Shown here in pieces: positions 1 through 64,000 of a DNA stretch of 64,000 bases (its first letter is position 1; each line of letters starts with the position of its first letter). The position numbers and the translations under genes are program-made. Location: the NCBI GenBank assembly GCA_002841625.1, contig PHAG01000006.1, positions 124,001 to 188,000 on the forward strand, given 5' to 3'. The notes beneath the pieces are model-generated. The model was not told the DNA's origin. It was given only the letters and a program-made list of their open reading frames with translations, and made no database searches. The DNA is from Firmicutes bacterium HGW-Firmicutes-1 (lineage in GTDB: Bacteria; Bacillota; Clostridia; Lachnospirales; Vallitaleaceae).

Positions 1-2
1 TA

Positions 3-3000
3 GATGAAAACTTGGACTTTTTCGCACTGTTTTCCTCGATTTCGGCAGTATTAGGAAATCCAGGACAGGCGGATTATGCCTATGCAAATAGTTTTATGGA
101 TAACTATGCCATTTATAGAAGTCAACTGGAGAAAGAGGAAAAACGACATGGAAAATCTGTTTCCATTAACTGGCCATTGTGGCGTGAAGGTGGCATGAAG
201 GTTGACAGTCAAGTGGAAAGGATGCTTGAGAGTAGAATGGGTATGAAGCTACTCGACACAGACAAAGGCGTAGAAGCATTTACAATTAGTTTGAATACTA
301 AGGTAGATCAGCTGATTGTAGTTCAAGGAAATAGAACGGAAGTCACAAATGCATTGTTAAATAGCAAAGAAAAAACTATAAATGAAAATTCAAATGAACA
401 TCCAAATGAACATTCAGATGAACATTCGAGTGAACATTCGAATAAACATTCAAATGAAGTATTTCAAGAGGTAACTGTCAACGAGGAGGAGCTGCTTAAA
501 AAGATACAGAAGGAACTCAAGGAAACAGTATCAAAAATATTAAAAATTCAAGAAAACGAAATTGATTTAGATGCTGATTTAAGTGAATTTGGTTTTGATT
601 CAATATCCTTTACAGAGTTTAGTAATGAGCTCAATGATAAATATAAACTACAATTAATGCCATCAATATTTTACGAGCATTCCACTTTGTTGTCCTTTGG
701 AAGGTATCTTTTAGAAGATTGCAAAGACGTCTTTATCAAATACTACGGTGATGGGCTTAAAGCAATTAAAAAAGATAACCAAAAGGAAGAAATCATTGTT
801 GAAGAAAAGAGAGTTAGAGCAAGATACAACCTGTCAAAACCATTATTAATCAATGAATTTATTAGAAAAGAAAGTGAACCAGTTGCTATCATTGGCATTA
901 GTGGAATTATGCCACAGTCAGATAATTTAGTGGATTTTTGGAATAATCTAGAGGCTGGCAAAGACTTAATAAAGGAAATCCCTAGTGATCGTTGGGACTA
1001 TAATGAATTTTTTGGTAACCCTATGACTGAACCTAATAAAACCAATGTGAAGTGGGGAGGGTTTATGAATGAGGTAGACAAGTTCGACCCATTGTTCTTT
1101 GGAATTTCTCCAAGGGAAGCGGAGCTTATGGACCCTCAACAAAGAATATTTCTACAAACAGTTTGGAAAACCATAGAAGATGCTGGCTATAAGTCTAAAG
1201 ATATCTCAGATACGAATACGGGTGTTTTTGTCGGTGTGGGTACTTCAGATTACAACGAATTACTTAAAGACCATGAGGTTGAGATACAGGCTCAAACCTC
1301 AACTGGAATATCGCACTCAGTTCTGGCAAATAGAATCTCATTTATTTTAAACTTACATGGGCCAAGTGAGCCAGTTGATACGGCTTGTTCAAGCTCACTT
1401 GTAGCAATTCATAGAGCGGTAGAAGCAATTCAATTAGGAAATTGTGATATGGCAATAGCAGGTGGTGTAAATGTGATTGCAAGTCCAACCCTATACATAT
1501 CCTTTAGCAAGGCGGGGATGCTTTGTGAAGACGGAAGATGTAAAACGTTTGATAAAAATGCCAACGGGTATGTTAGAGGTGAAGGAACGGGAGCTATACT
1601 TCTAAAGCCGTTATCTAAGGCAATTGAAGACTGTGATCATATTTATGCGGTAATTAAGGGAAGTGCAGTAAATCATGGAGGCCATGTAAACTCTTTAACA
1701 ACTCCAAATCCAAATGCCCAAGCAGATTTAATTAGTAAGGCGTGGAAAATAGCAGGAGTTAATCCTTCAACGATCGGGTATATTGAGGCACATGGTACTG
1801 GAACTAGCTTAGGAGATCCTATTGAAATCAATGGATTAAAAAAGGCGTTTGATCAACTTTATAAAGAATGGGGAATTACTTCCCAAAGTCAACAATGTGG
1901 AGTTGGGTCTGTTAAAACGAATATTGGACATCTAGAAACAGCTTCTGGTATTGCAGGACTTTTAAAAGTAATTCTTTCTATGAAAAATAAAAAAATACCA
2001 GCAAGTATTCATTTAACTGAACTTAATCCGTATATAAAATTAGAAGAAAGCCCGTTCTATATCGTAAAGAACACGAAAGATTGGGAACAAATTGGTAATG
2101 AGCCAAGAAGAGCAGGAGTGAGCTCCTTTGGCTTCGGTGGAACCAATGCCCATATTGCCCTTGAAGAATATATTCAAGCTGAGGTAAAGGAAGTTGAGGA
2201 ATTTGAACCACAGATTATAGTTTTATCTGCAAAAAACAGAAAAAGACTAGATAACTATGTTACGGAACTCCTTAAATTTATTGAGAACGCAAGCCAAAAG
2301 AGCAATGATGGTGCGTTGAATTTGCTTCAAAATGTTGAAAATGACTTAAAGAAATTAGCCGCTGAAATAATTATGGTGCCTGCTAATGAAATCAATGAGA
2401 ATGAAGCAATGGATGAATACGGATTTGATCCAGTAAATATAACTAGATTTTATGATATGGTTTGTGAGAAATTTAAAATTGATTTAAAAGCAAAAATAAA
2501 TTCAGGGTATACTTCTTTACATAATATTGGAAATGAATTAGTTACAGAGCACTTTGAACCATTGAAAAATTATTATCCGATAGACTTAAATACATATATT
2601 AAGACTACTCCAAAAGTTTCCTTAGCAGAAATGTCCTACACCTTACAAATAGGAAGAGATGCTATGGCTGATCGTATGGCAATCGTAGTGAGTAGCATTG
2701 AGGAGTTAAGAGAAAGGTTATGTGAATACCTAGATGGGAAGAAGGACATCAAGGATTTATTTATCAGTGCAGCAATTGATAACAAACAAAAAACCCTGCA
2801 ATTAATTGACGAAGAAGAGGGTCAAGAATTTATTGATATATTAATTCAAAAGGGTAAAACAAATAAAATTGCCCAGTTATGGGTTGGTGGTGTGGAAGTT
2901 GACTGGACTAAGGTGCAAAAAAGAGGAGACACTAGAAGACTATCCCTACCTACATATCCCTTTGCAAGAGATCGTTATTGGATACCCGAACAAGATGAAA

Positions 3001-6000
3001 GAAAATTGCTAAAAGCACAAAAAGAAAAAAATAAGCTTCATCCAATGATAGATAAAAACATCTCTACCTTTAAAGAACAAAGGTTTTTAACGGAGCTTAC
3101 TGGCAAGGAGTTTTATTTTGAAGATCATGTTATTGGTGGTAACAAAATACTTCCAGGAGTTGTATACCTTGAGCTTGCAAGAGCAGCAGGGGAACTATCC
3201 TCTGATGAAAAAGTAGCAAAAATAAAAGATGTTGTATGGACAAGACCAATAACTGAAGACGAAACAGGTACAAAGGTTAGTATTTGTCTTTTTCCAAAAA
3301 ATAATTTTGTTGACTTTGAAATTTCTACTGTAGATGAAGCGGGAAATGGTAAGGTTCATGGGCAAGGTAAACTTGTATTTGAAGACAACAAAAGCGATAC
3401 AGTGAAAAATGCAATCGTGGATATTGAAGCAATTAAAAAAAGCTGCAATAAAAATAGTAGTGGCGAAGAGTGCTATAGAAGATTTATTGACGCAGGTTTT
3501 AGCTATGGAAATAGCTTTCAAACAATAACGAAGCTTTATTCAAACGATCAAGAAGCACTTGGTCTATTAACATTGCCAGAACAATTAAAAAATAATTTTA
3601 ATAAATTTATTCTTCACCCATCTATTATGGATGGAGCATTGCAAACAGTTGCGGGTATTGGTGAAGACGATAAAACAACTTATCTGCCCTTTGCCCTTGG
3701 CGAGGTTGAAATTATTGGAGACCTTGTGGAAGAATGTTATGTTTATACAACTCTTTCCAAAAGTGAAGCAAAGGTAAAAAAATTCAAGGTTGAAATTCTT
3801 GATAATAAAGGAAATGTTCTTGTTAGGATTAAGGATTTTTCTTTAAGAGCTCTTGTAAAAGAACAAAAAGAAAAGGCTATAAAGGAAGAGTCTGAAACAA
3901 TTCACTATCGTGTTACGTGGGAAGAAAGCGCCCTCGACAATCATAAGACAGTAGATTTAGTAGCTAAAAGATTCCTGGTTTTTGATTGGGGAACAAAGCA
4001 GTTTAACAGCTTAAAGAAAAAATTAAGCTCTAAAAATAATGGTTTCATCATAGTTAAGGCAGGAGCTTCTTTCAAAAAGCTTAGTGAGGAGCAATACGAA
4101 ATTAACTTTAGTAACAGTGATAACTATATGGAATTAATAAAAGATCTCTCTAAGAATAGCAATATGCCTACACATATTCTTCACCTGTTAAACACTGGGG
4201 ATAATGAAAAACATACTGATTATAACAAACAATTAACCTATGAATTAGAAACAAGTGTGTACTCTATGTTTAACTTATGCCGTAGTCTTATTGAAGAAAA
4301 GCCTAAAGATAAAGTGAAAATCATTTATGCATTTCATAATGACTCTAAGAAAGCGAACCCTCATTATCAGGGAATTAGTGGATTCTTAAAAACTGTAGCA
4401 CTTGAAAACTCAAAAATTGGATTTAAGACTATAGAATTGGAAACAAAAAATTGCGAAGAAATCACCAATATATTCATTTCTGAAGCTGAGGTGAATGATT
4501 TAGAAGTCAAATATAGAGATGGGAAAAGATGGAGAAAATCCATTAAGGAATTAAAGGATATTGATGAACTAACAGTAGGAAATCATAAAACATTGGAAAG
4601 TTCAACCAGCCTTAAGGATAACGGTGTGTACATAATTACTGGAGGAACTGGAGGATTAGGATTAATATTTGCTAAACACATAGCTGAAAATTATAGTGGA
4701 ACTATAGTTTTATCAGGTCGTAGCGATATGGATGCTAAGAAGAGTGAAGAGCTTGAACGATTGAATGAGTATTCTTCAAAAGTAGTATATATGAAAGCAA
4801 ATATTTTAATAAAAGAAGAAGTTGAAAACTTAATTGCTGAAACAAAAAGTAGATTTGGAAGTATCGATGGTATTATCCATTGTGCAGGTGTAGTTAAGGA
4901 TTCCTATATAATAAATAAAACGCAAGATGAGATGAGCGAAGTTTTTGGTCCGAAAATATTTGGTACGAATTGGCTTGATGAGGCAACAAAGGAAGAAAAA
5001 CTTGACTTTTTTGTAATGTTTTCCTCTATTGCAGGGGTATTTGGAAATGCAGGACAGGCAGATTATGCCTATGCAAACAGCTATATGGACAATTTTGCAG
5101 GTATGAGGAATAAGCTTGTTGGAGAAGGTTTGCGTCAGGGAAAATCCTTATCGATTAACTGGCCACTTTGGAGAGCAGGGGGCATGAAAGTAGACAGTCA
5201 TACTGAAAAAATGTTGGAAGCTACAATTGGTATGAAGCTTTTAGATACGAAGATAGGTATTGACGGATTTACATTAGGATTACACCTAGATCAGCCTCAA
5301 TTAATTGTCGTTAATGGCTACAGAAATAAAATAAACAGTATTGTTCATAATACTGGTGAAAAAGAACACTCGAAAGTAGAAAATATTATCGAGATTGATA
5401 CAGAGGATTTGGTTAATAAGGTTCAAGAAGATTTGATGGAAGTGGTTTCCAAAATACTTAAGCTTCAAAAAGAGGATTTAGATTTAGAAGGAGATTTAAG
5501 TGAATTTGGGTTTGATTCCATTACCTTTACAGATTTTAGTAACCAGCTTAATGAAAAGTATAAGTTAAATATTATGCCATCAATATTTTATGAACATTCA
5601 ACTCTATCTTCTTTCATGGAATTTGCCTTAGAAGAATATAGGGAATTAATCTTAAGCTATTATGATAAAGATATGAAGTCAACAAAAAAACTGTTAAATG
5701 ATGATAATTTCAATAGTGAGAAACCTATGGTAGCAACATCAAATAGATTCATCAATACGATTGAAAGCCCGAAAATCGAACCCGTTGCAGTAATAGGTAT
5801 GAGTGGAATAATGCCACAATCAGAAAACCTAGAAGTCTTTTGGGACAATCTTGAGGCAGGAAAGGATTTGATTACAGAAATACCTCCTGATCGTTGGGAT
5901 TGGAAAGAAATCTATGGAAATCCAATGAGAGAAGCGAATAAAACCAATATTATTTGGGGTGGCTTTATGAAGGAAGTTGATAAGTTTGACCCGCTGTTTT

Positions 6001-7712
6001 TTGGTATTTCTCCAAGGGAAGCAGAACTTATGGATCCGCAACAGAGGATTTTCCTTGAGACAGTGTGGAGGACGATTGAAGATGCAGGTTACAAATCAAC
6101 AGATATTTCTGGAACAAAAACAGGAGTATTTGTTGGAGTAGGAACCTCGGATTATAACGATGTAATAAAAGACTCGGGTATTGAAATACAGGCGCAAACT
6201 GCTACAGGAATGGCTCATTGTGTTCTTGCAAACAGAGTATCCTATTTGCTTAACCTTCATGGACCAAGTGAACCGATAGATACTGCTTGTTCAAGCTCGC
6301 TAGTTGCAATTCATAGAGCTGTTGAAGCTATACAATATGGCAATTGCACTATGGCAATTGCAGGAGGAATTAATGTTATTACAAGTCCAACTCTATATAT
6401 CTCTTTCAGCAAAGCTGGAATGTTATGCGAAGATGGAAGATGTAAGACCTTTGACAAAAATGCGAATGGCTATGTTAGAGGGGAAGGTTCTGGAGCAGTG
6501 CTATTAAAACCACTGAGCAAAGCAATTGGAGATGGAGATTATATATACGGTGTGATAAAAGGAAGTGCAGTAAATCATGGAGGACATGCGAATTCTTTGA
6601 CAACCCCAAATCCCAATGCACAAGCAGAACTCATTGTTACAGCTTGGGAGAAAGCGGAAATAGACCCTTCTACGGTAGGATATATTGAAGCTCATGGAAC
6701 TGGTACAAGCCTTGGAGATCCAATAGAGATAAATGGTTTAAAGAAGGCCTTTAGTGAGCTGAATTCAAAGTGGGGAAATAGTATTGAAGAGCCTCATTGT
6801 GCCATTGGATCAGTTAAGACAAATATTGGACATCTTGAAACTGCAGCAGGAATATCTGGCTTACTAAAAGTATTACTAGCATTTAAACATAAAATAATTC
6901 CAGCAAATATTAACCTTAAGAAAATAAATCCATATATCCAATTAGAAGGAAGCCCATTCTATATTATAAATCAATCGATACAGTGGGAGAAAATAGGTAA
7001 TGAACCAAGGCGTGCTGGTGTAAGCTCCTTTGGTTTTGGTGGAACGAATGCCCATATAGTTCTTGAGGAGTATGAAAATAATAAACAGATCGAAACAATT
7101 TATAATGAACCTTCAATCACCGTTTTGTCAGCCAAAAACAATGAAAGTTTGACAACTTATGCACATGATATGGTGGAATTTCTGGAAAGGAAGATTGTGA
7201 AAAAGGAAGCCTTAAACATGAAGGATATGTCATTTACCTCAATCTATGGAAGAGACGCCATGGAAGAAAGAGTAGCAATCCTTGCATCAAGTGTTGAAGA
7301 ACTTAAAGACAAACTTGAGGGATTTTTAAGCAAGGACATAAATGTTGTTGGGTTATTTATGGGAAGTACAAAGGCAAATAAAAAACAGCGACTCGTAACA
7401 AAAGAAAAAGAAGAGGTTAATCATCTTACCCTAAATAAAAACCTTGATGAAATTGCAAAACTATGGGTTATTGGTACTGAAATTGACTGGAGCAGCATTT
7501 GCAATACCGAGACTTCATCAAAAATTTCCTTGCCTACATATCCGTTCAGTAGGGAAAGGTATTGGGTCACTAAAACTGATTCAAATGAAAATCTTCAAAT
7601 TGAAGAGCAACCAAACAATGATTCAGAGCTTGAAATACTAATGGCACTTGAAGCGGGAGAAATTGATTTTGAAGATGCAGTAATGCTAATGGAGGAAGGA
7701 CTATATGAATAA
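3..7712 (+). CDS. trans-AT polyketide synthase subunit (5' end outside window)
   Basis: Modular type I PKS of the trans-AT class: every KS runs into the post-KS linker (LPTYPFAxxRYW) and then DH, KR or the C-terminus, with no AT domain. The frame is open to the window edge, so the gene is 5'-truncated. Numbering from the codon at 3: end of a KR (Tyr25, YAYAN motif), an Asn-Glu-His-Ser repeat linker, ACP (GFDS, Ser200), KS1 (Cys462, His597, His643), an ACP-like insertion without Ser (GFDP, about 760-870), DH (HxxxGxxxxPG His1042; HPSIMD Asp1210), KR (GGTGGLG; Tyr1688), ACP (Ser1839), KS2 (Cys2096), and a C-terminal acidic helical tail of about 35 residues that looks like a docking domain. The protein overlaps the next gene by 8 nt. 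KS1-DH-KR-ACP should install a trans double bond. KS2 lacks its own processing domains and works with the KR-ACP that opens the next protein. Class call is secure; product unknown. Confidence 0.95.
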   Translation, partial: DENLDFFALFSSISAVLGNPGQADYAYANSFMDNYAIYRSQLEKEEKRHGKSVSINWPLWREGGMKVDSQVERMLESRMGMKLLDTDKGVEAFTISLNTKVDQLIVVQGNRTEVTNALLNSKEKTINENSNEHPNEHSDEHSSEHSNKHSNEVFQEVTVNEEELLKKIQKELKETVSKILKIQENEIDLDADLSEFGFDSISFTEFSNELNDKYKLQLMPSIFYEHSTLLSFGRYLLEDCKDVFIKYYGDGLKAIKKDNQKEEIIVEEKRVRARYNLSKPLLINEFIRKESEPVAIIGISGIMPQSDNLVDFWNNLEAGKDLIKEIPSDRWDYNEFFGNPMTEPNKTNVKWGGFMNEVDKFDPLFFGISPREAELMDPQQRIFLQTVWKTIEDAGYKSKDISDTNTGVFVGVGTSDYNELLKDHEVEIQAQTSTGISHSVLANRISFILNLHGPSEPVDTACSSSLVAIHRAVEAIQLGNCDMAIAGGVNVIASPTLYISFSKAGMLCEDGRCKTFDKNANGYVRGEGTGAILLKPLSKAIEDCDHIYAVIKGSAVNHGGHVNSLTTPNPNAQADLISKAWKIAGVNPSTIGYIEAHGTGTSLGDPIEINGLKKAFDQLYKEWGITSQSQQCGVGSVKTNIGHLETASGIAGLLKVILSMKNKKIPASIHLTELNPYIKLEESPFYIVKNTKDWEQIGNEPRRAGVSSFGFGGTNAHIALEEYIQAEVKEVEEFEPQIIVLSAKNRKRLDNYVTELLKFIENASQKSNDGALNLLQNVENDLKKLAAEIIMVPANEINENEAMDEYGFDPVNITRFYDMVCEKFKIDLKAKINSGYTSLHNIGNELVTEHFEPLKNYYPIDLNTYIKTTPKVSLAEMSYTLQIGRDAMADRMAIVVSSIEELRERLCEYLDGKKDIKDLFISAAIDNKQKTLQLIDEEEGQEFIDILIQKGKTNKIAQLWVGGVEVDWTKVQKRGDTRRLSLPTYPFARDRYWIPEQDERKLLKAQKEKNKLHPMIDKNISTFKEQRFLTELTGKEFYFEDHVIGGNKILPGVVYLELARAAGELSSDEKVAKIKDVVWTRPITEDETGTKVSICLFPKNNFVDFEISTVDEAGNGKVHGQGKLVFEDNKSDTVKNAIVDIEAIKKSCNKNSSGEECYRRFIDAGFSYGNSFQTITKLYSNDQEALGLLTLPEQLKNNFNKFILHPSIMDGALQTVAGIGEDDKTTYLPFALGEVEIIGDLVEECYVYTTLSKSEAKVKKFKVEILDNKGNVLVRIKDFSLRALVKEQKEKAIKEESETIHYRVTWEESALDNHKTVDLVAKRFLVFDWGTKQFNSLKKKLSSKNNGFIIVKAGASFKKLSEEQYEINFSNSDNYMELIKDLSKNSNMPTHILHLLNTGDNEKHTDYNKQLTYELETSVYSMFNLCRSLIEEKPKDKVKIIYAFHNDSKKANPHYQGISGFLKTVALENSKIGFKTIELETKNCEEITNIFISEAEVNDLEVKYRDGKRWRKSIKELKDIDELTVGNHKTLESSTSLKDNGVYIITGGTGGLGLIFAKHIAENYSGTIVLSGRSDMDAKKSEELERLNEYSSKVVYMKANILIKEEVENLIAETKSRFGSIDGIIHCAGVVKDSYIINKTQDEMSEVFGPKIFGTNWLDEATKEEKLDFFVMFSSIAGVFGNAGQADYAYANSYMDNFAGMRNKLVGEGLRQGKSLSINWPLWRAGGMKVDSHTEKMLEATIGMKLLDTKIGIDGFTLGLHLDQPQLIVVNGYRNKINSIVHNTGEKEHSKVENIIEIDTEDLVNKVQEDLMEVVSKILKLQKEDLDLEGDLSEFGFDSITFTDFSNQLNEKYKLNIMPSIFYEHSTLSSFMEFALEEYRELILSYYDKDMKSTKKLLNDDNFNSEKPMVATSNRFINTIESPKIEPVAVIGMSGIMPQSENLEVFWDNLEAGKDLITEIPPDRWDWKEIYGNPMREANKTNIIWGGFMKEVDKFDPLFFGISPREAELMDPQQRIFLETVWRTIEDAGYKSTDISGTKTGVFVGVGTSDYNDVIKDSGIEIQAQTATGMAHCVLANRVSYLLNLHGPSEPIDTACSSSLVAIHRAVEAIQYGNCTMAIAGGINVITSPTLYISFSKAGMLCEDGRCKTFDKNANGYVRGEGSGAVLLKPLSKAIGDGDYIYGVIKGSAVNHGGHANSLTTPNPNAQAELIVTAWEKAEIDPSTVGYIEAHGTGTSLGDPIEINGLKKAFSELNSKWGNSIEEPHCAIGSVKTNIGHLETAAGISGLLKVLLAFKHKIIPANINLKKINPYIQLEGSPFYIINQSIQWEKIGNEPRRAGVSSFGFGGTNAHIVLEEYENNKQIETIYNEPSITVLSAKNNESLTTYAHDMVEFLERKIVKKEALNMKDMSFTSIYGRDAMEERVAILASSVEELKDKLEGFLSKDINVVGLFMGSTKANKKQRLVTKEKEEVNHLTLNKNLDEIAKLWVIGTEIDWSSICNTETSSKISLPTYPFSRERYWVTKTDSNENLQIEEQPNNDSELEILMALEAGEIDFEDAVMLMEEGLYE
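380..458 (+). repeat. 12-bp coding repeat (Asn-Glu-His-Ser units)
   Basis: About six imperfect 12-bp units of the form aatgaacattca encode Asn-Glu-His-Ser variants in the linker between the KR and the first ACP. The tract looks like a slippage-prone flexible linker and not a folded domain. Confidence 0.8.
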
Positions 7713-7820
7713 TAATAATTTAGATAAAAGACAGATATTAAAGATGGTTAGTAATCGCGAGATAACATCACAAGAAGCACTAGTACTAATTAAACAGTTG
7801 GAAAAAGCTCCAAGGAAATT
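7590..7820 (+). other. predicted inter-subunit docking interface of the two PKS proteins
   Basis: The first PKS ends in a helix-prone segment with the core LEAGEIDFEDAVMLMEEG. The second starts with DKRQILKMVSNREITSQEALVLIKQLEK-type helices (key residues ILKMV, ITSQEALVLI). Paired C- and N-terminal helical segments of this look are known from four-helix-bundle docking domains of trans-AT PKSs. They join KS2 at the end of one chain to the KR-ACP at the start of the next, so one module is split over two proteins. Assignment is by pattern only. Confidence 0.65.
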
Positions 7821-10800
7821 AAATAAAGAACAGTACAAAGAAGAACAGTACAAAGAAGAACAGTACAAAGAAGAACAGTACAAAGAAGAACAGTACAAAG
7901 AAGAACAGTACAAAGAAGAACAGTACAAAGAAGAACAATACAAAGAAGAACAATACAAAAATGAAATTTCCGAAATCATGTATTATGAACTTGATTGGGA
8001 AAGAATGCCTTTATCTTCTAAGGAAATCAAGGAAGATAAACTAAACAACTTAATCGTTTTTTCTTTAGATACTTCAGAAATAAGTGCATATGAAAAAGCT
8101 AATAATGTACAACTGGATAATAGCATTATTGTAAGACCAGGAAAAGGATTTAATAAAATTAGCAGTAGGGAATTTGAAATTGCTCCTGAGAAAAAAGAGG
8201 ATTATATTCTTCTTTTCTCAGAGCTTTTGGAGAGTGAATTTAATCCAAGTTCAATTATTGACTTATGGTCAACAAAAATCAACAACAATAATTTGAAGCT
8301 AGAAGAATCAACAGAGTTACTAGATTATGGAATTTCACCAATATTTCATATTGTAAAGGCTATTCATCAGCTTAAGATAAAATCCATAACAAGATTTATT
8401 TCAGTTATGAATCATTCAAAGGAAAAAGTCAATCCCTTTGCTTTTGCTATAAAAGGTTTTTCAGGTTCTCTTAACAAGAGCATGCCAAGATTAAATTTTT
8501 CTACTATGGAGTTGGAGGAATTTAGTCTTGAAAAAGGTTTTGAACTTATTTTAAGGGAATTGTCTATCGAAGAAAAATACATTTATCAAGACATTATGTA
8601 TAAAAAAGACGAAAGATATATAAGAAAAATTAAGGAAGCAGTACTTAATGAGGTAGTGCATAATGAAACAGGTATTAAGGATGATGAAATAAAAATAAGA
8701 AAAGACGGCGTATATTTAATTACTGGTGGAGCAGGTGGATTAGGAATTGTTTTAGCAAAACATCTTGTAAGTAAGTATAATGCAAAGCTTATTTTAACTG
8801 GCAGATCAGCCCTTAAGCAAAATAAAAAAGATGAGCTTAAAAAAATGAATGAAGAAGGTGGAGAAATAACCTATTTTCAAGGAAATGTTGGAAATAATGA
8901 GGAAATGGAAGTTGTCATAAGTAAAATTAATAAGAAGTATGGTGCCTTAAACGGGGTAATACATATTGCAGGTTTGCCAGGTTCCATGGAACTTAGCAAA
9001 AAAGAGATCAATGAATTCAAAGAAACACTATTTCCTAAAGTTCAAGGAACCATAGTTCTTGATGAGGTAACTAAAAATGAAGATATAGACTTTATGTTAT
9101 TCTTTTCATCGGCTTCTTCAGTGTTAGGGGACTTTGGTCAAGGTGATTACTCAGTATCAAATAGATTTTTAGATGGATATGTTAAATATCGTGAAGGCTT
9201 AAGAAATGAAAACCTAAGAAAAGGTGTAACAAAAGCAGTCAATTGGCCTCTTTGGAGAGATGGAGGCATGCACCTAGATAGGAAAGTTGAGGAGTTATAC
9301 TTAAGAACCTCAGGTATGAGCTATTTAGAAAACAAAGCAGGAATGGATTCTTTTGAGAAAATATTGAGTAGTATTAAAAGTTATTCAATCGTTCTTTCTG
9401 GAAATAAAGAAAAAATACAAAAGTTTATAAGTAAAGAAAATGATGGTAAAATGCTAGATACCCAAGGAGAAAGAAAAAATATCCAAAGAGGTAGCTTTAA
9501 AACGCAAGCTCCTAAATCGTTGTCCATAAAAGAAAAGATTGAATTTGATGTAAAAGAAATAGCCAGTAAAATAATAAAAATTCCTAGTAATAAGCTTGAT
9601 ATCAATGAAAATCTAGGAGCTTTTGGCTTTGATTCAATAAGTCTTAAAGAATTAGGCGATAAATTAGGTGAGCTATATGGAATTGAACTTTCACCCACCG
9701 TATTCTTTGCTCAAAGCGATATACAAGGTTTATGTGAATACATAGGTTCAGAATTCCAAGAAGTGGTTAGTAATCTTTATTTAGAGGATCATGAAAACAA
9801 CGTTGAAGTTTCAACGGTTGTTGAGACAACAAAGAAGCTGGCACTGCAAAGGAAAATAAGCAACCATCAACAAAGGGCTATGGAAAAAGAGCCGGTTGCC
9901 ATAATAGGAATGAGTGGTATTTACCCAGGTTCAAAAAATCTAGAAGAATTTTGGGATAATCTTGAGGCAGAAAAAGATTTGATAACTGAAATACCTCTTG
10001 ACAGATGGGACTGGAGAGAGTACTACAGTGAAGACCCGTCAGAACCAAATAAGACAAATGCAAAATGGGGCGGTTTTATCGAGGATATAGATAAATTCGA
10101 CGGACATTTTTTTAATATATCTAGGCGAGAAGCAGAGCTTATGGATCCACAACAAAGATTGTTTTTACAAACCTCCTGGAAAGCAATAGAAGATTCAGGC
10201 TATAAACCATCAGAGTTTTGGGGAAGAAACATTGGTGTATTTGTTGGAACACAGTTTACCGATTATCAAGACATAATGGCAGATAAAATTGAAATACAAG
10301 CCCAAATGGGTACTGGAAATGCGCATGCATTACTTAGTAATAGAATATCCTTTTTGCTAAACTTGAAAGGACCAAGTGAGGCAATTGATACTGCTTGCTC
10401 AAGTGCACTTGTAGCCGTACATAGAGCGGTTAAGTCCATACAAAGTGGTGAAAGCGAGCTTGCCCTTGCTGGTGGTGTAAGCTTAACGATATCACCCTAC
10501 ACTCATTTGGGTGCTTCAAAGCTTGGTATACTATCACCAGATGGTAAGTGCAAGACTTTTGACAAAGGTGCAAACGGATATGTAAAAGGGGAAGGTATTG
10601 GTTCACTACTACTAAAACCACTTAGTAAAGCAATCGCTGACAATGACCATATATATGCTGTCATAAAAAGCACGGTAGAAAGTCACGGAGGAAGGGCCAA
10701 TTCACTTACTGCACCCAATTCAGACGCACAGGCAGCGATGCTTGTTAAAGCGTATGAAGAAGCAGGTATTGAACCAGAAAGTATTTCCTATATTGAAGCA

Positions 10801-13800
10801 CACGGAACAGGCACTGAACTTGGTGATCCAACTGAGATACAAGGTCTAAAGAAAGGGTTTGCTGATTTAGCTAAGAAACATGGCCGTGAAATATCTAAAG
10901 TCAATTACTGTGGAATTGGTTCAGTAAAAACAAACATAGGACATTTAGAGCCAGCATCAGGTATTGCGGGTTTAACAAAGCTTATACTGGCACTTAAAAA
11001 TAAAAAGCTACCAGGTCTTGTACATTTTGAAGAAATTAATCCGTATATTGACTTAAAGAACTCACCATTTTATATTGTTGAAAAAACAAAAGATTGGGAG
11101 CCTTTCATAGATGAAAATGGAAATAGGTTACCTAGACGTACGGGTGTAAGCTCTTTTGGATTTGGGGGAACCTATGCACATGTTGTGCTTGAAGAATATG
11201 CAAATGAAAAGGTCATTGAACAAAACGATCAGCAACCAAAACTAATTATATTATCTGCAAAAAATAAAGAGGTACTGAATGAATATGCTAAGGACTTAAT
11301 AGCGTTTCTTAATCAAGACGAAAACTTAAGCTTAACAGAAATTGCATATACGCTTCAAATTGGAAGAGAGTCAATGAATGAAAGGATAGCAGTAATTGCC
11401 AATCATAAAAAAGAACTTATTTTAACTTTAAAAGATTATATTGAAGGTAAATATGAGAACGATAATTTATATGGCGCAAATATGAAAGACATCCCATCTA
11501 ACTACAATATGTTATTAAGTGATGATAGAGGAAATCAGTTTATTAAAGATATAATGACTGATAAGAAGCTGGACATCATTGCACAGTTTTGGGTAAATGG
11601 TTTTGAAATGGATTGGAAGGAGCTATATCAAGATGAAATTCCAAGTAGAAGTTCACTCCCAACTTATCCATTTGCTAAGGAAAGTTATTGGATTCCGGAA
11701 AACAAGGAAACAAACAAGCTAATAAATGATATGAGTATTCAAAAGCTTCACAAGTTCATTGATTCAAATGAGTCATCACTCGAAGAGCATTGCTATAAAA
11801 AGGCTTTATGGCAGGATGATCCTACTATAATAGACTGTAAAGCAAATGGAAATACACAGTTTCCTAGCATATTACTTGTCGAGCTAGCAATAGCGGCGGG
11901 AGAATTGGCAAATAAAAACAATGAAATAGCACTACTAAAAGATATTAAATGGGGGAAAGAAATAGCCCTTTTAGAAGAATGTACCAATGTTTATATTAAC
12001 CTATATCCGAATGGGGATAAAATTGAATATGAAATTAGTTCAGGTAGAGAGAACAAGGAAAGTCATATTCATTCACAGGGGAAAATTGTTTATTTAAATG
12101 AAAAGGACAACAAAGCACAAAGTATTATTGATATAAATTCATTCATAGCTGGATTTACGAATACCCAGAAGAAAGATGATATTTACAGTCAGTTTGAAAA
12201 GTATGGAAAACAATATGGTGCAACATATAAAGTGATTAATGAATTATTTTCAAATGAAGAAGAAGTACTAGCTAAAGTAGCATTACCTGCTTTTATACAT
12301 CCTGCATTTTTGGAAAGCGTATTTCAGTGTGCCAGTATATTAGCACTGTCATCAGGACGTATAAATGATATGAAAATTGAACCGTATAGAATAGATGAAA
12401 TTGAAATACGCAAAAGATCCCAAGAAAATCAGCTTATTCAAAGCGAAGAATTTTCAGGGAAATATAATCCGCAAGACAGTACAAGTAATCATGAAGAGTG
12501 CTATGTTTTAGCATCAATAAACGATGAAAATAAAATAGATATAAAAGTGATAGATTCCAGGGGTTATGAATTTCTAAACATAAAAGGATTAACCTATAAA
12601 GAGCTATCAAAACATAAGGTTAAAAGCACAGAAGAATCAGAGCTTTTATATTATACTAGTAATTGGGATAAGGCAACTAGTGTTAGTCCAACAGGTGAAG
12701 CAGTTTCTGTAATTCCAGACAATAAGCTACAAGGCAACCTTCTTGTTTTTGATACAGACCAAAGGCAAAAAGAAAGCATTAAACAAAATATTGAGGGAAA
12801 TTCTTCAGTAATATTAGTTATACCTTCAAAAGAATATAAAGAAATTGATGAAGAGACCTATGAAATAAATGTTGAAAACCCAGAGAATTACATAAAACTC
12901 TTAAATAAATTAAGAGAAAAAGATCAATTGCCAAAGAAAATAGCCTATTTATGGCCATTAGCAATAAAAGAAAAGAGCAATAAATTTGACACATTTATGA
13001 TCAACGAAAAAAGTAAAGATTATTTATCAATGGGGATAAATCCGTTATTTTACTTGTTTAAAGCAATGGAGGTTACAAAAACTAGAACGATAAAAAGAAT
13101 CGTAGTGCCCTATCGTAGTTATGACAAAGTATCCAATCCCTTTATGGAAGCTATAAACGGATATTCAAGATCAATATTACAGGTATGGCCGAAGCTAGCT
13201 TTATCAACGATTAAAATCAACGCAAAGGAATCTGTTGATGATAGCGATGAAATTGCCAAAATAATAATACAAGAGCTTTATATGCCAATCATTAGTATAA
13301 GGCCTGAAGCTAAGTATGAAAACGGTGAAAGATATGTTAGAAAGCTTGAAGAGTTAAACCAGGAAGTAACCAAAGAGTTATTAGTACCGCAACAATTCAA
13401 ACAAAATGGAGTATACCTAATAACTGGGGGAATGGGAGCACTTGGTCTTATAACTGCAAAGCATCTTGCAAAAGCTTATCAAGCAAAGCTTGTTTTAGTA
13501 GGACGATCTCAACTAGATAAACAAAAGACTGATAAACTAAATGAATTAAGTGAACTTGGAGCAGAAGCCAACTATTTTGCTGCTGATGTAGGCAACATAC
13601 TAGATATGCAAAAAATCGTAAACAAAGCAAAAGAAAAATATGGCGTAATAAACGGTGTCATTCATGCTGCAGGTACAGTGGGTGCTAATTTACTTACAAA
13701 TAAAGAATATGCCGAATATTCGGCTACTTTATATCCAAAAGTTCAAGGTACATTGGCAATAGATGAAGCAACAAAAGATGAATCATTGGACTTATTCATT

Positions 13801-16800
13801 ATGTATTCGTCAGCTTCAGCGATTCTTGGAGATTTTGGACAGTGCGACTATGCAATTGGTAGCAGCTTTTTAGATAGTTATACTGTGTATAGAGAAGAAC
13901 TAAGAAAGAATAATAAGAGATACGGAAAAACAATCTCTATTAATTGGCCAACTTGGCGAGAAGGTGGCATGCACCTAAATGAAGAAAGCGAAAGCTTATA
14001 TCTGAAGTCATCAGGAATGACATACCTTGAAACGAAGGACGGTATGGAAGCTCTTGAAAAAATATTAAAAAGTGGTTATGAACAAGTATTGGTCATGTCA
14101 GGAGAAAAAAGCAGGGTAGAAAAAATTGTAAATGACAATAAAGAAGAGAAAGAAATAATTAACGTTACTAAAGCTAATGTAATAACTAAAGCAGTTCATA
14201 AAAGAGTAGTAATAACATCTTATGAAGATAGTGTTCCTATTTCACAAAGATTAGAAATGGATGTAATAAAAGTTGCAGCTTCAATTTTAAAGCTTGAAAA
14301 AGAAAAATTAAGCATAAACGAGAATTTAGGTGAATATGGATTTGATTCATTATCATTGAAAGAGTTAGGAAATAACATTGGTGAATTATTTGCAGTAGAA
14401 TTACCACCAACAGTTTTCTTTGCACACAGTACATTAAAAGGTCTATGTGAGTTTTTACTAGAAGAATATAAAGAGGAAGTGGCAGCAAGTTATCAAACTG
14501 GGACAAGTAAAGTGGTAGAGCTTGAAAAACCTCGAGTAACAATGGATGAAAATACGAAAGACTATCTTGAACCACTCGCAAAACGCTTAGGAAGCAAACT
14601 TAACTATAACAAAGTGTCTGAAAAAGAGCCTGTTGCCATAATAGGTGTAAGCGGTATTTACCCAGGTTCGAAAAATTTAGAAGAATTTTGGGATAATATT
14701 GAGGCGGAAAAAGACTTAATAACTGAAATTCCTCGTGACAGATGGGATTATAGAGAGTTTTATAGCAAAGACCCTAGAGAACCAAACAAGACAAATGCTA
14801 AATGGGGCGGCTTTATTGACGATGTAGACAAATTTGACGCTATGTTTTTTAACATATCTCCTAGAGAAGCAGAGCTAATGGATCCTCAGCAAAGATTGTT
14901 TTTACAAACTTCCTGGAATGCAATAGAAGATTCAGGTTATAAACCATCAGAGTTTTGGGGAAGAAACATTGGTATATTTGTTGGTATGCAGTTTTCTGAT
15001 TATCAAGATATGATGGGTGAGGGAACAGAAATACAAGCCCAAATGGGAACCGGAAATGCACATGCATTACTTAGTAATAGAATATCATATCTACTAAATT
15101 TGAAAGGGCCAAGTGAGGCTATTGATACTGCTTGTTCAAGTGCACTTGTAGCAGTTCATAGAGCGGTCAAATCAATACAAAGTGGAGAAAGTGAGCTTGC
15201 CATTGCTGGGGGAGTAAGTTTAATGATATCTCCTTACACTTATTTGGGTGCAGCTAAGCTTGGTATACTGTCACCAGATGGCAGGTGTAAGACCTTTGAC
15301 AAAAGCGCAAACGGATATGTAAAAGGGGAAGGTGTCGGTTCACTGCTACTAAAACCACTTAGTAAAGCAATAGCAGACAATGACCATATATATGCAGTCA
15401 TAAAAGGCACAGTGGAAAGTCACGGGGGAAGGGCAAATTCATTAACTGCACCTAACTCAGAGGCACAGGCTGATATGCTTGTTAAGGCTTACGAAGAAGC
15501 TGGATTCGAACCAGAAAGCATTTCATATATTGAAGCACATGGAACAGGGACTGAACTTGGTGATCCAACGGAGATACAAGGTCTAAAGAAAGGCTTTGCT
15601 GATTTAGCTAAGAAGCAAGGACGCCAAATAACGAATGCCAATTACTGTGGACTTGGTTCAGTAAAAACCAACATAGGACATTTAGAGCCAGCATCAGGTA
15701 TAGCAGGGTTAACTAAGCTTGTATTAGCACTAAAAAACAAGAAGCTTCCAGGTGTTGTGCATTTTCAAGAAATGAATCCATACATAAATTTAAAGGATTC
15801 ACCATTTTATATTGTAGAACGTACACAAGAATGGGAAAAGCTCAAAGATAATAATGGTAAAGATATTCCAAGAAGAGCAGGAGTAAGTTCATTTGGATTT
15901 GGTGGAACCTACGCCCATGTAGTATTAGAGGAATATGAGCTGCCAGAAAACAATTTAGCAATTGATCGTGAACCTCAGATCATTGTGCTATCAGCGAAAA
16001 ACGAAGATAGACTGAAGGCCTATGCAAGAGAAATGCTAAGCTTTATTGATGATAACGGGCATAAGGGTGATCGTAAAAGTGTAAGTAATGCAAGTATTCA
16101 AGCAAAAATCCTTGAAGAATTACTTGGAGAAGTTGCAGAAATAATTGGTGTTTTACCAGATGAAATAAGCACGAGTGAAAATATTGATGAGTATGGCTTT
16201 GACCTGGTAAGACTTACAGATTTATCGAAAAGAATAAGTGATCTATATAAAATTGATGCCTTTTTACCATTATCACTCTTGTGTTCAAGTCTTAAAAATA
16301 TTGCAAAAGACTTAATTGAACAATATAGAGAAAATATATTAGAACGCTATACAAACCTTGAAGTTGTTAGTAGCCAAAAGACACCTCCAAATATGAGTCT
16401 TACAGAAATTGCATACACCCTCCAGCTAGGTAGAGAACCAATGGCTGAACGGTTAGCAATGATTGCGTCATCAATAGATGAACTGAAGGAAAAGCTAGCA
16501 CTATACCTAGAGGGTAAGATTGATACCGCTAGAGTTTATTCAGGCTCATATGTTGACAACAAGCAAAAATCAAATCTATTTATTGATGGTGATGAAGGAA
16601 GACAATTTATACATTCATTAATAAATAACAGAAAACTAGAAAACATTTCACAGCTATGGGTGTCGGGAGGAGAAATAGACTGGCAACAATTACATAATAG
16701 CCAGGAAATAAGAAAATTATCCCTTCCAACATATCCATTTGCTAAAAATCGTTACTGGATGCCTATTCAAAAAGGAAATAATATTGGCGATCAAAAAGAG

Positions 16801-19800
16801 GTTGGTAGACTTCATCCAATGATAGACAAAAATTCATCTACCCTTTTAGAGCAAAAATTTACTACATTTTTAACAGGTAAAGAATTCTACCTTGCTGACC
16901 ATGTAGTAGCAGGAAATAAGGTTTTACCAGGGGTCGCATATATTGAGATGGCACGTGCAGCAGGGGAATTATCAGGGATGTCCAGAGTAAGCACAATAAA
17001 AAACATCGTTTGGACAAGACCAATCATGGTAGAAAACACTCCGCTGGAAGTGCAAATAAGTCTGTTCCCTGAAGGCAATAGTGTTGAATTTGAAGTGGGT
17101 ACTTTTGATAATAATAAAAATCTTGTGCTGCATAGCCAAGGGAAGATATTTGAAAGCAATGAATTCATAAATACGAATGAAATAATTGATATCGAAGCAA
17201 TCAAGGAAAGATGCACCAAAGTGATGACTAGCGAAGAGTGCTATAGCAAGTTTAAAGAAATTGAACTTGAATACGGACATAGTTTTCAGTCAATTAAAAC
17301 ATTGTATTCAGGAGAAGGAGAGGCATTAGCTTATTTAGAAATAAAAGATAGTTTAAAAGACAGCTTCAATGAATTTGGATTGCATCCATCCCTAATGGAC
17401 GGTGCATTACAGGCAATTATAGGAATAAGTAATAGTTCAGAAGAATCTTCAACATACCTGCCTTTTGCCCTTGGTGAAGTTACGTATTTAAAGGAGCTTA
17501 AAGAGAAATGCTATGCTCATGTAACTTTTACTGGAGATTCGGCAAAGGTTAAGAAATTTGATGTTGAAATTGTGGACGAAGAAGGACAGGCACTTATTAG
17601 AATAAAAGACTTGTCACTTAGAGCACTGATTAATCCCAATGAAACATCAGCTACACTATTTTACAACAACATTTGGGAAAATAGTGACTTGCCGGTAAGA
17701 ACTACTGACCCAATTTCTTCAGGTAATATTCTTATATTTGATAAAGAAGCACAAATATACAATGTATTAAAAGAAACGAGCAATAACATAACACTTGTAA
17801 CACAAGGGGAAGAATTTAATAAAGTAAGTGAAGGTAAATATGAAATAAATAGTAGTAAGTATGAAGATTATGTAAAGCTATTAGAAGCATTAAAGGAGAG
17901 CAATCTCGTACCAACGCATATTTTGCATATGTTTAGTTGCAATGAGGTTCATGAAAGTATTGAAGAAAATACTTCGTTTGAACAAAGCTTGAACAATCAA
18001 CTAGAATCAGGAGTATATTCGATTTGCCACTTAAGTCGTGCAATCATTGAGCAAAAGCCAAAAGATATGATTAAGCTCGTATATGCTTATAATGCATTTA
18101 AGCAAGCAAGTATGCCTCATTATGAGGCAGTAAGTGGCGTGCTCAAAACGGTAGGTATTGAGAGCTCTAGAGTTTTATGTAAGTCAGTAGGATTAGACTC
18201 AAAAAATCCAACAGAAATTGTAAATACTCTAATGCGTGAATTAGAAGAAAATAACATGGAAATCATGTATAGCAATGGGCAACGACTAGTCAAGGTACTT
18301 CATGAAATCCAAGACATGAAACAAAAGTCCATTGATAATCAAGTGCTGAAAGAAAAGGGAGTCTATATCATCACAGGAGGAGCTGGAGGACTTGGCCTAA
18401 TATTTGCAGAACATTTAGCAAAAAATTATAAGGCAAGACTTATTCTTTCAGGAAGATCTGAGCTAGATTCAAGCAAAAAGGAAAAAATTGACGAGCTCAG
18501 AGCATATGGAGCTGAAGTCATTTATAGGAAGGCTGATATATCTAAGCAAGAAGAAGTTGAAATGCTAGTAGCAGAAAGCAAAGCAATATTTAAAGAAATA
18601 AACGGAATTATTCATAGTGCAGGAGTTATAAAAGACGCGTATTTAATAAACAAAACAGAAAAAGAGATGGAAGAAGTATTTGCACCAAAAGTATTTGGTA
18701 CATTATATCTTGATGCAGCAACAAAAAATGAAAAACTTGATTTCTTTGCAATGTTCTCATCCCTTTCATCGGTACTTGGAAATGCAGGTCAAGCGGATTA
18801 TGCCTATGCAAACAGCTTTATGGATTGCTATGCAAATAAAAGAGAGATGATGTGTCAAGATGGCAAACGTTTCGGGAAAACAGTATCGATTAATTGGCCA
18901 TTATGGCAAGAAGGCGGAATGAAAGTAGATAGTGAAACTGAAAGATTACTTGAAAAGAACTTTGGCATGAAGCTACTTCAAACAAGAACAGGAATCGAAG
19001 CGTTTGAATTAAGTCTAATTCAACAACAGCCACAGTTGATCGTCATTGAAGGTCATAAGAGTAAAATAACGAGTATCATAAATGACAAACAAGTTAAAAC
19101 GTCAACAAAACAAACAGAGTTAAAAGAAGAAAAAGCCGCAAATGAAGAAAAAGCAACAAATGAAGAAAAAGCAACAAATGAAGCAAAGGTAGAAACAGAA
19201 GAAATAATCAATCTTGACATGGACAATCTGTTGAAAAAAGTTAAGAGAGATTTAAAAGGATTGGTGTCAAAAATATCAAAAATAGATGAGAAGGATATTG
19301 ATTTAAATGCAGATATGGACAAGCTTGGCTTTGAGTCAATTACCTTTACAGAGTTAGGTAACCTGTTGAATGATAAATATCAGTTACAGGTAATGCCACA
19401 TGTATTTTATGAACACTCCACGATTGCATCCTTTGGGGAGTACTTATTAGAAGAACATAGGGATATACTAGGTCGTTATTATAGTGAAAGTTTTAAACCA
19501 GTTCGTAAATTCATTGAAGTAACTCAATCAAAGGATATAAGCTATGAAGAAACAAAAGAGAAAACACGAAATTCAAGATTCAAGGTTTCGAAATCAATGG
19601 AAGCTACTTCAATCATTGATGATATAGCAATCATTGGTGTAAGTGGAAGATATCCGATGGCGAAAAATCTTACAGAATTTTGGGATAATTTAAAAACTGC
19701 AAAAGATTGCATAACAGAAATACCAGCAGATAGATGGGACTATAGGAAGTACTATAATTCTAATAAGGATAATATAGGTACAAGCTATAGCAAATGGGGA

Positions 19801-22800
19801 GGCTTTATAGAGGATATTGATAAATTTGATCCGCTATTTTTCAATATTTCCCCAATGGAAGCTCATTATATTGACCCGCAAGAGAGGATTTTCTTAGAAA
19901 CTGTTTGGAATACAATTGAAGATGCAGGTTATACAAGGGAACGACTCAATAAAAACAAAGTGGGAGTGTATGTTGGGGTTATGTATGGCGAGTATCAGTT
20001 ATATGGTGCAGAGGAAACGTTAATGGGTAACCCAATGTCGCTTAGCTCCTCTTATGCATCAATCGCAAATAGAGTATCTTACTTTTTCGACTTTAAAGGA
20101 CCAAGTATTGCGTTAGATACCATGTGTTCATCGGCATTAACAGCAGTACACCTTGCATGCGAAAGTATTTATAGAGGCGAAGCTGAAATGGCAATAGCAG
20201 GAGGGGTAAATGTTACTTTGCATCCAAATAAATACTTATTGTTATCACAAGGCAGATTTATTTCGACTGATGGTAAATGCCGAAGTTTTGGTGAGGGTGG
20301 AGATGGATATGTACCTGGTGAAGGTGTCGGTGCTATACTGTTAAAATCTCTTACGAAGGCTAAGGAAGATGGAGATTACATTTATGGTGTTGTCAAGGGG
20401 ATGGCTATTAACCACAGTGGAAAAACCAGTGGTTACTCAGTGCCAAATCCAAAAGCACAAACGGAAGTAATTCTTGATACATTAAAAAAATCACATATAG
20501 ACCCAAGAACAATAAGCTATGTTGAAGGACAAGGAACTGGTACAGCACTTGGAGATCCTATTGAAATAGCGTCCTTGTCAAAAGCCTTTACAAACTATAC
20601 ACTTGACAAGCAATATTGTCCATTAGGTTCGGCCAAGTCAAATATTGGTCATTTGGAATCAGCAGGTGGAATTGCAGCAATAACGAAAACTTTATTGCAA
20701 ATGAAATATCGGGAGCTAGTGCCTTCACTACACTCTGAGAAGGAGAATCCAAATATTAATTTTGAGGGTACACCTTTTTATATGCAAAATGAGTTGAGTA
20801 AGTGGTTACAACCTGAAATAGAAGGTCAAAAATATCCAAGACGAGCAGGAATAAATGCCTTTGGAGCAGGTGGTTCTAATGTACATATGATACTAGAGGA
20901 ATTTGTAAATATACCATGTATCCAAAAGCATAGAGAGCATATCATAGTGCTTTCCGCAAAAAAAGAAGAGCGACTTAAGGAATATGCAAAACAATTATGC
21001 GATTTCCTAACCAAGAAGGAATTAGAGGAAGATAAATTTGACGATATTACGTTAGACAATATCGCGTTTACGTTGCAGGTAGGTAGGGAAGCAATGGATG
21101 AACGACTTGTGTTAATCGTGTCTACAACTGGAGAACTAATAGAGGGATTAAAGACGTATTGTGAAGGTCATATGATTCCTGATCTTACTTTCACAGGGAA
21201 TGTTAAAAAAACCAAATCAGATTTGGTTCTATTCCTTGAAGATAAAGAAGGTGAGGAATATATCAAAAGCATTATAAATGAGAGAAAGCTAGATAAACTA
21301 GCCCAGCTATGGGTGACAGGAGTAGGGATAGATTGGAAGCTGTTATATGAAGGGGAAACCTATAGGAGAGTTTCATTACCGACATATCCTTTTGCAAATG
21401 AACATTATTGGGTTCCTAAGTATGAAAGTAATCATAACGACCCACAGAAAAAGCTAGAAATTATAAAATATCAAAACAATAAGCTGGAAGAAAGTAGTGC
21501 AAAAAAAGAAACACAAGAAAATGCTCTTCAATCTGAGCAAATGAATAATGATGACAATGAAGATTTTTATAAAAAAGTACTAGAGGATGTGAGCGTATTC
21601 ACTTCAGAAGTGCTAGGAATTAGTATAGAAGATATTGATGCAAATGTGAAACTTACAGAATACGGTTTGAGCTCAATTACAATAGTTCAATTAGCAAATA
21701 AAATACAAAATGAATTTGATACAATAGAATTATCCTCATCAATTTTCCAACAAGAGAATTTAGAAGGAATTGCTAAATATGTAGTTTCAGAGCTGTTATT
21801 AAATGAATACAACATTGATGTTGAGGCAATTGAGGATGTAGAGAAAATTGAAAACAAATTGCCTGATGTCGTAAAACAAAAGCCTTATACAGAGGAAACA
21901 GTACTGCAAAAGCCGGATGCATCAAAACTTGTGACTCATAAAATATTGATAAATGGTGTAACGGGTGTATTAGGTGGAAGGTTAGTTAAGGAATACCTTG
22001 AAATAACTGACAGTATACTTTATTGCGTCATCCGAGGGCAAAATACTGAACAAGCAAAAGAGCGTATTAAGGAAATGCTTGTCGTTCATGATCCAAATCA
22101 GACCCTTTGGACACAGTTTGAGCAAAGAATCATTCCAATACTAGGTGATATTGTACATCCGATGCTAGGATTAGAGGCAGAGCTTTATAATGAACTTGCA
22201 GATACAATTGATATGGTGGTACACGTTGCTGCAAAAACCAGTTTACATGGATTTTATGATGAAGTAAAAAGTGTCAATGTTGATGGAACAAGTAACATGA
22301 TTGAATTTGCTTTAAAAACGAAGCAAAAATACTTCATTCATACATCAACTATAGCCGTCATGGGAGATCGTCTGTATAAAAATTGTTCTCCATTTACTGA
22401 AAAGGATTACGACCTAGGTCAAGGCTTTAAAAAAATGGGTTATGAAAAATCCAAATTTGAAGCAGAACATTTAGTTCGTTCAGCTGGAAAAGCTGGCTTG
22501 AATTGGATAATCGTAAGATCAGGATATATTATGGGAGATAGTCAAAATGGATATTATCCTTTTGGAATAACAAGTGTTCCAGGGATTTTCTATGACTTTA
22601 TAAAGACAGCAATTGAAATGAAATTGTTTTACAACTCACCATTTCATTATGACATTACTCCACTGGATTATATTAGTAAAGGTATGGTATATCTTACAAC
22701 GACATTAAAAGATACTTACCAAACGTACCATTTAAACAATCCTGAAACAAGCACACTGAATGATGTTATGAATTACATAAATAAGTTTGGATATAAAGTT

Positions 22801-23070
22801 AATATTATTAACTTTGATGAATTCGTTGACGTTCTTGAAAGTAAAGAAAATAGGTATCACTCGTTAACAACAGAGTTAATACTACTTAATCCAGTTGGTA
22901 GTGACTCCTTGGGATATTCCTATGTAGATGCGACATATACGAAAAACATTCTTGAAAATGGCAATATTAGGTGTCCCAAAATAGATGAAAAACTAATAGC
23001 TACGTACTTAGATTATTGTATTGAAATTGGATACATTAAAAAGCCAAGAAAACCAAGAGGTAAGAAATAA
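7705..23070 (+). CDS. trans-AT polyketide synthase, final subunit with thioester reductase
   Basis: A 5121-residue terminal subunit of the assembly line. Domains: docking helices 1-35; EEQYK repeat 42-86; KR (GGAGGLG; Tyr482, Asn486); ACP (Ser644); KS3 (Cys898, His1033, His1080); degenerate DH (Cys1378 in place of His, Glu1537 in place of Asp); KR (Tyr2049, but Ser2053 where Asn is usual); ACP (Ser2215); KS4 (Cys2477, His2612); ACP-like insertion (GFDL, Leu2834 in place of Ser); DH (His3066, Asp3232); KR (Tyr3699, Asn3703); EEKATN repeat linker; ACP (GFES, Ser3878); KS0 (Cys4141 kept, EGQGTGT with Gln4276 in place of His, His4316 kept); ACP (GLSS, Ser4657); thioester reductase (GVTGVLGG near 4751, Tyr4913/Lys4917). 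It has no AT, methyltransferase or enoylreductase. The start ATG follows GGAGGAAGG inside the upstream gene. Predicted output of the modules is hydroxyl, hydroxyl, alkene, no extension, then NAD(P)H-driven release as aldehyde or alcohol. Confidence 0.95.
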   Translation: MNNNNLDKRQILKMVSNREITSQEALVLIKQLEKAPRKLNKEQYKEEQYKEEQYKEEQYKEEQYKEEQYKEEQYKEEQYKEEQYKNEISEIMYYELDWERMPLSSKEIKEDKLNNLIVFSLDTSEISAYEKANNVQLDNSIIVRPGKGFNKISSREFEIAPEKKEDYILLFSELLESEFNPSSIIDLWSTKINNNNLKLEESTELLDYGISPIFHIVKAIHQLKIKSITRFISVMNHSKEKVNPFAFAIKGFSGSLNKSMPRLNFSTMELEEFSLEKGFELILRELSIEEKYIYQDIMYKKDERYIRKIKEAVLNEVVHNETGIKDDEIKIRKDGVYLITGGAGGLGIVLAKHLVSKYNAKLILTGRSALKQNKKDELKKMNEEGGEITYFQGNVGNNEEMEVVISKINKKYGALNGVIHIAGLPGSMELSKKEINEFKETLFPKVQGTIVLDEVTKNEDIDFMLFFSSASSVLGDFGQGDYSVSNRFLDGYVKYREGLRNENLRKGVTKAVNWPLWRDGGMHLDRKVEELYLRTSGMSYLENKAGMDSFEKILSSIKSYSIVLSGNKEKIQKFISKENDGKMLDTQGERKNIQRGSFKTQAPKSLSIKEKIEFDVKEIASKIIKIPSNKLDINENLGAFGFDSISLKELGDKLGELYGIELSPTVFFAQSDIQGLCEYIGSEFQEVVSNLYLEDHENNVEVSTVVETTKKLALQRKISNHQQRAMEKEPVAIIGMSGIYPGSKNLEEFWDNLEAEKDLITEIPLDRWDWREYYSEDPSEPNKTNAKWGGFIEDIDKFDGHFFNISRREAELMDPQQRLFLQTSWKAIEDSGYKPSEFWGRNIGVFVGTQFTDYQDIMADKIEIQAQMGTGNAHALLSNRISFLLNLKGPSEAIDTACSSALVAVHRAVKSIQSGESELALAGGVSLTISPYTHLGASKLGILSPDGKCKTFDKGANGYVKGEGIGSLLLKPLSKAIADNDHIYAVIKSTVESHGGRANSLTAPNSDAQAAMLVKAYEEAGIEPESISYIEAHGTGTELGDPTEIQGLKKGFADLAKKHGREISKVNYCGIGSVKTNIGHLEPASGIAGLTKLILALKNKKLPGLVHFEEINPYIDLKNSPFYIVEKTKDWEPFIDENGNRLPRRTGVSSFGFGGTYAHVVLEEYANEKVIEQNDQQPKLIILSAKNKEVLNEYAKDLIAFLNQDENLSLTEIAYTLQIGRESMNERIAVIANHKKELILTLKDYIEGKYENDNLYGANMKDIPSNYNMLLSDDRGNQFIKDIMTDKKLDIIAQFWVNGFEMDWKELYQDEIPSRSSLPTYPFAKESYWIPENKETNKLINDMSIQKLHKFIDSNESSLEEHCYKKALWQDDPTIIDCKANGNTQFPSILLVELAIAAGELANKNNEIALLKDIKWGKEIALLEECTNVYINLYPNGDKIEYEISSGRENKESHIHSQGKIVYLNEKDNKAQSIIDINSFIAGFTNTQKKDDIYSQFEKYGKQYGATYKVINELFSNEEEVLAKVALPAFIHPAFLESVFQCASILALSSGRINDMKIEPYRIDEIEIRKRSQENQLIQSEEFSGKYNPQDSTSNHEECYVLASINDENKIDIKVIDSRGYEFLNIKGLTYKELSKHKVKSTEESELLYYTSNWDKATSVSPTGEAVSVIPDNKLQGNLLVFDTDQRQKESIKQNIEGNSSVILVIPSKEYKEIDEETYEINVENPENYIKLLNKLREKDQLPKKIAYLWPLAIKEKSNKFDTFMINEKSKDYLSMGINPLFYLFKAMEVTKTRTIKRIVVPYRSYDKVSNPFMEAINGYSRSILQVWPKLALSTIKINAKESVDDSDEIAKIIIQELYMPIISIRPEAKYENGERYVRKLEELNQEVTKELLVPQQFKQNGVYLITGGMGALGLITAKHLAKAYQAKLVLVGRSQLDKQKTDKLNELSELGAEANYFAADVGNILDMQKIVNKAKEKYGVINGVIHAAGTVGANLLTNKEYAEYSATLYPKVQGTLAIDEATKDESLDLFIMYSSASAILGDFGQCDYAIGSSFLDSYTVYREELRKNNKRYGKTISINWPTWREGGMHLNEESESLYLKSSGMTYLETKDGMEALEKILKSGYEQVLVMSGEKSRVEKIVNDNKEEKEIINVTKANVITKAVHKRVVITSYEDSVPISQRLEMDVIKVAASILKLEKEKLSINENLGEYGFDSLSLKELGNNIGELFAVELPPTVFFAHSTLKGLCEFLLEEYKEEVAASYQTGTSKVVELEKPRVTMDENTKDYLEPLAKRLGSKLNYNKVSEKEPVAIIGVSGIYPGSKNLEEFWDNIEAEKDLITEIPRDRWDYREFYSKDPREPNKTNAKWGGFIDDVDKFDAMFFNISPREAELMDPQQRLFLQTSWNAIEDSGYKPSEFWGRNIGIFVGMQFSDYQDMMGEGTEIQAQMGTGNAHALLSNRISYLLNLKGPSEAIDTACSSALVAVHRAVKSIQSGESELAIAGGVSLMISPYTYLGAAKLGILSPDGRCKTFDKSANGYVKGEGVGSLLLKPLSKAIADNDHIYAVIKGTVESHGGRANSLTAPNSEAQADMLVKAYEEAGFEPESISYIEAHGTGTELGDPTEIQGLKKGFADLAKKQGRQITNANYCGLGSVKTNIGHLEPASGIAGLTKLVLALKNKKLPGVVHFQEMNPYINLKDSPFYIVERTQEWEKLKDNNGKDIPRRAGVSSFGFGGTYAHVVLEEYELPENNLAIDREPQIIVLSAKNEDRLKAYAREMLSFIDDNGHKGDRKSVSNASIQAKILEELLGEVAEIIGVLPDEISTSENIDEYGFDLVRLTDLSKRISDLYKIDAFLPLSLLCSSLKNIAKDLIEQYRENILERYTNLEVVSSQKTPPNMSLTEIAYTLQLGREPMAERLAMIASSIDELKEKLALYLEGKIDTARVYSGSYVDNKQKSNLFIDGDEGRQFIHSLINNRKLENISQLWVSGGEIDWQQLHNSQEIRKLSLPTYPFAKNRYWMPIQKGNNIGDQKEVGRLHPMIDKNSSTLLEQKFTTFLTGKEFYLADHVVAGNKVLPGVAYIEMARAAGELSGMSRVSTIKNIVWTRPIMVENTPLEVQISLFPEGNSVEFEVGTFDNNKNLVLHSQGKIFESNEFINTNEIIDIEAIKERCTKVMTSEECYSKFKEIELEYGHSFQSIKTLYSGEGEALAYLEIKDSLKDSFNEFGLHPSLMDGALQAIIGISNSSEESSTYLPFALGEVTYLKELKEKCYAHVTFTGDSAKVKKFDVEIVDEEGQALIRIKDLSLRALINPNETSATLFYNNIWENSDLPVRTTDPISSGNILIFDKEAQIYNVLKETSNNITLVTQGEEFNKVSEGKYEINSSKYEDYVKLLEALKESNLVPTHILHMFSCNEVHESIEENTSFEQSLNNQLESGVYSICHLSRAIIEQKPKDMIKLVYAYNAFKQASMPHYEAVSGVLKTVGIESSRVLCKSVGLDSKNPTEIVNTLMRELEENNMEIMYSNGQRLVKVLHEIQDMKQKSIDNQVLKEKGVYIITGGAGGLGLIFAEHLAKNYKARLILSGRSELDSSKKEKIDELRAYGAEVIYRKADISKQEEVEMLVAESKAIFKEINGIIHSAGVIKDAYLINKTEKEMEEVFAPKVFGTLYLDAATKNEKLDFFAMFSSLSSVLGNAGQADYAYANSFMDCYANKREMMCQDGKRFGKTVSINWPLWQEGGMKVDSETERLLEKNFGMKLLQTRTGIEAFELSLIQQQPQLIVIEGHKSKITSIINDKQVKTSTKQTELKEEKAANEEKATNEEKATNEAKVETEEIINLDMDNLLKKVKRDLKGLVSKISKIDEKDIDLNADMDKLGFESITFTELGNLLNDKYQLQVMPHVFYEHSTIASFGEYLLEEHRDILGRYYSESFKPVRKFIEVTQSKDISYEETKEKTRNSRFKVSKSMEATSIIDDIAIIGVSGRYPMAKNLTEFWDNLKTAKDCITEIPADRWDYRKYYNSNKDNIGTSYSKWGGFIEDIDKFDPLFFNISPMEAHYIDPQERIFLETVWNTIEDAGYTRERLNKNKVGVYVGVMYGEYQLYGAEETLMGNPMSLSSSYASIANRVSYFFDFKGPSIALDTMCSSALTAVHLACESIYRGEAEMAIAGGVNVTLHPNKYLLLSQGRFISTDGKCRSFGEGGDGYVPGEGVGAILLKSLTKAKEDGDYIYGVVKGMAINHSGKTSGYSVPNPKAQTEVILDTLKKSHIDPRTISYVEGQGTGTALGDPIEIASLSKAFTNYTLDKQYCPLGSAKSNIGHLESAGGIAAITKTLLQMKYRELVPSLHSEKENPNINFEGTPFYMQNELSKWLQPEIEGQKYPRRAGINAFGAGGSNVHMILEEFVNIPCIQKHREHIIVLSAKKEERLKEYAKQLCDFLTKKELEEDKFDDITLDNIAFTLQVGREAMDERLVLIVSTTGELIEGLKTYCEGHMIPDLTFTGNVKKTKSDLVLFLEDKEGEEYIKSIINERKLDKLAQLWVTGVGIDWKLLYEGETYRRVSLPTYPFANEHYWVPKYESNHNDPQKKLEIIKYQNNKLEESSAKKETQENALQSEQMNNDDNEDFYKKVLEDVSVFTSEVLGISIEDIDANVKLTEYGLSSITIVQLANKIQNEFDTIELSSSIFQQENLEGIAKYVVSELLLNEYNIDVEAIEDVEKIENKLPDVVKQKPYTEETVLQKPDASKLVTHKILINGVTGVLGGRLVKEYLEITDSILYCVIRGQNTEQAKERIKEMLVVHDPNQTLWTQFEQRIIPILGDIVHPMLGLEAELYNELADTIDMVVHVAAKTSLHGFYDEVKSVNVDGTSNMIEFALKTKQKYFIHTSTIAVMGDRLYKNCSPFTEKDYDLGQGFKKMGYEKSKFEAEHLVRSAGKAGLNWIIVRSGYIMGDSQNGYYPFGITSVPGIFYDFIKTAIEMKLFYNSPFHYDITPLDYISKGMVYLTTTLKDTYQTYHLNNPETSTLNDVMNYINKFGYKVNIINFDEFVDVLESKENRYHSLTTELILLNPVGSDSLGYSYVDATYTKNILENGNIRCPKIDEKLIATYLDYCIEIGYIKKPRKPRGKK
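7828..7962 (+). repeat. 15-bp tandem repeat, nine units, coding for EEQYK
   Basis: Nine head-to-tail units of gaacagtacaaagaa encode Glu-Gln-Tyr-Lys-Glu. The first seven are practically identical; the last two change CAG to CAA, and the very last ends in AAT. The tract lies between the docking helices and the first KR, and reads as a charged, probably helical or extended spacer. Near-identity at DNA level suggests recent slippage and likely length variation between strains. Confidence 0.95.
19120..19200 (+). repeat. coding repeat (Glu-Glu-Lys-Ala-Thr-Asn) in PKS linker
   Basis: About four imperfect 18-bp units (gaagaaaaagcaacaaat) encode EEKATN variants between the last active KR and its ACP. 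This is the third low-complexity linker in the two PKS genes, and each one precedes a KR or an ACP. Confidence 0.75.
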
Positions 23071-23082
23071 GGGAGGTTCAAT

Positions 23083-24285
23083 ATGTGGGAAAACACGATA
23101 AAAATGGATAAAGTAAGGGAAATAAGAGGTAAAGTATCTGTTGTTTTAGGTAACGGTGCTATTGAAAAAACCTTTGATGTCCTTAAAGAAATTAAAAAAA
23201 ATCATAGCTTTCATAAAATAATTATAGTTACTGGAAGGTCTGCCTATAAAAAAACAGGAGCATGGGATCATGTTGAGAAGGCATTAAAAAAACATCATAT
23301 TAGCTATGTTTTATTTGATAAGATTTCACCAAACCCAACTTCTGACGAAGTAGACGAAGCGGTTAAACTTGCAATTGAAACAGGAGCAAATGGTGTAATA
23401 GGAATTGGAGGAGGAAGCCCGATAGATGCAGCAAAAATTGTTGCAATTATGACCTTATATCCAGAATATTCAACCTCAGAGCTATTTGATAGTGTATTTG
23501 AACCAAAAAATGCTCTTCCTATTTTAGCAATCAATACAACCCATGGTACAGGTTCAGAAACGAATAGATTTGCGGTACTTAGTATAAAAGACAGAAATTT
23601 TAAAATAGGTATTGGTTATGAATTTTTATACCCAAAGTATTCAATTGATGATCCAAAGCTGATGGTATCTTTGTCAAAAGGTCAAACAGCCTATACAACA
23701 ATTGATGCATTAAACCATGTTCTTGAGGCTTGCACTTCCTTTCTTGCAAATCCTCTAGTCATTTTGATGGCAAAAGAGGTAGTTAGGCTGATAGCAAAGT
23801 ATTTGCCTCAAGCACTTGAAGATGGCGAGAATCTCCAAGCAAGATATTGCCTTACATATGCTGCAATGATTGCAGGAATGAGCTTTGATAATTCGACACT
23901 TCACCTTACTCATGCTCTAGAGCATCCGATGAGCGCAATCAAAACTGAATTGCCTCATGGTTTAGGACTTGCTGTGCTCCTTCCGGCGGTTATTAGAGAA
24001 ACGTACCCTAAAAAAGCAGAAATATTAGCAGAGATATTACAGCCAATAGTTCCAGACCTAAAAGGACTACCAAATGAAGCCAAAAGAGCGGCAGAGGGAG
24101 TTAAGAATTGGCTTATATCCATGGGAATAAGTGATACGCTTACTACGTTAGGAATAGGAGAAGAAAAGCTAGAGCAACTGGTTGACTTAGTATATAAAAC
24201 GCCAGGTAATCCACTGCTACTTTATTGTTCGCCAGTTCCGGTAACAAGAGACTTGATTGAATCAATTTATAGAAACTCGTTATAA
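23083..24285 (+). CDS. iron-containing (type III) alcohol dehydrogenase
   Basis: A 400-residue NAD(P)-dependent dehydrogenase of the Fe-ADH family. The nucleotide-binding GGGSPIDAAK motif sits near residue 110, THGTGSE near 150, and the metal ligands are visible as the Asp and His of DALNHVLEA, the His residues of HALEHP and the His of LPHGLG. It starts 12 nt after the PKS stop with a GGGAGG ribosome site, so it is almost surely cotranscribed. Directly downstream of a thioester-reductase-terminated PKS, the likely job is reduction of the released aldehyde to a primary alcohol, or the reverse oxidation. A role in central metabolism is possible but the position argues against it. Confidence 0.9.
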   Translation: MWENTIKMDKVREIRGKVSVVLGNGAIEKTFDVLKEIKKNHSFHKIIIVTGRSAYKKTGAWDHVEKALKKHHISYVLFDKISPNPTSDEVDEAVKLAIETGANGVIGIGGGSPIDAAKIVAIMTLYPEYSTSELFDSVFEPKNALPILAINTTHGTGSETNRFAVLSIKDRNFKIGIGYEFLYPKYSIDDPKLMVSLSKGQTAYTTIDALNHVLEACTSFLANPLVILMAKEVVRLIAKYLPQALEDGENLQARYCLTYAAMIAGMSFDNSTLHLTHALEHPMSAIKTELPHGLGLAVLLPAVIRETYPKKAEILAEILQPIVPDLKGLPNEAKRAAEGVKNWLISMGISDTLTTLGIGEEKLEQLVDLVYKTPGNPLLLYCSPVPVTRDLIESIYRNSL

Positions 24286-24306
24286 AAAGGTGAGGTGATT
24301 GAGGTA

Positions 24307-25146
24307 ATGGTAAATTTATTTATTAAAACAAAGTATATAAACAATACTCCTAAATATTCCAGCGTACCAAAGGTTCCAAAAGATATGTGGGTAAAATGCG
24401 AATTTTGTGGTGAAATCATATATAAAGACGACTTCCATAGCAACAATAGAATTTGCATTAAATGTGAACAGCACTTTAGACTTGATGCATGGTCCAGAAT
24501 CAACTTAGTCATAGATGAAGGAACCTTTGGGGAAGCCTACACGGAGGTTGTAACAAAAAATGTATTGAACTTTCCTTCCTATGAAACGAAAATTTCAGCA
24601 CTTCAAGAAAAAACAGGGTTAATTGAAGGTGTTGTTACAGGCTTTGGAAAGATAAAAGGAATACAGGCTGCTATAGGCGTAATGGATAGTGGATTTTTGA
24701 TGGGTAGTATGGGAGCCGCAGTTGGAGAAAAAATTACACTATTGGTTGAAGAAGCTACTAGAAGTAACTTGCCGCTGATTATTTTTTGTGCATCAGGTGG
24801 AGCAAGAATGCAAGAAGGAATCATATCTCTTATGCAAATGGCAAAAACAGCAGCGGCTGTTGGTAGATTTAGTGATCAAGGAGGCCTTTACATAACTGTT
24901 TTAACAGATCCAACTACGGGTGGGGTGACAGCTAGCTTTGCCATGCTTGGAGATATCATACTTGCAGAGCCGGGAAGTTTAATCGGATTCGCAGGCCCTA
25001 GGGTAATCAAGCAAACGATAAAGCAAGACTTACCTGAAGGTTTTCAAAGAGCAGAGTTTTTGTTGGAACATGGATTTATCGACAAGATTGTTAATAGAAA
25101 TGAGATGAAAGAGACTCTTTATCATATTATTAAATTACATAAATAA
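24307..25146 (+). CDS. accD: acetyl-CoA carboxylase carboxyltransferase subunit beta (AccD), PKS-associated
   Basis: Carboxyltransferase beta subunit that makes malonyl-CoA together with AccA and carboxybiotin. It has the N-terminal four-cysteine zinc ribbon (CEFCG ... CIKCE) and the crotonase-like core with the acyl-CoA-binding glycine stretches ([26 protein letters not shown]). Its 279 residues are normal for the family. ATG at 24307 follows GAGGTG; an upstream in-frame GTG at 24295 is possible. It follows the dehydrogenase by about 20 nt and ends the operon. No accA follows, which is unusual because accDA are normally adjacent. It could be a dedicated copy that boosts malonyl-CoA for the synthase, with partners upstream or elsewhere. 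Confidence 0.9.
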
Positions 25147-25173
25147 ATATTAGAGCATTTTTTTGAAGTTTAA

Positions 25174-25230
25174 ATATATCCTCTAGAATAGACAGTTTTG
25201 TGTGTTTATTTTATAGGATATATTTTTGAT
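25174..25230. terminator. bidirectional terminator between accD and the GH18 gene
   Basis: A long imperfect stem (ATATATCCtctagAATA paired with TATTttataGGATATAT, loop of about 17 nt) is followed by a T run on the plus strand and preceded by an A-rich stretch. It lies between two convergent genes. Confidence 0.7.
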
Positions 25231-25256
25231 TACAACAAATATATATTATGGGGGTT

Positions 25257-27053
25257 TCATTCATTCTTATCTAAAACCCGATTCATAAGCGTAGCCATTT
25301 CCTGACGTTCCATGGACTTTGCAGGGCGAAAAGTGTTATCAGGATAGCCCTTATATATACCGGTTAAAGTCATTTTATGAATAGCTTCTTCAGACCATCT
25401 ACCAGATTCAACATCGGTAAAGGTACTCGTTCCTACTGATGTTGAGGGCTGCTGTTCTAACACACGATATAATAACATTGCCATTTGTTCGCGGGTTAAT
25501 GGTTCGTCGGGGGAGAAGGTATCGATACTTATCCCTTCCATGATTCCATGTGAGACTATCGTATCAATATTTTCCTTTGCCCAATGGGTAGTAGGAACAT
25601 CAATAAAAGCTTTGATTTCTTGGTCCAAGCTCTGTAATTTAAAGGCTCTTACCAAAACAGTAGCGGCCTGAGCTCTTGTTAATGTACCCGTGGGGGAAAA
25701 TTTAGTTTCAGTCATACCGGTCATGACTTCCCTTTGCACAATCGTTAAAATTTCATCTTTTGCCCAACTCTGATTTATATCCTCAAAATATTTACTGTTC
25801 AACCACAAATCATAATACATCCATACATCACTATGCTCTTGACCCAAGCTCCAACTACCGGTTCCTTTGATATTATATTTTTGTACTAACATAAGTTTGG
25901 CTTTTATGGAGTCAGCATTCTCATACCATATTGTATATGTTCCAGAAGCAAGTGGTTTACCAAAAACTTGTATAGGTGGATCGCCTGCTTTGACCTTAAT
26001 GACTGCTTTTGGTGATTGATATTTATTGTCATAGGTTATTGTGTTTTCATAGGCTGACAATAGTTCTTGCACCTTGGTCAAATGAATACCATTGCCCTTA
26101 ATTCCTTTTTCCACATTCCAATAGCGTCCATAAAAGGATATTCCAAGTACTACTTTTTCAGCTGGAACATGCTTTAATGCATATTGGATAGAACGTTCAA
26201 CAAAATCATGACTTGCAACTGGACCTGGTTCAGAGCCGTAGGAACTTTCATCGTAAGCCATTATCATTAGATAATCAGCATATCTCCCGAGTTCAGCATA
26301 ATCATAAGAACCCTGCCAACCGGTCGTATATCCGTTTGGATTTGCAGCAACAGCAACGGATACTTCTTTATCTGAAGGTAGTCTTTCTCTAAGTTGTTTT
26401 ATGAAGTCTACATACATTTCTTTTTGTGCAGGAGTAACATTTTCAATATCTATATTTATTCCATCTAGGTTATTGACTTCGATAGCAACTACAAGATCGT
26501 TTACCAATTGATCGCGATTTTCTAGAGCTTTGATACCTTTAGCTTTATCCCAATGGTTACTTAAAAAGGGGACCACTTTTATACCCCGGTTATGCATTTC
26601 GTTAATAAAATTTGAATCAAGAAGAGGTGTTAATTCTAAGTTTCCATTTTCATTTAAATTAAAATAACTTGGGGATACCACTTTTAAAGAATTATTTGTT
26701 CTAAGAACTCTGTCTACATGGGTACTGGGGCTCCCAAAATAAAGATAGGACATATTAAACTTATCATTCGTTTGAGCATATACTTGGGAATTACTACTAT
26801 TATTATCTAACTGGAAAGGGATATGAATGGTTATTAATAAAAAAGTTCCTAGCATAACTCTCACAGTATGAATTTTAAGTCGGGGAGCTTGTGCGCTTGA
26901 CCAATTAATAATCCACTCTTTCAAATTTTTCGATATTTCTTTGGTAGTATCAAAAATTTCACTGGCAAATTCAGTATTGCTAGGATTAATATATAGGATT
27001 AAACTATATCCGTCTGTATCCATTTCTAATAAGTAATCACTTAATATATCCAT
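25257..27053 (-). CDS. GH18 family glycosidase with three S-layer homology repeats
   Basis: A 598-residue cell-envelope glycosidase. ATG at 27053 is preceded by GAGGA with 7-nt spacing, which beats an in-frame ATG 63 nt upstream. Layout: about 65 cytoplasmic-looking residues, one membrane segment (VRVMLGTFLLITIHI) near residue 70, a GH18 barrel from about 100 to 400 with the catalytic DGINIDIE motif (last Glu is the proton donor), and three SLH repeats at the C-terminus (TLTRAQAA, PLTREQMA, SMERQEMA). GH18 members cut chitin or peptidoglycan-type beta-1,4 linkages, and SLH repeats bind pyruvylated wall polymers. A soluble N-terminal domain ahead of the anchor in place of a cleavable signal is uncommon. 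Substrate is not predictable. Confidence 0.9.
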   Translation of the reverse strand: MDILSDYLLEMDTDGYSLILYINPSNTEFASEIFDTTKEISKNLKEWIINWSSAQAPRLKIHTVRVMLGTFLLITIHIPFQLDNNSSNSQVYAQTNDKFNMSYLYFGSPSTHVDRVLRTNNSLKVVSPSYFNLNENGNLELTPLLDSNFINEMHNRGIKVVPFLSNHWDKAKGIKALENRDQLVNDLVVAIEVNNLDGINIDIENVTPAQKEMYVDFIKQLRERLPSDKEVSVAVAANPNGYTTGWQGSYDYAELGRYADYLMIMAYDESSYGSEPGPVASHDFVERSIQYALKHVPAEKVVLGISFYGRYWNVEKGIKGNGIHLTKVQELLSAYENTITYDNKYQSPKAVIKVKAGDPPIQVFGKPLASGTYTIWYENADSIKAKLMLVQKYNIKGTGSWSLGQEHSDVWMYYDLWLNSKYFEDINQSWAKDEILTIVQREVMTGMTETKFSPTGTLTRAQAATVLVRAFKLQSLDQEIKAFIDVPTTHWAKENIDTIVSHGIMEGISIDTFSPDEPLTREQMAMLLYRVLEQQPSTSVGTSTFTDVESGRWSEEAIHKMTLTGIYKGYPDNTFRPAKSMERQEMATLMNRVLDKNE

Positions 27054-27250
27054 TGTTGACTCCTCAATAAAAAAATGTGTGCCACTCATTATTCTATTTT
27101 TTGTAATAAGTAGCAATATAATTCATAAATACAAAAACTAATGAAAGTAGGGATATAAAAAAGAAATTATTATATCTCCTTATGATATTGAGTTTTTTAT
27201 ATTTGGTAATATCAGCTATTTTATACTGTAAAAATTGGTTAAATTGTATG

Positions 27251-27300
27251 TTGCCAAAAAAAGATATCCGTTGTATAATAGCAATTGGAAACGTTTTCGG
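27251..27300 (+). promoter_or_regulatory. sigma-A promoter overlapped by LacI-type operator
   Basis: TTGCCA at 27251-27256, 17-nt spacing, TATAAT at 27274-27279. The near-palindrome TTGGAAACGTTTTCGG (27285-27300, core AAACGTTT) covers the expected start point, and two more GGAAACG/AGAAACGG half-sites follow to about 27320. This matches LacI/GalR operators and is close to CcpA cre. Autoregulation, catabolite repression or both are likely. Confidence 0.8.
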
Positions 27301-27338
27301 AAACGATACCAGAAACGGTACCAAAAGGAGCTGAGCGA

Positions 27339-28361
27339 ATGAAAAAGAACGTGAACATTAAGGATATAGCAAGAATTGCTGGAGTTGGTGTCACTACAGT
27401 TTCAAGAGTAATCAATAACCATGCGGATGTTAAGAAAGAAACGCGAGAAAACATACTCGATATCATCAATGAATATAATTACATACCTAATAATAGTGCT
27501 AGAAATTTAAAAAGATCAGAAACGAAAACCATTGGAGTTCTAGTAAAGGGAATTTATAACCCATTCTTCTCCAGAATCGTACGAGTGATAGAAATGGAAA
27601 TTGCAAAATTTGATTATGCCATGATTCTTCATTATAATCCTAAGGATTGTACTTCAAGTGATACAAATGTTGCAACTGAACTCATCAAGGAAAAGAAATT
27701 AAGTGGACTCATTTGCTTAGGTGGTAGCTATGATATAACTGAGGACCATCAAATTGAAGAGTTAGAAACACCTATCGTTCTTTGTTCAGCAGTAGTTTCA
27801 GGTGGTACCGATAGAGATGTAATTTCATCAGTTTGTATTGACGATAACGAGGCTTCCTATAGAGGAGTTAAGAAGCTTATAGAATTTGGACATAAAGAAA
27901 TTGGAATGATTCGAATTAAAAATGATGATATCAGTGGTTGTAAGTATAGATATGAGGGCTATAAAAGAGCCTTGATAGATAGTAACATAGAAATTAACGA
28001 GGATTATGTAGCTGTTGGTGACTATAGTTTTGAGTCAGGACATCATGCAATGATTGAACTTCTCGATCGGGGCAGTAAAATATCGGCAGTATTTGTTGCA
28101 ACTGACATAATGGCAATTGGTGCAACTAGGGCAATTTTAGAAAGAGGCTTAAGAGTTCCAGAAGATATTTCAGTACTAGGATTTGACGGAAATGAATTTG
28201 CTGAATATTTCATGCCTTCAATTTCTACAATTAAGCAACCTGTTGGTCTATTAGGCGAGAAGAGTGTTGAAATCTTATTTGATCTAATTAAAGGTGGGCA
28301 AAACCTTCATTACAAATTAGATACAGAGTTTATCAGCAGGGAATCATTAATTAAAATTTAG
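27339..28361 (+). CDS. LacI family transcriptional regulator of the alpha-glucan operon
   Basis: A 340-residue sugar-responsive repressor. The N-terminal helix-turn-helix NIKDIARIAGVGVTTVSRVINN is typical, followed by the hinge (YIPNNSARNLK) and a periplasmic-binding-protein-like effector domain with the usual VPEDISVLGFD near the end. ATG at 27339 is chosen because AAAAGGAG lies 8 nt upstream and the HTH starts right after it; the upstream in-frame TTG lies in the operator. It is the first gene of the operon and ends 11 nt before the ATPase gene. A maltose- or maltodextrin-type inducer is likely from the neighbouring GH31 and MalQ. Confidence 0.92.
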   Translation: MKKNVNIKDIARIAGVGVTTVSRVINNHADVKKETRENILDIINEYNYIPNNSARNLKRSETKTIGVLVKGIYNPFFSRIVRVIEMEIAKFDYAMILHYNPKDCTSSDTNVATELIKEKKLSGLICLGGSYDITEDHQIEELETPIVLCSAVVSGGTDRDVISSVCIDDNEASYRGVKKLIEFGHKEIGMIRIKNDDISGCKYRYEGYKRALIDSNIEINEDYVAVGDYSFESGHHAMIELLDRGSKISAVFVATDIMAIGATRAILERGLRVPEDISVLGFDGNEFAEYFMPSISTIKQPVGLLGEKSVEILFDLIKGGQNLHYKLDTEFISRESLIKI

Positions 28362-28372
28362 GAGGAAGGGCT

Positions 28373-29497
28373 ATGTCATCAGTTGAGTTAAGAGGTCTTG
28401 AAAAAGTATACCCAAATGGATTTAAGGCAGTTCATGGGATAAACCTGAAAATTAGAGATGGAGAATTTATGGTTTTTGTTGGTCCATCTGGATGTGCAAA
28501 ATCTACAAGTCTTCGAATGATTGCAGGCTTAGAGGAAATCTCCGGAGGAGAAGTAGCCATTGGTGATCGTATTGTAAACGATATACCACCCAAAGATAGA
28601 GGTATAGCTATGGTATTCCAAAATTATGCCCTCTATCCACATATGACAGTATTTGATAATATGGCTTTTTCACTAAAAATGAAAAAGGTTCCAAAGGCAG
28701 AGATTAAAATTAGAGTCGCAGAAGCAGCTAAAATTTTGGAAATAGAAGATTTGTTAGGTCGAAAACCTAAGCAACTATCCGGAGGGCAACGTCAAAGGGT
28801 TGCCGTAGGTAGGGCAATTGTAAGAGACCCAGAAGTATTCTTATTTGATGAGCCACTCTCTAATCTAGATGCAAAGCTTCGAGTAAATATGAGAGTTCAA
28901 CTTACGCAGTTACATCAAAAACTGAAGAATACCATGATATATGTTACCCACGATCAGGTTGAGGCTATGACAATGGGGGATAGGATATGTGTCATGAATC
29001 TAGGGAAAATTATGCAAGTTGATACACCACTTAATCTTTATCATTATCCTGCAAACAAATTTGTAGCGGGTTTTATTGGTTCACCAGCAATGAATTTAAT
29101 TGAAGGCGTTCTAATTAAAAAGAATGATGTAACGTTCGTAAAGATTGGAGGTGAAGAATTCCAAGTTTCTATTGAAAAATCTTCTAGAATGGAGGAAAGT
29201 ATTAATAAAAAAGTATGGCTAGGCATTAGACCCGAAGACATTGAATTGTCAAATGACCAGAATGAAAATGATATTGATGGATATGTAGAAGTTATAGAAC
29301 ATTTAGGGAATGAAAGTTACATACATTTTAAACTAGGTGACATTAAGTTAGTATCCCGAATTAATTCGTTGGATTCTAAGGACATCAAAGTTGAAAGAAG
29401 TCATTCATTTAAGTTCTGTATGGAGAAATGCCATGTTTTTGACTATGAATCAGAAGAAAATATTAGTATATTGGAGGAAGGGAATTATGAAGTTTAA
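28373..29497 (+). CDS. carbohydrate ABC transporter ATPase (MsmX/UgpC type)
   Basis: A 374-residue ATPase of the CUT1 family that energises sugar import. The ABC domain has the signature LSGGQRQR, Walker B VFLFDEP, the D-loop SNLDAKL and the H-loop THD. The C-terminal TOBE/OB region carries WLGIRPEDI. The Walker A reads GPSGCAKST, with Ala where the second invariant Gly of GxxxxGK[ST] is expected (codon GCA). I have the impression this variant occurs in some clostridial members but could not check. The stop overlaps the next gene by 11 nt. Many Firmicutes use one such ATPase for several importers; here it is part of the operon. Confidence 0.92.
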   Translation: MSSVELRGLEKVYPNGFKAVHGINLKIRDGEFMVFVGPSGCAKSTSLRMIAGLEEISGGEVAIGDRIVNDIPPKDRGIAMVFQNYALYPHMTVFDNMAFSLKMKKVPKAEIKIRVAEAAKILEIEDLLGRKPKQLSGGQRQRVAVGRAIVRDPEVFLFDEPLSNLDAKLRVNMRVQLTQLHQKLKNTMIYVTHDQVEAMTMGDRICVMNLGKIMQVDTPLNLYHYPANKFVAGFIGSPAMNLIEGVLIKKNDVTFVKIGGEEFQVSIEKSSRMEESINKKVWLGIRPEDIELSNDQNENDIDGYVEVIEHLGNESYIHFKLGDIKLVSRINSLDSKDIKVERSHSFKFCMEKCHVFDYESEENISILEEGNYEV

Positions 29498-30827
29498 AAA
29501 ATTGTTATCAATTGCATTATTAGTTACTATGATTCTTAATTTAGCATTTACGGGGTGTGCTAAAAAAGATGAACCAGCTACACCAGGAGAAACTCCAGCC
29601 AAGGCTGAAGTTGTAGAGGTAGATATTTTCCAATTTAAAGTTGAAATTAATGCAGAGCTTCAAGCTGCAATCGAAGCATATCAAGACATGAATCCTAATG
29701 TAAAGATTAATCTTGAAACAGTAGGTGGTGGAGACGATTATGGCGCGGCACTTCTTGCTAAATTCCAATCAGGGAGTGAACCAGATATCTACAATGTAGG
29801 TGGACCTCAAGATGTAGCAGATTGGATGGGTAAACTTGAAGACCTTTCAGATCAACCATGGGTTAAGGATGCGGTTGAAGGCGTGCTTTCAGGTGTAACG
29901 ATGGATAGTAAGGTTTATGGTTTACCATACGCTATCGAAGGTTATGGATTCGCATACAATAAGGCTATATTTGAAGATGCAGGAATCGATGCATCAAAAA
30001 TTAAAGATTATGCAAGCTTAGAGACAGCAGTAGTAGAGCTTGATAAAAAAATCAAATCAGGTGAGTTAAGCGATAAATATCCTCTTTTAGAAGCTGTATT
30101 TGAATTTCCAGCTAAAGAAACATGGGTAACTGGATTACATTTAGCTAACGTAGCACTTTCTCAAGAATTTTCAAGTTCAATTGAAGCGAACGAAGCAAAG
30201 TCAGTTGAATTCAAATATGCGGATGCCTTCAAAAAGTTAGTCGATATTCAAGCAGATTATTCAAGTAGTGCTAAGAAAAAAGGCAATTTAAATGCTGTTG
30301 ATTATGCTACTCAAGTTGATAATGGATTAGCAATCGAAAGAGTTGCTATTATTCAACAAGGTAACTGGATCTATGGTGGTATTGAGGGAATTGACGAAAC
30401 AGTTGCATCAAATCTAGCTTTTCTTCCTATTCCTATAGAAGGTGGAAAGGGAGACAGCGTACCAGTTGGTGTGCCAATGTATTGGACAGTAAACAGTGCA
30501 AGTCCAGATGCTGAGAAAACTGCAGCTAAAGATTTCTTGAACTGGTTATATACTTCAGAAGAAGGCAAGAAAATAGTAGTTGAAAAATTCTTTTTTATTC
30601 CACCACTAACTACATATGTTGGTATTGATCCTAAAGATCCACTAGGAAAATCAATAAAAGAATATGCAGATCAAGGAAAGACAATGCCATGGGTATTTAT
30701 GGGATATCCTACTGGATGGGGAATGGAAGTACTTGGTGCTGAACTTCAAAAATACTTAGCAGGTGATATCACTTGGGAAGAAGCAATCAATAATTCAAAA
30801 GATCAATGGGTTGAATTAAGAAAATAA
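29487..30827 (+). CDS. sugar-binding lipoprotein of ABC transporter
   Basis: A 446-residue extracellular solute-binding protein of the CUT1 (MalE-like) family. The signal MKFKKLLSIALLVTMILN ends in the lipobox AFTGC, followed by an Ala/Pro/Glu linker (KKDEPATPGETPAK). Conserved family features include the QSGSEPDIYNVG segment and a NWIYGGI stretch. The start ATG at 29487 has GGAGGAAGGG upstream and opens directly into the signal peptide; the reading frame extends further upstream without a fitting start. A terminator follows, so this gene probably accumulates more transcript than the permeases behind it. Confidence 0.92.
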   Translation: MKFKKLLSIALLVTMILNLAFTGCAKKDEPATPGETPAKAEVVEVDIFQFKVEINAELQAAIEAYQDMNPNVKINLETVGGGDDYGAALLAKFQSGSEPDIYNVGGPQDVADWMGKLEDLSDQPWVKDAVEGVLSGVTMDSKVYGLPYAIEGYGFAYNKAIFEDAGIDASKIKDYASLETAVVELDKKIKSGELSDKYPLLEAVFEFPAKETWVTGLHLANVALSQEFSSSIEANEAKSVEFKYADAFKKLVDIQADYSSSAKKKGNLNAVDYATQVDNGLAIERVAIIQQGNWIYGGIEGIDETVASNLAFLPIPIEGGKGDSVPVGVPMYWTVNSASPDAEKTAAKDFLNWLYTSEEGKKIVVEKFFFIPPLTTYVGIDPKDPLGKSIKEYADQGKTMPWVFMGYPTGWGMEVLGAELQKYLAGDITWEEAINNSKDQWVELRK

Positions 30828-30849
30828 ATAATATAATTTATTGCTAGAA

Positions 30850-30879
30850 TGAGGAGGATAATCCTCCTCATTTTTTCTT
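30850..30879 (+). terminator. intra-operon terminator after the binding-protein gene
   Basis: Perfect 9-bp stem TGAGGAGGA / TCCTCCTCA with loop TAA, followed by TTTTTTCTT. Partial read-through here would set the usual excess of binding protein over membrane components. Confidence 0.88.
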
Positions 30880-30898
30880 ATTTATTATAAAAATACTG

Positions 30899-30960
30899 CA
30901 TATGAAATTGGAATAGTGGCAGATAGGTAACGAGAGCTTGAACTTGGCGCAGCCATTTTC
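30899..30960 (+). repeat. family B intergenic palindromic repeat, copy 1
   Basis: Matches two other places in the window (48563-48600 and 52600-52663). Shared core: ATTGGAA, then AGYGGC, then GGTAACGAG, then GCGNAGCC and ATTTTC. The ends form a hairpin (GAAAAGCGGC against GCCGATTTTC in the best copy). Here it lies between the operon terminator and the first permease gene. Confidence 0.75.
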
Positions 30961-31074
30961 ATTGTATATTATGAAAGCTCTGCATAAGCAATTGTTTCTG
31001 TTATATAAAAATGATCTGGTGGTATAAAATTAGTAACTAGGAAATAATCTATCATTTCTAGGAGGAGTCTCGTT

Positions 31075-31941
31075 ATGAAACATTCTAAGACTTGGTTTAG
31101 TGTATTTGTAGGTCCGATCTTAATGACATTTGCAATCGTAGTTATCATACCAATGTTTCTAGGGATTTATTATTCCTTTACAGATTGGAATGGGATTAAC
31201 AACAATGCAACTTGGATTGGAATTCAGAATTATATAAAAGTTTTTACGGATGACAAAAATTTTCTTAATGCATTTATTTTTACAGCCAAATTCACTGTAG
31301 TGTCTGTATTTATGATTAATTTTATAGGATTTTCATTGGCCTTAATCGTAACAAAAGTCCCTAAATTTAGTGGAGTTTATAGAAGTATATTCTTTATGCC
31401 AAATTTAATTGGAGGACTCATACTTGGATTTTTGTGGCAGTTTATTTTTATAAATGCCTTTGGATATGTTGGAAAGGTAATGGAGTGGGATTCCTTAACA
31501 GGATGGTTATCTAATGAAACAACAGGATTTTGGGGTCTAGCAATTCTTATGGCATGGCAGATGTCAGGTTATATGATGGTTATTTATATAGCTGCAATAC
31601 AAAACATTCCAGAATCATTAATTGAGGCTGCAAAAGTTGATGGTGCAACACCCTTCCAAAGACTTAAAAATATTACAATTCCACTGGTTGCTCCTGCATT
31701 CACAGTTGGAATATTCTTATCACTATCAAATTCATTTAAGTTGTATGATCAGAACTTATCACTGACTGGTGGTGATCCTGCTCATACCACTGAAATGTTA
31801 TCTATGAATATTTATAATACTGCATTTGTTTTTAGAGATATGGGAATAGCCCAAGCCAAAGCCGTCATATTTTTAGTTGTTGTGGCAGGGATATCATTAA
31901 CACAGATGTATTTTTCTAAGAAGAGGGAGGTGGAGATGTAA
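31075..31941 (+). CDS. sugar ABC transporter permease (MalF/UgpA type)
   Basis: A 288-residue CUT1 permease with six predicted membrane segments and the cytoplasmic coupling EAA motif EAAKVDGATPFQRLKNITIP near residue 185. The ribosome site AGGAGGAG lies a few bases ahead of the start. The stop overlaps the ATG of the second permease by one base. It should form a heterodimer with that permease and use the MsmX-type ATPase upstream. Confidence 0.93.
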   Translation: MKHSKTWFSVFVGPILMTFAIVVIIPMFLGIYYSFTDWNGINNNATWIGIQNYIKVFTDDKNFLNAFIFTAKFTVVSVFMINFIGFSLALIVTKVPKFSGVYRSIFFMPNLIGGLILGFLWQFIFINAFGYVGKVMEWDSLTGWLSNETTGFWGLAILMAWQMSGYMMVIYIAAIQNIPESLIEAAKVDGATPFQRLKNITIPLVAPAFTVGIFLSLSNSFKLYDQNLSLTGGDPAHTTEMLSMNIYNTAFVFRDMGIAQAKAVIFLVVVAGISLTQMYFSKKREVEM

Positions 31942-32765
31942 TGAGTAATAAAATAAAGAAATATGGATTTGCGACACTTTGTTTTTTATTAGCAGTGTTT
32001 TACATGTCTCCACTTTATTTGGTAGTAACAAACTCGTTTAAATCGCAAAAGGGCATAGCCATTAACTCTATGAAATTACCTTTTGGAGAATACTTTAGAC
32101 CAGACAATTATATTACTGCTTTCAAGCAACTAGACTTTATTCATTCATTTATGAATTCATTGAGTATTACGGTCATTAGTACGGTGATCATCATTATATT
32201 CTCTTCAATGGCAGCATGGATGTTGGTGAGAAGCAATACTAAATTAAGTACATTTTTGTTTTTTATGTTTGCAGTAGCTATGTTAATACCATTTCAGTCA
32301 GTTATGTTGCCTTTAATAAATATTATGGGTAAGATCGGTTTCTTAAATAGAGGTGGACTCATATTTATGTATCTTGGTTTTGGATCTTCACTTTCAATTA
32401 TTTTATACCACGGATTTATAAAAAGCGTTCCAAAGGAGCTTGAGGAAGCAGCTATTATTGATGGGTGTAATACTTTTCAAGTGTTTTGGAAGATTGTATT
32501 TCCATTATTAAAGCCGATAACTGTAACAGTAAGTATTCTAAATTCAATGTGGATATGGAATGACTTCTTATTACCACAACTCGTAATAAATAAACCTGAG
32601 TGGCATACGATACCACTAAAAATGTTCTATTTCTTTGGACAGTATTCTAAAAAGTGGAATTTAGCGTTACCGGGCTTAATCATTGCAATGATACCAATTG
32701 TAGTTTTTTACATCATTGCACAGAAACATATTGTTAAGGGTATCACCCAAGGTTCAATAAAGTAA
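31941..32765 (+). CDS. sugar ABC transporter permease (MalG/UgpE type)
   Basis: A 274-residue partner permease with six membrane segments. The EAA loop is EEAAIIDGCNTFQVFWKIVFP near residue 165, followed by MWIWNDFLLP, which is typical of the second CUT1 permease. It is translationally coupled to the first permease. A structured repeat separates it from the glucosidase gene. Confidence 0.93.
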   Translation: MSNKIKKYGFATLCFLLAVFYMSPLYLVVTNSFKSQKGIAINSMKLPFGEYFRPDNYITAFKQLDFIHSFMNSLSITVISTVIIIIFSSMAAWMLVRSNTKLSTFLFFMFAVAMLIPFQSVMLPLINIMGKIGFLNRGGLIFMYLGFGSSLSIILYHGFIKSVPKELEEAAIIDGCNTFQVFWKIVFPLLKPITVTVSILNSMWIWNDFLLPQLVINKPEWHTIPLKMFYFFGQYSKKWNLALPGLIIAMIPIVVFYIIAQKHIVKGITQGSIK

Positions 32766-32770
32766 TTTGT

Positions 32771-32844
32771 TTAACCGATGTGCAAGAGAAGCTTGCATTC
32801 GGTTACGAAACCGTAGCGAATGCGGAGGTTTTGTAACATTGACA
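32771..32844 (+). repeat. family A structured repeat, copy 1 (upstream of GH31)
   Basis: About 73 bp, near-identical to 61743-61815 and sharing its 3' half with 45725-45764. It folds as two nested hairpins: ACCGAtgTGCAA with TTGCAttCGGT, and GTTACGAAACC with GGTTTTGTAAC (11 pairs, one G-T). It ends in AACATTGACA directly before the GGAGG of the next gene, so it sits in the leader of that gene. Confidence 0.85.
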
Positions 32845-32854
32845 GGAGGATGAG

Positions 32855-35056
32855 ATGATGAATGTATACAGAGTTGGGAATCCAATAAATTGTTATGCTA
32901 TAGATGAACAAATACTACCGTCAATTCAATTCAAGGGTAGTGTTATTCCCAATGACTTTTTTAGCTGTATCAAAATTGATAAGCAGAAAGGATTGACTCA
33001 TTTAACACATATCCTTCAAGAAGAGGATATGATCATTGGGTTAGGTCAATCTGTTCATGGGATGAATAAAAGAGGAACAGTTATAAAATCATTTTGTTCT
33101 GATGATGCGCTACACACACCAGAAAAAGAGGCATTATATGGTGCTCATAACTTTTTTATTTCTGAAAATAGAGAAAGAGTTGGGATTTTTATTGATTTCC
33201 CTGGCGAGATTATATATGATGTTGGATTTAATGATAAGGATAAACTTGAAATTACGATTAAGGGGACTGATTTTGATATTTATTTTATCGAAGACGATTC
33301 ACTTAAGAAAATTACGAATCAGTTCCTGAAATTAATTGGAAGAAGTTATATTCCTCCTAAGTGGGGATTTGGTTATCAACAGTGTAGGTGGAGTTATAAA
33401 ACTGCTGAAGAAATCAAACAGGTTGGAAGAAAGTTCAGAGAAAATAAAATACCTTGTGATGCTATTTATTTAGATATAGATTATATGGAAAGATATAAGG
33501 ATTTCACCGTGTGTGAAGAAAAATTCCCTGATTTTCAAGAATTTGTGAAGACGATGAAGGATGAGGGCTTTAGACTAATTCCTATTATTGATGCTGGAGT
33601 AAAGATTGAAGAAAATTATGATGTCTATGAGGAAGGGGTTCAGAAGGGATATTTTTGTACAGATGAAAAAGGAGATCCTTTTGTAGCAGCCGTTTGGCCA
33701 GGATTGGTACATTTCCCGGATTTTTTGAATTTAGAGGCTAGAAAATGGTTTGGTCAGAAGTACAAAGTGCTTACAGATATGGGAATTGATGGGTTTTGGA
33801 ATGACATGAATGAACCTGCAATATTCTATACAAAAGAAGGATTAAGAGATTTTTATAAAGAAGTTGAAAAAGCCAAATCCATTGAATTAGATATTCATTC
33901 GTATTTCGATCTCATGGGTAAAGTAGAGAACCTAGCCAATAATATTGAGGATTATAAAAAGTTTTATCATAGCATTGAAGGTGTTAAAGTAAGACATGAT
34001 CAAGTACATAATTTATATGGTTACAATATGACGAAATCGGCGGCTGAAGGCTTAGATGAAATTGAACCAGACAAGAGGTTCTTGCTGTTCTCGAGAGCGT
34101 CATCAATTGGGATGCATAGATTTGGGGGCATATGGACTGGGGACAACAGTTCCTGGTGGGAACATATTCTTATGGCTATTCGTATGATGCCTTCCATCAA
34201 TATGTGTGGTTTCTTATATTCAGGCAGTGATACTGGTGGTTTTTCAAATAATGCAAGTGCAGAAATGGTTATAAGATGGACGCAGTTCAGCATTTTTACA
34301 CCGTTACTTAGGAATCATAGTGTGATGGGAAGTAGATATCAGGAGCCATATAGTTATGATGATGACACAAAAAACATATTGAGAAATGTGATCGAGTTGA
34401 GATATGCATTGATACCATATTTATATTCAGAATATATGAAGGCAGCTCTGCATAATAAGATGCTATTTTCGAACCTATTATTTGAGTATGATGGTAAGAG
34501 AGAACGGGATATAGATAATCAAGTTTTATGTGGAGAGTCATTGATGCTATCTCCAATTTATGTGAACAACGCAAGAGGAAGATATGTTTATTTGCCAGAA
34601 GATATGGTGCTTTGGAAGGTTAAGAATTATAGAGAAAATAATTTGCAATTAATGAAAGCAGGGGATCACTTTGTCAATGTTAAATTAGATGAAGTTCCTA
34701 TATTTCTTAGAAAAAATAGATTGTTAGTAGTTGGGAACTCTGCAGAGACAGTAGAGAAGCTTGATCATAGTAAGCTAAGGGTTTTAGGTTTTGTTAGCGA
34801 CGGTGCAACATATTCATACTATGATGATGATGGAGTTACGAAAGAGTATTTGAAGGGATATTACAAAACTATAAATATTACCGTTGAAAAAACCGGTGAA
34901 GCTGTTTTGATTTCAATTGTAAATAGGAATAATGATGAAGTTAAGGAATTGGAATTTGTGATTATGGATGATTTAGGTAATCACTATTATAGTAAAATAG
35001 AGTGTAAGGATACTAGTAAATTTCAGTGTAAGAAGGTGGAGAACAATGCAAGGTAG
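32855..35056 (+). CDS. GH31 alpha-glucosidase
   Basis: A 733-residue cytoplasmic exo-glucosidase without signal peptide. The GH31 nucleophile is the Asp of DGFWNDMNEPA (near residue 312), and the acid/base region is GSDTGGF (near 450). N-terminal beta-sandwich and C-terminal beta domains are present, as usual for the family. It would split glucose from imported malto- or isomalto-oligosaccharides. Two adjacent ATGs (32855 and 32858) follow AGGAGG; either could be used. The 3' end overlaps malQ by 11 nt, which implies coupled translation. Confidence 0.93.
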   Translation: MMNVYRVGNPINCYAIDEQILPSIQFKGSVIPNDFFSCIKIDKQKGLTHLTHILQEEDMIIGLGQSVHGMNKRGTVIKSFCSDDALHTPEKEALYGAHNFFISENRERVGIFIDFPGEIIYDVGFNDKDKLEITIKGTDFDIYFIEDDSLKKITNQFLKLIGRSYIPPKWGFGYQQCRWSYKTAEEIKQVGRKFRENKIPCDAIYLDIDYMERYKDFTVCEEKFPDFQEFVKTMKDEGFRLIPIIDAGVKIEENYDVYEEGVQKGYFCTDEKGDPFVAAVWPGLVHFPDFLNLEARKWFGQKYKVLTDMGIDGFWNDMNEPAIFYTKEGLRDFYKEVEKAKSIELDIHSYFDLMGKVENLANNIEDYKKFYHSIEGVKVRHDQVHNLYGYNMTKSAAEGLDEIEPDKRFLLFSRASSIGMHRFGGIWTGDNSSWWEHILMAIRMMPSINMCGFLYSGSDTGGFSNNASAEMVIRWTQFSIFTPLLRNHSVMGSRYQEPYSYDDDTKNILRNVIELRYALIPYLYSEYMKAALHNKMLFSNLLFEYDGKRERDIDNQVLCGESLMLSPIYVNNARGRYVYLPEDMVLWKVKNYRENNLQLMKAGDHFVNVKLDEVPIFLRKNRLLVVGNSAETVEKLDHSKLRVLGFVSDGATYSYYDDDGVTKEYLKGYYKTINITVEKTGEAVLISIVNRNNDEVKELEFVIMDDLGNHYYSKIECKDTSKFQCKKVENNAR

Positions 35057-36536
35057 AACAAGTGGGATATTGCTTCATATATCATCCCTACCTAATCAGT
35101 ATGGTATAGGTACTTTTGGCAAGGAGGCATATGAATTTGTAGACTTCCTAAAACAATCAGGACAGAGCTATTGGCAGCTTCTTCCTCTGGTACATACTGG
35201 ATTCGGTAATTCACCTTATCAAGGGTATTCTACATTTGCAGGAAATCCATTGTTCATTAACTACGAAATACTAGAAGAAGAAGGAGTTTTAGATCAAGAT
35301 GATTATAAAACATTAGATTATTGTGATGAAACATCAAAGGTAAACTTTGAGAAGGTTGAAAGAATCAACTTAATTGTATTAAGGAAAGCATTCTCTAAGA
35401 TAAATGCAACAATAAAAAAAGAAATATCCGAATTTGAAAATGAGCACCACTGGTTACATAATTATTCTGAATTTATGGCTATAAAAATAAAAAACAAAAA
35501 TATCCAATGGCAGGATTGGCCTGCTGAATTAAAATTTAGAAAAGAAGTCGCATTAGAAGAAATTAGAGTTGAATTAAAAGAAGAAATTGAATTCTGGAAG
35601 TTCGTTCAATTTACATTTTTTAAGCAATGGAATAAATTGAAAAATTATGCCAATAAAAACAACATTAAAATTATTGGAGATATCCCCATATATGTCTCTA
35701 CAGATAGTTCTGATACATGGGCTAATAGAGATATTTTTAACTTTGATATAAATTGTATGCCAAAGACTGTAGCGGGTTGTCCACCTGATGCATTTTCAAA
35801 AACAGGTCAGCTTTGGGGAAATCCTATTTATAACTGGGGAGTACTAGAAAGACAAGGCTTCAAGTGGTGGATAGAGCGTATTGAAGGTTGTATGGAATTA
35901 TATGATGTCATTAGAATTGACCATTTTAGAGGCCTAGAATCATATTGGGATATTCCATTCGGAGATGAAACTGCGAAAGATGGGATGTGGGTCAAAGGGC
36001 CGGGCATGAAGTTAATCCATGCAATTGAGACGAATATTAAAAATGTAGATATTATAGCCGAAGACTTAGGATATCTTACAGATGATGTGATAAAACTTCT
36101 TAAGGATTCCGGTTATCCTGGTATGAAGGTGCTACAATTTGCCTTTGATTCAAGGGAAGTGAGTGATTACTTACCTCACAACTATGATAAAAACTGTATT
36201 GCATATACCGGTACACATGATAATGATACCGTTATGGGATGGATGGTAAATGCAGATAAAAAAGATGTAACAAAGGCAATTGCTTACTTGAAATTAGACG
36301 AGACAGAAGGGTATAGCTGGGGATTTATTAGAGCAGCCTGGAGCACAGTTGCGAAACTAGCAGTTGCACCAATGCAAGATTTCTTAGGGCTAGATACAAG
36401 TGCTAGAATGAACATTCCCTCTACTATTGGGAACAATTGGGAATGGAGATTGACGAAGGATCAAATTCATGAAGCATTAAGCTTAAGAATATATACAATG
36501 ACTAAATTATACGGAAGGTTGGAAGAAAATGTTTGA
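35046..36536 (+). CDS. malQ: 4-alpha-glucanotransferase (GH77, amylomaltase)
   Basis: A 496-residue disproportionating enzyme that moves glucan segments between maltodextrins. The N-terminus RTSGILLHISSLPNQYGIGTFG is diagnostic. Catalytic residues are visible as the Asp of IRIDHFRG, the Glu of IIAEDLG and the Asp of THDNDT. Length is normal. It works with the GH31 enzyme to convert imported maltodextrins to glucose, and it closes the operon. A RAYT-type palindrome begins about 12 nt after the stop. Confidence 0.95.
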   Translation: MQGRTSGILLHISSLPNQYGIGTFGKEAYEFVDFLKQSGQSYWQLLPLVHTGFGNSPYQGYSTFAGNPLFINYEILEEEGVLDQDDYKTLDYCDETSKVNFEKVERINLIVLRKAFSKINATIKKEISEFENEHHWLHNYSEFMAIKIKNKNIQWQDWPAELKFRKEVALEEIRVELKEEIEFWKFVQFTFFKQWNKLKNYANKNNIKIIGDIPIYVSTDSSDTWANRDIFNFDINCMPKTVAGCPPDAFSKTGQLWGNPIYNWGVLERQGFKWWIERIEGCMELYDVIRIDHFRGLESYWDIPFGDETAKDGMWVKGPGMKLIHAIETNIKNVDIIAEDLGYLTDDVIKLLKDSGYPGMKVLQFAFDSREVSDYLPHNYDKNCIAYTGTHDNDTVMGWMVNADKKDVTKAIAYLKLDETEGYSWGFIRAAWSTVAKLAVAPMQDFLGLDTSARMNIPSTIGNNWEWRLTKDQIHEALSLRIYTMTKLYGRLEENV

Positions 36537-36547
36537 TCAAAAAGCCC

Positions 36548-36570
36548 TTTAAAGGGGACAGGCACTTTTG
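36548..36570 (+). repeat. left copy of AAAGGGGACAGGCACTT, RAYT-associated palindrome
   Basis: AAAGGGGACAGGCACTT occurs here and again in inverted orientation at 38484-38504. The GGGGACAGGCAC motif is commonly seen beside IS200-like REP-associated transposase genes in Firmicutes, and one lies inside this interval. Confidence 0.8.
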
Positions 36571-36784
36571 CCTTATTTTAAGGGAATATAAAGGTAAAAT
36601 TGAAATGGTACCCATGATTTAAACACATTTTTTTTGTGTCTATCCTATGGGTATCTATTTTATTTGCAAATTGAGGAGTGATTATCTTTGCCGTTGTCTC
36701 AAATGCTTATTTAAATAATAAGTCTATTATACTGGAATGGCATCAAGTGTTAGCTAATAATATAGCTAAGATTTTGAGATATTC

Positions 36785-36813
36785 TTGACAAGTTAGCCAT
36801 AAAGAAGTAAAAT
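36785..36813 (+). promoter_or_regulatory. sigma-A promoter of the Phd-Uma2 gene
   Basis: Consensus TTGACA (36785-36790), 17-nt spacer, TAAAAT (36808-36813). The palindrome TTAGCTA/TAGCTAA lies 16 nt upstream. It is a candidate operator for the Phd-like N-terminal domain of the encoded protein, since Phd/YefM proteins bind palindromes at their own promoters. Confidence 0.8.
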
Positions 36814-36852
36814 ATACCTAAAACAGCAAACGAATTTTAGGGAGATGGTAAA

Positions 36853-37584
36853 ATGAGAGTATCAACGACAGATATTCAAAATAGTTTTGGAAAGTATTTA
36901 GCACAAGCAATAGCAGAAGAGGATATTATTATTACTAAAAATGGCAAGGGTGTAGCTAAGTTGGTTGCCTTTGAAGATGAACAGAGTGGCATGATAAAAG
37001 AGCAAGGCCTAAATTACAAGAAAGAAAGAAAAGTAACCTACGAGGAATATCTTGAAATTGTTGAAAATACGGATGAAAGATATGAACTCATTGATGGTGA
37101 GATTTATTATATGGCTTCGCCATTATTTAAGCATCAGGTCGCTGTGAATGAGATATTTGGACATTTTTACAACTGGTTTAAAGGAAAGCCCTGCAGACCA
37201 CTTACATCCCCTTTTGATGTTAAGCTTTTCAACAATGCGAAGAGATTTGAGGATGATCCTAATGTAGTCCAACCCGATATTCTAGTAATGTGTGATGAAG
37301 AGAAGGTTACTACTGAAGGTAAATACGAAGGGACACCAACCTTAGTAGTTGAAGTATTATCCAAGTCAACAAGAAGTAAAGATATGGTGAAAAAAATGAA
37401 TTTATTTATGAATAGTAACATAAAGGAGTATTGGCTTGTAGATACAGAAAAAGAGTTGACATATGTTTACTATTTTGAGGAACGAGATATCAGAGATAGT
37501 TGGGTATATTTGAAAGATATGACTATTAAGTCAGAGATTTTCAAAGGGCTAGAAATTAACGTTAGTGATATCTTTACATGGTGA
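36853..37584 (+). CDS. Phd/YefM antitoxin - Uma2 (DUF820) nuclease-fold fusion
   Basis: A 243-residue protein of two parts. Residues 1-45 (VSTTDIQNSFGKYLAQA ... DIIITKNGKGVAKLV) match the DNA-binding N-terminal half of Phd/YefM antitoxins. Residues 60-243 match the Uma2 family of PD-(D/E)XK-fold proteins: YEELIDGEI-like YELIDGEIYYM, the Asp of VQPDILV, the Glu of LVVEVLS, and a Lys/Ser-rich helix before NLFM. No separate toxin gene accompanies it. It has its own strong promoter and a terminator. One reading is a self-regulated nuclease; another is a chromosomal relic of a mobile unit, since it lies between inverted repeats next to a transposase. Uma2 function is generally unproven. Confidence 0.85.
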   Translation: MRVSTTDIQNSFGKYLAQAIAEEDIIITKNGKGVAKLVAFEDEQSGMIKEQGLNYKKERKVTYEEYLEIVENTDERYELIDGEIYYMASPLFKHQVAVNEIFGHFYNWFKGKPCRPLTSPFDVKLFNNAKRFEDDPNVVQPDILVMCDEEKVTTEGKYEGTPTLVVEVLSKSTRSKDMVKKMNLFMNSNIKEYWLVDTEKELTYVYYFEERDIRDSWVYLKDMTIKSEIFKGLEINVSDIFTW

Positions 37585-37611
37585 ACCAGAAAATTTAATT
37601 TACCTCTTATG

Positions 37612-37645
37612 GTTTGAAGGTTTATTCAATAGCCTTCTTTTTTTG
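37612..37645 (+). terminator. terminator after the Phd-Uma2 gene
   Basis: GAAGG / CCTTC stem with a 12-nt loop, followed by a run of eight T. Confidence 0.65.
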
Positions 37646-37719
37646 TTGTATGCTATCAGCAGACCAATGATTCTAAATATTGTGATATGCTACAAATAAA
37701 AAAGAGAGGGTGAATATTT

Positions 37720-38478
37720 ATGCCAAGAAAAAATAGGATAGTTAGTTCAACAGGATTATACCACAATATGTTAAAAGGCATTGATAATCGAAATATATTT
37801 ATGGACGATTATGACAGATCTAAATTTCTAGAAATATTAAAAGAAACCGTAGAAAAAGAATCGTGTTCAATTATGCTATATTGTTTAATGAACAATCATG
37901 TACATTTATTATTAGAAGATCTGGGGAATATGAGTGTAAGTATGAAAAGGATTGGAGAAACGTACGCTAAATATCATAATAAAAAATATCAAAGAGTGGG
38001 CCATTTGTTTCAAAGCCGTTACAAGAGTGAGCCAGTTGAAACAGAAAATCATCTAAGAGTACTATTTACTTACATCCATAATAATCCTGTTAAGGCTGGG
38101 TTGATAAAGGAGCCTCATAAATATGAATGGAGTAGCTGTAAGACATATTATAAAAATATAAGAAAGAATAATTGGTTAAATACAAGTATATATCATACAT
38201 TTTTTTTAACTAGAGAGGAAATGCTTGGTGTAATGTTTGAATGTAAAATAATTTACAAACCATCTTGGAATATAAACAATCGATGGACAGATGATGAGTT
38301 AAATATGATTTTGAAACATGAATTAGAGAGTTTTCCTGTTATCACTAATAAGAAGAGAAACAACGAACTCATTATCGATATGAGGAATAAAACGGGTGCC
38401 TCCTATAAACAGCTTGGACGCGTTATGGGTATTAGTACAGGTATCGTTGAAAGAATATGTAGAGATAGAACGAAATAA
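37720..38478 (+). CDS. REP-associated tyrosine transposase (RAYT, Y1/IS200-like HUH) with C-terminal HTH
   Basis: A 252-residue transposase-like protein. The N-terminal domain has the HUH metal motif in MNNHVHLLL (near residue 65), followed by the helix with candidate catalytic Tyr (ETYAKYHNKKY) and the conserved VGHLFQSRYKS. YIHNNPVKAGL is also typical of RAYTs. The last 65 residues end in a helix-turn-helix (GASYKQLGRVMGISTGIVERICR), an extension seen in many Firmicute members. RAYTs act on short palindromes dispersed in the genome. The reading frame looks intact. The ribosome site is GAGAGGGTG. Confidence 0.92.
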   Translation: MPRKNRIVSSTGLYHNMLKGIDNRNIFMDDYDRSKFLEILKETVEKESCSIMLYCLMNNHVHLLLEDLGNMSVSMKRIGETYAKYHNKKYQRVGHLFQSRYKSEPVETENHLRVLFTYIHNNPVKAGLIKEPHKYEWSSCKTYYKNIRKNNWLNTSIYHTFFLTREEMLGVMFECKIIYKPSWNINNRWTDDELNMILKHELESFPVITNKKRNNELIIDMRNKTGASYKQLGRVMGISTGIVERICRDRTK

Positions 38479-38483
38479 GACAT

Positions 38484-38504
38484 AAGTGCCTGTCCCCTTT
38501 ACAC
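38484..38504 (-). repeat. right, inverted copy of AAAGGGGACAGGCACTT
   Basis: AAGTGCCTGTCCCCTTT is the reverse complement of the element after malQ. It lies 6 nt after the transposase stop and directly abuts the 3' end of the convergent histidine kinase gene. The pair bounds the Phd-Uma2 plus RAYT segment. Confidence 0.85.
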
Positions 38505-38510
38505 TACCCT

Positions 38511-40040
38511 TTACACTAGGTCGATTTCAAACCAAAATTCAACACCATTGGTTACATTTATTGCGCCGTAGCGATTATTGTGTGCGTTCATAATGTTTTT
38601 TACGATTGATAGACCTAGTCCTGAGCCTCCGTAAGATCGGGTTCTAGCATGATCAACTTTATAAAAACTTGACCAAATCTTGTCTAATGATTCTGCTGGA
38701 ATTGGGATACCAGTATTGAAAACGGATATTCTTGCTTTATTGGATGTTTTTTGAAATTTAATTTTTATTTTATGCTGATCATCTACGTGATGAATGGCAT
38801 TGGTCATGTAGTTCACGAGGACTTGTTCAATCCTGTCAGGATCTGCATTAATCATAATAGGTTCATCTATTTCTAATTCTAAATGAATTTCATTGCTTAA
38901 TATTAGGGGTTCCATTTTACGCATAATGTCTTTGGTAAAACTACCAATGTCGAAGGTGCATTTTGAGACTGAAAAGGTTCCTGATTCCATTTGTGTTAAA
39001 TCTAAAAGATCTTTCACAATAAAATCCATTTTATCTGCTTCTTCAACAATAACATCAGAATAAAAATTCTTCTTTTCCTCATCGCTAGCGATGTTCGCTT
39101 TTAAGCCTTCTGCATAACCTTGAATAAGAAAAATCGGCGTTTTAAGCTCATGGGATACATTTGAGATAAATTCTTTTCTCATGTTATCTAATTTCCGTTC
39201 TTTATCAATATCTGCTTCTAATTGTAAGTTTTTTGCATTTAGTTCATTGATCGTATCATTAAGCTTTTCTGAGAGCTTATTAATGGTATGGGACAGTTCT
39301 GCAATCTCATCATTGCCTTTTACATCTAAAATCTTAGAAAAATTTAGATCTAACATTTTTTTTGCAATTCGATTCATATCAGTAATGGGTCTTGTGAATT
39401 TTTTGGAAATAATCAATGACCATATACCAGTTATGAAAAGCGTTATGAGCCCTATGATGGCAGTGAAACTATTGGAAACAGATATACTCTCAGATATTTC
39501 TGCCATTGGAACCCAAATAAGCAAAGTAAGACCATTGTCTAAAATGGTCTGGAACCTTAAGGTATCAATCAATAAACTAGGATCTTCAACTCCTACAAAA
39601 ATAGAGTTGTCATCATATTGTTCCCAGTCTTTAATTACGACAATTTTATCAGCCCTTCTACCACCATGTAAGGTCAATTGTGAACGGGTAGGAGCCTCAT
39701 CAAATATAAAAAACGGATTATTATTCCCATTTAACATGCGTTGGGGTAAATTATCAGGCGTAGGGTAATATATATTACCATCTATTTGGCCTATTGTGAT
39801 GGAAGCACCAATGTTTCTTTCTAAGCGATTTATTGTCATTATTGTTTCTCGATCAAAAGGACCTTCTATATTTTCAAGCAATTCATTGACCTTTTGACTA
39901 TTCTCAATCAAGGACGTTTTTTTGTGATTGATATAGTATTGATTGGCAAAAACAAGGTTAGAGATATATAAAAGAATAGTAAAAAGTAAAATATTGGCAA
40001 TCATATAAAAAAATAATTTTAAAAAAATGGAATTTTTCAT
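38511..40040 (-). CDS. membrane sensor histidine kinase
   Basis: A 509-residue EnvZ/PhoR-type kinase. Order: membrane segment (residues 5-30), extracytoplasmic sensor domain (about 35-165), second membrane segment (AIIGLITLFITGIWSLII), HAMP, short coiled coil, HisKA with the phosphorylated His of SNVSHELKTP, and HATPase with N box NAIHHVD and G box YGGSGLGLSIV. ATG at 40040 has GAGGTG just upstream and lies one nt after the response-regulator stop, so it is preferred to an ATG inside that gene. Its signal is unknown. Confidence 0.93.
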   Translation of the reverse strand: MKNSIFLKLFFYMIANILLFTILLYISNLVFANQYYINHKKTSLIENSQKVNELLENIEGPFDRETIMTINRLERNIGASITIGQIDGNIYYPTPDNLPQRMLNGNNNPFFIFDEAPTRSQLTLHGGRRADKIVVIKDWEQYDDNSIFVGVEDPSLLIDTLRFQTILDNGLTLLIWVPMAEISESISVSNSFTAIIGLITLFITGIWSLIISKKFTRPITDMNRIAKKMLDLNFSKILDVKGNDEIAELSHTINKLSEKLNDTINELNAKNLQLEADIDKERKLDNMRKEFISNVSHELKTPIFLIQGYAEGLKANIASDEEKKNFYSDVIVEEADKMDFIVKDLLDLTQMESGTFSVSKCTFDIGSFTKDIMRKMEPLILSNEIHLELEIDEPIMINADPDRIEQVLVNYMTNAIHHVDDQHKIKIKFQKTSNKARISVFNTGIPIPAESLDKIWSSFYKVDHARTRSYGGSGLGLSIVKNIMNAHNNRYGAINVTNGVEFWFEIDLV

Positions 40041-40041
40041 T

Positions 40042-40722
40042 TTACACCTCGAATCGGTAGCCATAACCTCGGATGGTGGCTATAGCGTTTCCTTTACTTC
40101 CTAACTTAATTCTCAATCGGTTAATATGCGTATCCACCGTTCGTTCTCCACCATAGTACTCATAGCCCCACACTTGATTTAAAAGTTGTTCCCTAGAAAT
40201 GACCTGTCCTAAATTTTGTGTGAGCATAAGTAATAATTCAAACTCTTTTGGACTTAAGTTGATGACTTCTCCATCTAGTGTAACTAAATGAGAAGAAGGG
40301 TCAATTTCAAGTTGGTCTAAGTAAAAAACATGCTTATTGCTGTCCAGTTTATCGATTCTTTTAAATAAGGAATTAATACGTGCGACTAGGGCTGAGGGTT
40401 TTACTGGTTTTTTAACATAATCATCTGCACCAATTTCAAAACCATGAACTTCATCAAAATCTTCACTCCTGGCTGTCAACATAATAATGGGCACATCATT
40501 CTTTTTTTTAATTTCTCTACAAACAGTCCATCCATCAAAAATAGGTAACATGACATCTAATAATACCAAGTCAATTGAGGACATTGATGCCTCATAGATT
40601 TCAATAGCCTGTTTACCATCAGCGGCTTCAAGTACATGATAGCCTTCTTTTTCTAAAAAATCTTTCAAAAGAATACGTATTTTCATTTCATCATCAACAA
40701 TCAATATTGTTTTTGTATTCAT
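40042..40722 (-). CDS. OmpR-family response regulator
   Basis: A 226-residue two-domain regulator: receiver (DDE acidic pocket, phospho-Asp in LVLLDVMLP, switch Thr in IIMLTAR, Lys in DDYVKKPV) and winged-helix DNA-binding domain (HTH in SPKEFELLLML and RTVDTHINRLRIKLG). ATG at 40722 is chosen because AAAGGATG sits at the right distance; an ATG three codons upstream overlaps that ribosome site. It is cotranscribed with the kinase and divergent from a secreted protein gene that may be a target. Confidence 0.93.
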   Translation of the reverse strand: MNTKTILIVDDEMKIRILLKDFLEKEGYHVLEAADGKQAIEIYEASMSSIDLVLLDVMLPIFDGWTVCREIKKKNDVPIIMLTARSEDFDEVHGFEIGADDYVKKPVKPSALVARINSLFKRIDKLDSNKHVFYLDQLEIDPSSHLVTLDGEVINLSPKEFELLLMLTQNLGQVISREQLLNQVWGYEYYGGERTVDTHINRLRIKLGSKGNAIATIRGYGYRFEV

Positions 40723-41036
40723 AAATGACATCCTTTCATCTGTAATGGAGTTCCTTAATCAAAAGCTACTCGCCTTCTATATTCACTAGAGTTTACACTC
40801 TATCGGATTAACTTCAAAGTAATTAATCGTCTTTACCTTTAAGTATGGTTAAATTATATCAATTTCTGAAGCAGATATATAGTGATTTTTAAAATGTTGA
40901 CAGAACTGTAACATAAACTCGTTTATACTGTGACGTTCATGTATGTTTTTTGTAACTTTAAGATCATATAATAAGCTTACGTTCGAAAGAACGACTAACA
41001 AAATAATGAGAAGTACAATTTGAAAGGAGAATTATT
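40723..41036. other. 314-nt divergent intergenic region
   Basis: No gene. It should hold promoters for the two-component operon (minus) and the secreted protein (plus). Visible are a TATAAT at 40967-40972 with a poor -35, a TTGACA at 40897 with unsuitable spacing to TATACT, and a perfect CGTTC-GAAA-GAACG hairpin at 40980-40993 in the leader of the secreted protein gene. Confidence 0.5.
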
Positions 41037-41858
41037 ATGAACAGTAAAATTAAAACGGCTATAGGAATTATAGCAGTAGGAACATTGGTGGTATCATTAG
41101 GTACAGGTGCTTTTGCGGGTACTCATTCTAGAAATGGTTTGGGTGTAGGTAATCAAATGAATGGATTGATAAAAGACTCAACATCAGATCAAAGTACAAG
41201 AGGGTTGAGAAAAGAGGGTACAAGATTAAATGGGTTTGGTGCTAGACAAGGTAGAAATTTAAAAGGTGTAGAAGGTTGCGGCTCATTATTTGACACCGAT
41301 ACACTTGTAGCTGCGGGGCTGATTACTTCAACACAAGCAACAGCAATTAAGGACCTTATATCAGACAAAGAAGCTGAAAGATTAGCTGAGAGACAAGAAA
41401 TAGAAAGTATGACACAAGAAGAACGTCAAGTTTATTTTGAAAATAAAGGAAATACAGTAAGAATTAATTTGCAAGAAGAATTGGTTTCAAATAATATTTT
41501 GACTCAAGATGAAATGGATAAAATTGAAGCTTATATGCAAGCAGAAAGATTAGAGCAACATCAAACAGAGCTTTCAACTGCGTTAGAATCTTTTGTCACA
41601 AATAATACAATCACACAAGCTAAAGCAGATGAAATCCTAGCTTATATGAAGGATATTAGAGTGAAGAATCAATTAGAAATGGATGCATTAAAAGGTAAAA
41701 CTGCAGATGAAATAAAAGAATATTTCGATGCACAACAACCCAAAGTTGATCCATTAACATCTTTAGTAACTGACAACGTTATTACACAAGCACAAGCTGA
41801 TGCGTTGAGTTCGGTATTTCATAAGGGACCACACGGTGGGAGAGGTTTAAACCGTTAA
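41037..41858 (+). CDS. secreted helical-repeat protein
   Basis: A 273-residue exported protein of unassigned family. A Sec signal peptide (KIKTAIGIIAVGTLVVSLGTGAFA, cut after AFA) is followed by a Gly/Arg/Asn-rich stretch to about residue 80. Three or four degenerate helical repeats of 45-55 residues follow, of the type LVxxxxITxxQAxxIxxxx (GLITSTQATAI, NILTQDEMDKI, NTITQAKADEI, NVITQAQADAL). The end is GGRGLNR. A strong AAAGGAG ribosome site precedes it. It lies divergent from the OmpR-type system, which recalls envelope-stress regulons with a small secreted helical effector. That link is inference only. Confidence 0.75.
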   Translation: MNSKIKTAIGIIAVGTLVVSLGTGAFAGTHSRNGLGVGNQMNGLIKDSTSDQSTRGLRKEGTRLNGFGARQGRNLKGVEGCGSLFDTDTLVAAGLITSTQATAIKDLISDKEAERLAERQEIESMTQEERQVYFENKGNTVRINLQEELVSNNILTQDEMDKIEAYMQAERLEQHQTELSTALESFVTNNTITQAKADEILAYMKDIRVKNQLEMDALKGKTADEIKEYFDAQQPKVDPLTSLVTDNVITQAQADALSSVFHKGPHGGRGLNR

Positions 41859-41900
41859 GGTTTTTTGCAGTATAAAATATATCTTATATTAACTAAAGAG

Positions 41901-41952
41901 AAAGGGTTGGCTCAAGAAATTTATATTTGTTTTTGAGGGCCCTTTTTTTGTT
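41901..41952 (+). terminator. terminator after the secreted protein gene
   Basis: GGGttGGCTCAA pairs with TTGAGggCCC across a loop of about 20 nt, followed by seven T. Confidence 0.7.
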
Positions 41953-42347
41953 TGCTTCTTATCTATAATATTTTGTAGAATAATGTTTGGGTAATTAAAA
42001 TAGCCTAGATTTTGATTGTAATTCTACATGAAATAAGTTAAAATAATGATAATTGTTAAGTAAGTGATTTATAGAGAGAATAAGAGAGTAGAGTATTTAT
42101 AAGGTTTTAGAAATTAAGAGAATTGAAGTAATTACTGTCACTTTATTTAGAGTGATGATTATTCATAATAACTTTTTCTTGGTCCTTATTCTAATCAAAA
42201 ATCTCTCCAATGCTTCATAAAACTACATGTATTCAGAAAACATTGACCTAGCAACTAAGAGGTATTTTTTGATGTCAACCCTTAATACGCTTAAAAAGAT
42301 CGGTGCTAATTAAGCGGGGTAAAATTATAGAATGAAGGAGAAAATTG
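41953..42347. other. 395-nt gap without recognisable gene
   Basis: AT-rich sequence with stops in all frames at short distance. I see no tRNA, riboswitch or repeat of the families found elsewhere. Only the AAGGAG of the next gene (42335) is clear. Confidence 0.6.
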
Positions 42348-42641
42348 ATGAAAATGAAAACGAGATGGAATATAAGCAAGCATATCATTTTTTCAATAAT
42401 CATAGCGCTATTAGTTTTTCTTGCTGACTTCATTTTGCCATTAATGATGTCAAATGCAAGTATTGCAATTATAGGAGGTGCAGATGGACCAACATCGATT
42501 TATACTACGATAGATATTGCATATTTCAAACTAGTACGGTTATTTTTAAATAAGTATACGGCTATATGTATCATATTAATGCTATTGTATAAACCATTCG
42601 AGTATTTAATCAATAGAGGTTTGGTTAAAAGGAGAGAATAG
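42348..42641 (+). CDS. small membrane protein with IIGGADGPTSIY motif
   Basis: A 97-residue protein with two membrane segments (residues 10-32 and 60-80) around IAIIGGADGPTSIY. The same GGADGPT signature occurs in beta subunits of sodium-pumping decarboxylases (OadB type), where it lies in the ion-conducting core. Here it is a short stand-alone protein, far below the length of a beta subunit (about 370-430 residues). ATG at 42348 has AAGGAG seven bases upstream; a TTG just before it is less likely. It lies 24 nt before the VanW gene. Function unknown. Confidence 0.7.
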   Translation: MKMKTRWNISKHIIFSIIIALLVFLADFILPLMMSNASIAIIGGADGPTSIYTTIDIAYFKLVRLFLNKYTAICIILMLLYKPFEYLINRGLVKRRE

Positions 42642-42665
42642 TATGAGATTTGCAAAGGGGGAAGT

Positions 42666-43505
42666 ATGGCGAGAAAACTATTTTGTGAGATTAATCCACT
42701 AACATACAAAATATCTATTTTAAAAGAAAATCTAAAACGTTATTTTACGTGGATATTTGGTGATAAGTTATATGCAAAAACATTTAACCATCATAAATTA
42801 CCAGTTCTAGTATATAAGCATACGTCATTAATAAGGCGTACGTTGGGTAATGTTGATATTGAGTTACAGAACAATAAAGCAATTAACTTAAATATTGCGA
42901 CTACGAAGGTCAATAATATTATCATTAGGCCAAATGAAACATTCTCATTTTGGAAATTGATAGGTGTATGCACAAGAAAAAAAGGGTATTTAGATGGCCT
43001 TATTATAAAAGGAGGTGCGGTTGATAAAGGAGTTGGGGGAGGCATGTGCCAATTCACAAATTTAATTCACTGGATGATCTTACATAGTCCATTAGATATT
43101 GTTGAACATCATCATCATAATTCCTTAGATTTGTTTCCCGATTTCAATAGACAAATACCATTTGGTATAGGTACTTCTATAATGTATAATTACCTTGATT
43201 ATCAGGTTACTAATCATACAGAAAATACTTTTCAAATTAGAGTTTCAACAACTGAAACGCATTTGTGCGGAGAGCTTAGATGTTCAAACGAATTAAAATA
43301 TAGTTATCATATACAAGAAGAAAGCCACTACTATTCTTATGAAGGCGATAGATATTATAGGAACAACGAGATATTCCGAGAGACAATAGATAAACAAACA
43401 GGGAATCTGATAAATAAACAATTACTCATAAAAAATCATTCAAAGGTGATGTATGATGATCAATATATACCTAAAGATAAAATTAGAGTAAAAATGAATG
43501 GATAA
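42666..43505 (+). CDS. VanW family protein
   Basis: A 279-residue VanW-like protein. The diagnostic part is NNIIIRPNETFSFWKLIG, then GYLDGLIIKGG, then GVGGGMCQFTNLIHWMILHSPLDIVEHHHHS-type sequence with a four-His cluster. VanW proteins occur in some vancomycin-resistance loci and widely in Firmicutes; their function is unknown. No other van gene is visible, so resistance should not be inferred. It has no signal peptide. Confidence 0.9.
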   Translation: MARKLFCEINPLTYKISILKENLKRYFTWIFGDKLYAKTFNHHKLPVLVYKHTSLIRRTLGNVDIELQNNKAINLNIATTKVNNIIIRPNETFSFWKLIGVCTRKKGYLDGLIIKGGAVDKGVGGGMCQFTNLIHWMILHSPLDIVEHHHHNSLDLFPDFNRQIPFGIGTSIMYNYLDYQVTNHTENTFQIRVSTTETHLCGELRCSNELKYSYHIQEESHYYSYEGDRYYRNNEIFRETIDKQTGNLINKQLLIKNHSKVMYDDQYIPKDKIRVKMNG

Positions 43506-43546
43506 GTTTTTAGAAAATAAAATTCATTTATAAAGGAGAAACATAT

Positions 43547-44137
43547 ATGCAACTTTTTTCAGAACTTATGCTTGGTTTGAAAGTATCGATAGGAATTGCG
43601 TTTATTTCATTGTTAATTGGGTTAATCCCAGGAGCATTATTGTTTTGGGGTAAGACCTGTAAAATATCAATCATGAATGCTTTAGCAACTGGTATAATTG
43701 AATTAATTAAAGGGGTACCAATTCTTTTGCTACTCTCGTTTTTCTACTTTGGAGGATATAACTTAAATATGAGTGGAAATCTGTCAGCAATCGTTGTAGC
43801 ATCTGTTGTTCTTGCTCTCATTGCTATGTCAGAGATTGCAAGTAAAGGGCATGTTTTAGCGCAAATACTAAATATAGAACTAAATTTTCGAAATAGTGTA
43901 AAAATCTTATTCGTTACGATAGTAAGAGAATCGGGAAGGCTTATTAACTATACTTCGCTACTATCAATAATTGGGATCAATGAGCTCCTGAGAACTGCTA
44001 AAGTTATTTCAACGTCTGAACATAATTCTCAAGTATTCATTTGGGCGATAGGTATTTATTTATGTATACATATTATAATAAAAGTGATCTATAGTGGATT
44101 GGTAAAGGGATTGTTTAGTACAGAAAAAACAACTTAA
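43547..44137 (+). CDS. orphan polar-amino-acid-type ABC transporter permease
   Basis: A 196-residue membrane protein resembling HisM/GlnP-type permeases, with the ELIKGVPILLLLSFFYFGG segment that matches the conserved RGTPLLVQLFFxYFGL region. Five or so membrane helices are predicted. No ATPase or binding-protein gene is adjacent, and the EAA loop is poorly conserved (NFRNSVKILFVTIVRES). It could pair with subunits encoded elsewhere or have another role. Confidence 0.75.
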   Translation: MQLFSELMLGLKVSIGIAFISLLIGLIPGALLFWGKTCKISIMNALATGIIELIKGVPILLLLSFFYFGGYNLNMSGNLSAIVVASVVLALIAMSEIASKGHVLAQILNIELNFRNSVKILFVTIVRESGRLINYTSLLSIIGINELLRTAKVISTSEHNSQVFIWAIGIYLCIHIIIKVIYSGLVKGLFSTEKTT

Positions 44138-44157
44138 ATGAAAAGGGGATATATGAA

Positions 44158-44601
44158 ATGAATAGAAAAGTTGAAGCGATACAAAATTTTGACAATGGAT
44201 TTAATTGTAGTCAAGCAGTTTTGAGTGTGTTTTGTGAAGAATTAGGCTTAAGTAAGGAAGTGGCTTTGAAAATTTCTACTGGATTTGGTGGAGGTATGAG
44301 AAGAGGGGAAGTGTGTGGAGCGGTTACAGGTGCAATTATGGCAATTGGACTTAAAAACGGGCACTTTATTGAAGGTGATACAGATTCTAAAGCCAAAGCC
44401 TATGAAATAACAAAGCAATTTGAATTAAAATTTGAAGAATTGAATGGATCGATCATTTGCAAACAATTGTTAGGATATGATATCACGATTGAAAACGAAT
44501 TGAAAATGATTAAGGAAAAGACGTTATTCGACATGATATGTCCTAAAATGATTGAGGATTCGATTAATATATTAGAAGATTTGTTATTGGATAAGGAATA
44601 A
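44158..44601 (+). CDS. C_GCAxxG_C_C family (putative redox) protein
   Basis: A 147-residue protein of a family named after its cysteine spacing. Visible are FNCSQAVL, STGFGGGMRRGEVCGAVTGAIMAIG, CKQLLGYD and MICPKMI. The family is presumed redox-active, often found in anaerobes near oxidoreductases. The start follows AAGGGG and lies 20 nt after the permease gene, so they may be cotranscribed. Confidence 0.9.
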   Translation: MNRKVEAIQNFDNGFNCSQAVLSVFCEELGLSKEVALKISTGFGGGMRRGEVCGAVTGAIMAIGLKNGHFIEGDTDSKAKAYEITKQFELKFEELNGSIICKQLLGYDITIENELKMIKEKTLFDMICPKMIEDSINILEDLLLDKE

Positions 44602-44739
44602 ATGAAATAGCTATTGACGTTACATATCAAAAGGATGGAAATTATTTGTCAAAAATGATAATTTACAGCTTGATAAAACAGAGAAACAAGAAGTGGATAC
44701 ATTCATGTAATCGTAGAATTAAAGGAGTGATGACTATAT

Positions 44740-45123
44740 ATGGGAGAAAAACGATCTCTATGTGTTCTAAGTGAAAAGTTTTGTGTTAATCGACTAGATC
44801 CTAGCGAAGAAATACCTAATTGGGTAAGGAAGAGTAATTGGTACTCCATTACCGTTACAGATGAAGAACTATCAATTGTATGTGAGGAATCAGTAGTTCC
44901 AGATGATGTGAAGACAGAAGGAGGTTGGAGATGTATAAAGGTAATTGGACCTTTAGAATTTGGGCAAATTGGTATATTAGCAGGGATAAGTAAGATATTG
45001 GCAGAAAAGAATATTAGTATATTTGTTGTTTCTACCTACGATACGGATTATATATTAATTAAGGAAAACACGTTAGATAAGACATTAGCTGCCTTGGTAG
45101 CTAATGGGTATGATGTGAAATAG
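44740..45123 (+). CDS. ACT domain-containing protein
   Basis: A 127-residue protein made of a divergent N-terminal half (LSEKFCVNRLDPSEEIPNWV) and a C-terminal ACT-like domain (WRCIKVIGPLEFGQIGILAGISKILAEKNISIFVVSTYDTDYILIKE). This arrangement is typical of small stand-alone ACT proteins thought to sense amino acids. The ribosome site is AAAGGAGTG. Its ligand is unknown. Confidence 0.88.
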   Translation: MGEKRSLCVLSEKFCVNRLDPSEEIPNWVRKSNWYSITVTDEELSIVCEESVVPDDVKTEGGWRCIKVIGPLEFGQIGILAGISKILAEKNISIFVVSTYDTDYILIKENTLDKTLAALVANGYDVK

Positions 45124-45180
45124 ATTTCGTTGATAATCATCAATAGCAAAGGCTGACCATGAGAAAGGGAGAAAATAAGC

Positions 45181-45693
45181 ATGGATGGATATATGTTTGA
45201 ACTAAGAGAGTGGAACGAAAATGATAAAGATAGTATTACATATTACGCGAACAATAAGAAAATTGCAGATAATTTAAGAAATGTTTTTCCCAATCCATAT
45301 ACAGAAGAGCACGCATTGTTCTATATTAGAATGTGTCTTAACGAAAGTACCCCCCAAAAATGTGTCAAAGCAATTGTTGTAGATGGTAAAGCAGTTGGTA
45401 GTATAGGTATCTTTATTAAAGATGATGTATATTGCAAAAGTGCGGAACTAGGTTATTGGCTTGGAGAAGAGTTTTGGGGAAAGGGTATTATGACAGAAGC
45501 AATAAAAGAGATTTGTAATTATGCATTTGCAAAATATGATATCGTAAGGATATTTGCAGAACCATTTGCAGAAAATCAGGGATCAAGAAGAGTCCTTGAA
45601 AAAGCTGGGTTTGAACTTGAAGGAATATCAAAAAAAAGTGTATTTAAAAATGGGAAGATATCGGATTCCTGTATTTATGCAATTACACGATAA
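45181..45693 (+). CDS. GNAT family N-acetyltransferase (RimJ/RimL type)
   Basis: A 170-residue acetyltransferase. Acetyl-CoA-binding features are GYWLGEEFWGKGIMTEAIKEI (motif A, near residues 95-115) and ENQGSRRVLEKAGFELEG (motif B). The N-terminus LREWNENDKDSITYYANNKKI resembles alanine-modifying RimJ/RimL relatives. Substrate cannot be predicted. Confidence 0.92.
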   Translation: MDGYMFELREWNENDKDSITYYANNKKIADNLRNVFPNPYTEEHALFYIRMCLNESTPQKCVKAIVVDGKAVGSIGIFIKDDVYCKSAELGYWLGEEFWGKGIMTEAIKEICNYAFAKYDIVRIFAEPFAENQGSRRVLEKAGFELEGISKKSVFKNGKISDSCIYAITR

Positions 45694-45724
45694 ATTTATC
45701 ACCCATTTTTAAGGAAAAGAAACA

Positions 45725-45764
45725 TTATTACGCAACCGAATGCGGAGGTTTTGCAACATTGACA
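45725..45764 (+). repeat. family A repeat, copy 2 (3' half only)
   Basis: Shares CGAATGCGGAGGTTTTG and AACATTGACA with the copies at 32771 and 61743 but lacks the first hairpin and five internal bases. It again ends just upstream of a ribosome site (AAAGGTGG) and start codon. Confidence 0.75.
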
Positions 45765-45777
45765 AAAGGTGGTGCTT

Positions 45778-46458
45778 ATGGAAACAGAATTTGATTTCAC
45801 ATCGTATATTCAATTGGTAGATTTTCTAGGTGCATGCTTTGGAGACAATACAGAAGTTGTGTTACATAGCTTCGATGATTTGAACCATTCAGTTATTGCA
45901 ATTTGCAATGGACATATTAGTGGAAGAATTATAGGTGCACCATTAACAAGCTTTGCTTTATCAAAATTAAAAGATAAAGGAAAAGAAGGACCACCATATT
46001 ATTTAAATTACCTTGGAATGTCAAAGAACAATACCAAATTAAGATCTAATAGTTTTTTTATTTTAGATAAGCAAGGAAATCCAAGAGGAATGCTTTGCGT
46101 GAACACTGATGTGAGTAAGTATCAACAAGCAGCTGATTTATTGCAAAAATTGGCATTTATTCCAGCATTAATATCTGATGAGAAGGATAACAATAATATT
46201 GAAGCCTTTCAATCATCACCAAAGGATATGATCAATGGAATTATTAATGATGTGACTCATTCAGTGGGTATAGCAGCTGAACGCTTAACTGTTGATGAAA
46301 AAATAGAAATTGTAAGGCGACTCAATGAAGAAAAGTTTTTCTTAATTAAAGGAACGGTAAGTCAGGTTGCAATTATGCTAGGAATTTCTGAAGCGACAGT
46401 GTATAGGTATTTGAGTAATATAAATAAAAAAATGAAGATGGAGAAAATATATGAGTAA
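45778..46458 (+). CDS. YheO/DauR-type PAS-HTH transcriptional regulator
   Basis: A 226-residue regulator. The N-terminal PAS-like domain (residues 5-125, with VVLHSFDDLNHSVIAICNGHISGR and LRSNSFFILDKQGNPRGMLCVN) and the C-terminal HTH (VSQVAIMLGISEATVYRYLSNI) are those of the YheO family, which includes the D-arginine regulator DauR. ATG at 45778 follows AAAGGTGG. The stop overlaps the ridA start by 8 nt. It probably controls ridA and perhaps the tryptophanase/symporter genes that follow. Confidence 0.9.
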   Translation: METEFDFTSYIQLVDFLGACFGDNTEVVLHSFDDLNHSVIAICNGHISGRIIGAPLTSFALSKLKDKGKEGPPYYLNYLGMSKNNTKLRSNSFFILDKQGNPRGMLCVNTDVSKYQQAADLLQKLAFIPALISDEKDNNNIEAFQSSPKDMINGIINDVTHSVGIAAERLTVDEKIEIVRRLNEEKFFLIKGTVSQVAIMLGISEATVYRYLSNINKKMKMEKIYE

Positions 46459-46834
46459 AAAAATAATTAATGCAGCAGCTGCACCAGCAGCAATTGGACC
46501 ATATTCACATGCAATTGATACAGGTTTAGGCTTGATATTTACATCGGGGCAAATTCCTGTAAATCCAGAGACTGGTGAATTAGTAGAAGGTGGAATTGAG
46601 GCTCAAACAGAACAAGTATTTGCAAATTTAAAAATAGTGCTTGAAGAAGCTGGAACCTCTTTTGATAAGGTTGTAAAAGCAACAGTGTTTTTACAAGATT
46701 TAAAAGATTTTGTAACAGTGAATGGCATATATGGAAAATATCTTGGAACTGATTCGCCAGCACGTTCAGCCGTTCAAGTGGCTGGTCTTCCAAAAGGTTC
46801 CTTAGTAGAAATTGAAGTGATTGCATTAAGCTAG
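46451..46834 (+). CDS. ridA: RidA family reactive imine/enamine deaminase
   Basis: A 127-residue YjgF/YER057c/UK114 protein. Family signatures are IGPYSHAI, FTSGQIPVNPETGEL, QTEQVFANLKIVLEEAG, the catalytic Arg in SPARSAVQVAGLPKGSLVEIEVIA. It hydrolyses 2-aminoacrylate and related enamines to keto acids. Tryptophanase, two genes downstream, releases exactly that intermediate, so a local detoxifying role is plausible. Confidence 0.96.
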   Translation: MSKKIINAAAAPAAIGPYSHAIDTGLGLIFTSGQIPVNPETGELVEGGIEAQTEQVFANLKIVLEEAGTSFDKVVKATVFLQDLKDFVTVNGIYGKYLGTDSPARSAVQVAGLPKGSLVEIEVIALS

Positions 46835-46862
46835 TACCAAAGGTTATAAAAATGAAGAAGTT

Positions 46863-46910
46863 GCCCTATTTTTGTTGAATACATACAAAAATAGGGCATT
46901 TATTTTTCTC
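46863..46910 (+). terminator. terminator after ridA
   Basis: Perfect 13-bp stem GCCCTATTTTTGT / ACAAAAATAGGGC with a 9-nt loop, followed by ATTTATTTTTCTC. Confidence 0.88.
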
Positions 46911-46921
46911 ATTTTGTCATA

Positions 46922-46950
46922 TTGACATAATGGATAAAAGAGTATATAGT
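46922..46950 (+). promoter_or_regulatory. sigma-A promoter of the tryptophanase gene
   Basis: TTGACA, 17-nt spacer, TATAGT. It leaves a leader of about 100 nt. I found no TnaC-like leader peptide in it. Confidence 0.7.
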
Positions 46951-47058
46951 TAGTTGCATGATAGTAATTTCTTATCAATATAAAAAAATCTTAGAAGATA
47001 AAAAAATTGTATGCATCAAAAAAATCACATAATCAATATCATCACGGAGGAATTTATC

Positions 47059-48447
47059 ATGTCGAATGCAAAGCATCCAGCAGAACCATTTAAAATTAAA
47101 ATGGTAGAACCACTTAATATTACAACACTAGAACAAAGAAAACAGGCATTAGAAGAAGCCGGTTACAATCCCTTTTTATTAAAATCAAAAGATGTTTATA
47201 TTGATTTATTAACAGATAGTGGAACTGGTGCAATGAGCGATAATCAATGGGCGGGTATCATGTTAGGTGATGAGTCCTATGCGGGAAGTAGAAATTACTA
47301 TAATATTTGTGACGCAGTGAAAGATATTTTTGATTATAATTTTGTAGTGCCTACTCATCAAGGTAGAGGAGCTGAACAAGTATTATTCCCTCTATTACTA
47401 AAACCAGGCCAATATGTATGTAGTAATCATCATTTTGATACAACAAAAGCTCACGTAGAAATATCAGGAGCAAAAGCGAGAAACTTCTTAGTTCCAGAAG
47501 CAACTGATACAGCTACATATTTTGATTTTAAAGGTAACTTTAACATTCCAGCATTAGAAGCTTTTATGGAAGAAGTTGGAGCTGATAACGTTGCATTCTT
47601 TATTATGACTGTAACCAACAATTCAGCAGGTGGTCAACCCGTTTCAATGGCTAACATGAAGGAATTAAAAAGAGTAGCAGATAAGTATGGTAAGAAAATT
47701 GTTGTGGATTCAGCTAGATTTGCAGAAAATGCTATGTTTGTTAAGCAAAGAGAAGCTGGCTATGAGAATATCTCAGTAAAAGAAATCATTAAAGAGATGT
47801 ACTCCTACGCTGACATGTTGACCATGAGCGCTAAAAAAGATGCTATCGTTAATATGGGTGGGATGATCGCAATAAAAACAGATGAGGATGTATTCAGAGG
47901 GGCTCAAGCACGTTGTGTACCTATGGAAGGCTTTGCAACTTATGGTGGATTATCTGGAAGAGATATGGAAGCACTTGCCAGAGGTTTATATGAAGGTATA
48001 AATGAAGATTATTTACAATACCGATTAGGTCAAATCAAATACTTAGGTGATAAATTAATGGAAATTGGGGTTCCAATTCAATATCCAACTGGTGGTCACG
48101 CAGTTTTTGTTGATGCAAGAAGAATTTTACCACATATTCCGGGTGCAGAATTTCCAGCACAAGCACTATGTAATGCTTTGTACTTAGAATCCGGCGTTAG
48201 GGCTGTTGAAATAGGTTCGTTTTTACTTGGTAGGAATCCTGAAACGGGACAACAAGAAGAGGCGGCACTTGATTTGGTACGATTAACCATACCAAGAAGA
48301 GTATACACTCAAAGCCATATGGATGAAATTGTAGAAGGCTTTCAGAAAGTAATGGATAAAAAAGGTGAGTTAACAGGCTTAACTTTTAGCTATGAACCAC
48401 CAGTATTAAGACATTTCCTTGCAAGATTAATACCACTTGATAAATAA
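47059..48447 (+). CDS. tnaA: tryptophanase (tryptophan indole-lyase)
   Basis: A 462-residue PLP-dependent beta-eliminating lyase: tryptophan to indole, pyruvate and ammonia. Shared signatures are [32 protein letters not shown] and the PLP Lys in MSAKKDA. It is called tryptophanase and not tyrosine phenol-lyase because it has [18 protein letters not shown] and, near the C-terminus, [10 protein letters not shown], with the Val that replaces the substrate-binding Arg of tyrosine phenol-lyase (GVRSMERG). ATG at 47059 has GGAGG eight bases upstream. A terminator and a sodium symporter gene follow. Confidence 0.92.
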
Positions 48448-48480
48448 TATTGACTTACAATTTACTTTGAAGATTATAAG

Positions 48481-48540
48481 GCTCTCTCCTATCTTAATAG
48501 CTTTACCTATATTAGATTTGAGAGAGCTTATTTAAGTTTT
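48481..48540 (+). terminator. terminator after tnaA
   Basis: GCTCTCTC / GAGAGAGC outer stem with an inner ATCTtAATA / TATTAGAT stem, then TTATTTAAGTTTT. Confidence 0.65.
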
Positions 48541-48562
48541 GCTGTTTTTGGTTAATAGTTCT

Positions 48563-48600
48563 CCATATGAAATTGGAAAAGCGGCGATAAGTAAACAATC
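48563..48600 (+). repeat. family B repeat, copy 2 (truncated)
   Basis: CCATATGAAATTGGAAAAGCGGC followed by GATAAGTAAACAA matches the left half of copies at 30899 and 52600. The right palindrome arm is missing. Confidence 0.6.
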
Positions 48601-48677
48601 AAGAAATAATAAAAAGTATATCTTTTAGGTAAGCTATAACAAGACATTATATAAGATTATCAAGGAGGAAGCTGATA

Positions 48678-50186
48678 ATGAGAGAAAATTGGCAAAGCAG
48701 AAAAGGGTTTATTTTTGCAGCAGCTGGGGCAGCTATAGGTTTAGGGAATCTATGGAGATTTCCGTTTCAGGCTTATAAAAATGGTGGAGGTGCTTTTCTT
48801 TTACCATATTTCGTAGCACTGATTACCTGTGCGATACCATTGATGATAATGGAGTACGCTTATGGTAGGAAAATACGTGGTGGATCTGTTATGGCATTCT
48901 CAAAATTAAACAAGAAATATGAGGTTGTTGGTTGGATTCAGGTAATGGTACCCATTATCGTAATGACTTATTACTCTGCTATTATTGCTGTATCAGTCAT
49001 TTTTATGGTTTATTCTCTAGGACATGCCTTTGGTATGATTAATTGGCTTTCAGATCCAGGACCTATTATGGGTATGGTAACTGGAAGCGCAGAAAGTGCC
49101 TTAGACTTAGGTGCTGGTATGAGTATTTATATATTAATTGCAGTTATTGCGGTGTGGTTTTGTAATTGGCTTATTGTAAAAAAAGGTATTTCTGGTGGAA
49201 TTGAGAAAATGTCAACCATTTTCACACCTATGTTAATGGTACTAATGATTATATTCATGATAAATGCTGTTCGTTTAAATGGTGCTAGTATAGGATTAGA
49301 AGCACTTTTTAAACCGGATTTCTCAAAGATTTTAAGTCCAAGTATTTGGGTATCTGCTTACGCACAAGTGTTTTTCTCAACAACTTTAGCAGTAGGCGTA
49401 ATGATAGCCTATGGTTCCTACCTACATGAAAAAGCAGATATTGTTAATAGTGCATTCATTACTGTTTTTGCGAATTCAAGCTTTGACCTCATTGCTGGGG
49501 TACTCGTATTCTCAACATTAGGATACTTAGTAAATACAATGGGTATTGATTTTACCGCTTTTGGTACAGGCGCAGGAGTCGCATTTATAGCCTTCCCAAT
49601 TGCCATATCAACAATGTCGACAAATGTAGTGATTCAAGGGTTATTAGGTTTCGTATTCTTCTTTTGTTTGTTTATTGCAGGTTTATCCTCCAGTATTTCC
49701 ATGCTCGAATCCTTTGCAACTGCTGCACTAGATAAATTCAATATATCCAGAGGAAAACTTGTTACAATTATTTCAATTGTTGGCTTCGCTGGAAGTACTT
49801 GCTTCGCAAGTTATGCAGGCTTTAACTATATCTTAGATATTGTAGATGCCTATGTTGGAAATATTATCATTGCTGGGTTAGGCTTAGTAGAAGTTATTCT
49901 GATTAGCTATGTTTATGGAACTAGTAAGTTGAGAGAGGAAGCAAATGCTTATTCAGACTTTAAAGTTGGTAAGTGGTGGGATTATTTATTAAGATACTTT
50001 ACACCTCTGTTACTAGGAGCTGTTGTAATAACAAATCTATTTAACTTAATTACAGGTTTGTTTAATCAAGATTCTGTTGGAGTGATTTCTAATATCGCAT
50101 TTGGTTGGGGAACTGTAGTTCTAATGATTGGTGCATCAATTGTATTCTATAAGAAAAAATGGACTGCAGACGCACAAAATGAATAA
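48678..50186 (+). CDS. neurotransmitter:sodium symporter family amino-acid transporter
   Basis: A 502-residue SNF/NSS-type transporter with about 11-12 membrane helices. The N-terminal helix WQSRKGFIFAAAGAAIGLGNLWRFP with the broken helix and Na+ site is diagnostic, followed by NGGGAFLLPY. The adjacent tryptophanase makes a tryptophan (TnaT-like) substrate likely, while the small subunit downstream is of a kind first described with methionine/alanine transporters. The ribosome site is AAGGAGG. Confidence 0.93.
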   Translation: MRENWQSRKGFIFAAAGAAIGLGNLWRFPFQAYKNGGGAFLLPYFVALITCAIPLMIMEYAYGRKIRGGSVMAFSKLNKKYEVVGWIQVMVPIIVMTYYSAIIAVSVIFMVYSLGHAFGMINWLSDPGPIMGMVTGSAESALDLGAGMSIYILIAVIAVWFCNWLIVKKGISGGIEKMSTIFTPMLMVLMIIFMINAVRLNGASIGLEALFKPDFSKILSPSIWVSAYAQVFFSTTLAVGVMIAYGSYLHEKADIVNSAFITVFANSSFDLIAGVLVFSTLGYLVNTMGIDFTAFGTGAGVAFIAFPIAISTMSTNVVIQGLLGFVFFFCLFIAGLSSSISMLESFATAALDKFNISRGKLVTIISIVGFAGSTCFASYAGFNYILDIVDAYVGNIIIAGLGLVEVILISYVYGTSKLREEANAYSDFKVGKWWDYLLRYFTPLLLGAVVITNLFNLITGLFNQDSVGVISNIAFGWGTVVLMIGASIVFYKKKWTADAQNE

Positions 50187-50200
50187 TTGGAGGGATTGAT

Positions 50201-50323
50201 ATGTCAACAAGTGCTATATTAATGATGGTTATAGGATGTGGAACAGTTTGGGGCGGAACAGTCGTTACAATTATTATCGCTCTAAATGTGGAAAAGAAAA
50301 AGCTTAAAAAAGAGGCAAATTAG
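50201..50323 (+). CDS. MetS-like small subunit of NSS transporter
   Basis: A 40-residue single-span membrane protein, MSTSAILMMVIGCGTVWGG-type N-terminus and a Lys-rich tail (EKKKLKKEAN). It starts 14 nt after the symporter stop with TTGGAGGGA upstream. Small proteins of this composition right behind NSS transporters are annotated as MetS-type subunits (methionine/alanine import). It is easily missed because of its size. Confidence 0.85.
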   Translation: MSTSAILMMVIGCGTVWGGTVVTIIIALNVEKKKLKKEAN

Positions 50324-50404
50324 TTAAGTAGTAAAAATGAAATAACTTGGAAAAATTAAGCAGGAAGAAATATAGAAAGAAATAAAGGAAGATATATAAT
50401 CTCT

Positions 50405-50458
50405 AAGGGTATTCTACATGATAATTTCATGATCAGAATACCCTTATATGTTTTGCTT
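50405..50458 (+). terminator. terminator after the symporter genes
   Basis: Perfect 11-bp stem AAGGGTATTCT / AGAATACCCTT with an inner ATGAT repeat in the loop, followed by TTTTGCTT. Confidence 0.8.
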
Positions 50459-50479
50459 ATTCACGAATTATGCTATAAT
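50453..50479 (+). promoter_or_regulatory. possible promoter of the esterase gene
   Basis: TTGCTT, 15-16 nt, TATAAT (50474-50479). The spacing is slightly short and the -35 lies in the tail of the terminator. Confidence 0.45.
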
Positions 50480-50544
50480 GGTAACGGATTACTGTACAAG
50501 GAAAGTAGGTGCTTTACGGTAGGATTTCTACTTAGGAGGTTTAT

Positions 50545-51405
50545 ATGCAAATAGAAGTTATTCAAATACAAGAAGGTATTTCAAATGCCACATTAACGGC
50601 ATATATTCACGATTCATCCATTGATGAAAGCGGTCCAATTATTAGACCGGCAATCGTAATATTCCCAGGTGGAGCATATGTAGGAATCACAGAAAAAGAA
50701 GCTGACCCTGTTGCTATGAAATTTCTTGGAGCGGGTTACCATGTTTTTATCCTGAAGTATTCAATCGGGATAGGGATAGCAAGATTTCCGGCACCATTTA
50801 TAGATGCAGCAAGAGCAATGATGCTTATACGAGAAAATGCTAGAAGATGGTGTGTAGACTCAGACAAAATAGGATTATGTGGATTTTCTACAGGGGGGCA
50901 TGTAGCAACCGTCTTAGCGACTAGTTGGCAGGATGCATATTTATCAGATACTTTAAATGCAGATAATCAATTGTTTAAACCAAATGCATTAATCTTAGGT
51001 TATCCATTATTAGATATATATCAATTTATGAAGAAGAATCTGGAGAAGTCACCAAAGATGGAACCTCTTATAGAGATGATGGTTAGCTCTTCTTATGGAA
51101 CATTAAATCCAAGTAAAGCGGTTATGGACGAATGGAATTGTAAGGACCTAGTGTCAAAACATATGCCGCCAACTTTTTTGTGGACAACTGTCGAAGATAA
51201 TATAGTTGATGTGGAGGAAAGCCTAGAATTTGTTAAAACCTTAGCAGCGAAGAATGTTTCTTTTGAGTTTCACCTATTTGAAAAAGGTGCCCATGGCATA
51301 TCATTAGGTGATGAAACAGTAGGCTATTCAGAGCTTGATATGAAAAACCATGGGAATGCAAATAAATGGTTAGAATTGGCAGTGAGTTGGTTGAAGCATC
51401 AATGA
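50545..51405 (+). CDS. alpha/beta-hydrolase esterase
   Basis: A 286-residue serine esterase of the acetylesterase/BD-FAE type. The oxyanion loop is FPGGAYVG, the nucleophile Ser lies in GFSTGGH (near residue 118), and the charge relay has an Asp near 235 (EDNIVDVEESL) and His in EKGAHGISLG. No signal peptide, so it is cytoplasmic. Substrate is likely a small acetylated or sugar ester. AGGAGG lies 6 nt upstream of the start. Confidence 0.9.
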   Translation: MQIEVIQIQEGISNATLTAYIHDSSIDESGPIIRPAIVIFPGGAYVGITEKEADPVAMKFLGAGYHVFILKYSIGIGIARFPAPFIDAARAMMLIRENARRWCVDSDKIGLCGFSTGGHVATVLATSWQDAYLSDTLNADNQLFKPNALILGYPLLDIYQFMKKNLEKSPKMEPLIEMMVSSSYGTLNPSKAVMDEWNCKDLVSKHMPPTFLWTTVEDNIVDVEESLEFVKTLAAKNVSFEFHLFEKGAHGISLGDETVGYSELDMKNHGNANKWLELAVSWLKHQ

Positions 51406-51504
51406 AACACCAATGGAAAGTAAGATTGAATTCTGAATATGAATAGGGTATACTAAGCGAATCAAATCGGGAACATACATATAAACCAATACCTTGGAGA
51501 GCAT

Positions 51505-52338
51505 ATGATGAGTAAGAAAATGAATAAAAAGTTAGTAACTATAATTGTATTTGTTACAATCATGATCGGTTTTTTATATCAACAGAATAATGCCATTGAT
51601 ATTAGTAGATTGGAAATCTCGTCAGAGGATATTCCAGATGCATTTAATGGATATAAAATACTTCAAATATCGGATTTACACAGTAAGGAATTTGGGGAAA
51701 ATCAGAAGAGGCTTGTAAAAAAAATTCTAGATGAGGATCCCGATGTAATCTTAGTTACAGGGGATGCGATTGATTCTAAAAATTACGATGAAGATGTATG
51801 TATTCAATTATTTTCACAGGTAATAGACCTTGTACCTATTTACTTTGTCACAGGAAACCATGAAGCTTGGTCAAATACCTTTGACGAATTTGAAAAACGA
51901 TTGATTGATGTTGGGGTAATCGTATTAAGAAATGAGAGTAAATTAATTAATATCGAAGATAGTAGTATTTTAATAGTAGGTGTTGATGATCCAGACATCC
52001 AACAGGGTAGCAACATGAAAACGCTACTTGATGATATGGATGCATTATTTGCTGAAAACTACACGCTTTTACTATCTCATAGACCAGAATTAATTGATAT
52101 CTATTCTGAAAGTGATATAGATTTGGTGTTTAGTGGTCATGCACATGGAGGACAAGTAAGATTACCTATGATAGGGGGGTTAATTGCACCGGATCAAGGT
52201 TGGTTTCCTAAATTTACAAGCGGAATTTATCATAAAAACAATACTACAATGATTGTAAGTAGAGGTTTGGGAAACAGTATTATTCCTCAAAGGATATTTA
52301 ACAAACCAGAATTAATTCTAGTTACGTTAACGAAATAG
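51505..52338 (+). CDS. membrane-anchored metallophosphoesterase (YkuE/YaeI-like)
   Basis: A 277-residue calcineurin-like phosphoesterase with an N-terminal membrane anchor (KLVTIIVFVTIMIGFLY). Metal ligands are visible in ISDLHSKEFG, VTGDAID, TGNHEAW, LLSHRP and SGHAHGGQV. Relatives in Bacillus and E. coli act on wall or lipid pyrophosphates or are of unknown substrate. Two start codons, 51505 and 51508, follow GGAGAG. Confidence 0.92.
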   Translation: MMSKKMNKKLVTIIVFVTIMIGFLYQQNNAIDISRLEISSEDIPDAFNGYKILQISDLHSKEFGENQKRLVKKILDEDPDVILVTGDAIDSKNYDEDVCIQLFSQVIDLVPIYFVTGNHEAWSNTFDEFEKRLIDVGVIVLRNESKLINIEDSSILIVGVDDPDIQQGSNMKTLLDDMDALFAENYTLLLSHRPELIDIYSESDIDLVFSGHAHGGQVRLPMIGGLIAPDQGWFPKFTSGIYHKNNTTMIVSRGLGNSIIPQRIFNKPELILVTLTK

Positions 52339-52390
52339 GAGAAAAAAGGATATAATAAAGCAAAACATAGTATATACAAAGGAATCGCAA

Positions 52391-53155
52391 ATGAAGAATA
52401 AAAAACTTTTTTATATTATAGGGGCCACTTTAATAACGATTTTTCTACTTTACATAACGGATCAAATATTACATTTAAATTATGTATCTAAGGTAATGGT
52501 TAAGATCATACTATTTTCGTTATTTCCAATCATTTATATCATTTGGACCAAAGATAATTTTGTGAAGGACTCCTTTTTTCATTTACAAGGCAAGTTCTAC
52601 ATAAGCAATTGGAAAAGCGGCAGGAAGGTAACGAGGATTTTAACTCAGCGAAGCCGATTTTCTTGTGACAAGAAAAGATTTAGTGTTAAGTTAAGTTATA
52701 TCTTAGGAGTTCTCATATTTATTATTATCATAGTCGCATTTCATTGGTTTAGACAATATATGAATATAGAGGTTTTGATATTTGAATTTGAAGAAAAATA
52801 TAAAATAAACAAATTAAATATAGTATATTATGGTATTTATCTTGCCTTGATAAATTCCTTGCTTGAGGAGTTTTTCTTTAGAGGTTTTATTTTTTTAAGC
52901 CTCAAAAAAATAGGTATGAAACGAGTTGCTTATTTAACAAGCTCAATAGCGTTTGCAATATATCATGTGGGTAACTTTCAAAATTGGTTTAACATCTGGG
53001 TATTTGTTTTGGCAACAACGGGTCTTTTTATTGGTGGTATGATTTTTAATTATTTAGATGATCATGAGAATACCTTTTTAAATAGCTGGTATGTGCATAT
53101 ATGTGCAGATTTAGCACTTGTTGGTATTGGACTAAGTATCTTTCAGGTGATTTGA
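52391..53155 (+). CDS. CPBP family intramembrane metalloprotease with in-frame repeat insertion
   Basis: A 254-residue CAAX/Abi-type intramembrane protease. Catalytic motifs are EEFFFRG (near residue 160) and the His of IYHVGNF (near 195), with about six membrane helices. Residues 70-92 (ISNWKSGRKVTRILTQRSRF and flanks) are encoded by a family B repeat whose other copies are intergenic. The basic, polar segment breaks the first cytoplasmic loop and does not interrupt the frame. CPBP proteins often give immunity to bacteriocins or process prenylated peptides; no such gene is adjacent. Confidence 0.88.
   Translation: MKNKKLFYIIGATLITIFLLYITDQILHLNYVSKVMVKIILFSLFPIIYIIWTKDNFVKDSFFHLQGKFYISNWKSGRKVTRILTQRSRFSCDKKRFSVKLSYILGVLIFIIIIVAFHWFRQYMNIEVLIFEFEEKYKINKLNIVYYGIYLALINSLLEEFFFRGFIFLSLKKIGMKRVAYLTSSIAFAIYHVGNFQNWFNIWVFVLATTGLFIGGMIFNYLDDHENTFLNSWYVHICADLALVGIGLSIFQVI
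52600..52663 (+). repeat. family B repeat, copy 3 (inside the CPBP gene)
   Basis: Best-preserved palindrome of the family: GAAAAGCGGC at the left and GCCGATTTTC at the right, with GGTAACGAGG between, as in the copy at 30899. Its length keeps the host frame open. Confidence 0.8.
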
Positions 53156-53234
53156 TTGGCTACTTAGTTGTTTGAATAATAAGTAGATTAGAATCGAATA
53201 ATAATTGATGAGACTATCAATTAAGGAGATTCAA

Positions 53235-53510
53235 ATGAATAAAAAAATTTTTAAAAACACTTATATAGAGGATCATGAAATTAGTAAAGAAGCTTTTGCT
53301 AATAACGATAAGGATAGTGCTATAGAAAATAATAAAAATGATTTAGCTAGTAACCAAGGCAATTCAGGTATTAAGGATATAAAAATGGGTGAAGAAAAAT
53401 CTAAGATTGAATTGGAATATCAAATGAGGTCTGAAAGAGTTGAAAGAGATGAAGAAAATCCAATGTATGATGCTTCTGATGAGCCTTTTGGTGCCCCAGA
53501 TAGATTTTAA
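53235..53510 (+). CDS. acidic hypothetical protein
   Basis: A 91-residue soluble protein rich in Glu, Asp, Asn and Lys, without membrane segment or known motif; the end reads NPMYDASDEPFGAPDRF. ATG at 53235 has AAGGAG six bases upstream, so it is likely a real gene. Probably disordered. I do not recognise it. Confidence 0.6.
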   Translation: MNKKIFKNTYIEDHEISKEAFANNDKDSAIENNKNDLASNQGNSGIKDIKMGEEKSKIELEYQMRSERVERDEENPMYDASDEPFGAPDRF

Positions 53511-53548
53511 TCGAAGGCGTAGGTTTATAAAATTGACTTAGAAAATGC

Positions 53549-53590
53549 AAAGCACACTAAACTACATGAATTGTAGGAAGGGTGCTTTAT
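53549..53590 (+). terminator. possible terminator hairpin
   Basis: AAAGCAC / GTGCTTT outer stem and CTACA / TGTAG inner stem, followed by only a weak T stretch. It separates the hypothetical gene from the Bce-type module. Confidence 0.45.
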
Positions 53591-53777
53591 GTATTTCTAA
53601 CTATCTATCAAGATGTTGAAAAAGTGAATGGTGGGTAATGAAGGGTTTGACTCGTAGTTTTTCTGTATGTCAAGATAATGGGATTTTCTCGATTGCATTA
53701 ATCAAGTTAATATTCTATACTAGTAATAAGATTTGGACATGTTAAGAAAGGCTTGGAGCTAGAAAGAGGAGTTTATT

Positions 53778-54449
53778 ATGTATAAGATTTTAATAATTGA
53801 AGATGATTTGGTGATTGCAAATTCGTTGAAAAATCACTTGTGCAAATGGGAATTTGAGATTGCAATTGTGGCTGATTTTAAACGAGTACTTGAGGAATTT
53901 ATTCAGTTTGATCCACAAGTTGTATTGATGGATATATCTTTGCCATATTTCAACGGCTATCATTGGTGTAGCGAAATACGGAAATTATCCAAAGTACCAA
54001 TTGTTTTCATCTCTTCGTCAAATGAAAATATGAACATCGTAATGGCGATGAATATGGGTGGGGATGATTTTATTGCAAAACCATTTGATTTAACGGTCGT
54101 AGTTGCGAAGATTCAAGCGATGATTCGACGTACATATTCTTTTCAAGGGCAAATAAATGTTATAGAGCATAACGGTGTGATGCTTAACATAAGTGATGCG
54201 TCGTTAACCTATCAAAATGAAAAAGTTAATCTCACAAAAAACGAGTTTAGAATTCTGCAAATACTATTGGAACATACCAATAATGTCGTCAGCCGGGATG
54301 CCATTATGGAGCGGCTCTGGGAAAGTGAGAGTTTTATAGATGATAATACGTTAACCGTTAATGTGACACGATTACGCAAAAAAATAGAAGATATAGGTCT
54401 AGAAAAATTTATTTTAACCAAAAAGGGAATTGGATATATGGTGACTTGA
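53778..54449 (+). CDS. BceR-type response regulator
   Basis: A 223-residue OmpR-family regulator: receiver with phospho-Asp in VVLMDISLPYF and DDFIAKPFDL, and a winged helix with NVVSRDAIMERLW and NTLTVNVTRLRKKIEDIG. The sequence style and its place before an intramembrane-sensing kinase and BceAB transporter mark it as the regulator of a cell-wall-antibiotic detoxification module. The stop is 1 nt before the kinase start. Confidence 0.93.
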   Translation: MYKILIIEDDLVIANSLKNHLCKWEFEIAIVADFKRVLEEFIQFDPQVVLMDISLPYFNGYHWCSEIRKLSKVPIVFISSSNENMNIVMAMNMGGDDFIAKPFDLTVVVAKIQAMIRRTYSFQGQINVIEHNGVMLNISDASLTYQNEKVNLTKNEFRILQILLEHTNNVVSRDAIMERLWESESFIDDNTLTVNVTRLRKKIEDIGLEKFILTKKGIGYMVT

Positions 54450-54450
54450 T

Positions 54451-55464
54451 ATGAAAATAAGTTCAATTGGGTATGTGATAATCGCCTATCTCAAAAATCA
54501 TTATAAAATTTTGTTGTTCTATTGCGTTTGGAGTATGATTTTTGTTATAGTATTTTTTCTCTATAACGTGCCATTAGAATCAGTTTCTTATGCTATGCTT
54601 TTGTCTACAATTGGGGCAATTGTATATTTAGGTTTTGATTTTGTTGCCTTTTATAAAAGACATAAAGAATTGATGAAACTAATGGATAGCATACCAATTC
54701 ACTTAGAATCGTTGCCAGAAACAAATGCGTTAATTGAAAAGGATTATCAGAATTTATTAATGGGATTGTATCAAGACAAAATTAAACATATCTCTCAATG
54801 GAGTATATCTATGACTGATATGATGAATTACTATACACTTTGGACTCATCAAATAAAAACACCCATTGCAGCCATAAAATTGCTTCTGCAAGAATCTGAT
54901 CACGTACAAAATGCGGAGGCATTGCAAGAGTTATTTAAAATTGAACGTTATGTAGAATTGGCAATCCAGTATGCACGGCTTGAAAGTATTTCCTCTGACT
55001 TAATGCTTGAAACCTATAGTTTGAATCAAATTGTTAAACAAGCGATTAAAAAATATTCAATTATCTTTATTCATAAAAAGATCAAGTTAGAATTTGAAGA
55101 ACTAAACGATACAGTGTTAACGGATGAGAAGTGGCTGATATTTGTCATTGAACAAATACTATCAAATGCCTTAAAGTATACAGCAACGGGTACCATCTCA
55201 ATCTATATGGATCCAAACACTGAAAAGACCCTTATTATTGAGGATACAGGGATTGGAATTCAGGCAGAAGATCTTCCAAGAGTTTTTGAAAAAGGCTTTA
55301 CTGGCTATAACGGACGAATGGATAAGAAATCTACTGGTATTGGACTTAATTTGTGTAAGCAAATTTTAGATAAGCTGTCTCATAAAATATCCATCACGTC
55401 TCAAGTAGAGGTTGGGACACAGGTTAGGTTAGATCTTTCAACGGCTAAAACATTTATAGAATAA
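54451..55464 (+). CDS. BceS-type intramembrane-sensing histidine kinase
   Basis: A 337-residue kinase with two membrane helices (residues 20-60) separated by only a few residues, so it has no extracellular sensor and must take its signal from the BceAB transporter. The phospho-His lies in YTLWTHQIKTPIAAIKLLL, the N box in EQILSNALKYT, and the G boxes are IEDTGIGI and KSTGIGLNLCK. It is coupled to the regulator gene. Confidence 0.93.
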   Translation: MKISSIGYVIIAYLKNHYKILLFYCVWSMIFVIVFFLYNVPLESVSYAMLLSTIGAIVYLGFDFVAFYKRHKELMKLMDSIPIHLESLPETNALIEKDYQNLLMGLYQDKIKHISQWSISMTDMMNYYTLWTHQIKTPIAAIKLLLQESDHVQNAEALQELFKIERYVELAIQYARLESISSDLMLETYSLNQIVKQAIKKYSIIFIHKKIKLEFEELNDTVLTDEKWLIFVIEQILSNALKYTATGTISIYMDPNTEKTLIIEDTGIGIQAEDLPRVFEKGFTGYNGRMDKKSTGIGLNLCKQILDKLSHKISITSQVEVGTQVRLDLSTAKTFIE

Positions 55465-55490
55465 ACGGTATTTCAAAGCGAAAAGTCAAT

Positions 55491-55506
55491 CTTACGAAAT
55501 TGTAAG
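55491..55506. promoter_or_regulatory. candidate BceR-type operator
   Basis: Inverted repeat CTTACGAAATTGTAAG lies 124 nt before the transporter start. Regulators of this group bind inverted repeats of similar size upstream of their ABC transporter genes. Assignment by position and symmetry. Confidence 0.5.
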
Positions 55507-55629
55507 GTTAAAGAGAGGAATGTAAGCCACATCTATGGTAAACCATTCCTTTTTTTATTATGATAGAGTTCATGTAGTAAATAGAAAAGCTTATGAAATA
55601 TGATATAGTCAAAAATGGAGGAAGTAAAA

Positions 55630-56400
55630 ATGTCATCGTTATTAGAAGTGAAAAACTTAAAGAAAATATACACAACGAGATTTGGAAGTAACCATGTTCA
55701 AGCGCTCAGCAATGTAACTTTTTCGGTAGAAGAAGGAGAATACGTAGCCATTATGGGAGAGTCCGGCTCGGGTAAGACCACGTTACTCAATATTTTAGCT
55801 TCATTGGACAAACCAACAAGTGGGGAGGTAATGTTAGGGGGTAAAAATATTGGTTCTATTAAAGAAAGTGAAGTTTCTGCTTTTCGCAGAAACAATCTTG
55901 GATTTGTATTTCAAGATTTCAATTTGCTCGATACGTTCTCAGTTATCGACAATATCTTTTTACCTCTTGTACTTTCAAGAAAATCCTACAGTGAGATGGA
56001 TGCTGCATTAAAACCAATTGCTAAAAAGCTAGGTATTGAAGAAATTCTTGCCAAATATCCTTATGAAGTATCGGGTGGAGAAAAACAGAGAACTGCTATT
56101 GCTAGAGCATTGATTACAAATCCCAAATTAATTTTAGCAGATGAGCCAACAGGTGCACTGGATTCCAAGTCCACCGAACATTTACTCAAATTGTTTTCGA
56201 AAATTAATCAAGAGGGCCAAACGATTCTGATGGTTACTCATAGTACGAGGGCAGCAAGTCATGCAAATAGAGTTCTATTCATTAAAGATGGAGAAGTATT
56301 TCATCAGCTATATAAGGGTGCACATTCTGATGAAGAAATGTATCAAAAAATATCTGATACGTTAACATTACTGGCAACTGGGGGTGTAAAAATTGAATAA
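55630..56400 (+). CDS. BceA-type ABC transporter ATPase
   Basis: A 256-residue ATPase of the MacB/LolD-like group: Walker A GESGSGKTT, signature VSGGEKQRTAIARAL, Walker B LILADEPTGALDSK. ATG at 55630 is chosen because GGAGGAAG lies upstream; an ATG 15 nt earlier overlaps that site. It overlaps the permease gene by 8 nt. It energises removal of peptide antibiotics from lipid-II-cycle targets. Confidence 0.94.
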   Translation: MSSLLEVKNLKKIYTTRFGSNHVQALSNVTFSVEEGEYVAIMGESGSGKTTLLNILASLDKPTSGEVMLGGKNIGSIKESEVSAFRRNNLGFVFQDFNLLDTFSVIDNIFLPLVLSRKSYSEMDAALKPIAKKLGIEEILAKYPYEVSGGEKQRTAIARALITNPKLILADEPTGALDSKSTEHLLKLFSKINQEGQTILMVTHSTRAASHANRVLFIKDGEVFHQLYKGAHSDEEMYQKISDTLTLLATGGVKIE

Positions 56401-58369
56401 AGCATTTTACCCCAAGCTTGCGTGGACAAATTTAGTTAAAAATAAAATTACCTACTTGCCATATTCTCTCGCATGTATTTGTTCTATTGCCATGTTCTAC
56501 ATCATGCACTCAATTTCTATCAATATGGGCATTAACAACATACCAGGGGCTATGGAAGTTGAAAAAATTCTTGGGCTAGGAACCGTTGTTGTAGGTGTGT
56601 TTTCTGTGATTTTCTTATTTTATACAAATAGTTTTTTAATGAAAAGACGCAAGAAAGAAATAGGTCTTTACAATATATTAGGGATGGGAAAAAACCATAT
56701 TGCCAAAATGTTGTTTTTTGAAACAGTTTTTATAAGTACGAGTTGTATAATAGTGGGATTGATTTGCGGTGTTCTTTTTAGTAGACTTATTTTTCTGTTA
56801 TTACTTAAAGCCTTAAGCTTCAAGATACCATTTGTTTTTGTCATTTCAATGGCATCCGTGAAAATCACTGCTATTTTATTCCTTGGTATTTTTTGTATAA
56901 CCATGCTGACCAATCTTATGCATATACGGTTGGCTAAGCCAATTGAGCTATTAAAGGGTGGGCAAGTGGGAGAGAAAGAACCAAAAACAAAATGGCTAAT
57001 GGTTATTTTGGGAATTCTATCCCTTGGTACTGGATATGGGATAGCACTACTAGTTGAATCACCTTTGCTTGCGATCACCTTGTTTTTTGTTGCAGCGTTA
57101 CTTGTTATATTTGGCACATATTCACTCTTTACGGCAGGAAGCATTGTCTTGTTGAAAAAGCTAAGAAAAAACAAAAAATTCTATTATCAAATCAACCATT
57201 TTACATCCGTTTCAAGCATGATCTATAGGATGAAGCAAAATGCTGTAGGACTTGCAAGTATTTGTATTCTAAGCTCCGCGGTACTGGTTATGCTGTCTAC
57301 TACGGTATCCCTTTATATTGGAATGGATGACGCGTTAAATTCAAGATTCCCGCAGGATGTCATGGTTCAGTATAATAATGCAAAACAAGAAAACATTGAA
57401 AAAATAGACCAAATCATAAATGATCAAAAAAATAGAACAACGGTTACAATGAGTGATGAGATCTCTTATCATTATTTATCTCTAATATCAAGACAAGAGG
57501 ATACAAGTTTTACGACAGTTGAGGGTTCTCCTTATACAGATGCAGGATTTAATCTTTTGACTGTGCTAACGATTGATGAATACAATAAAATGGAGAACAA
57601 AGACATTGAGCTTTCATCAAACGAAGTGCTGATCTATTCGAACAGTGATGCGTATAGCTATGATGAAATTTATATAAATCAAATTCCATTTAGAGTCAAA
57701 GATGAAATTCACAATATTAAAATTGAGGAAAAAAGCCCAGTTGTCATTTTGAAAGGTTACTATTTGATTGTGAAGGATATTGATACCATTCGTACCATAT
57801 ATGAAGGTGCTTTCAATAAAGAATTTCAAAATCTTGATTATTTTGTAGGCTTTAATGTTGAGGGAGAAGATGCAGATTTATCCACTTTTATCAATGTATT
57901 AAATCAAGAATTAAAGAATGAAGTTGACACTTCGATTTATGTGGATTGCAAGCAACTAAGAAGAGAGTCTTTCTTTACATTGTACGGTGGACTATTATTT
58001 CTTGGAATATTTTTGGGAACATTATTTTTAATGGCAACAACCTTGATTATTTATTACAAGCAAATATCAGAAGGTTACGACGATCAGGAACGTTACGCGA
58101 TTATGCAAAAAGTAGGAATGAGTCATCAAGAAGTGAAAAAAACCATTCAAAGCCAGATTATTATGGTATTCTTCTTGCCACTTTTGGCAGCAGTGATACA
58201 CATTGCAGTTGCGTTTAAAATGATCATAAGATTGCTTGCGGTCTTAAATCTTGTGAACATTCCTCTTTTCTTTGGATGCACAGTTGTGACAATACTCATT
58301 TTTGCCATCATATATGCAGTTGTCTATTCATTAACGGCAAGAGCGTACTATAAAATTGTAAAGGCATAG
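56393..58369 (+). CDS. BceB-type permease
   Basis: A 658-residue FtsX-domain permease with ten predicted membrane helices and a large extracellular domain (about residues 315-530) between helices 7 and 8, the arrangement specific to Bce-type transporters. It carries the SLAxxxCSIAMFYI first helix region and RRKKEIGLYNILGMGKNHI coupling segment. The start is a TTG inside the ATPase gene, preceded by GGGGTG. It should both detoxify a peptide antibiotic and signal to the kinase. Confidence 0.93.
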   Translation: MNKAFYPKLAWTNLVKNKITYLPYSLACICSIAMFYIMHSISINMGINNIPGAMEVEKILGLGTVVVGVFSVIFLFYTNSFLMKRRKKEIGLYNILGMGKNHIAKMLFFETVFISTSCIIVGLICGVLFSRLIFLLLLKALSFKIPFVFVISMASVKITAILFLGIFCITMLTNLMHIRLAKPIELLKGGQVGEKEPKTKWLMVILGILSLGTGYGIALLVESPLLAITLFFVAALLVIFGTYSLFTAGSIVLLKKLRKNKKFYYQINHFTSVSSMIYRMKQNAVGLASICILSSAVLVMLSTTVSLYIGMDDALNSRFPQDVMVQYNNAKQENIEKIDQIINDQKNRTTVTMSDEISYHYLSLISRQEDTSFTTVEGSPYTDAGFNLLTVLTIDEYNKMENKDIELSSNEVLIYSNSDAYSYDEIYINQIPFRVKDEIHNIKIEEKSPVVILKGYYLIVKDIDTIRTIYEGAFNKEFQNLDYFVGFNVEGEDADLSTFINVLNQELKNEVDTSIYVDCKQLRRESFFTLYGGLLFLGIFLGTLFLMATTLIIYYKQISEGYDDQERYAIMQKVGMSHQEVKKTIQSQIIMVFFLPLLAAVIHIAVAFKMIIRLLAVLNLVNIPLFFGCTVVTILIFAIIYAVVYSLTARAYYKIVKA

Positions 58370-58379
58370 CTAAATATGT

Positions 58380-58430
58380 AAAGCATTGCGTTAAGAGACC
58401 CAGTTGAGGCTCTAATTGCAATGCTTTTAC
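58380..58430. terminator. bidirectional terminator between bceB-like and fliB genes
   Basis: 10-bp stem AAAGCATTGC / GCAATGCTTT extended by inner TTAAGAG / CTCTAA pairing, with T- and A-rich flanks. It lies between convergent genes. Confidence 0.75.
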
Positions 58431-58463
58431 AAATTCATGGGATCATATGTGTTATATTATTTC

Positions 58464-59678
58464 TTAGAGCAATGCTTTAACAAATTCCATATTATCATAT
58501 TCCTTCACTTTGATTTCATGGAAGAGATCATCTAGAAAGGTGTTATGATCAATTGTTTTTGCTAGAACCTGTATTAACAACACAGCATCTTCAGAAGATG
58601 CCTTTTTATTGTGTTTAAAAACAGCAGCTAGATAAAATCGTGTTAATAAAAAGTGTATGATTAGCATGATATAACCGTCAAACATACAGTGTGTTTGTGA
58701 AAAGGGAAACATGTTTTTAAACATAAGGTTAACCAGATCGTTTTCAAAAATATATGCATGCTCTTGAATGAAAGGATTGAGGAACTGTATCATGGATTCT
58801 TCATACTGTGAAGCTTGCTCAATGATATTACTAGAGTTGCTAAGCATAAAGGAATCTTGAACGATTTTAGTGTAAGCAACAAATTTTACGCTGTCGATTT
58901 TAGTTAAAGCATGTAGGTTTTCGATCCAGTTCTTGAATAAACGAATGAGAAGAGGTAGATTGGTAGTATTATTATCAAGGTTAGGATAAGAATCTGGATT
59001 GAAAGTTTTCAAATAAGAAATCATTGATTTTTGACTGATTTCGCTTTTTTCTTCCATATTTTCAAGGAAAGTGCCTAGGATAAGTAATCGGTGAGTCAAA
59101 GAGTATTTTCGATTCTGTATCAGTTGAATGCATTTTTCTCGAATTTCTTTGAAATATTTAATAGGGGATTGCTGATGTTCTTTTAGGCGTGTATCCACTA
59201 TGCTACCAATCACATGCTTATCGAGAGGTTGCATGCTTTCTTGGAAGTGAATGCCATCAGGGTTTAGGAGGATCAGTTTAGCAGCTTCGGGGCAAGATAT
59301 ATAGAGGGAGACTTCATAAAAATCATCAACGGCATTGGTTACTCTTGGATAAGAGGTACATACGTTAGATAGATAGGATTCTCCAAGGGTGCGATAGATT
59401 TTACAGTAATGATCAGGATCTAAAAATGGGCAACGCATTGAAACTCCTAGACGAACTTTGCCATAATCAACAACTTCGCTATAGGAGTCTTCGTTTTTAT
59501 AAACATAGGTTTTAAAAATTTCACGCATTGTTGAATCTTTTGTTCGAAAATACTGTCGAAAGGTAAGGCGGTCAATATCAACATCCCAACCAATGCAACA
59601 ACTATCTTCACAAGTACCGCCAATGCATTGGAATTGTTTGAGATAGGTTGGATATACTAGTTTAATTATTTTTGTCAT
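58464..59678 (-). CDS. fliB: flagellin lysine-N-methylase (FliB family)
   Basis: A 404-residue FliB-like protein. The N-terminal YLKQFQCIGGTCEDSCCIGWDVDID, then MRCPFLDPDHYCKIYRTLGESYLSNVCTSYPR and ISCPEAAK supply at least nine cysteines, probably a metal centre. The Salmonella relative methylates flagellin lysines. No flagellin gene lies in the window, although a basal-body gene lies 4 kb away. The start has no strong ribosome site but the N-terminus aligns with the family start as I remember it. Confidence 0.88.
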   Translation of the reverse strand: MTKIIKLVYPTYLKQFQCIGGTCEDSCCIGWDVDIDRLTFRQYFRTKDSTMREIFKTYVYKNEDSYSEVVDYGKVRLGVSMRCPFLDPDHYCKIYRTLGESYLSNVCTSYPRVTNAVDDFYEVSLYISCPEAAKLILLNPDGIHFQESMQPLDKHVIGSIVDTRLKEHQQSPIKYFKEIREKCIQLIQNRKYSLTHRLLILGTFLENMEEKSEISQKSMISYLKTFNPDSYPNLDNNTTNLPLLIRLFKNWIENLHALTKIDSVKFVAYTKIVQDSFMLSNSSNIIEQASQYEESMIQFLNPFIQEHAYIFENDLVNLMFKNMFPFSQTHCMFDGYIMLIIHFLLTRFYLAAVFKHNKKASSEDAVLLIQVLAKTIDHNTFLDDLFHEIKVKEYDNMEFVKALL

Positions 59679-59971
59679 ATCAAATTTATCTTAAGGATTC
59701 TCCTTTGAATATTTTGAAGTTTAATAATTGTAAGGTTTATATACATTAGTTACATTCTATACTATTTTGATTGAAAATGCCAATGGAATTGCAGCATGGT
59801 AATCGAACTAATAGAAAACGATACCTATGATGGATAGTTCTTCTTTCTTGTGTCTACATACTTATAGCAATGTAAGAAAATTGCTGGTAGAAAAGGCAGG
59901 CTACATGTTAATATAGTATTATACAATATATTGCTTATATAGTTAATAACTATGAATGGAGAGTGCGATTT

Positions 59972-60529
59972 ATGAAAGGAAAAGGATTATTTTGTATTAG
60001 AAATGTCATTATTTCATTTTTTGTTTTTATGGCTATGTATTACCTAATCAGTTTTAGCCCTATTGGCTTGGCAAAATTAACTGAAATAACCAATGGAAAT
60101 AGTATTTTAGATATGGAAATGGGCGGTTATACAGTCGATCAAGCCTATGAAATATTGACTGCTCTTGGTGAAGAGGGTAGAGGATTTGAGATGAAATACA
60201 TCATTCCAATTGATTTTCCGTTTCCTTTAGCGTATGGAATATTCTACTTTATGTTACTTAGTACATTAGCAAAGGGTATCTTTAGTAAGATGAAAAAGCC
60301 ATGGTTAATAGGTTTAATAGGCTTTGGTGCAACGATTTTCGATTGGCTTGAAAATGCTATGATCATACAGCTATTAAATAATTATCCTCAGCAACTTCAA
60401 GATGTAGCAAAATTAGCAAACATATTCACAAGATTAAAAAGTACTTTTATAACAATCAGTATGTTTTTAATTGTTATAGGATTTGTGGTATTTATGGTGA
60501 AAAGATTTCTACCTAAATCCAATACATAG
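59972..60529 (+). CDS. four-helix membrane protein, unknown
   Basis: A 185-residue protein with four membrane helices (near residues 10-30, 75-95, 105-125 and 160-180) and an outside loop after helix 1 (LTEITNGNSILDMEMGGYTVDQAYEI). GGAG lies 10-14 nt upstream of ATG 59972. I do not recognise the family. It is 62 nt upstream of the ATPase gene. Confidence 0.75.
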   Translation: MKGKGLFCIRNVIISFFVFMAMYYLISFSPIGLAKLTEITNGNSILDMEMGGYTVDQAYEILTALGEEGRGFEMKYIIPIDFPFPLAYGIFYFMLLSTLAKGIFSKMKKPWLIGLIGFGATIFDWLENAMIIQLLNNYPQQLQDVAKLANIFTRLKSTFITISMFLIVIGFVVFMVKRFLPKSNT

Positions 60530-60591
60530 GACTCACAGTTGATTGCTATAGGGCATATAATAATCATAAGGTTAACATCGAGGAAATTTAT

Positions 60592-61674
60592 ATGCTTTAT
60601 GGCAAGATTAAGCATTTATTTCCAGGAGGAAACACATCTCTTGGGTTTTTTAGCTATTACTCAGACGTTATGACACAGGAAGAAGCAGATAGACTGATCA
60701 TTATCAAAGGTGGACCTGGTGTTGGGAAATCAACTTTCATGAAAAAAGTAGGAGAAGAAATGCTCCAAAAAGGTTATGACGTTGAATTTTTACACTGTTC
60801 TTCAGACAACAATTCTTTAGATGGTATTAAAATACCTATGCTAGGAATCGCTTTTATTGATGGAACAGCACCCCATGTTGTTGATCCTAAGAGTCCGGGA
60901 GCAGTAGATGAAATACTTAATTTTGGTGAGTTTTGGAATGATGAAGGCATAAGAATCCATAAAGATGAGATTTTAGAAATTACAAAAAAAACAAGTGCTG
61001 TATTTGCTAGGGCTTATAAATATTTAAAAGCAGCTTATGCCATTTATGAGGACACGACTGTTATCAATAATATGGCATTAAAAAAAGGTCAGTTAAATGT
61101 TTTTACAACAGATTTGATCAATGAAATCTTTTCGAAAAGTGACATATCGAAAAATGAGGGCAAACAAAGAAGTCTTTTTGCAAGTGCTATCACACCTAGA
61201 GGATTGTGGAATTTTCTTGACAGTTTATTAACTGTCGAAAATGTCTATGAATTAAAAGGTGGTATAGGAACATGTGAAGAAAGAATACTGGAAAAAATAA
61301 AATCTGCTGCCTTGGAGAGAGGATACTTTGTAGAAGCTTATTATTGTGCATTAAATCCATATAAGGTTGAGCATTTAGTGATTCCACAGTTAAATGTTGC
61401 AATTACAACTTCAAATGAATATCACACGTCTACAATATATAAATATAAAACAATTGAACTAATACAGTTTTATAAGGAAGAGATTCTTGAATACTATCAA
61501 GAAGATCTCAATCAAAACAAAGTAGAATTTAATCAGCTAGTGGCCATTGCTTTGCAAACCATTAGCAGGGCTAAAGCACTTCATGATAAACTTGAAACGT
61601 TTTATATACCAAATGTTAACTTTTTAGCGATTGATGATTGCTATGAAAAAATAATGGAGAAAATCATGAAATAG
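60592..61674 (+). CDS. PRK06851-type duplicated P-loop ATPase
   Basis: A 360-residue soluble protein with a good Walker A near the N-terminus (IIKGGPGVGKSTFMKKV) and a second, degenerate copy near residue 222 (LKGGIGTCEERILEKI, lacking GKS). The segments after each loop also match (GYDVEFLHCSSDNNSLDGIKIP with GYFVEAYYCALNPYKVEHLVIP), so the protein arose by internal duplication with loss of one site. The family is widespread in spore formers and functionally unassigned. GAGGAA precedes the start. Confidence 0.85.
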   Translation: MLYGKIKHLFPGGNTSLGFFSYYSDVMTQEEADRLIIIKGGPGVGKSTFMKKVGEEMLQKGYDVEFLHCSSDNNSLDGIKIPMLGIAFIDGTAPHVVDPKSPGAVDEILNFGEFWNDEGIRIHKDEILEITKKTSAVFARAYKYLKAAYAIYEDTTVINNMALKKGQLNVFTTDLINEIFSKSDISKNEGKQRSLFASAITPRGLWNFLDSLLTVENVYELKGGIGTCEERILEKIKSAALERGYFVEAYYCALNPYKVEHLVIPQLNVAITTSNEYHTSTIYKYKTIELIQFYKEEILEYYQEDLNQNKVEFNQLVAIALQTISRAKALHDKLETFYIPNVNFLAIDDCYEKIMEKIMK

Positions 61675-61742
61675 CTTGTATCAATGGCTTTAAATAAAAG
61701 GAGACAGCTACACAAATAATAGTTGTAGTTGACTTGGTTAAT

Positions 61743-61815
61743 TTAACCGAATGGAAGCGAAGCTTGCATTCGATTACGAAACCGTAGCGAATTCGGAGGT
61801 TTTGTAACATTGACA
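61743..61815 (+). repeat. family A structured repeat, copy 3 (upstream of spoIIID)
   Basis: Full-length copy, differing from 32771-32844 at about ten positions. Both hairpins are kept: ACCGAATG with CATTCGAT-type arm, and the TTACGAAACC / GGTTTTGTAA stem. It ends 120 nt before spoIIID, so it may lie in its leader. Confidence 0.85.
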
Positions 61816-61934
61816 TTGTACAAATTGTTTTCATCATTCATATAGAGAAGCATAAATAAACTGCATATCCCCCCACCCCTTTTCATATACATGAAATAAA
61901 GAATCTCATGTTTGAGGACCATGTGGGGGGACCT

Positions 61935-62198
61935 ATGTTGAAACAGTATATTGAAGAACGAGCCATAGACATTGCCAATTACATAATTGAAGCCAACGCA
62001 ACGGTTAGACAAACCGCGAAGAAGTTTGGTATATCAAAAAGTACGGTACATAAAGATGTAACTGAAAGATTAACGCAGATAAATCCATTACTTGCCAATG
62101 AGGCAAGAAAAGTATTAGAATTTAATAAAGCAGAAAGACATATTCGTGGTGGGTTAGCTACTAAAGCAAAGTATTTGGAAATAACTCACAGACTATAA
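61935..62198 (+). CDS. spoIIID: sporulation transcription factor SpoIIID
   Basis: An 87-residue mother-cell regulator of sporulation that works with sigma E and sigma K. The core reads YIEERAIDIANYIIEANATVRQTAKKFGISKSTVHKDVTERL with the HTH at FGISKSTVHKD, then INPLLANEARKVL and HIRGGLATK, as in Bacillus. ATG at 61935 is chosen since family members begin with a few residues before YI(K/E)ER, and TGGGGGGAC lies upstream. The next genes are mbl and flhO-like, the same order as in Bacillus subtilis. Confidence 0.96.
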   Translation: MLKQYIEERAIDIANYIIEANATVRQTAKKFGISKSTVHKDVTERLTQINPLLANEARKVLEFNKAERHIRGGLATKAKYLEITHRL

Positions 62199-62285
62199 AA
62201 ACACTATAAAACAATGAATTTAAGAGTTCCTGAAGGCGAAAACACGCTTTTGGGAAATTTTTTTTACATTTTATAAAAATTTCCT

Positions 62286-62313
62286 TTGAAAAAAATGCAT
62301 TATTGTATATAAT
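62286..62313 (+). promoter_or_regulatory. promoter of mbl
   Basis: TTGAAA, 16-nt spacer, TATAAT, located about 110 nt before the mbl start. It would allow vegetative expression independent of spoIIID. Confidence 0.65.
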
Positions 62314-62421
62314 ATAGAATAGAACGACATTTAGAGGGAATTTTTTAATCCTTTTATTATAGAAGTAATCTCTAAGGGTTTCGTTATGGGATACTATAAA
62401 ATTTCAGGAAGGTGAAAGGTA

Positions 62422-63420
62422 ATGTTTGGAGCAGATATTGGAATTGATTTAGGTACGGCAAATGTACTGGTATATATTAAAGGAAAGGGAGTTGTACTAA
62501 GAGAGCCCTCAGTCGTTGCGATAGATCGTGATAATAATAAAATTTTAGCTGTTGGACAAGAAGCTAGAAGAATGCTAGGAAGAACTCCTGGTAATATTGT
62601 TGCCATTAGACCTTTAAGACAAGGCGTTATTTCGGATTATACAGTAACAGAAAAAATGCTTAAATATTTTATTGCAAAAGCAGTTGGTAGAAGATTTAGA
62701 AAACCAAGAATTACTGTATGTGTACCAAGTGGAGTTACTGAAGTAGAAAAAAGAGCTGTAGAAGAAGCTACATACCAAGCAGGTGCTAGAAAGGTTAATA
62801 TCATTGAAGAGCCAATTGCAGCTGCTATTGGAGCGGGCATTGATATTAGCAAGGCTTGTGGAAGTATGGTAGTAGATATCGGAGGCGGAACTTCAGATAT
62901 CGCTGTCATTTCACTAGGTGGCGTTGTAGCAAGTACATCGATTAAAATTGCAGGCGACAACTTTGATGAAGCAATTGTTAGATTCATGAGAAAAAAACAT
63001 AATTTACTTATTGGTGAAAGAACTGCTGAAGATATTAAAATCAATATTGGTACAGCATTTAAGAGACCAGATTCATTAACAATGGACGTTCGAGGAAGAA
63101 ACTTAATTACTGGTCTACCAAAGACAATTACAGTTACATCAGAAGAAACAGAGGAAGCTTTAAGAGAGTCTACTTCTAAGATTGTTGAAGCAGTACATGG
63201 AGTATTAGAAAGAACCCCTCCAGAACTTGCGTCAGATATTGCTGACCGTGGAATAGTACTTACGGGAGGCGGAAGCTTATTACAAGGGCTCGAACAGTTA
63301 ATTGAGAGTAAGACAGGAATTTCCGTAATTACTGCCGAAGATCCATTAACTTGTGTAGCAATTGGAACAGGAAAGTATGTAGAATATTTAGCAAGTCAAA
63401 AGTCAGATTTTTATAATTAA
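62422..63420 (+). CDS. mbl: MreB-like cell-shape protein Mbl
   Basis: A 332-residue bacterial actin homologue that organises lateral wall synthesis. Actin-fold motifs: [17 protein letters not shown] (phosphate 1), [15 protein letters not shown] (phosphate 2), [13 protein letters not shown] (adenosine). It is called Mbl and not MreB because of its place between spoIIID and a flagellar rod gene and because no mreCD follow. GAAGGTGAAAGG precedes the start. Confidence 0.95.
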
Positions 63421-63430
63421 ATTAATATGA

Positions 63431-63462
63431 AGCAAAAGACTAGTTCTTTTGCTTTTTTTAAT
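63431..63462 (+). terminator. terminator after mbl
   Basis: Perfect 9-bp stem AGCAAAAGA / TCTTTTGCT, followed by seven T. Confidence 0.85.
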
Positions 63463-63534
63463 TTTTAGGGTTAATTAATATTGCATTTTGTACGATAAAT
63501 ATTTAGAAGCATAAATGAATAAGAGGTGAACCAG

Positions 63535-64000
63535 ATGTTAAGAGGACTATACACTGCATATACAGGGATGTTGGCACAGCAACAAAAGATGGATACGATA
63601 TCAAATAATTTAACTAATGCCAATACGGCTGGTTATAAGAGAGAAGCTGTAATGTTTGAATCCTTCAATGATGTATATATGGTTAAAATTAATGATCCTG
63701 AGCAAGCTGGTAATAAAATAATTGGAAAAGGTTCTCTAGGAGTTAAGGTTGGGGAGTCATTTACCAATTACGAGCAAGGCTCTTTGCAGCAAACAGACAT
63801 CCCTTTAAATCTGGCACTTAACGGTTCAGGAATGTTTGTTGTTGGATCTCTGGATGCACAGGGAAACATCCAAGAAAAATACACAAGAGATGGATCTTTT
63901 GGATTAAATAAAGATCGCCAAATAGAAAATAAGGATGGACTTTTACTTCTAGGCGAAAATGGACCAATTACGGTAGGAAGTGCAGACGTAAGAATTACAG
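63535..64000 (+). CDS. flhO: flagellar basal-body rod protein, FlgF/FlhO type (3' end outside window)
   Basis: First 155 residues of a flagellar rod/hook-basal-body protein. The N-terminus LRGLYTAYTGMLAQQQKMDTISNNLTNANTAGYKRE is the conserved rod motif, and LNLALNGSGMFVV with YTRDGSFGLNKDRQ is the second conserved region. ATG at 63535 has AAGAGGTGA upstream. Position after mbl matches Bacillus flhO; FlgF is an alternative name. The gene runs out of the window. Confidence 0.93.
   Translation, partial: MLRGLYTAYTGMLAQQQKMDTISNNLTNANTAGYKREAVMFESFNDVYMVKINDPEQAGNKIIGKGSLGVKVGESFTNYEQGSLQQTDIPLNLALNGSGMFVVGSLDAQGNIQEKYTRDGSFGLNKDRQIENKDGLLLLGENGPITVGSADVRIT

Follow-up and report, generated by a model that had tools for sequence, protein, structure and literature searches.

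phd-uma2, a probable self-repressed single-gene module with TAGCTA operator arrays

The locus and its protein

The window (the whole stretch of DNA analysed here, 64,000 nucleotides of a contig from Firmicutes bacterium HGW-Firmicutes-1) carries on its forward strand a single ORF at 36853-37584; ORF calling and translation give a 243-aa protein with two domains and a disordered linker. The features of the gene and its surroundings are as follows.

36750-36769, no strand assigned: putative operator pair upstream of the gene, TTAGCTA-N6-TAGCTAA, whose TAGCTA copies (36751-36756 and 36763-36768) are spaced by 12 bp
36785-36813, forward strand: predicted sigma-70-type promoter TTGACA-17-TAAAAT, an 11/12 match
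36794-36799, no strand assigned: putative degenerate operator site TAGCCA in the -35/-10 spacer, starting at -14 from the -10 hexamer, one mismatch
36815-36820, no strand assigned: putative degenerate operator site TACCTA just past the -10, starting at +7, one mismatch (relatives show a peak at +7 to +9)
36840-36844, forward strand: ribosome-binding site GGGAG, read by eye
36853-37584, forward strand: phd-uma2 fusion gene, 243 aa and stop (ORF and Pfam profile matches)
36853-36978, forward strand: Phd/YefM DNA-binding domain, residues 1-42 (Pfam; VapB46 and Phd N-terminal fold matches), whose Asn10 and Phe12 track TAGCTA operators
36979-37032, forward strand: linker, residues 43-60, with pLDDT under 50 at residues 44-57, at the site of the Phd antitoxin C-terminal tail (alignment with Phd-PIN antitoxins)
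37042-37563, forward strand: Uma2 PD-(D/E)XK-fold domain, residues 64-237 (Pfam and fold matches), with E78, D122, D142, E167 and K181 conserved
37616-37647, forward strand: predicted intrinsic terminator, a hairpin at 37616-37637 followed by a T run

Both domains are recognized by profile. Pfam PhdYeFM_antitox matches residues 3-42 (34.5 bits against a cut-off of 29.8; TIGR01552 gives 30.8 bits against 20.8), and Pfam Uma2 (PF05685) matches residues 64-237 (103.6 bits against a cut-off of 27, profile positions 2-171 of 172). With both above their Pfam cut-offs, the initial annotation was right to see a Phd/YefM N-terminus and a complete Uma2 domain in one protein. A predicted model (mean pLDDT 87.0, pTM 0.71) contains both domains and a disordered linker, and fold comparison of that model matches the Uma2 half to the solved Uma2 structures 6OKH, 9Y1L, 3OT2 and 1WDJ at Z 20-24.5, with 6OKH at the top (Z 24.5 over 173 residues, rmsd 1.6). 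The Phd half matches VapB46 and Phd N-terminal domains at Z 7.5 and below over 42-49 residues; because these values fall in the range that the tool calls ambiguous, its identity rests on the Pfam match. A PDB sequence search with the first 50 residues returned no match up to E 5. The C-terminal toxin-binding tail is missing: the Phd profile is matched only over positions 4-44 of 74, and the C-terminal part of four aligned Phd-PIN antitoxins mostly lacks a counterpart in residues 1-50 of the fusion.

The regulatory features named by the initial annotation also stand. TTAGCTA-N6-TAGCTAA is an exact inverted repeat and the sole such pair with a gap of up to 30 in the window. Terminator-like sites are rare by chance (2 found in the stretch, 0.3 expected). 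The promoter is a good match, though in this stretch promoter-like sites are, as a class, no more frequent than in shuffles (6 found, 5.2 expected); it gains support because the operator sites of relatives keep preferred distances from the predicted -10. Counted from that hexamer, the window gene has exact TAGCTA at -57 and -45 and degenerate sites at -14 and +7, and its same-genus orthologue has exact TAGCTA at -46 and -14. The one-mismatch sites, at 36794 and 36815, had been missed, and they occupy positions preferred in relatives.

Operator words upstream of Phd-headed genes

Relatives contributed 34 fusions to the comparison and a named-genome scan 81, giving 115 distinct fusions once five duplicates (L102, L113, L116, L128, L148) and three partial matches had been removed. 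Start codons were set by rule, which mis-started L155; the second gene of L150 is in tandem. The alignments held 31 of 34 sequences (A1) and 53 sequences (A2, the window protein and 52 locus proteins). Operators were counted in the 120 bp upstream: two genes with less sequence than this were left out and the other 113 were clustered to 80 (under 80% identity), with 100 dinucleotide shuffles, which ignore shared ancestry, as background. At least one TAGCTA occurs in 63 of the 80 upstream regions (shuffle mean 8.2, maximum 14) and at least two in 53 (shuffle mean 0.44, maximum 3). Of the 64 possible palindromic hexamers, just two beat every one of 60 shuffles: TAGCTA and CGTACG, the latter being present in 6/80 (shuffle mean 0.5).

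The word is near background in control regions of the same loci: it occurs downstream in 2/115 and at the start of the coding sequence in 6/115, and far upstream there is one copy in 5/109 and two in none. Upstream of 26 Uma2 genes scored as having no Phd head, one TAGCTA copy occurs at a single gene and two copies at none; this set includes the mis-started fusion L155, four genes with HTH heads and the near-identical pair L037/L038, and without L155 the counts for the 25 genes are unchanged. Six Phd genes without Uma2 in the window's own genome have TAGCTA upstream in 0/6. The other heads found on Uma2 are HTH_17 (L125:6008-6775, L174:8004-8723 and L181:1239-1991) and HTH_3 (L033:1447-2268), and at these four loci no palindromic hexamer occurs twice within 150 bp upstream.

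Where TAGCTA is repeated, its placement is regular. Of 80 intervals between successive copies, 47 measure 20-23 bp and 16 measure 30-33 bp (63 together), and relative to the predicted -10 the 179 sites of 72 genes, close relatives included, peak at -37 to -35 (40 sites), -15 to -13 (44) and +7 to +9 (24), with lesser peaks at -4 and at +16 to +17. Sites before the -35, in the -35/-10 spacer and after the -10 are in the positions expected of a repressor. Overlap of any kind with the -35 to -10 region, found in 57 of the 72 genes, is only modestly above that of circularly shifted sites (0.57 of trials).

Two side clades replace TAGCTA by CGTACG or TGATTAAT, and the replacement tracks Phd residues 10 and 12. 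In the protein tree, a clade of nine has TCGTACGA-like words (at most one mismatch) upstream in 9/9 (shuffle mean 0.72) and a clade of six has TGATTAAT upstream in 6/6 (shuffle mean 0.37); neither has TAGCTA in the 120 bp upstream. Every fusion with at least two TAGCTA copies has N10 (78/78), with F at residue 12 in 76 and V in 2; the TGATTAAT class has T10 in 6/6, and the CGTACG class has L or M at residue 12 in 10/10. N10 is not confined to that group: some fusions with a single TAGCTA or none have it too, as does one fusion of the CGTACG class. Two TAGCTA members branch next to the CGTACG clade, yet retain N10 and F12. Geometry varies among the classes: 6 of 11 CGTACG-type promoters have a site at -13 or -12 (for example, -55, -43, -13 and +8) and 5 of 11 have no spacer site, while TGATTAAT sites mostly overlap the -35 instead. 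A single TAGCTA is found in 12/115 fusions, and 9/115 have no operator class (two of these with under 41 bp upstream), N10 being present in 6 of the 9. Within the window's own genome, the eight Phd-headed copies represent three operator classes. This putative operator code, read from sequence, is the main new result of the analysis.

Two-gene modules offer an independent check. All five loci returned by a scan of viral contigs match no more than the Phd part, and these contigs carry Phd antitoxins followed by PIN-type genes rather than fusions (Pfam on pairs L248 and L249); the viral-contig Phd genes L248-L257 have TAGCTA upstream and PIN-type genes after them. The sample, drawn from viral contigs and genomes of the phylum, comprised 32 distinct Phd proteins of under 141 aa. 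Those with a QNNFG motif have TAGCTA upstream in 8/8 (near-identical rows such as L256 and L257 included), with two copies 25 bp apart in seven of the eight, and a PIN-type ORF, judged by eye, comes next in all. Three Phd proteins with N10 but L or I at residue 12 have no TAGCTA, and one of them, L277, has two CGTACG. Since QNNFG Phd-PIN pairs carry TAGCTA, the word goes with the Phd head and not with the Uma2 domain.

Taken together, the TAGCTA arrays, the joint switching of operator and protein, the negative Uma2 solo genes and the positive Phd-PIN pairs make it very probable that the Phd half acts as repressor of the gene's own promoter, and the self-repression proposed in the initial annotation is to that extent strongly supported. 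Against it stand two of the 20 Phd genes classed by rule as lacking N10: 18 have no TAGCTA, but L274 has two and L266 one (four of the 32 rows could not be parsed by the rule and were counted as lacking N10; L269, by eye, has N10 and Leu at 12).

A regulon in trans was considered and set aside, although an outside target may exist. The genome holds 24 TAGCTA pairs against 6 for the reversed pattern; three of the 24 belong to Phd-Uma2 promoters, and repetitive stretches at two contig ends account for ten more. Nine of the other eleven (all but C11:15395 and C12:50138) were inspected, and a mechanical ORF finder put eight inside an ORF and one (L089) between genes.

Distribution and genomic surroundings

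Such fusions are common. The protein is matched in 35/96 genomes of relatives, own genome included, and a survey across a phylum sample found whole-protein matches in at least 110 rows and at least 55/398 genomes (own genome included), counts that are a floor given that at most seven candidates were scored per genome. Among the best 80 loci of the named-genome scan, the match begins at residue 1-3 in 79, and hosts include Paenibacillus, Cohnella, Desulfosporosinus, Ruminiclostridium, Petrocella and many Syntrophomonas-type assemblies. The window's own genome has nine Uma2 genes, eight with a Phd-type head, one of the eight being truncated (C11:120875); six of the nine lie in mixed orientations on one 125-kb contig (G000:C11:44000-121500). 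Elsewhere, a Thermoanaerobacterium ppdk-deletion strain is described, in the passages available, with 20 variants at about 36-45% frequency inside one Uma2 gene (PMC6997586); mixing of paralogues is one possible reason.

The initial annotation saw no separate toxin, and the wider set agrees: there is no consistent partner gene across the 115 loci, and a same-strand downstream ORF lies within 60 bp in only 13/113. Three broad neighbour clusters, named by eye and found at varied positions, do recur: one that includes a TetR-like example (15 loci), one of other Phd/Uma2 proteins (14) and an ABC-ATPase-like one (12). In one genus the fusion gene sits amid ParE/RelE/YoeB toxin genes with repeats between them. 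At locus L234 (G016 C1:2115000-2134999, about 1-9500), mostly same-strand genes are parted by related repeats of roughly 50-110 bp. This run, which resembles a cassette array, contains ParE, YoeB, RelE and HTH_3 genes, the Phd-Uma2 gene, one AAA/DUF4143 gene and DUF2200.

The spot occupied by the window gene is variable. It extends over 36540-37720, from malQ (named by eye) to an IS200-like Y1 transposase gene at 37720-38478; in a same-genus genome (G001) a 530-aa ORF and a 167-aa ORF lie between malQ and the transposase gene, and the fusion gene is elsewhere. DNA conservation between fusions often spans the outermost TAGCTA to just beyond the stop, and several pairs have different flanks around genes that are 92-97% alike. 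We nevertheless make no claim of a precise mobile cassette: flanking direct repeats were found in only 7/115 (short-flank loci were skipped), and some pairs share longer flanks. Carriage by phages or plasmids was likewise set aside, as a single phage record matches (37% identity over residues 75-241) and the 40 matching plasmid records likewise stay below 60% identity; among the 25 plasmid matches listed, none begins before residue 23.

Proposed mode of action and known systems

We regard phd-uma2 as a real and widespread single-gene module that is very probably self-repressed. The Phd half, presumably as a dimer like those in Phd/YefM structures, would bind the TAGCTA array over its own promoter and in all likelihood keep expression low. 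The fused Uma2 half would be a PD-(D/E)XK phosphodiesterase whose activity, to judge from its invariant presumed active-site residues, is under selection; most likely, at roughly even odds, it is a nuclease that acts as a TA-like or defence effector once the operator is vacated, which could come about through proteolysis, dilution or an invader's factor. Head and operator are common to the fusion and two-gene Phd-PIN modules, but here the antitoxin tail is absent and the effector lies in cis. For the combined reading, a one-gene self-repressing effector that couples Phd operator repression to a selected Uma2 phosphodiesterase and is likely a TA-like or defence nuclease, we would put the chances somewhat above even. 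One limit is that neither promoter-proximal site of the window gene is exact, and that the pair which is exact sits upstream of the -35, where an activator could also bind.

The operator evidence by itself would fit a plain autoregulator, in which Phd binds DNA and Uma2 only oligomerizes or senses a ligand. No Uma2 activity was found in the literature passages available, and a 2005 paper, in the part seen, took the conserved acidic residues as possible DNA binding (PMC1274311). It is the conservation of the Uma2 half that makes this reading unlikely. Retention of the presumed catalytic residues, which bears on the nuclease claim of the initial annotation, was checked by alignment: E78, D122, D142 and E167 are invariant in 115/115 fusions and K181 in 114/115, the exception being a truncated copy. 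We take these five residues to be the active site, with its metal site, of PD-(D/E)XK phosphodiesterases. Because they are invariant in intact copies, catalysis by the Uma2 half is probably under selection. In the one pair compared, the window gene and its same-genus orthologue, dN/dS is 0.094 overall, and the Uma2 part (0.070) is more constrained than the Phd part (0.115) or the linker (0.298). Uma2 proteins without a DNA-binding head also exist, so the domain is useful by itself.

It is distinctly improbable that the fusion is a type II toxin-antitoxin system in one chain, with the Phd part directly inhibiting Uma2 until a trigger arrives. Fused systems such as CapRel exist (PMC9712102, in the passages available) and the head is one common to Phd-PIN modules, but the part of the Phd profile beyond the matched positions is missing, the linker is disordered in the predicted model, and some Uma2 proteins have no Phd head at all. 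Very improbable indeed is a sequence-directed endonuclease, guided FokI-fashion by Phd to TAGCTA in foreign DNA: a DNA-reading head is joined to a nuclease fold here, as HTH_17 and HTH_3 heads are on other Uma2 proteins, but TAGCTA is not avoided in the window's own genome as a cut site would be (54 seen against 48.8 expected in 179,575 bases, fusion promoters included, with 44 of 58 palindromes ranking below it), and the gene retains several TAGCTA-type sites in its own promoter.

A more speculative extension, which we consider improbable, is that TAGCTA is an operator word common to defence and TA modules, so that a single trigger of de-repression (a phage factor, for instance, or the loss of unstable repressors) could fire several together. 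Three kinds of repressor would then read it (the Phd of Phd-PIN, Phd-Uma2 and the unrelated RptR), with Phd-Uma2 as the extreme case: repressor and nuclease would be one molecule, and leaving the operator would both open the gene and free the weapon. For the single-gene effector itself, the implications are nearer at hand. Uma2 proteins are numerous and unexplained, and a large branch of them gains a concrete, cheap test, with a short operator of preferred spacing and a protein position predicted to set operator sequence as handles, and natural paralogues with three operator words in one genome as a further one. If confirmed, the Phd head would be a swappable reading module across two-gene and one-gene systems, and promoter de-repression a route to the Uma2 substrate.

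The claim of a new arrangement holds in part. The self-repressing fusion appears to be new, and no title in the open-licence literature searched names Phd-Uma2 fusions or their operators; on the other side, the fusion is common in the phylum and its effector half was already noticed. In the passages available, Makarova in 2009 listed Uma2 as a likely solo toxin, a predicted PD-(D/E)XK endonuclease rarely associated with known antitoxins (PMC2701414), and PADLOC lists Uma2-type models as the phage-defence candidate PDC-S03. Four PDC-S03 models match the Uma2 part of the fusion (best E 1.9e-55, residues 56-241); the matches begin at residue 54-58, with the Phd head outside them, and the defence role of PDC-S03 is itself only a candidate one. 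Like Uma2 / COG4636 / DUF820 proteins, the fusion has a complete Uma2 domain, closest to the four structures named above, but whereas those are described as solo proteins it also has a DNA-binding head of antitoxin type and a putative operator dedicated to it. RptR, the repressor of a type I RM / DarTG2 phage-defence island, reads the same 6-bp word, binding three repeats over its own promoter with two sites needed; according to the passages available, it is an all-helical 79-aa protein with no close structural relatives, encoded by a separate gene (PMC12255303), whereas Phd-Uma2 is a fusion with neighbouring sites mostly 20-23 or 30-33 bp apart. The nearest likeness is to Phd/YefM antitoxins (YefM-YoeB and Phd-PIN), which have the same DNA-binding domain and repeated palindromic hexamers in the promoter: the QNNFG Phd-PIN pairs share TAGCTA itself, and Escherichia coli YefM has two TGTACA palindromes 12 bp apart centre to centre (PMC4803016, in the passages available), as the window gene has 12-bp spacing of TAGCTA. 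Unlike these two-gene modules, the fusion has neither the C-terminal antitoxin tail nor a partner toxin gene, and carries its putative effector in cis.
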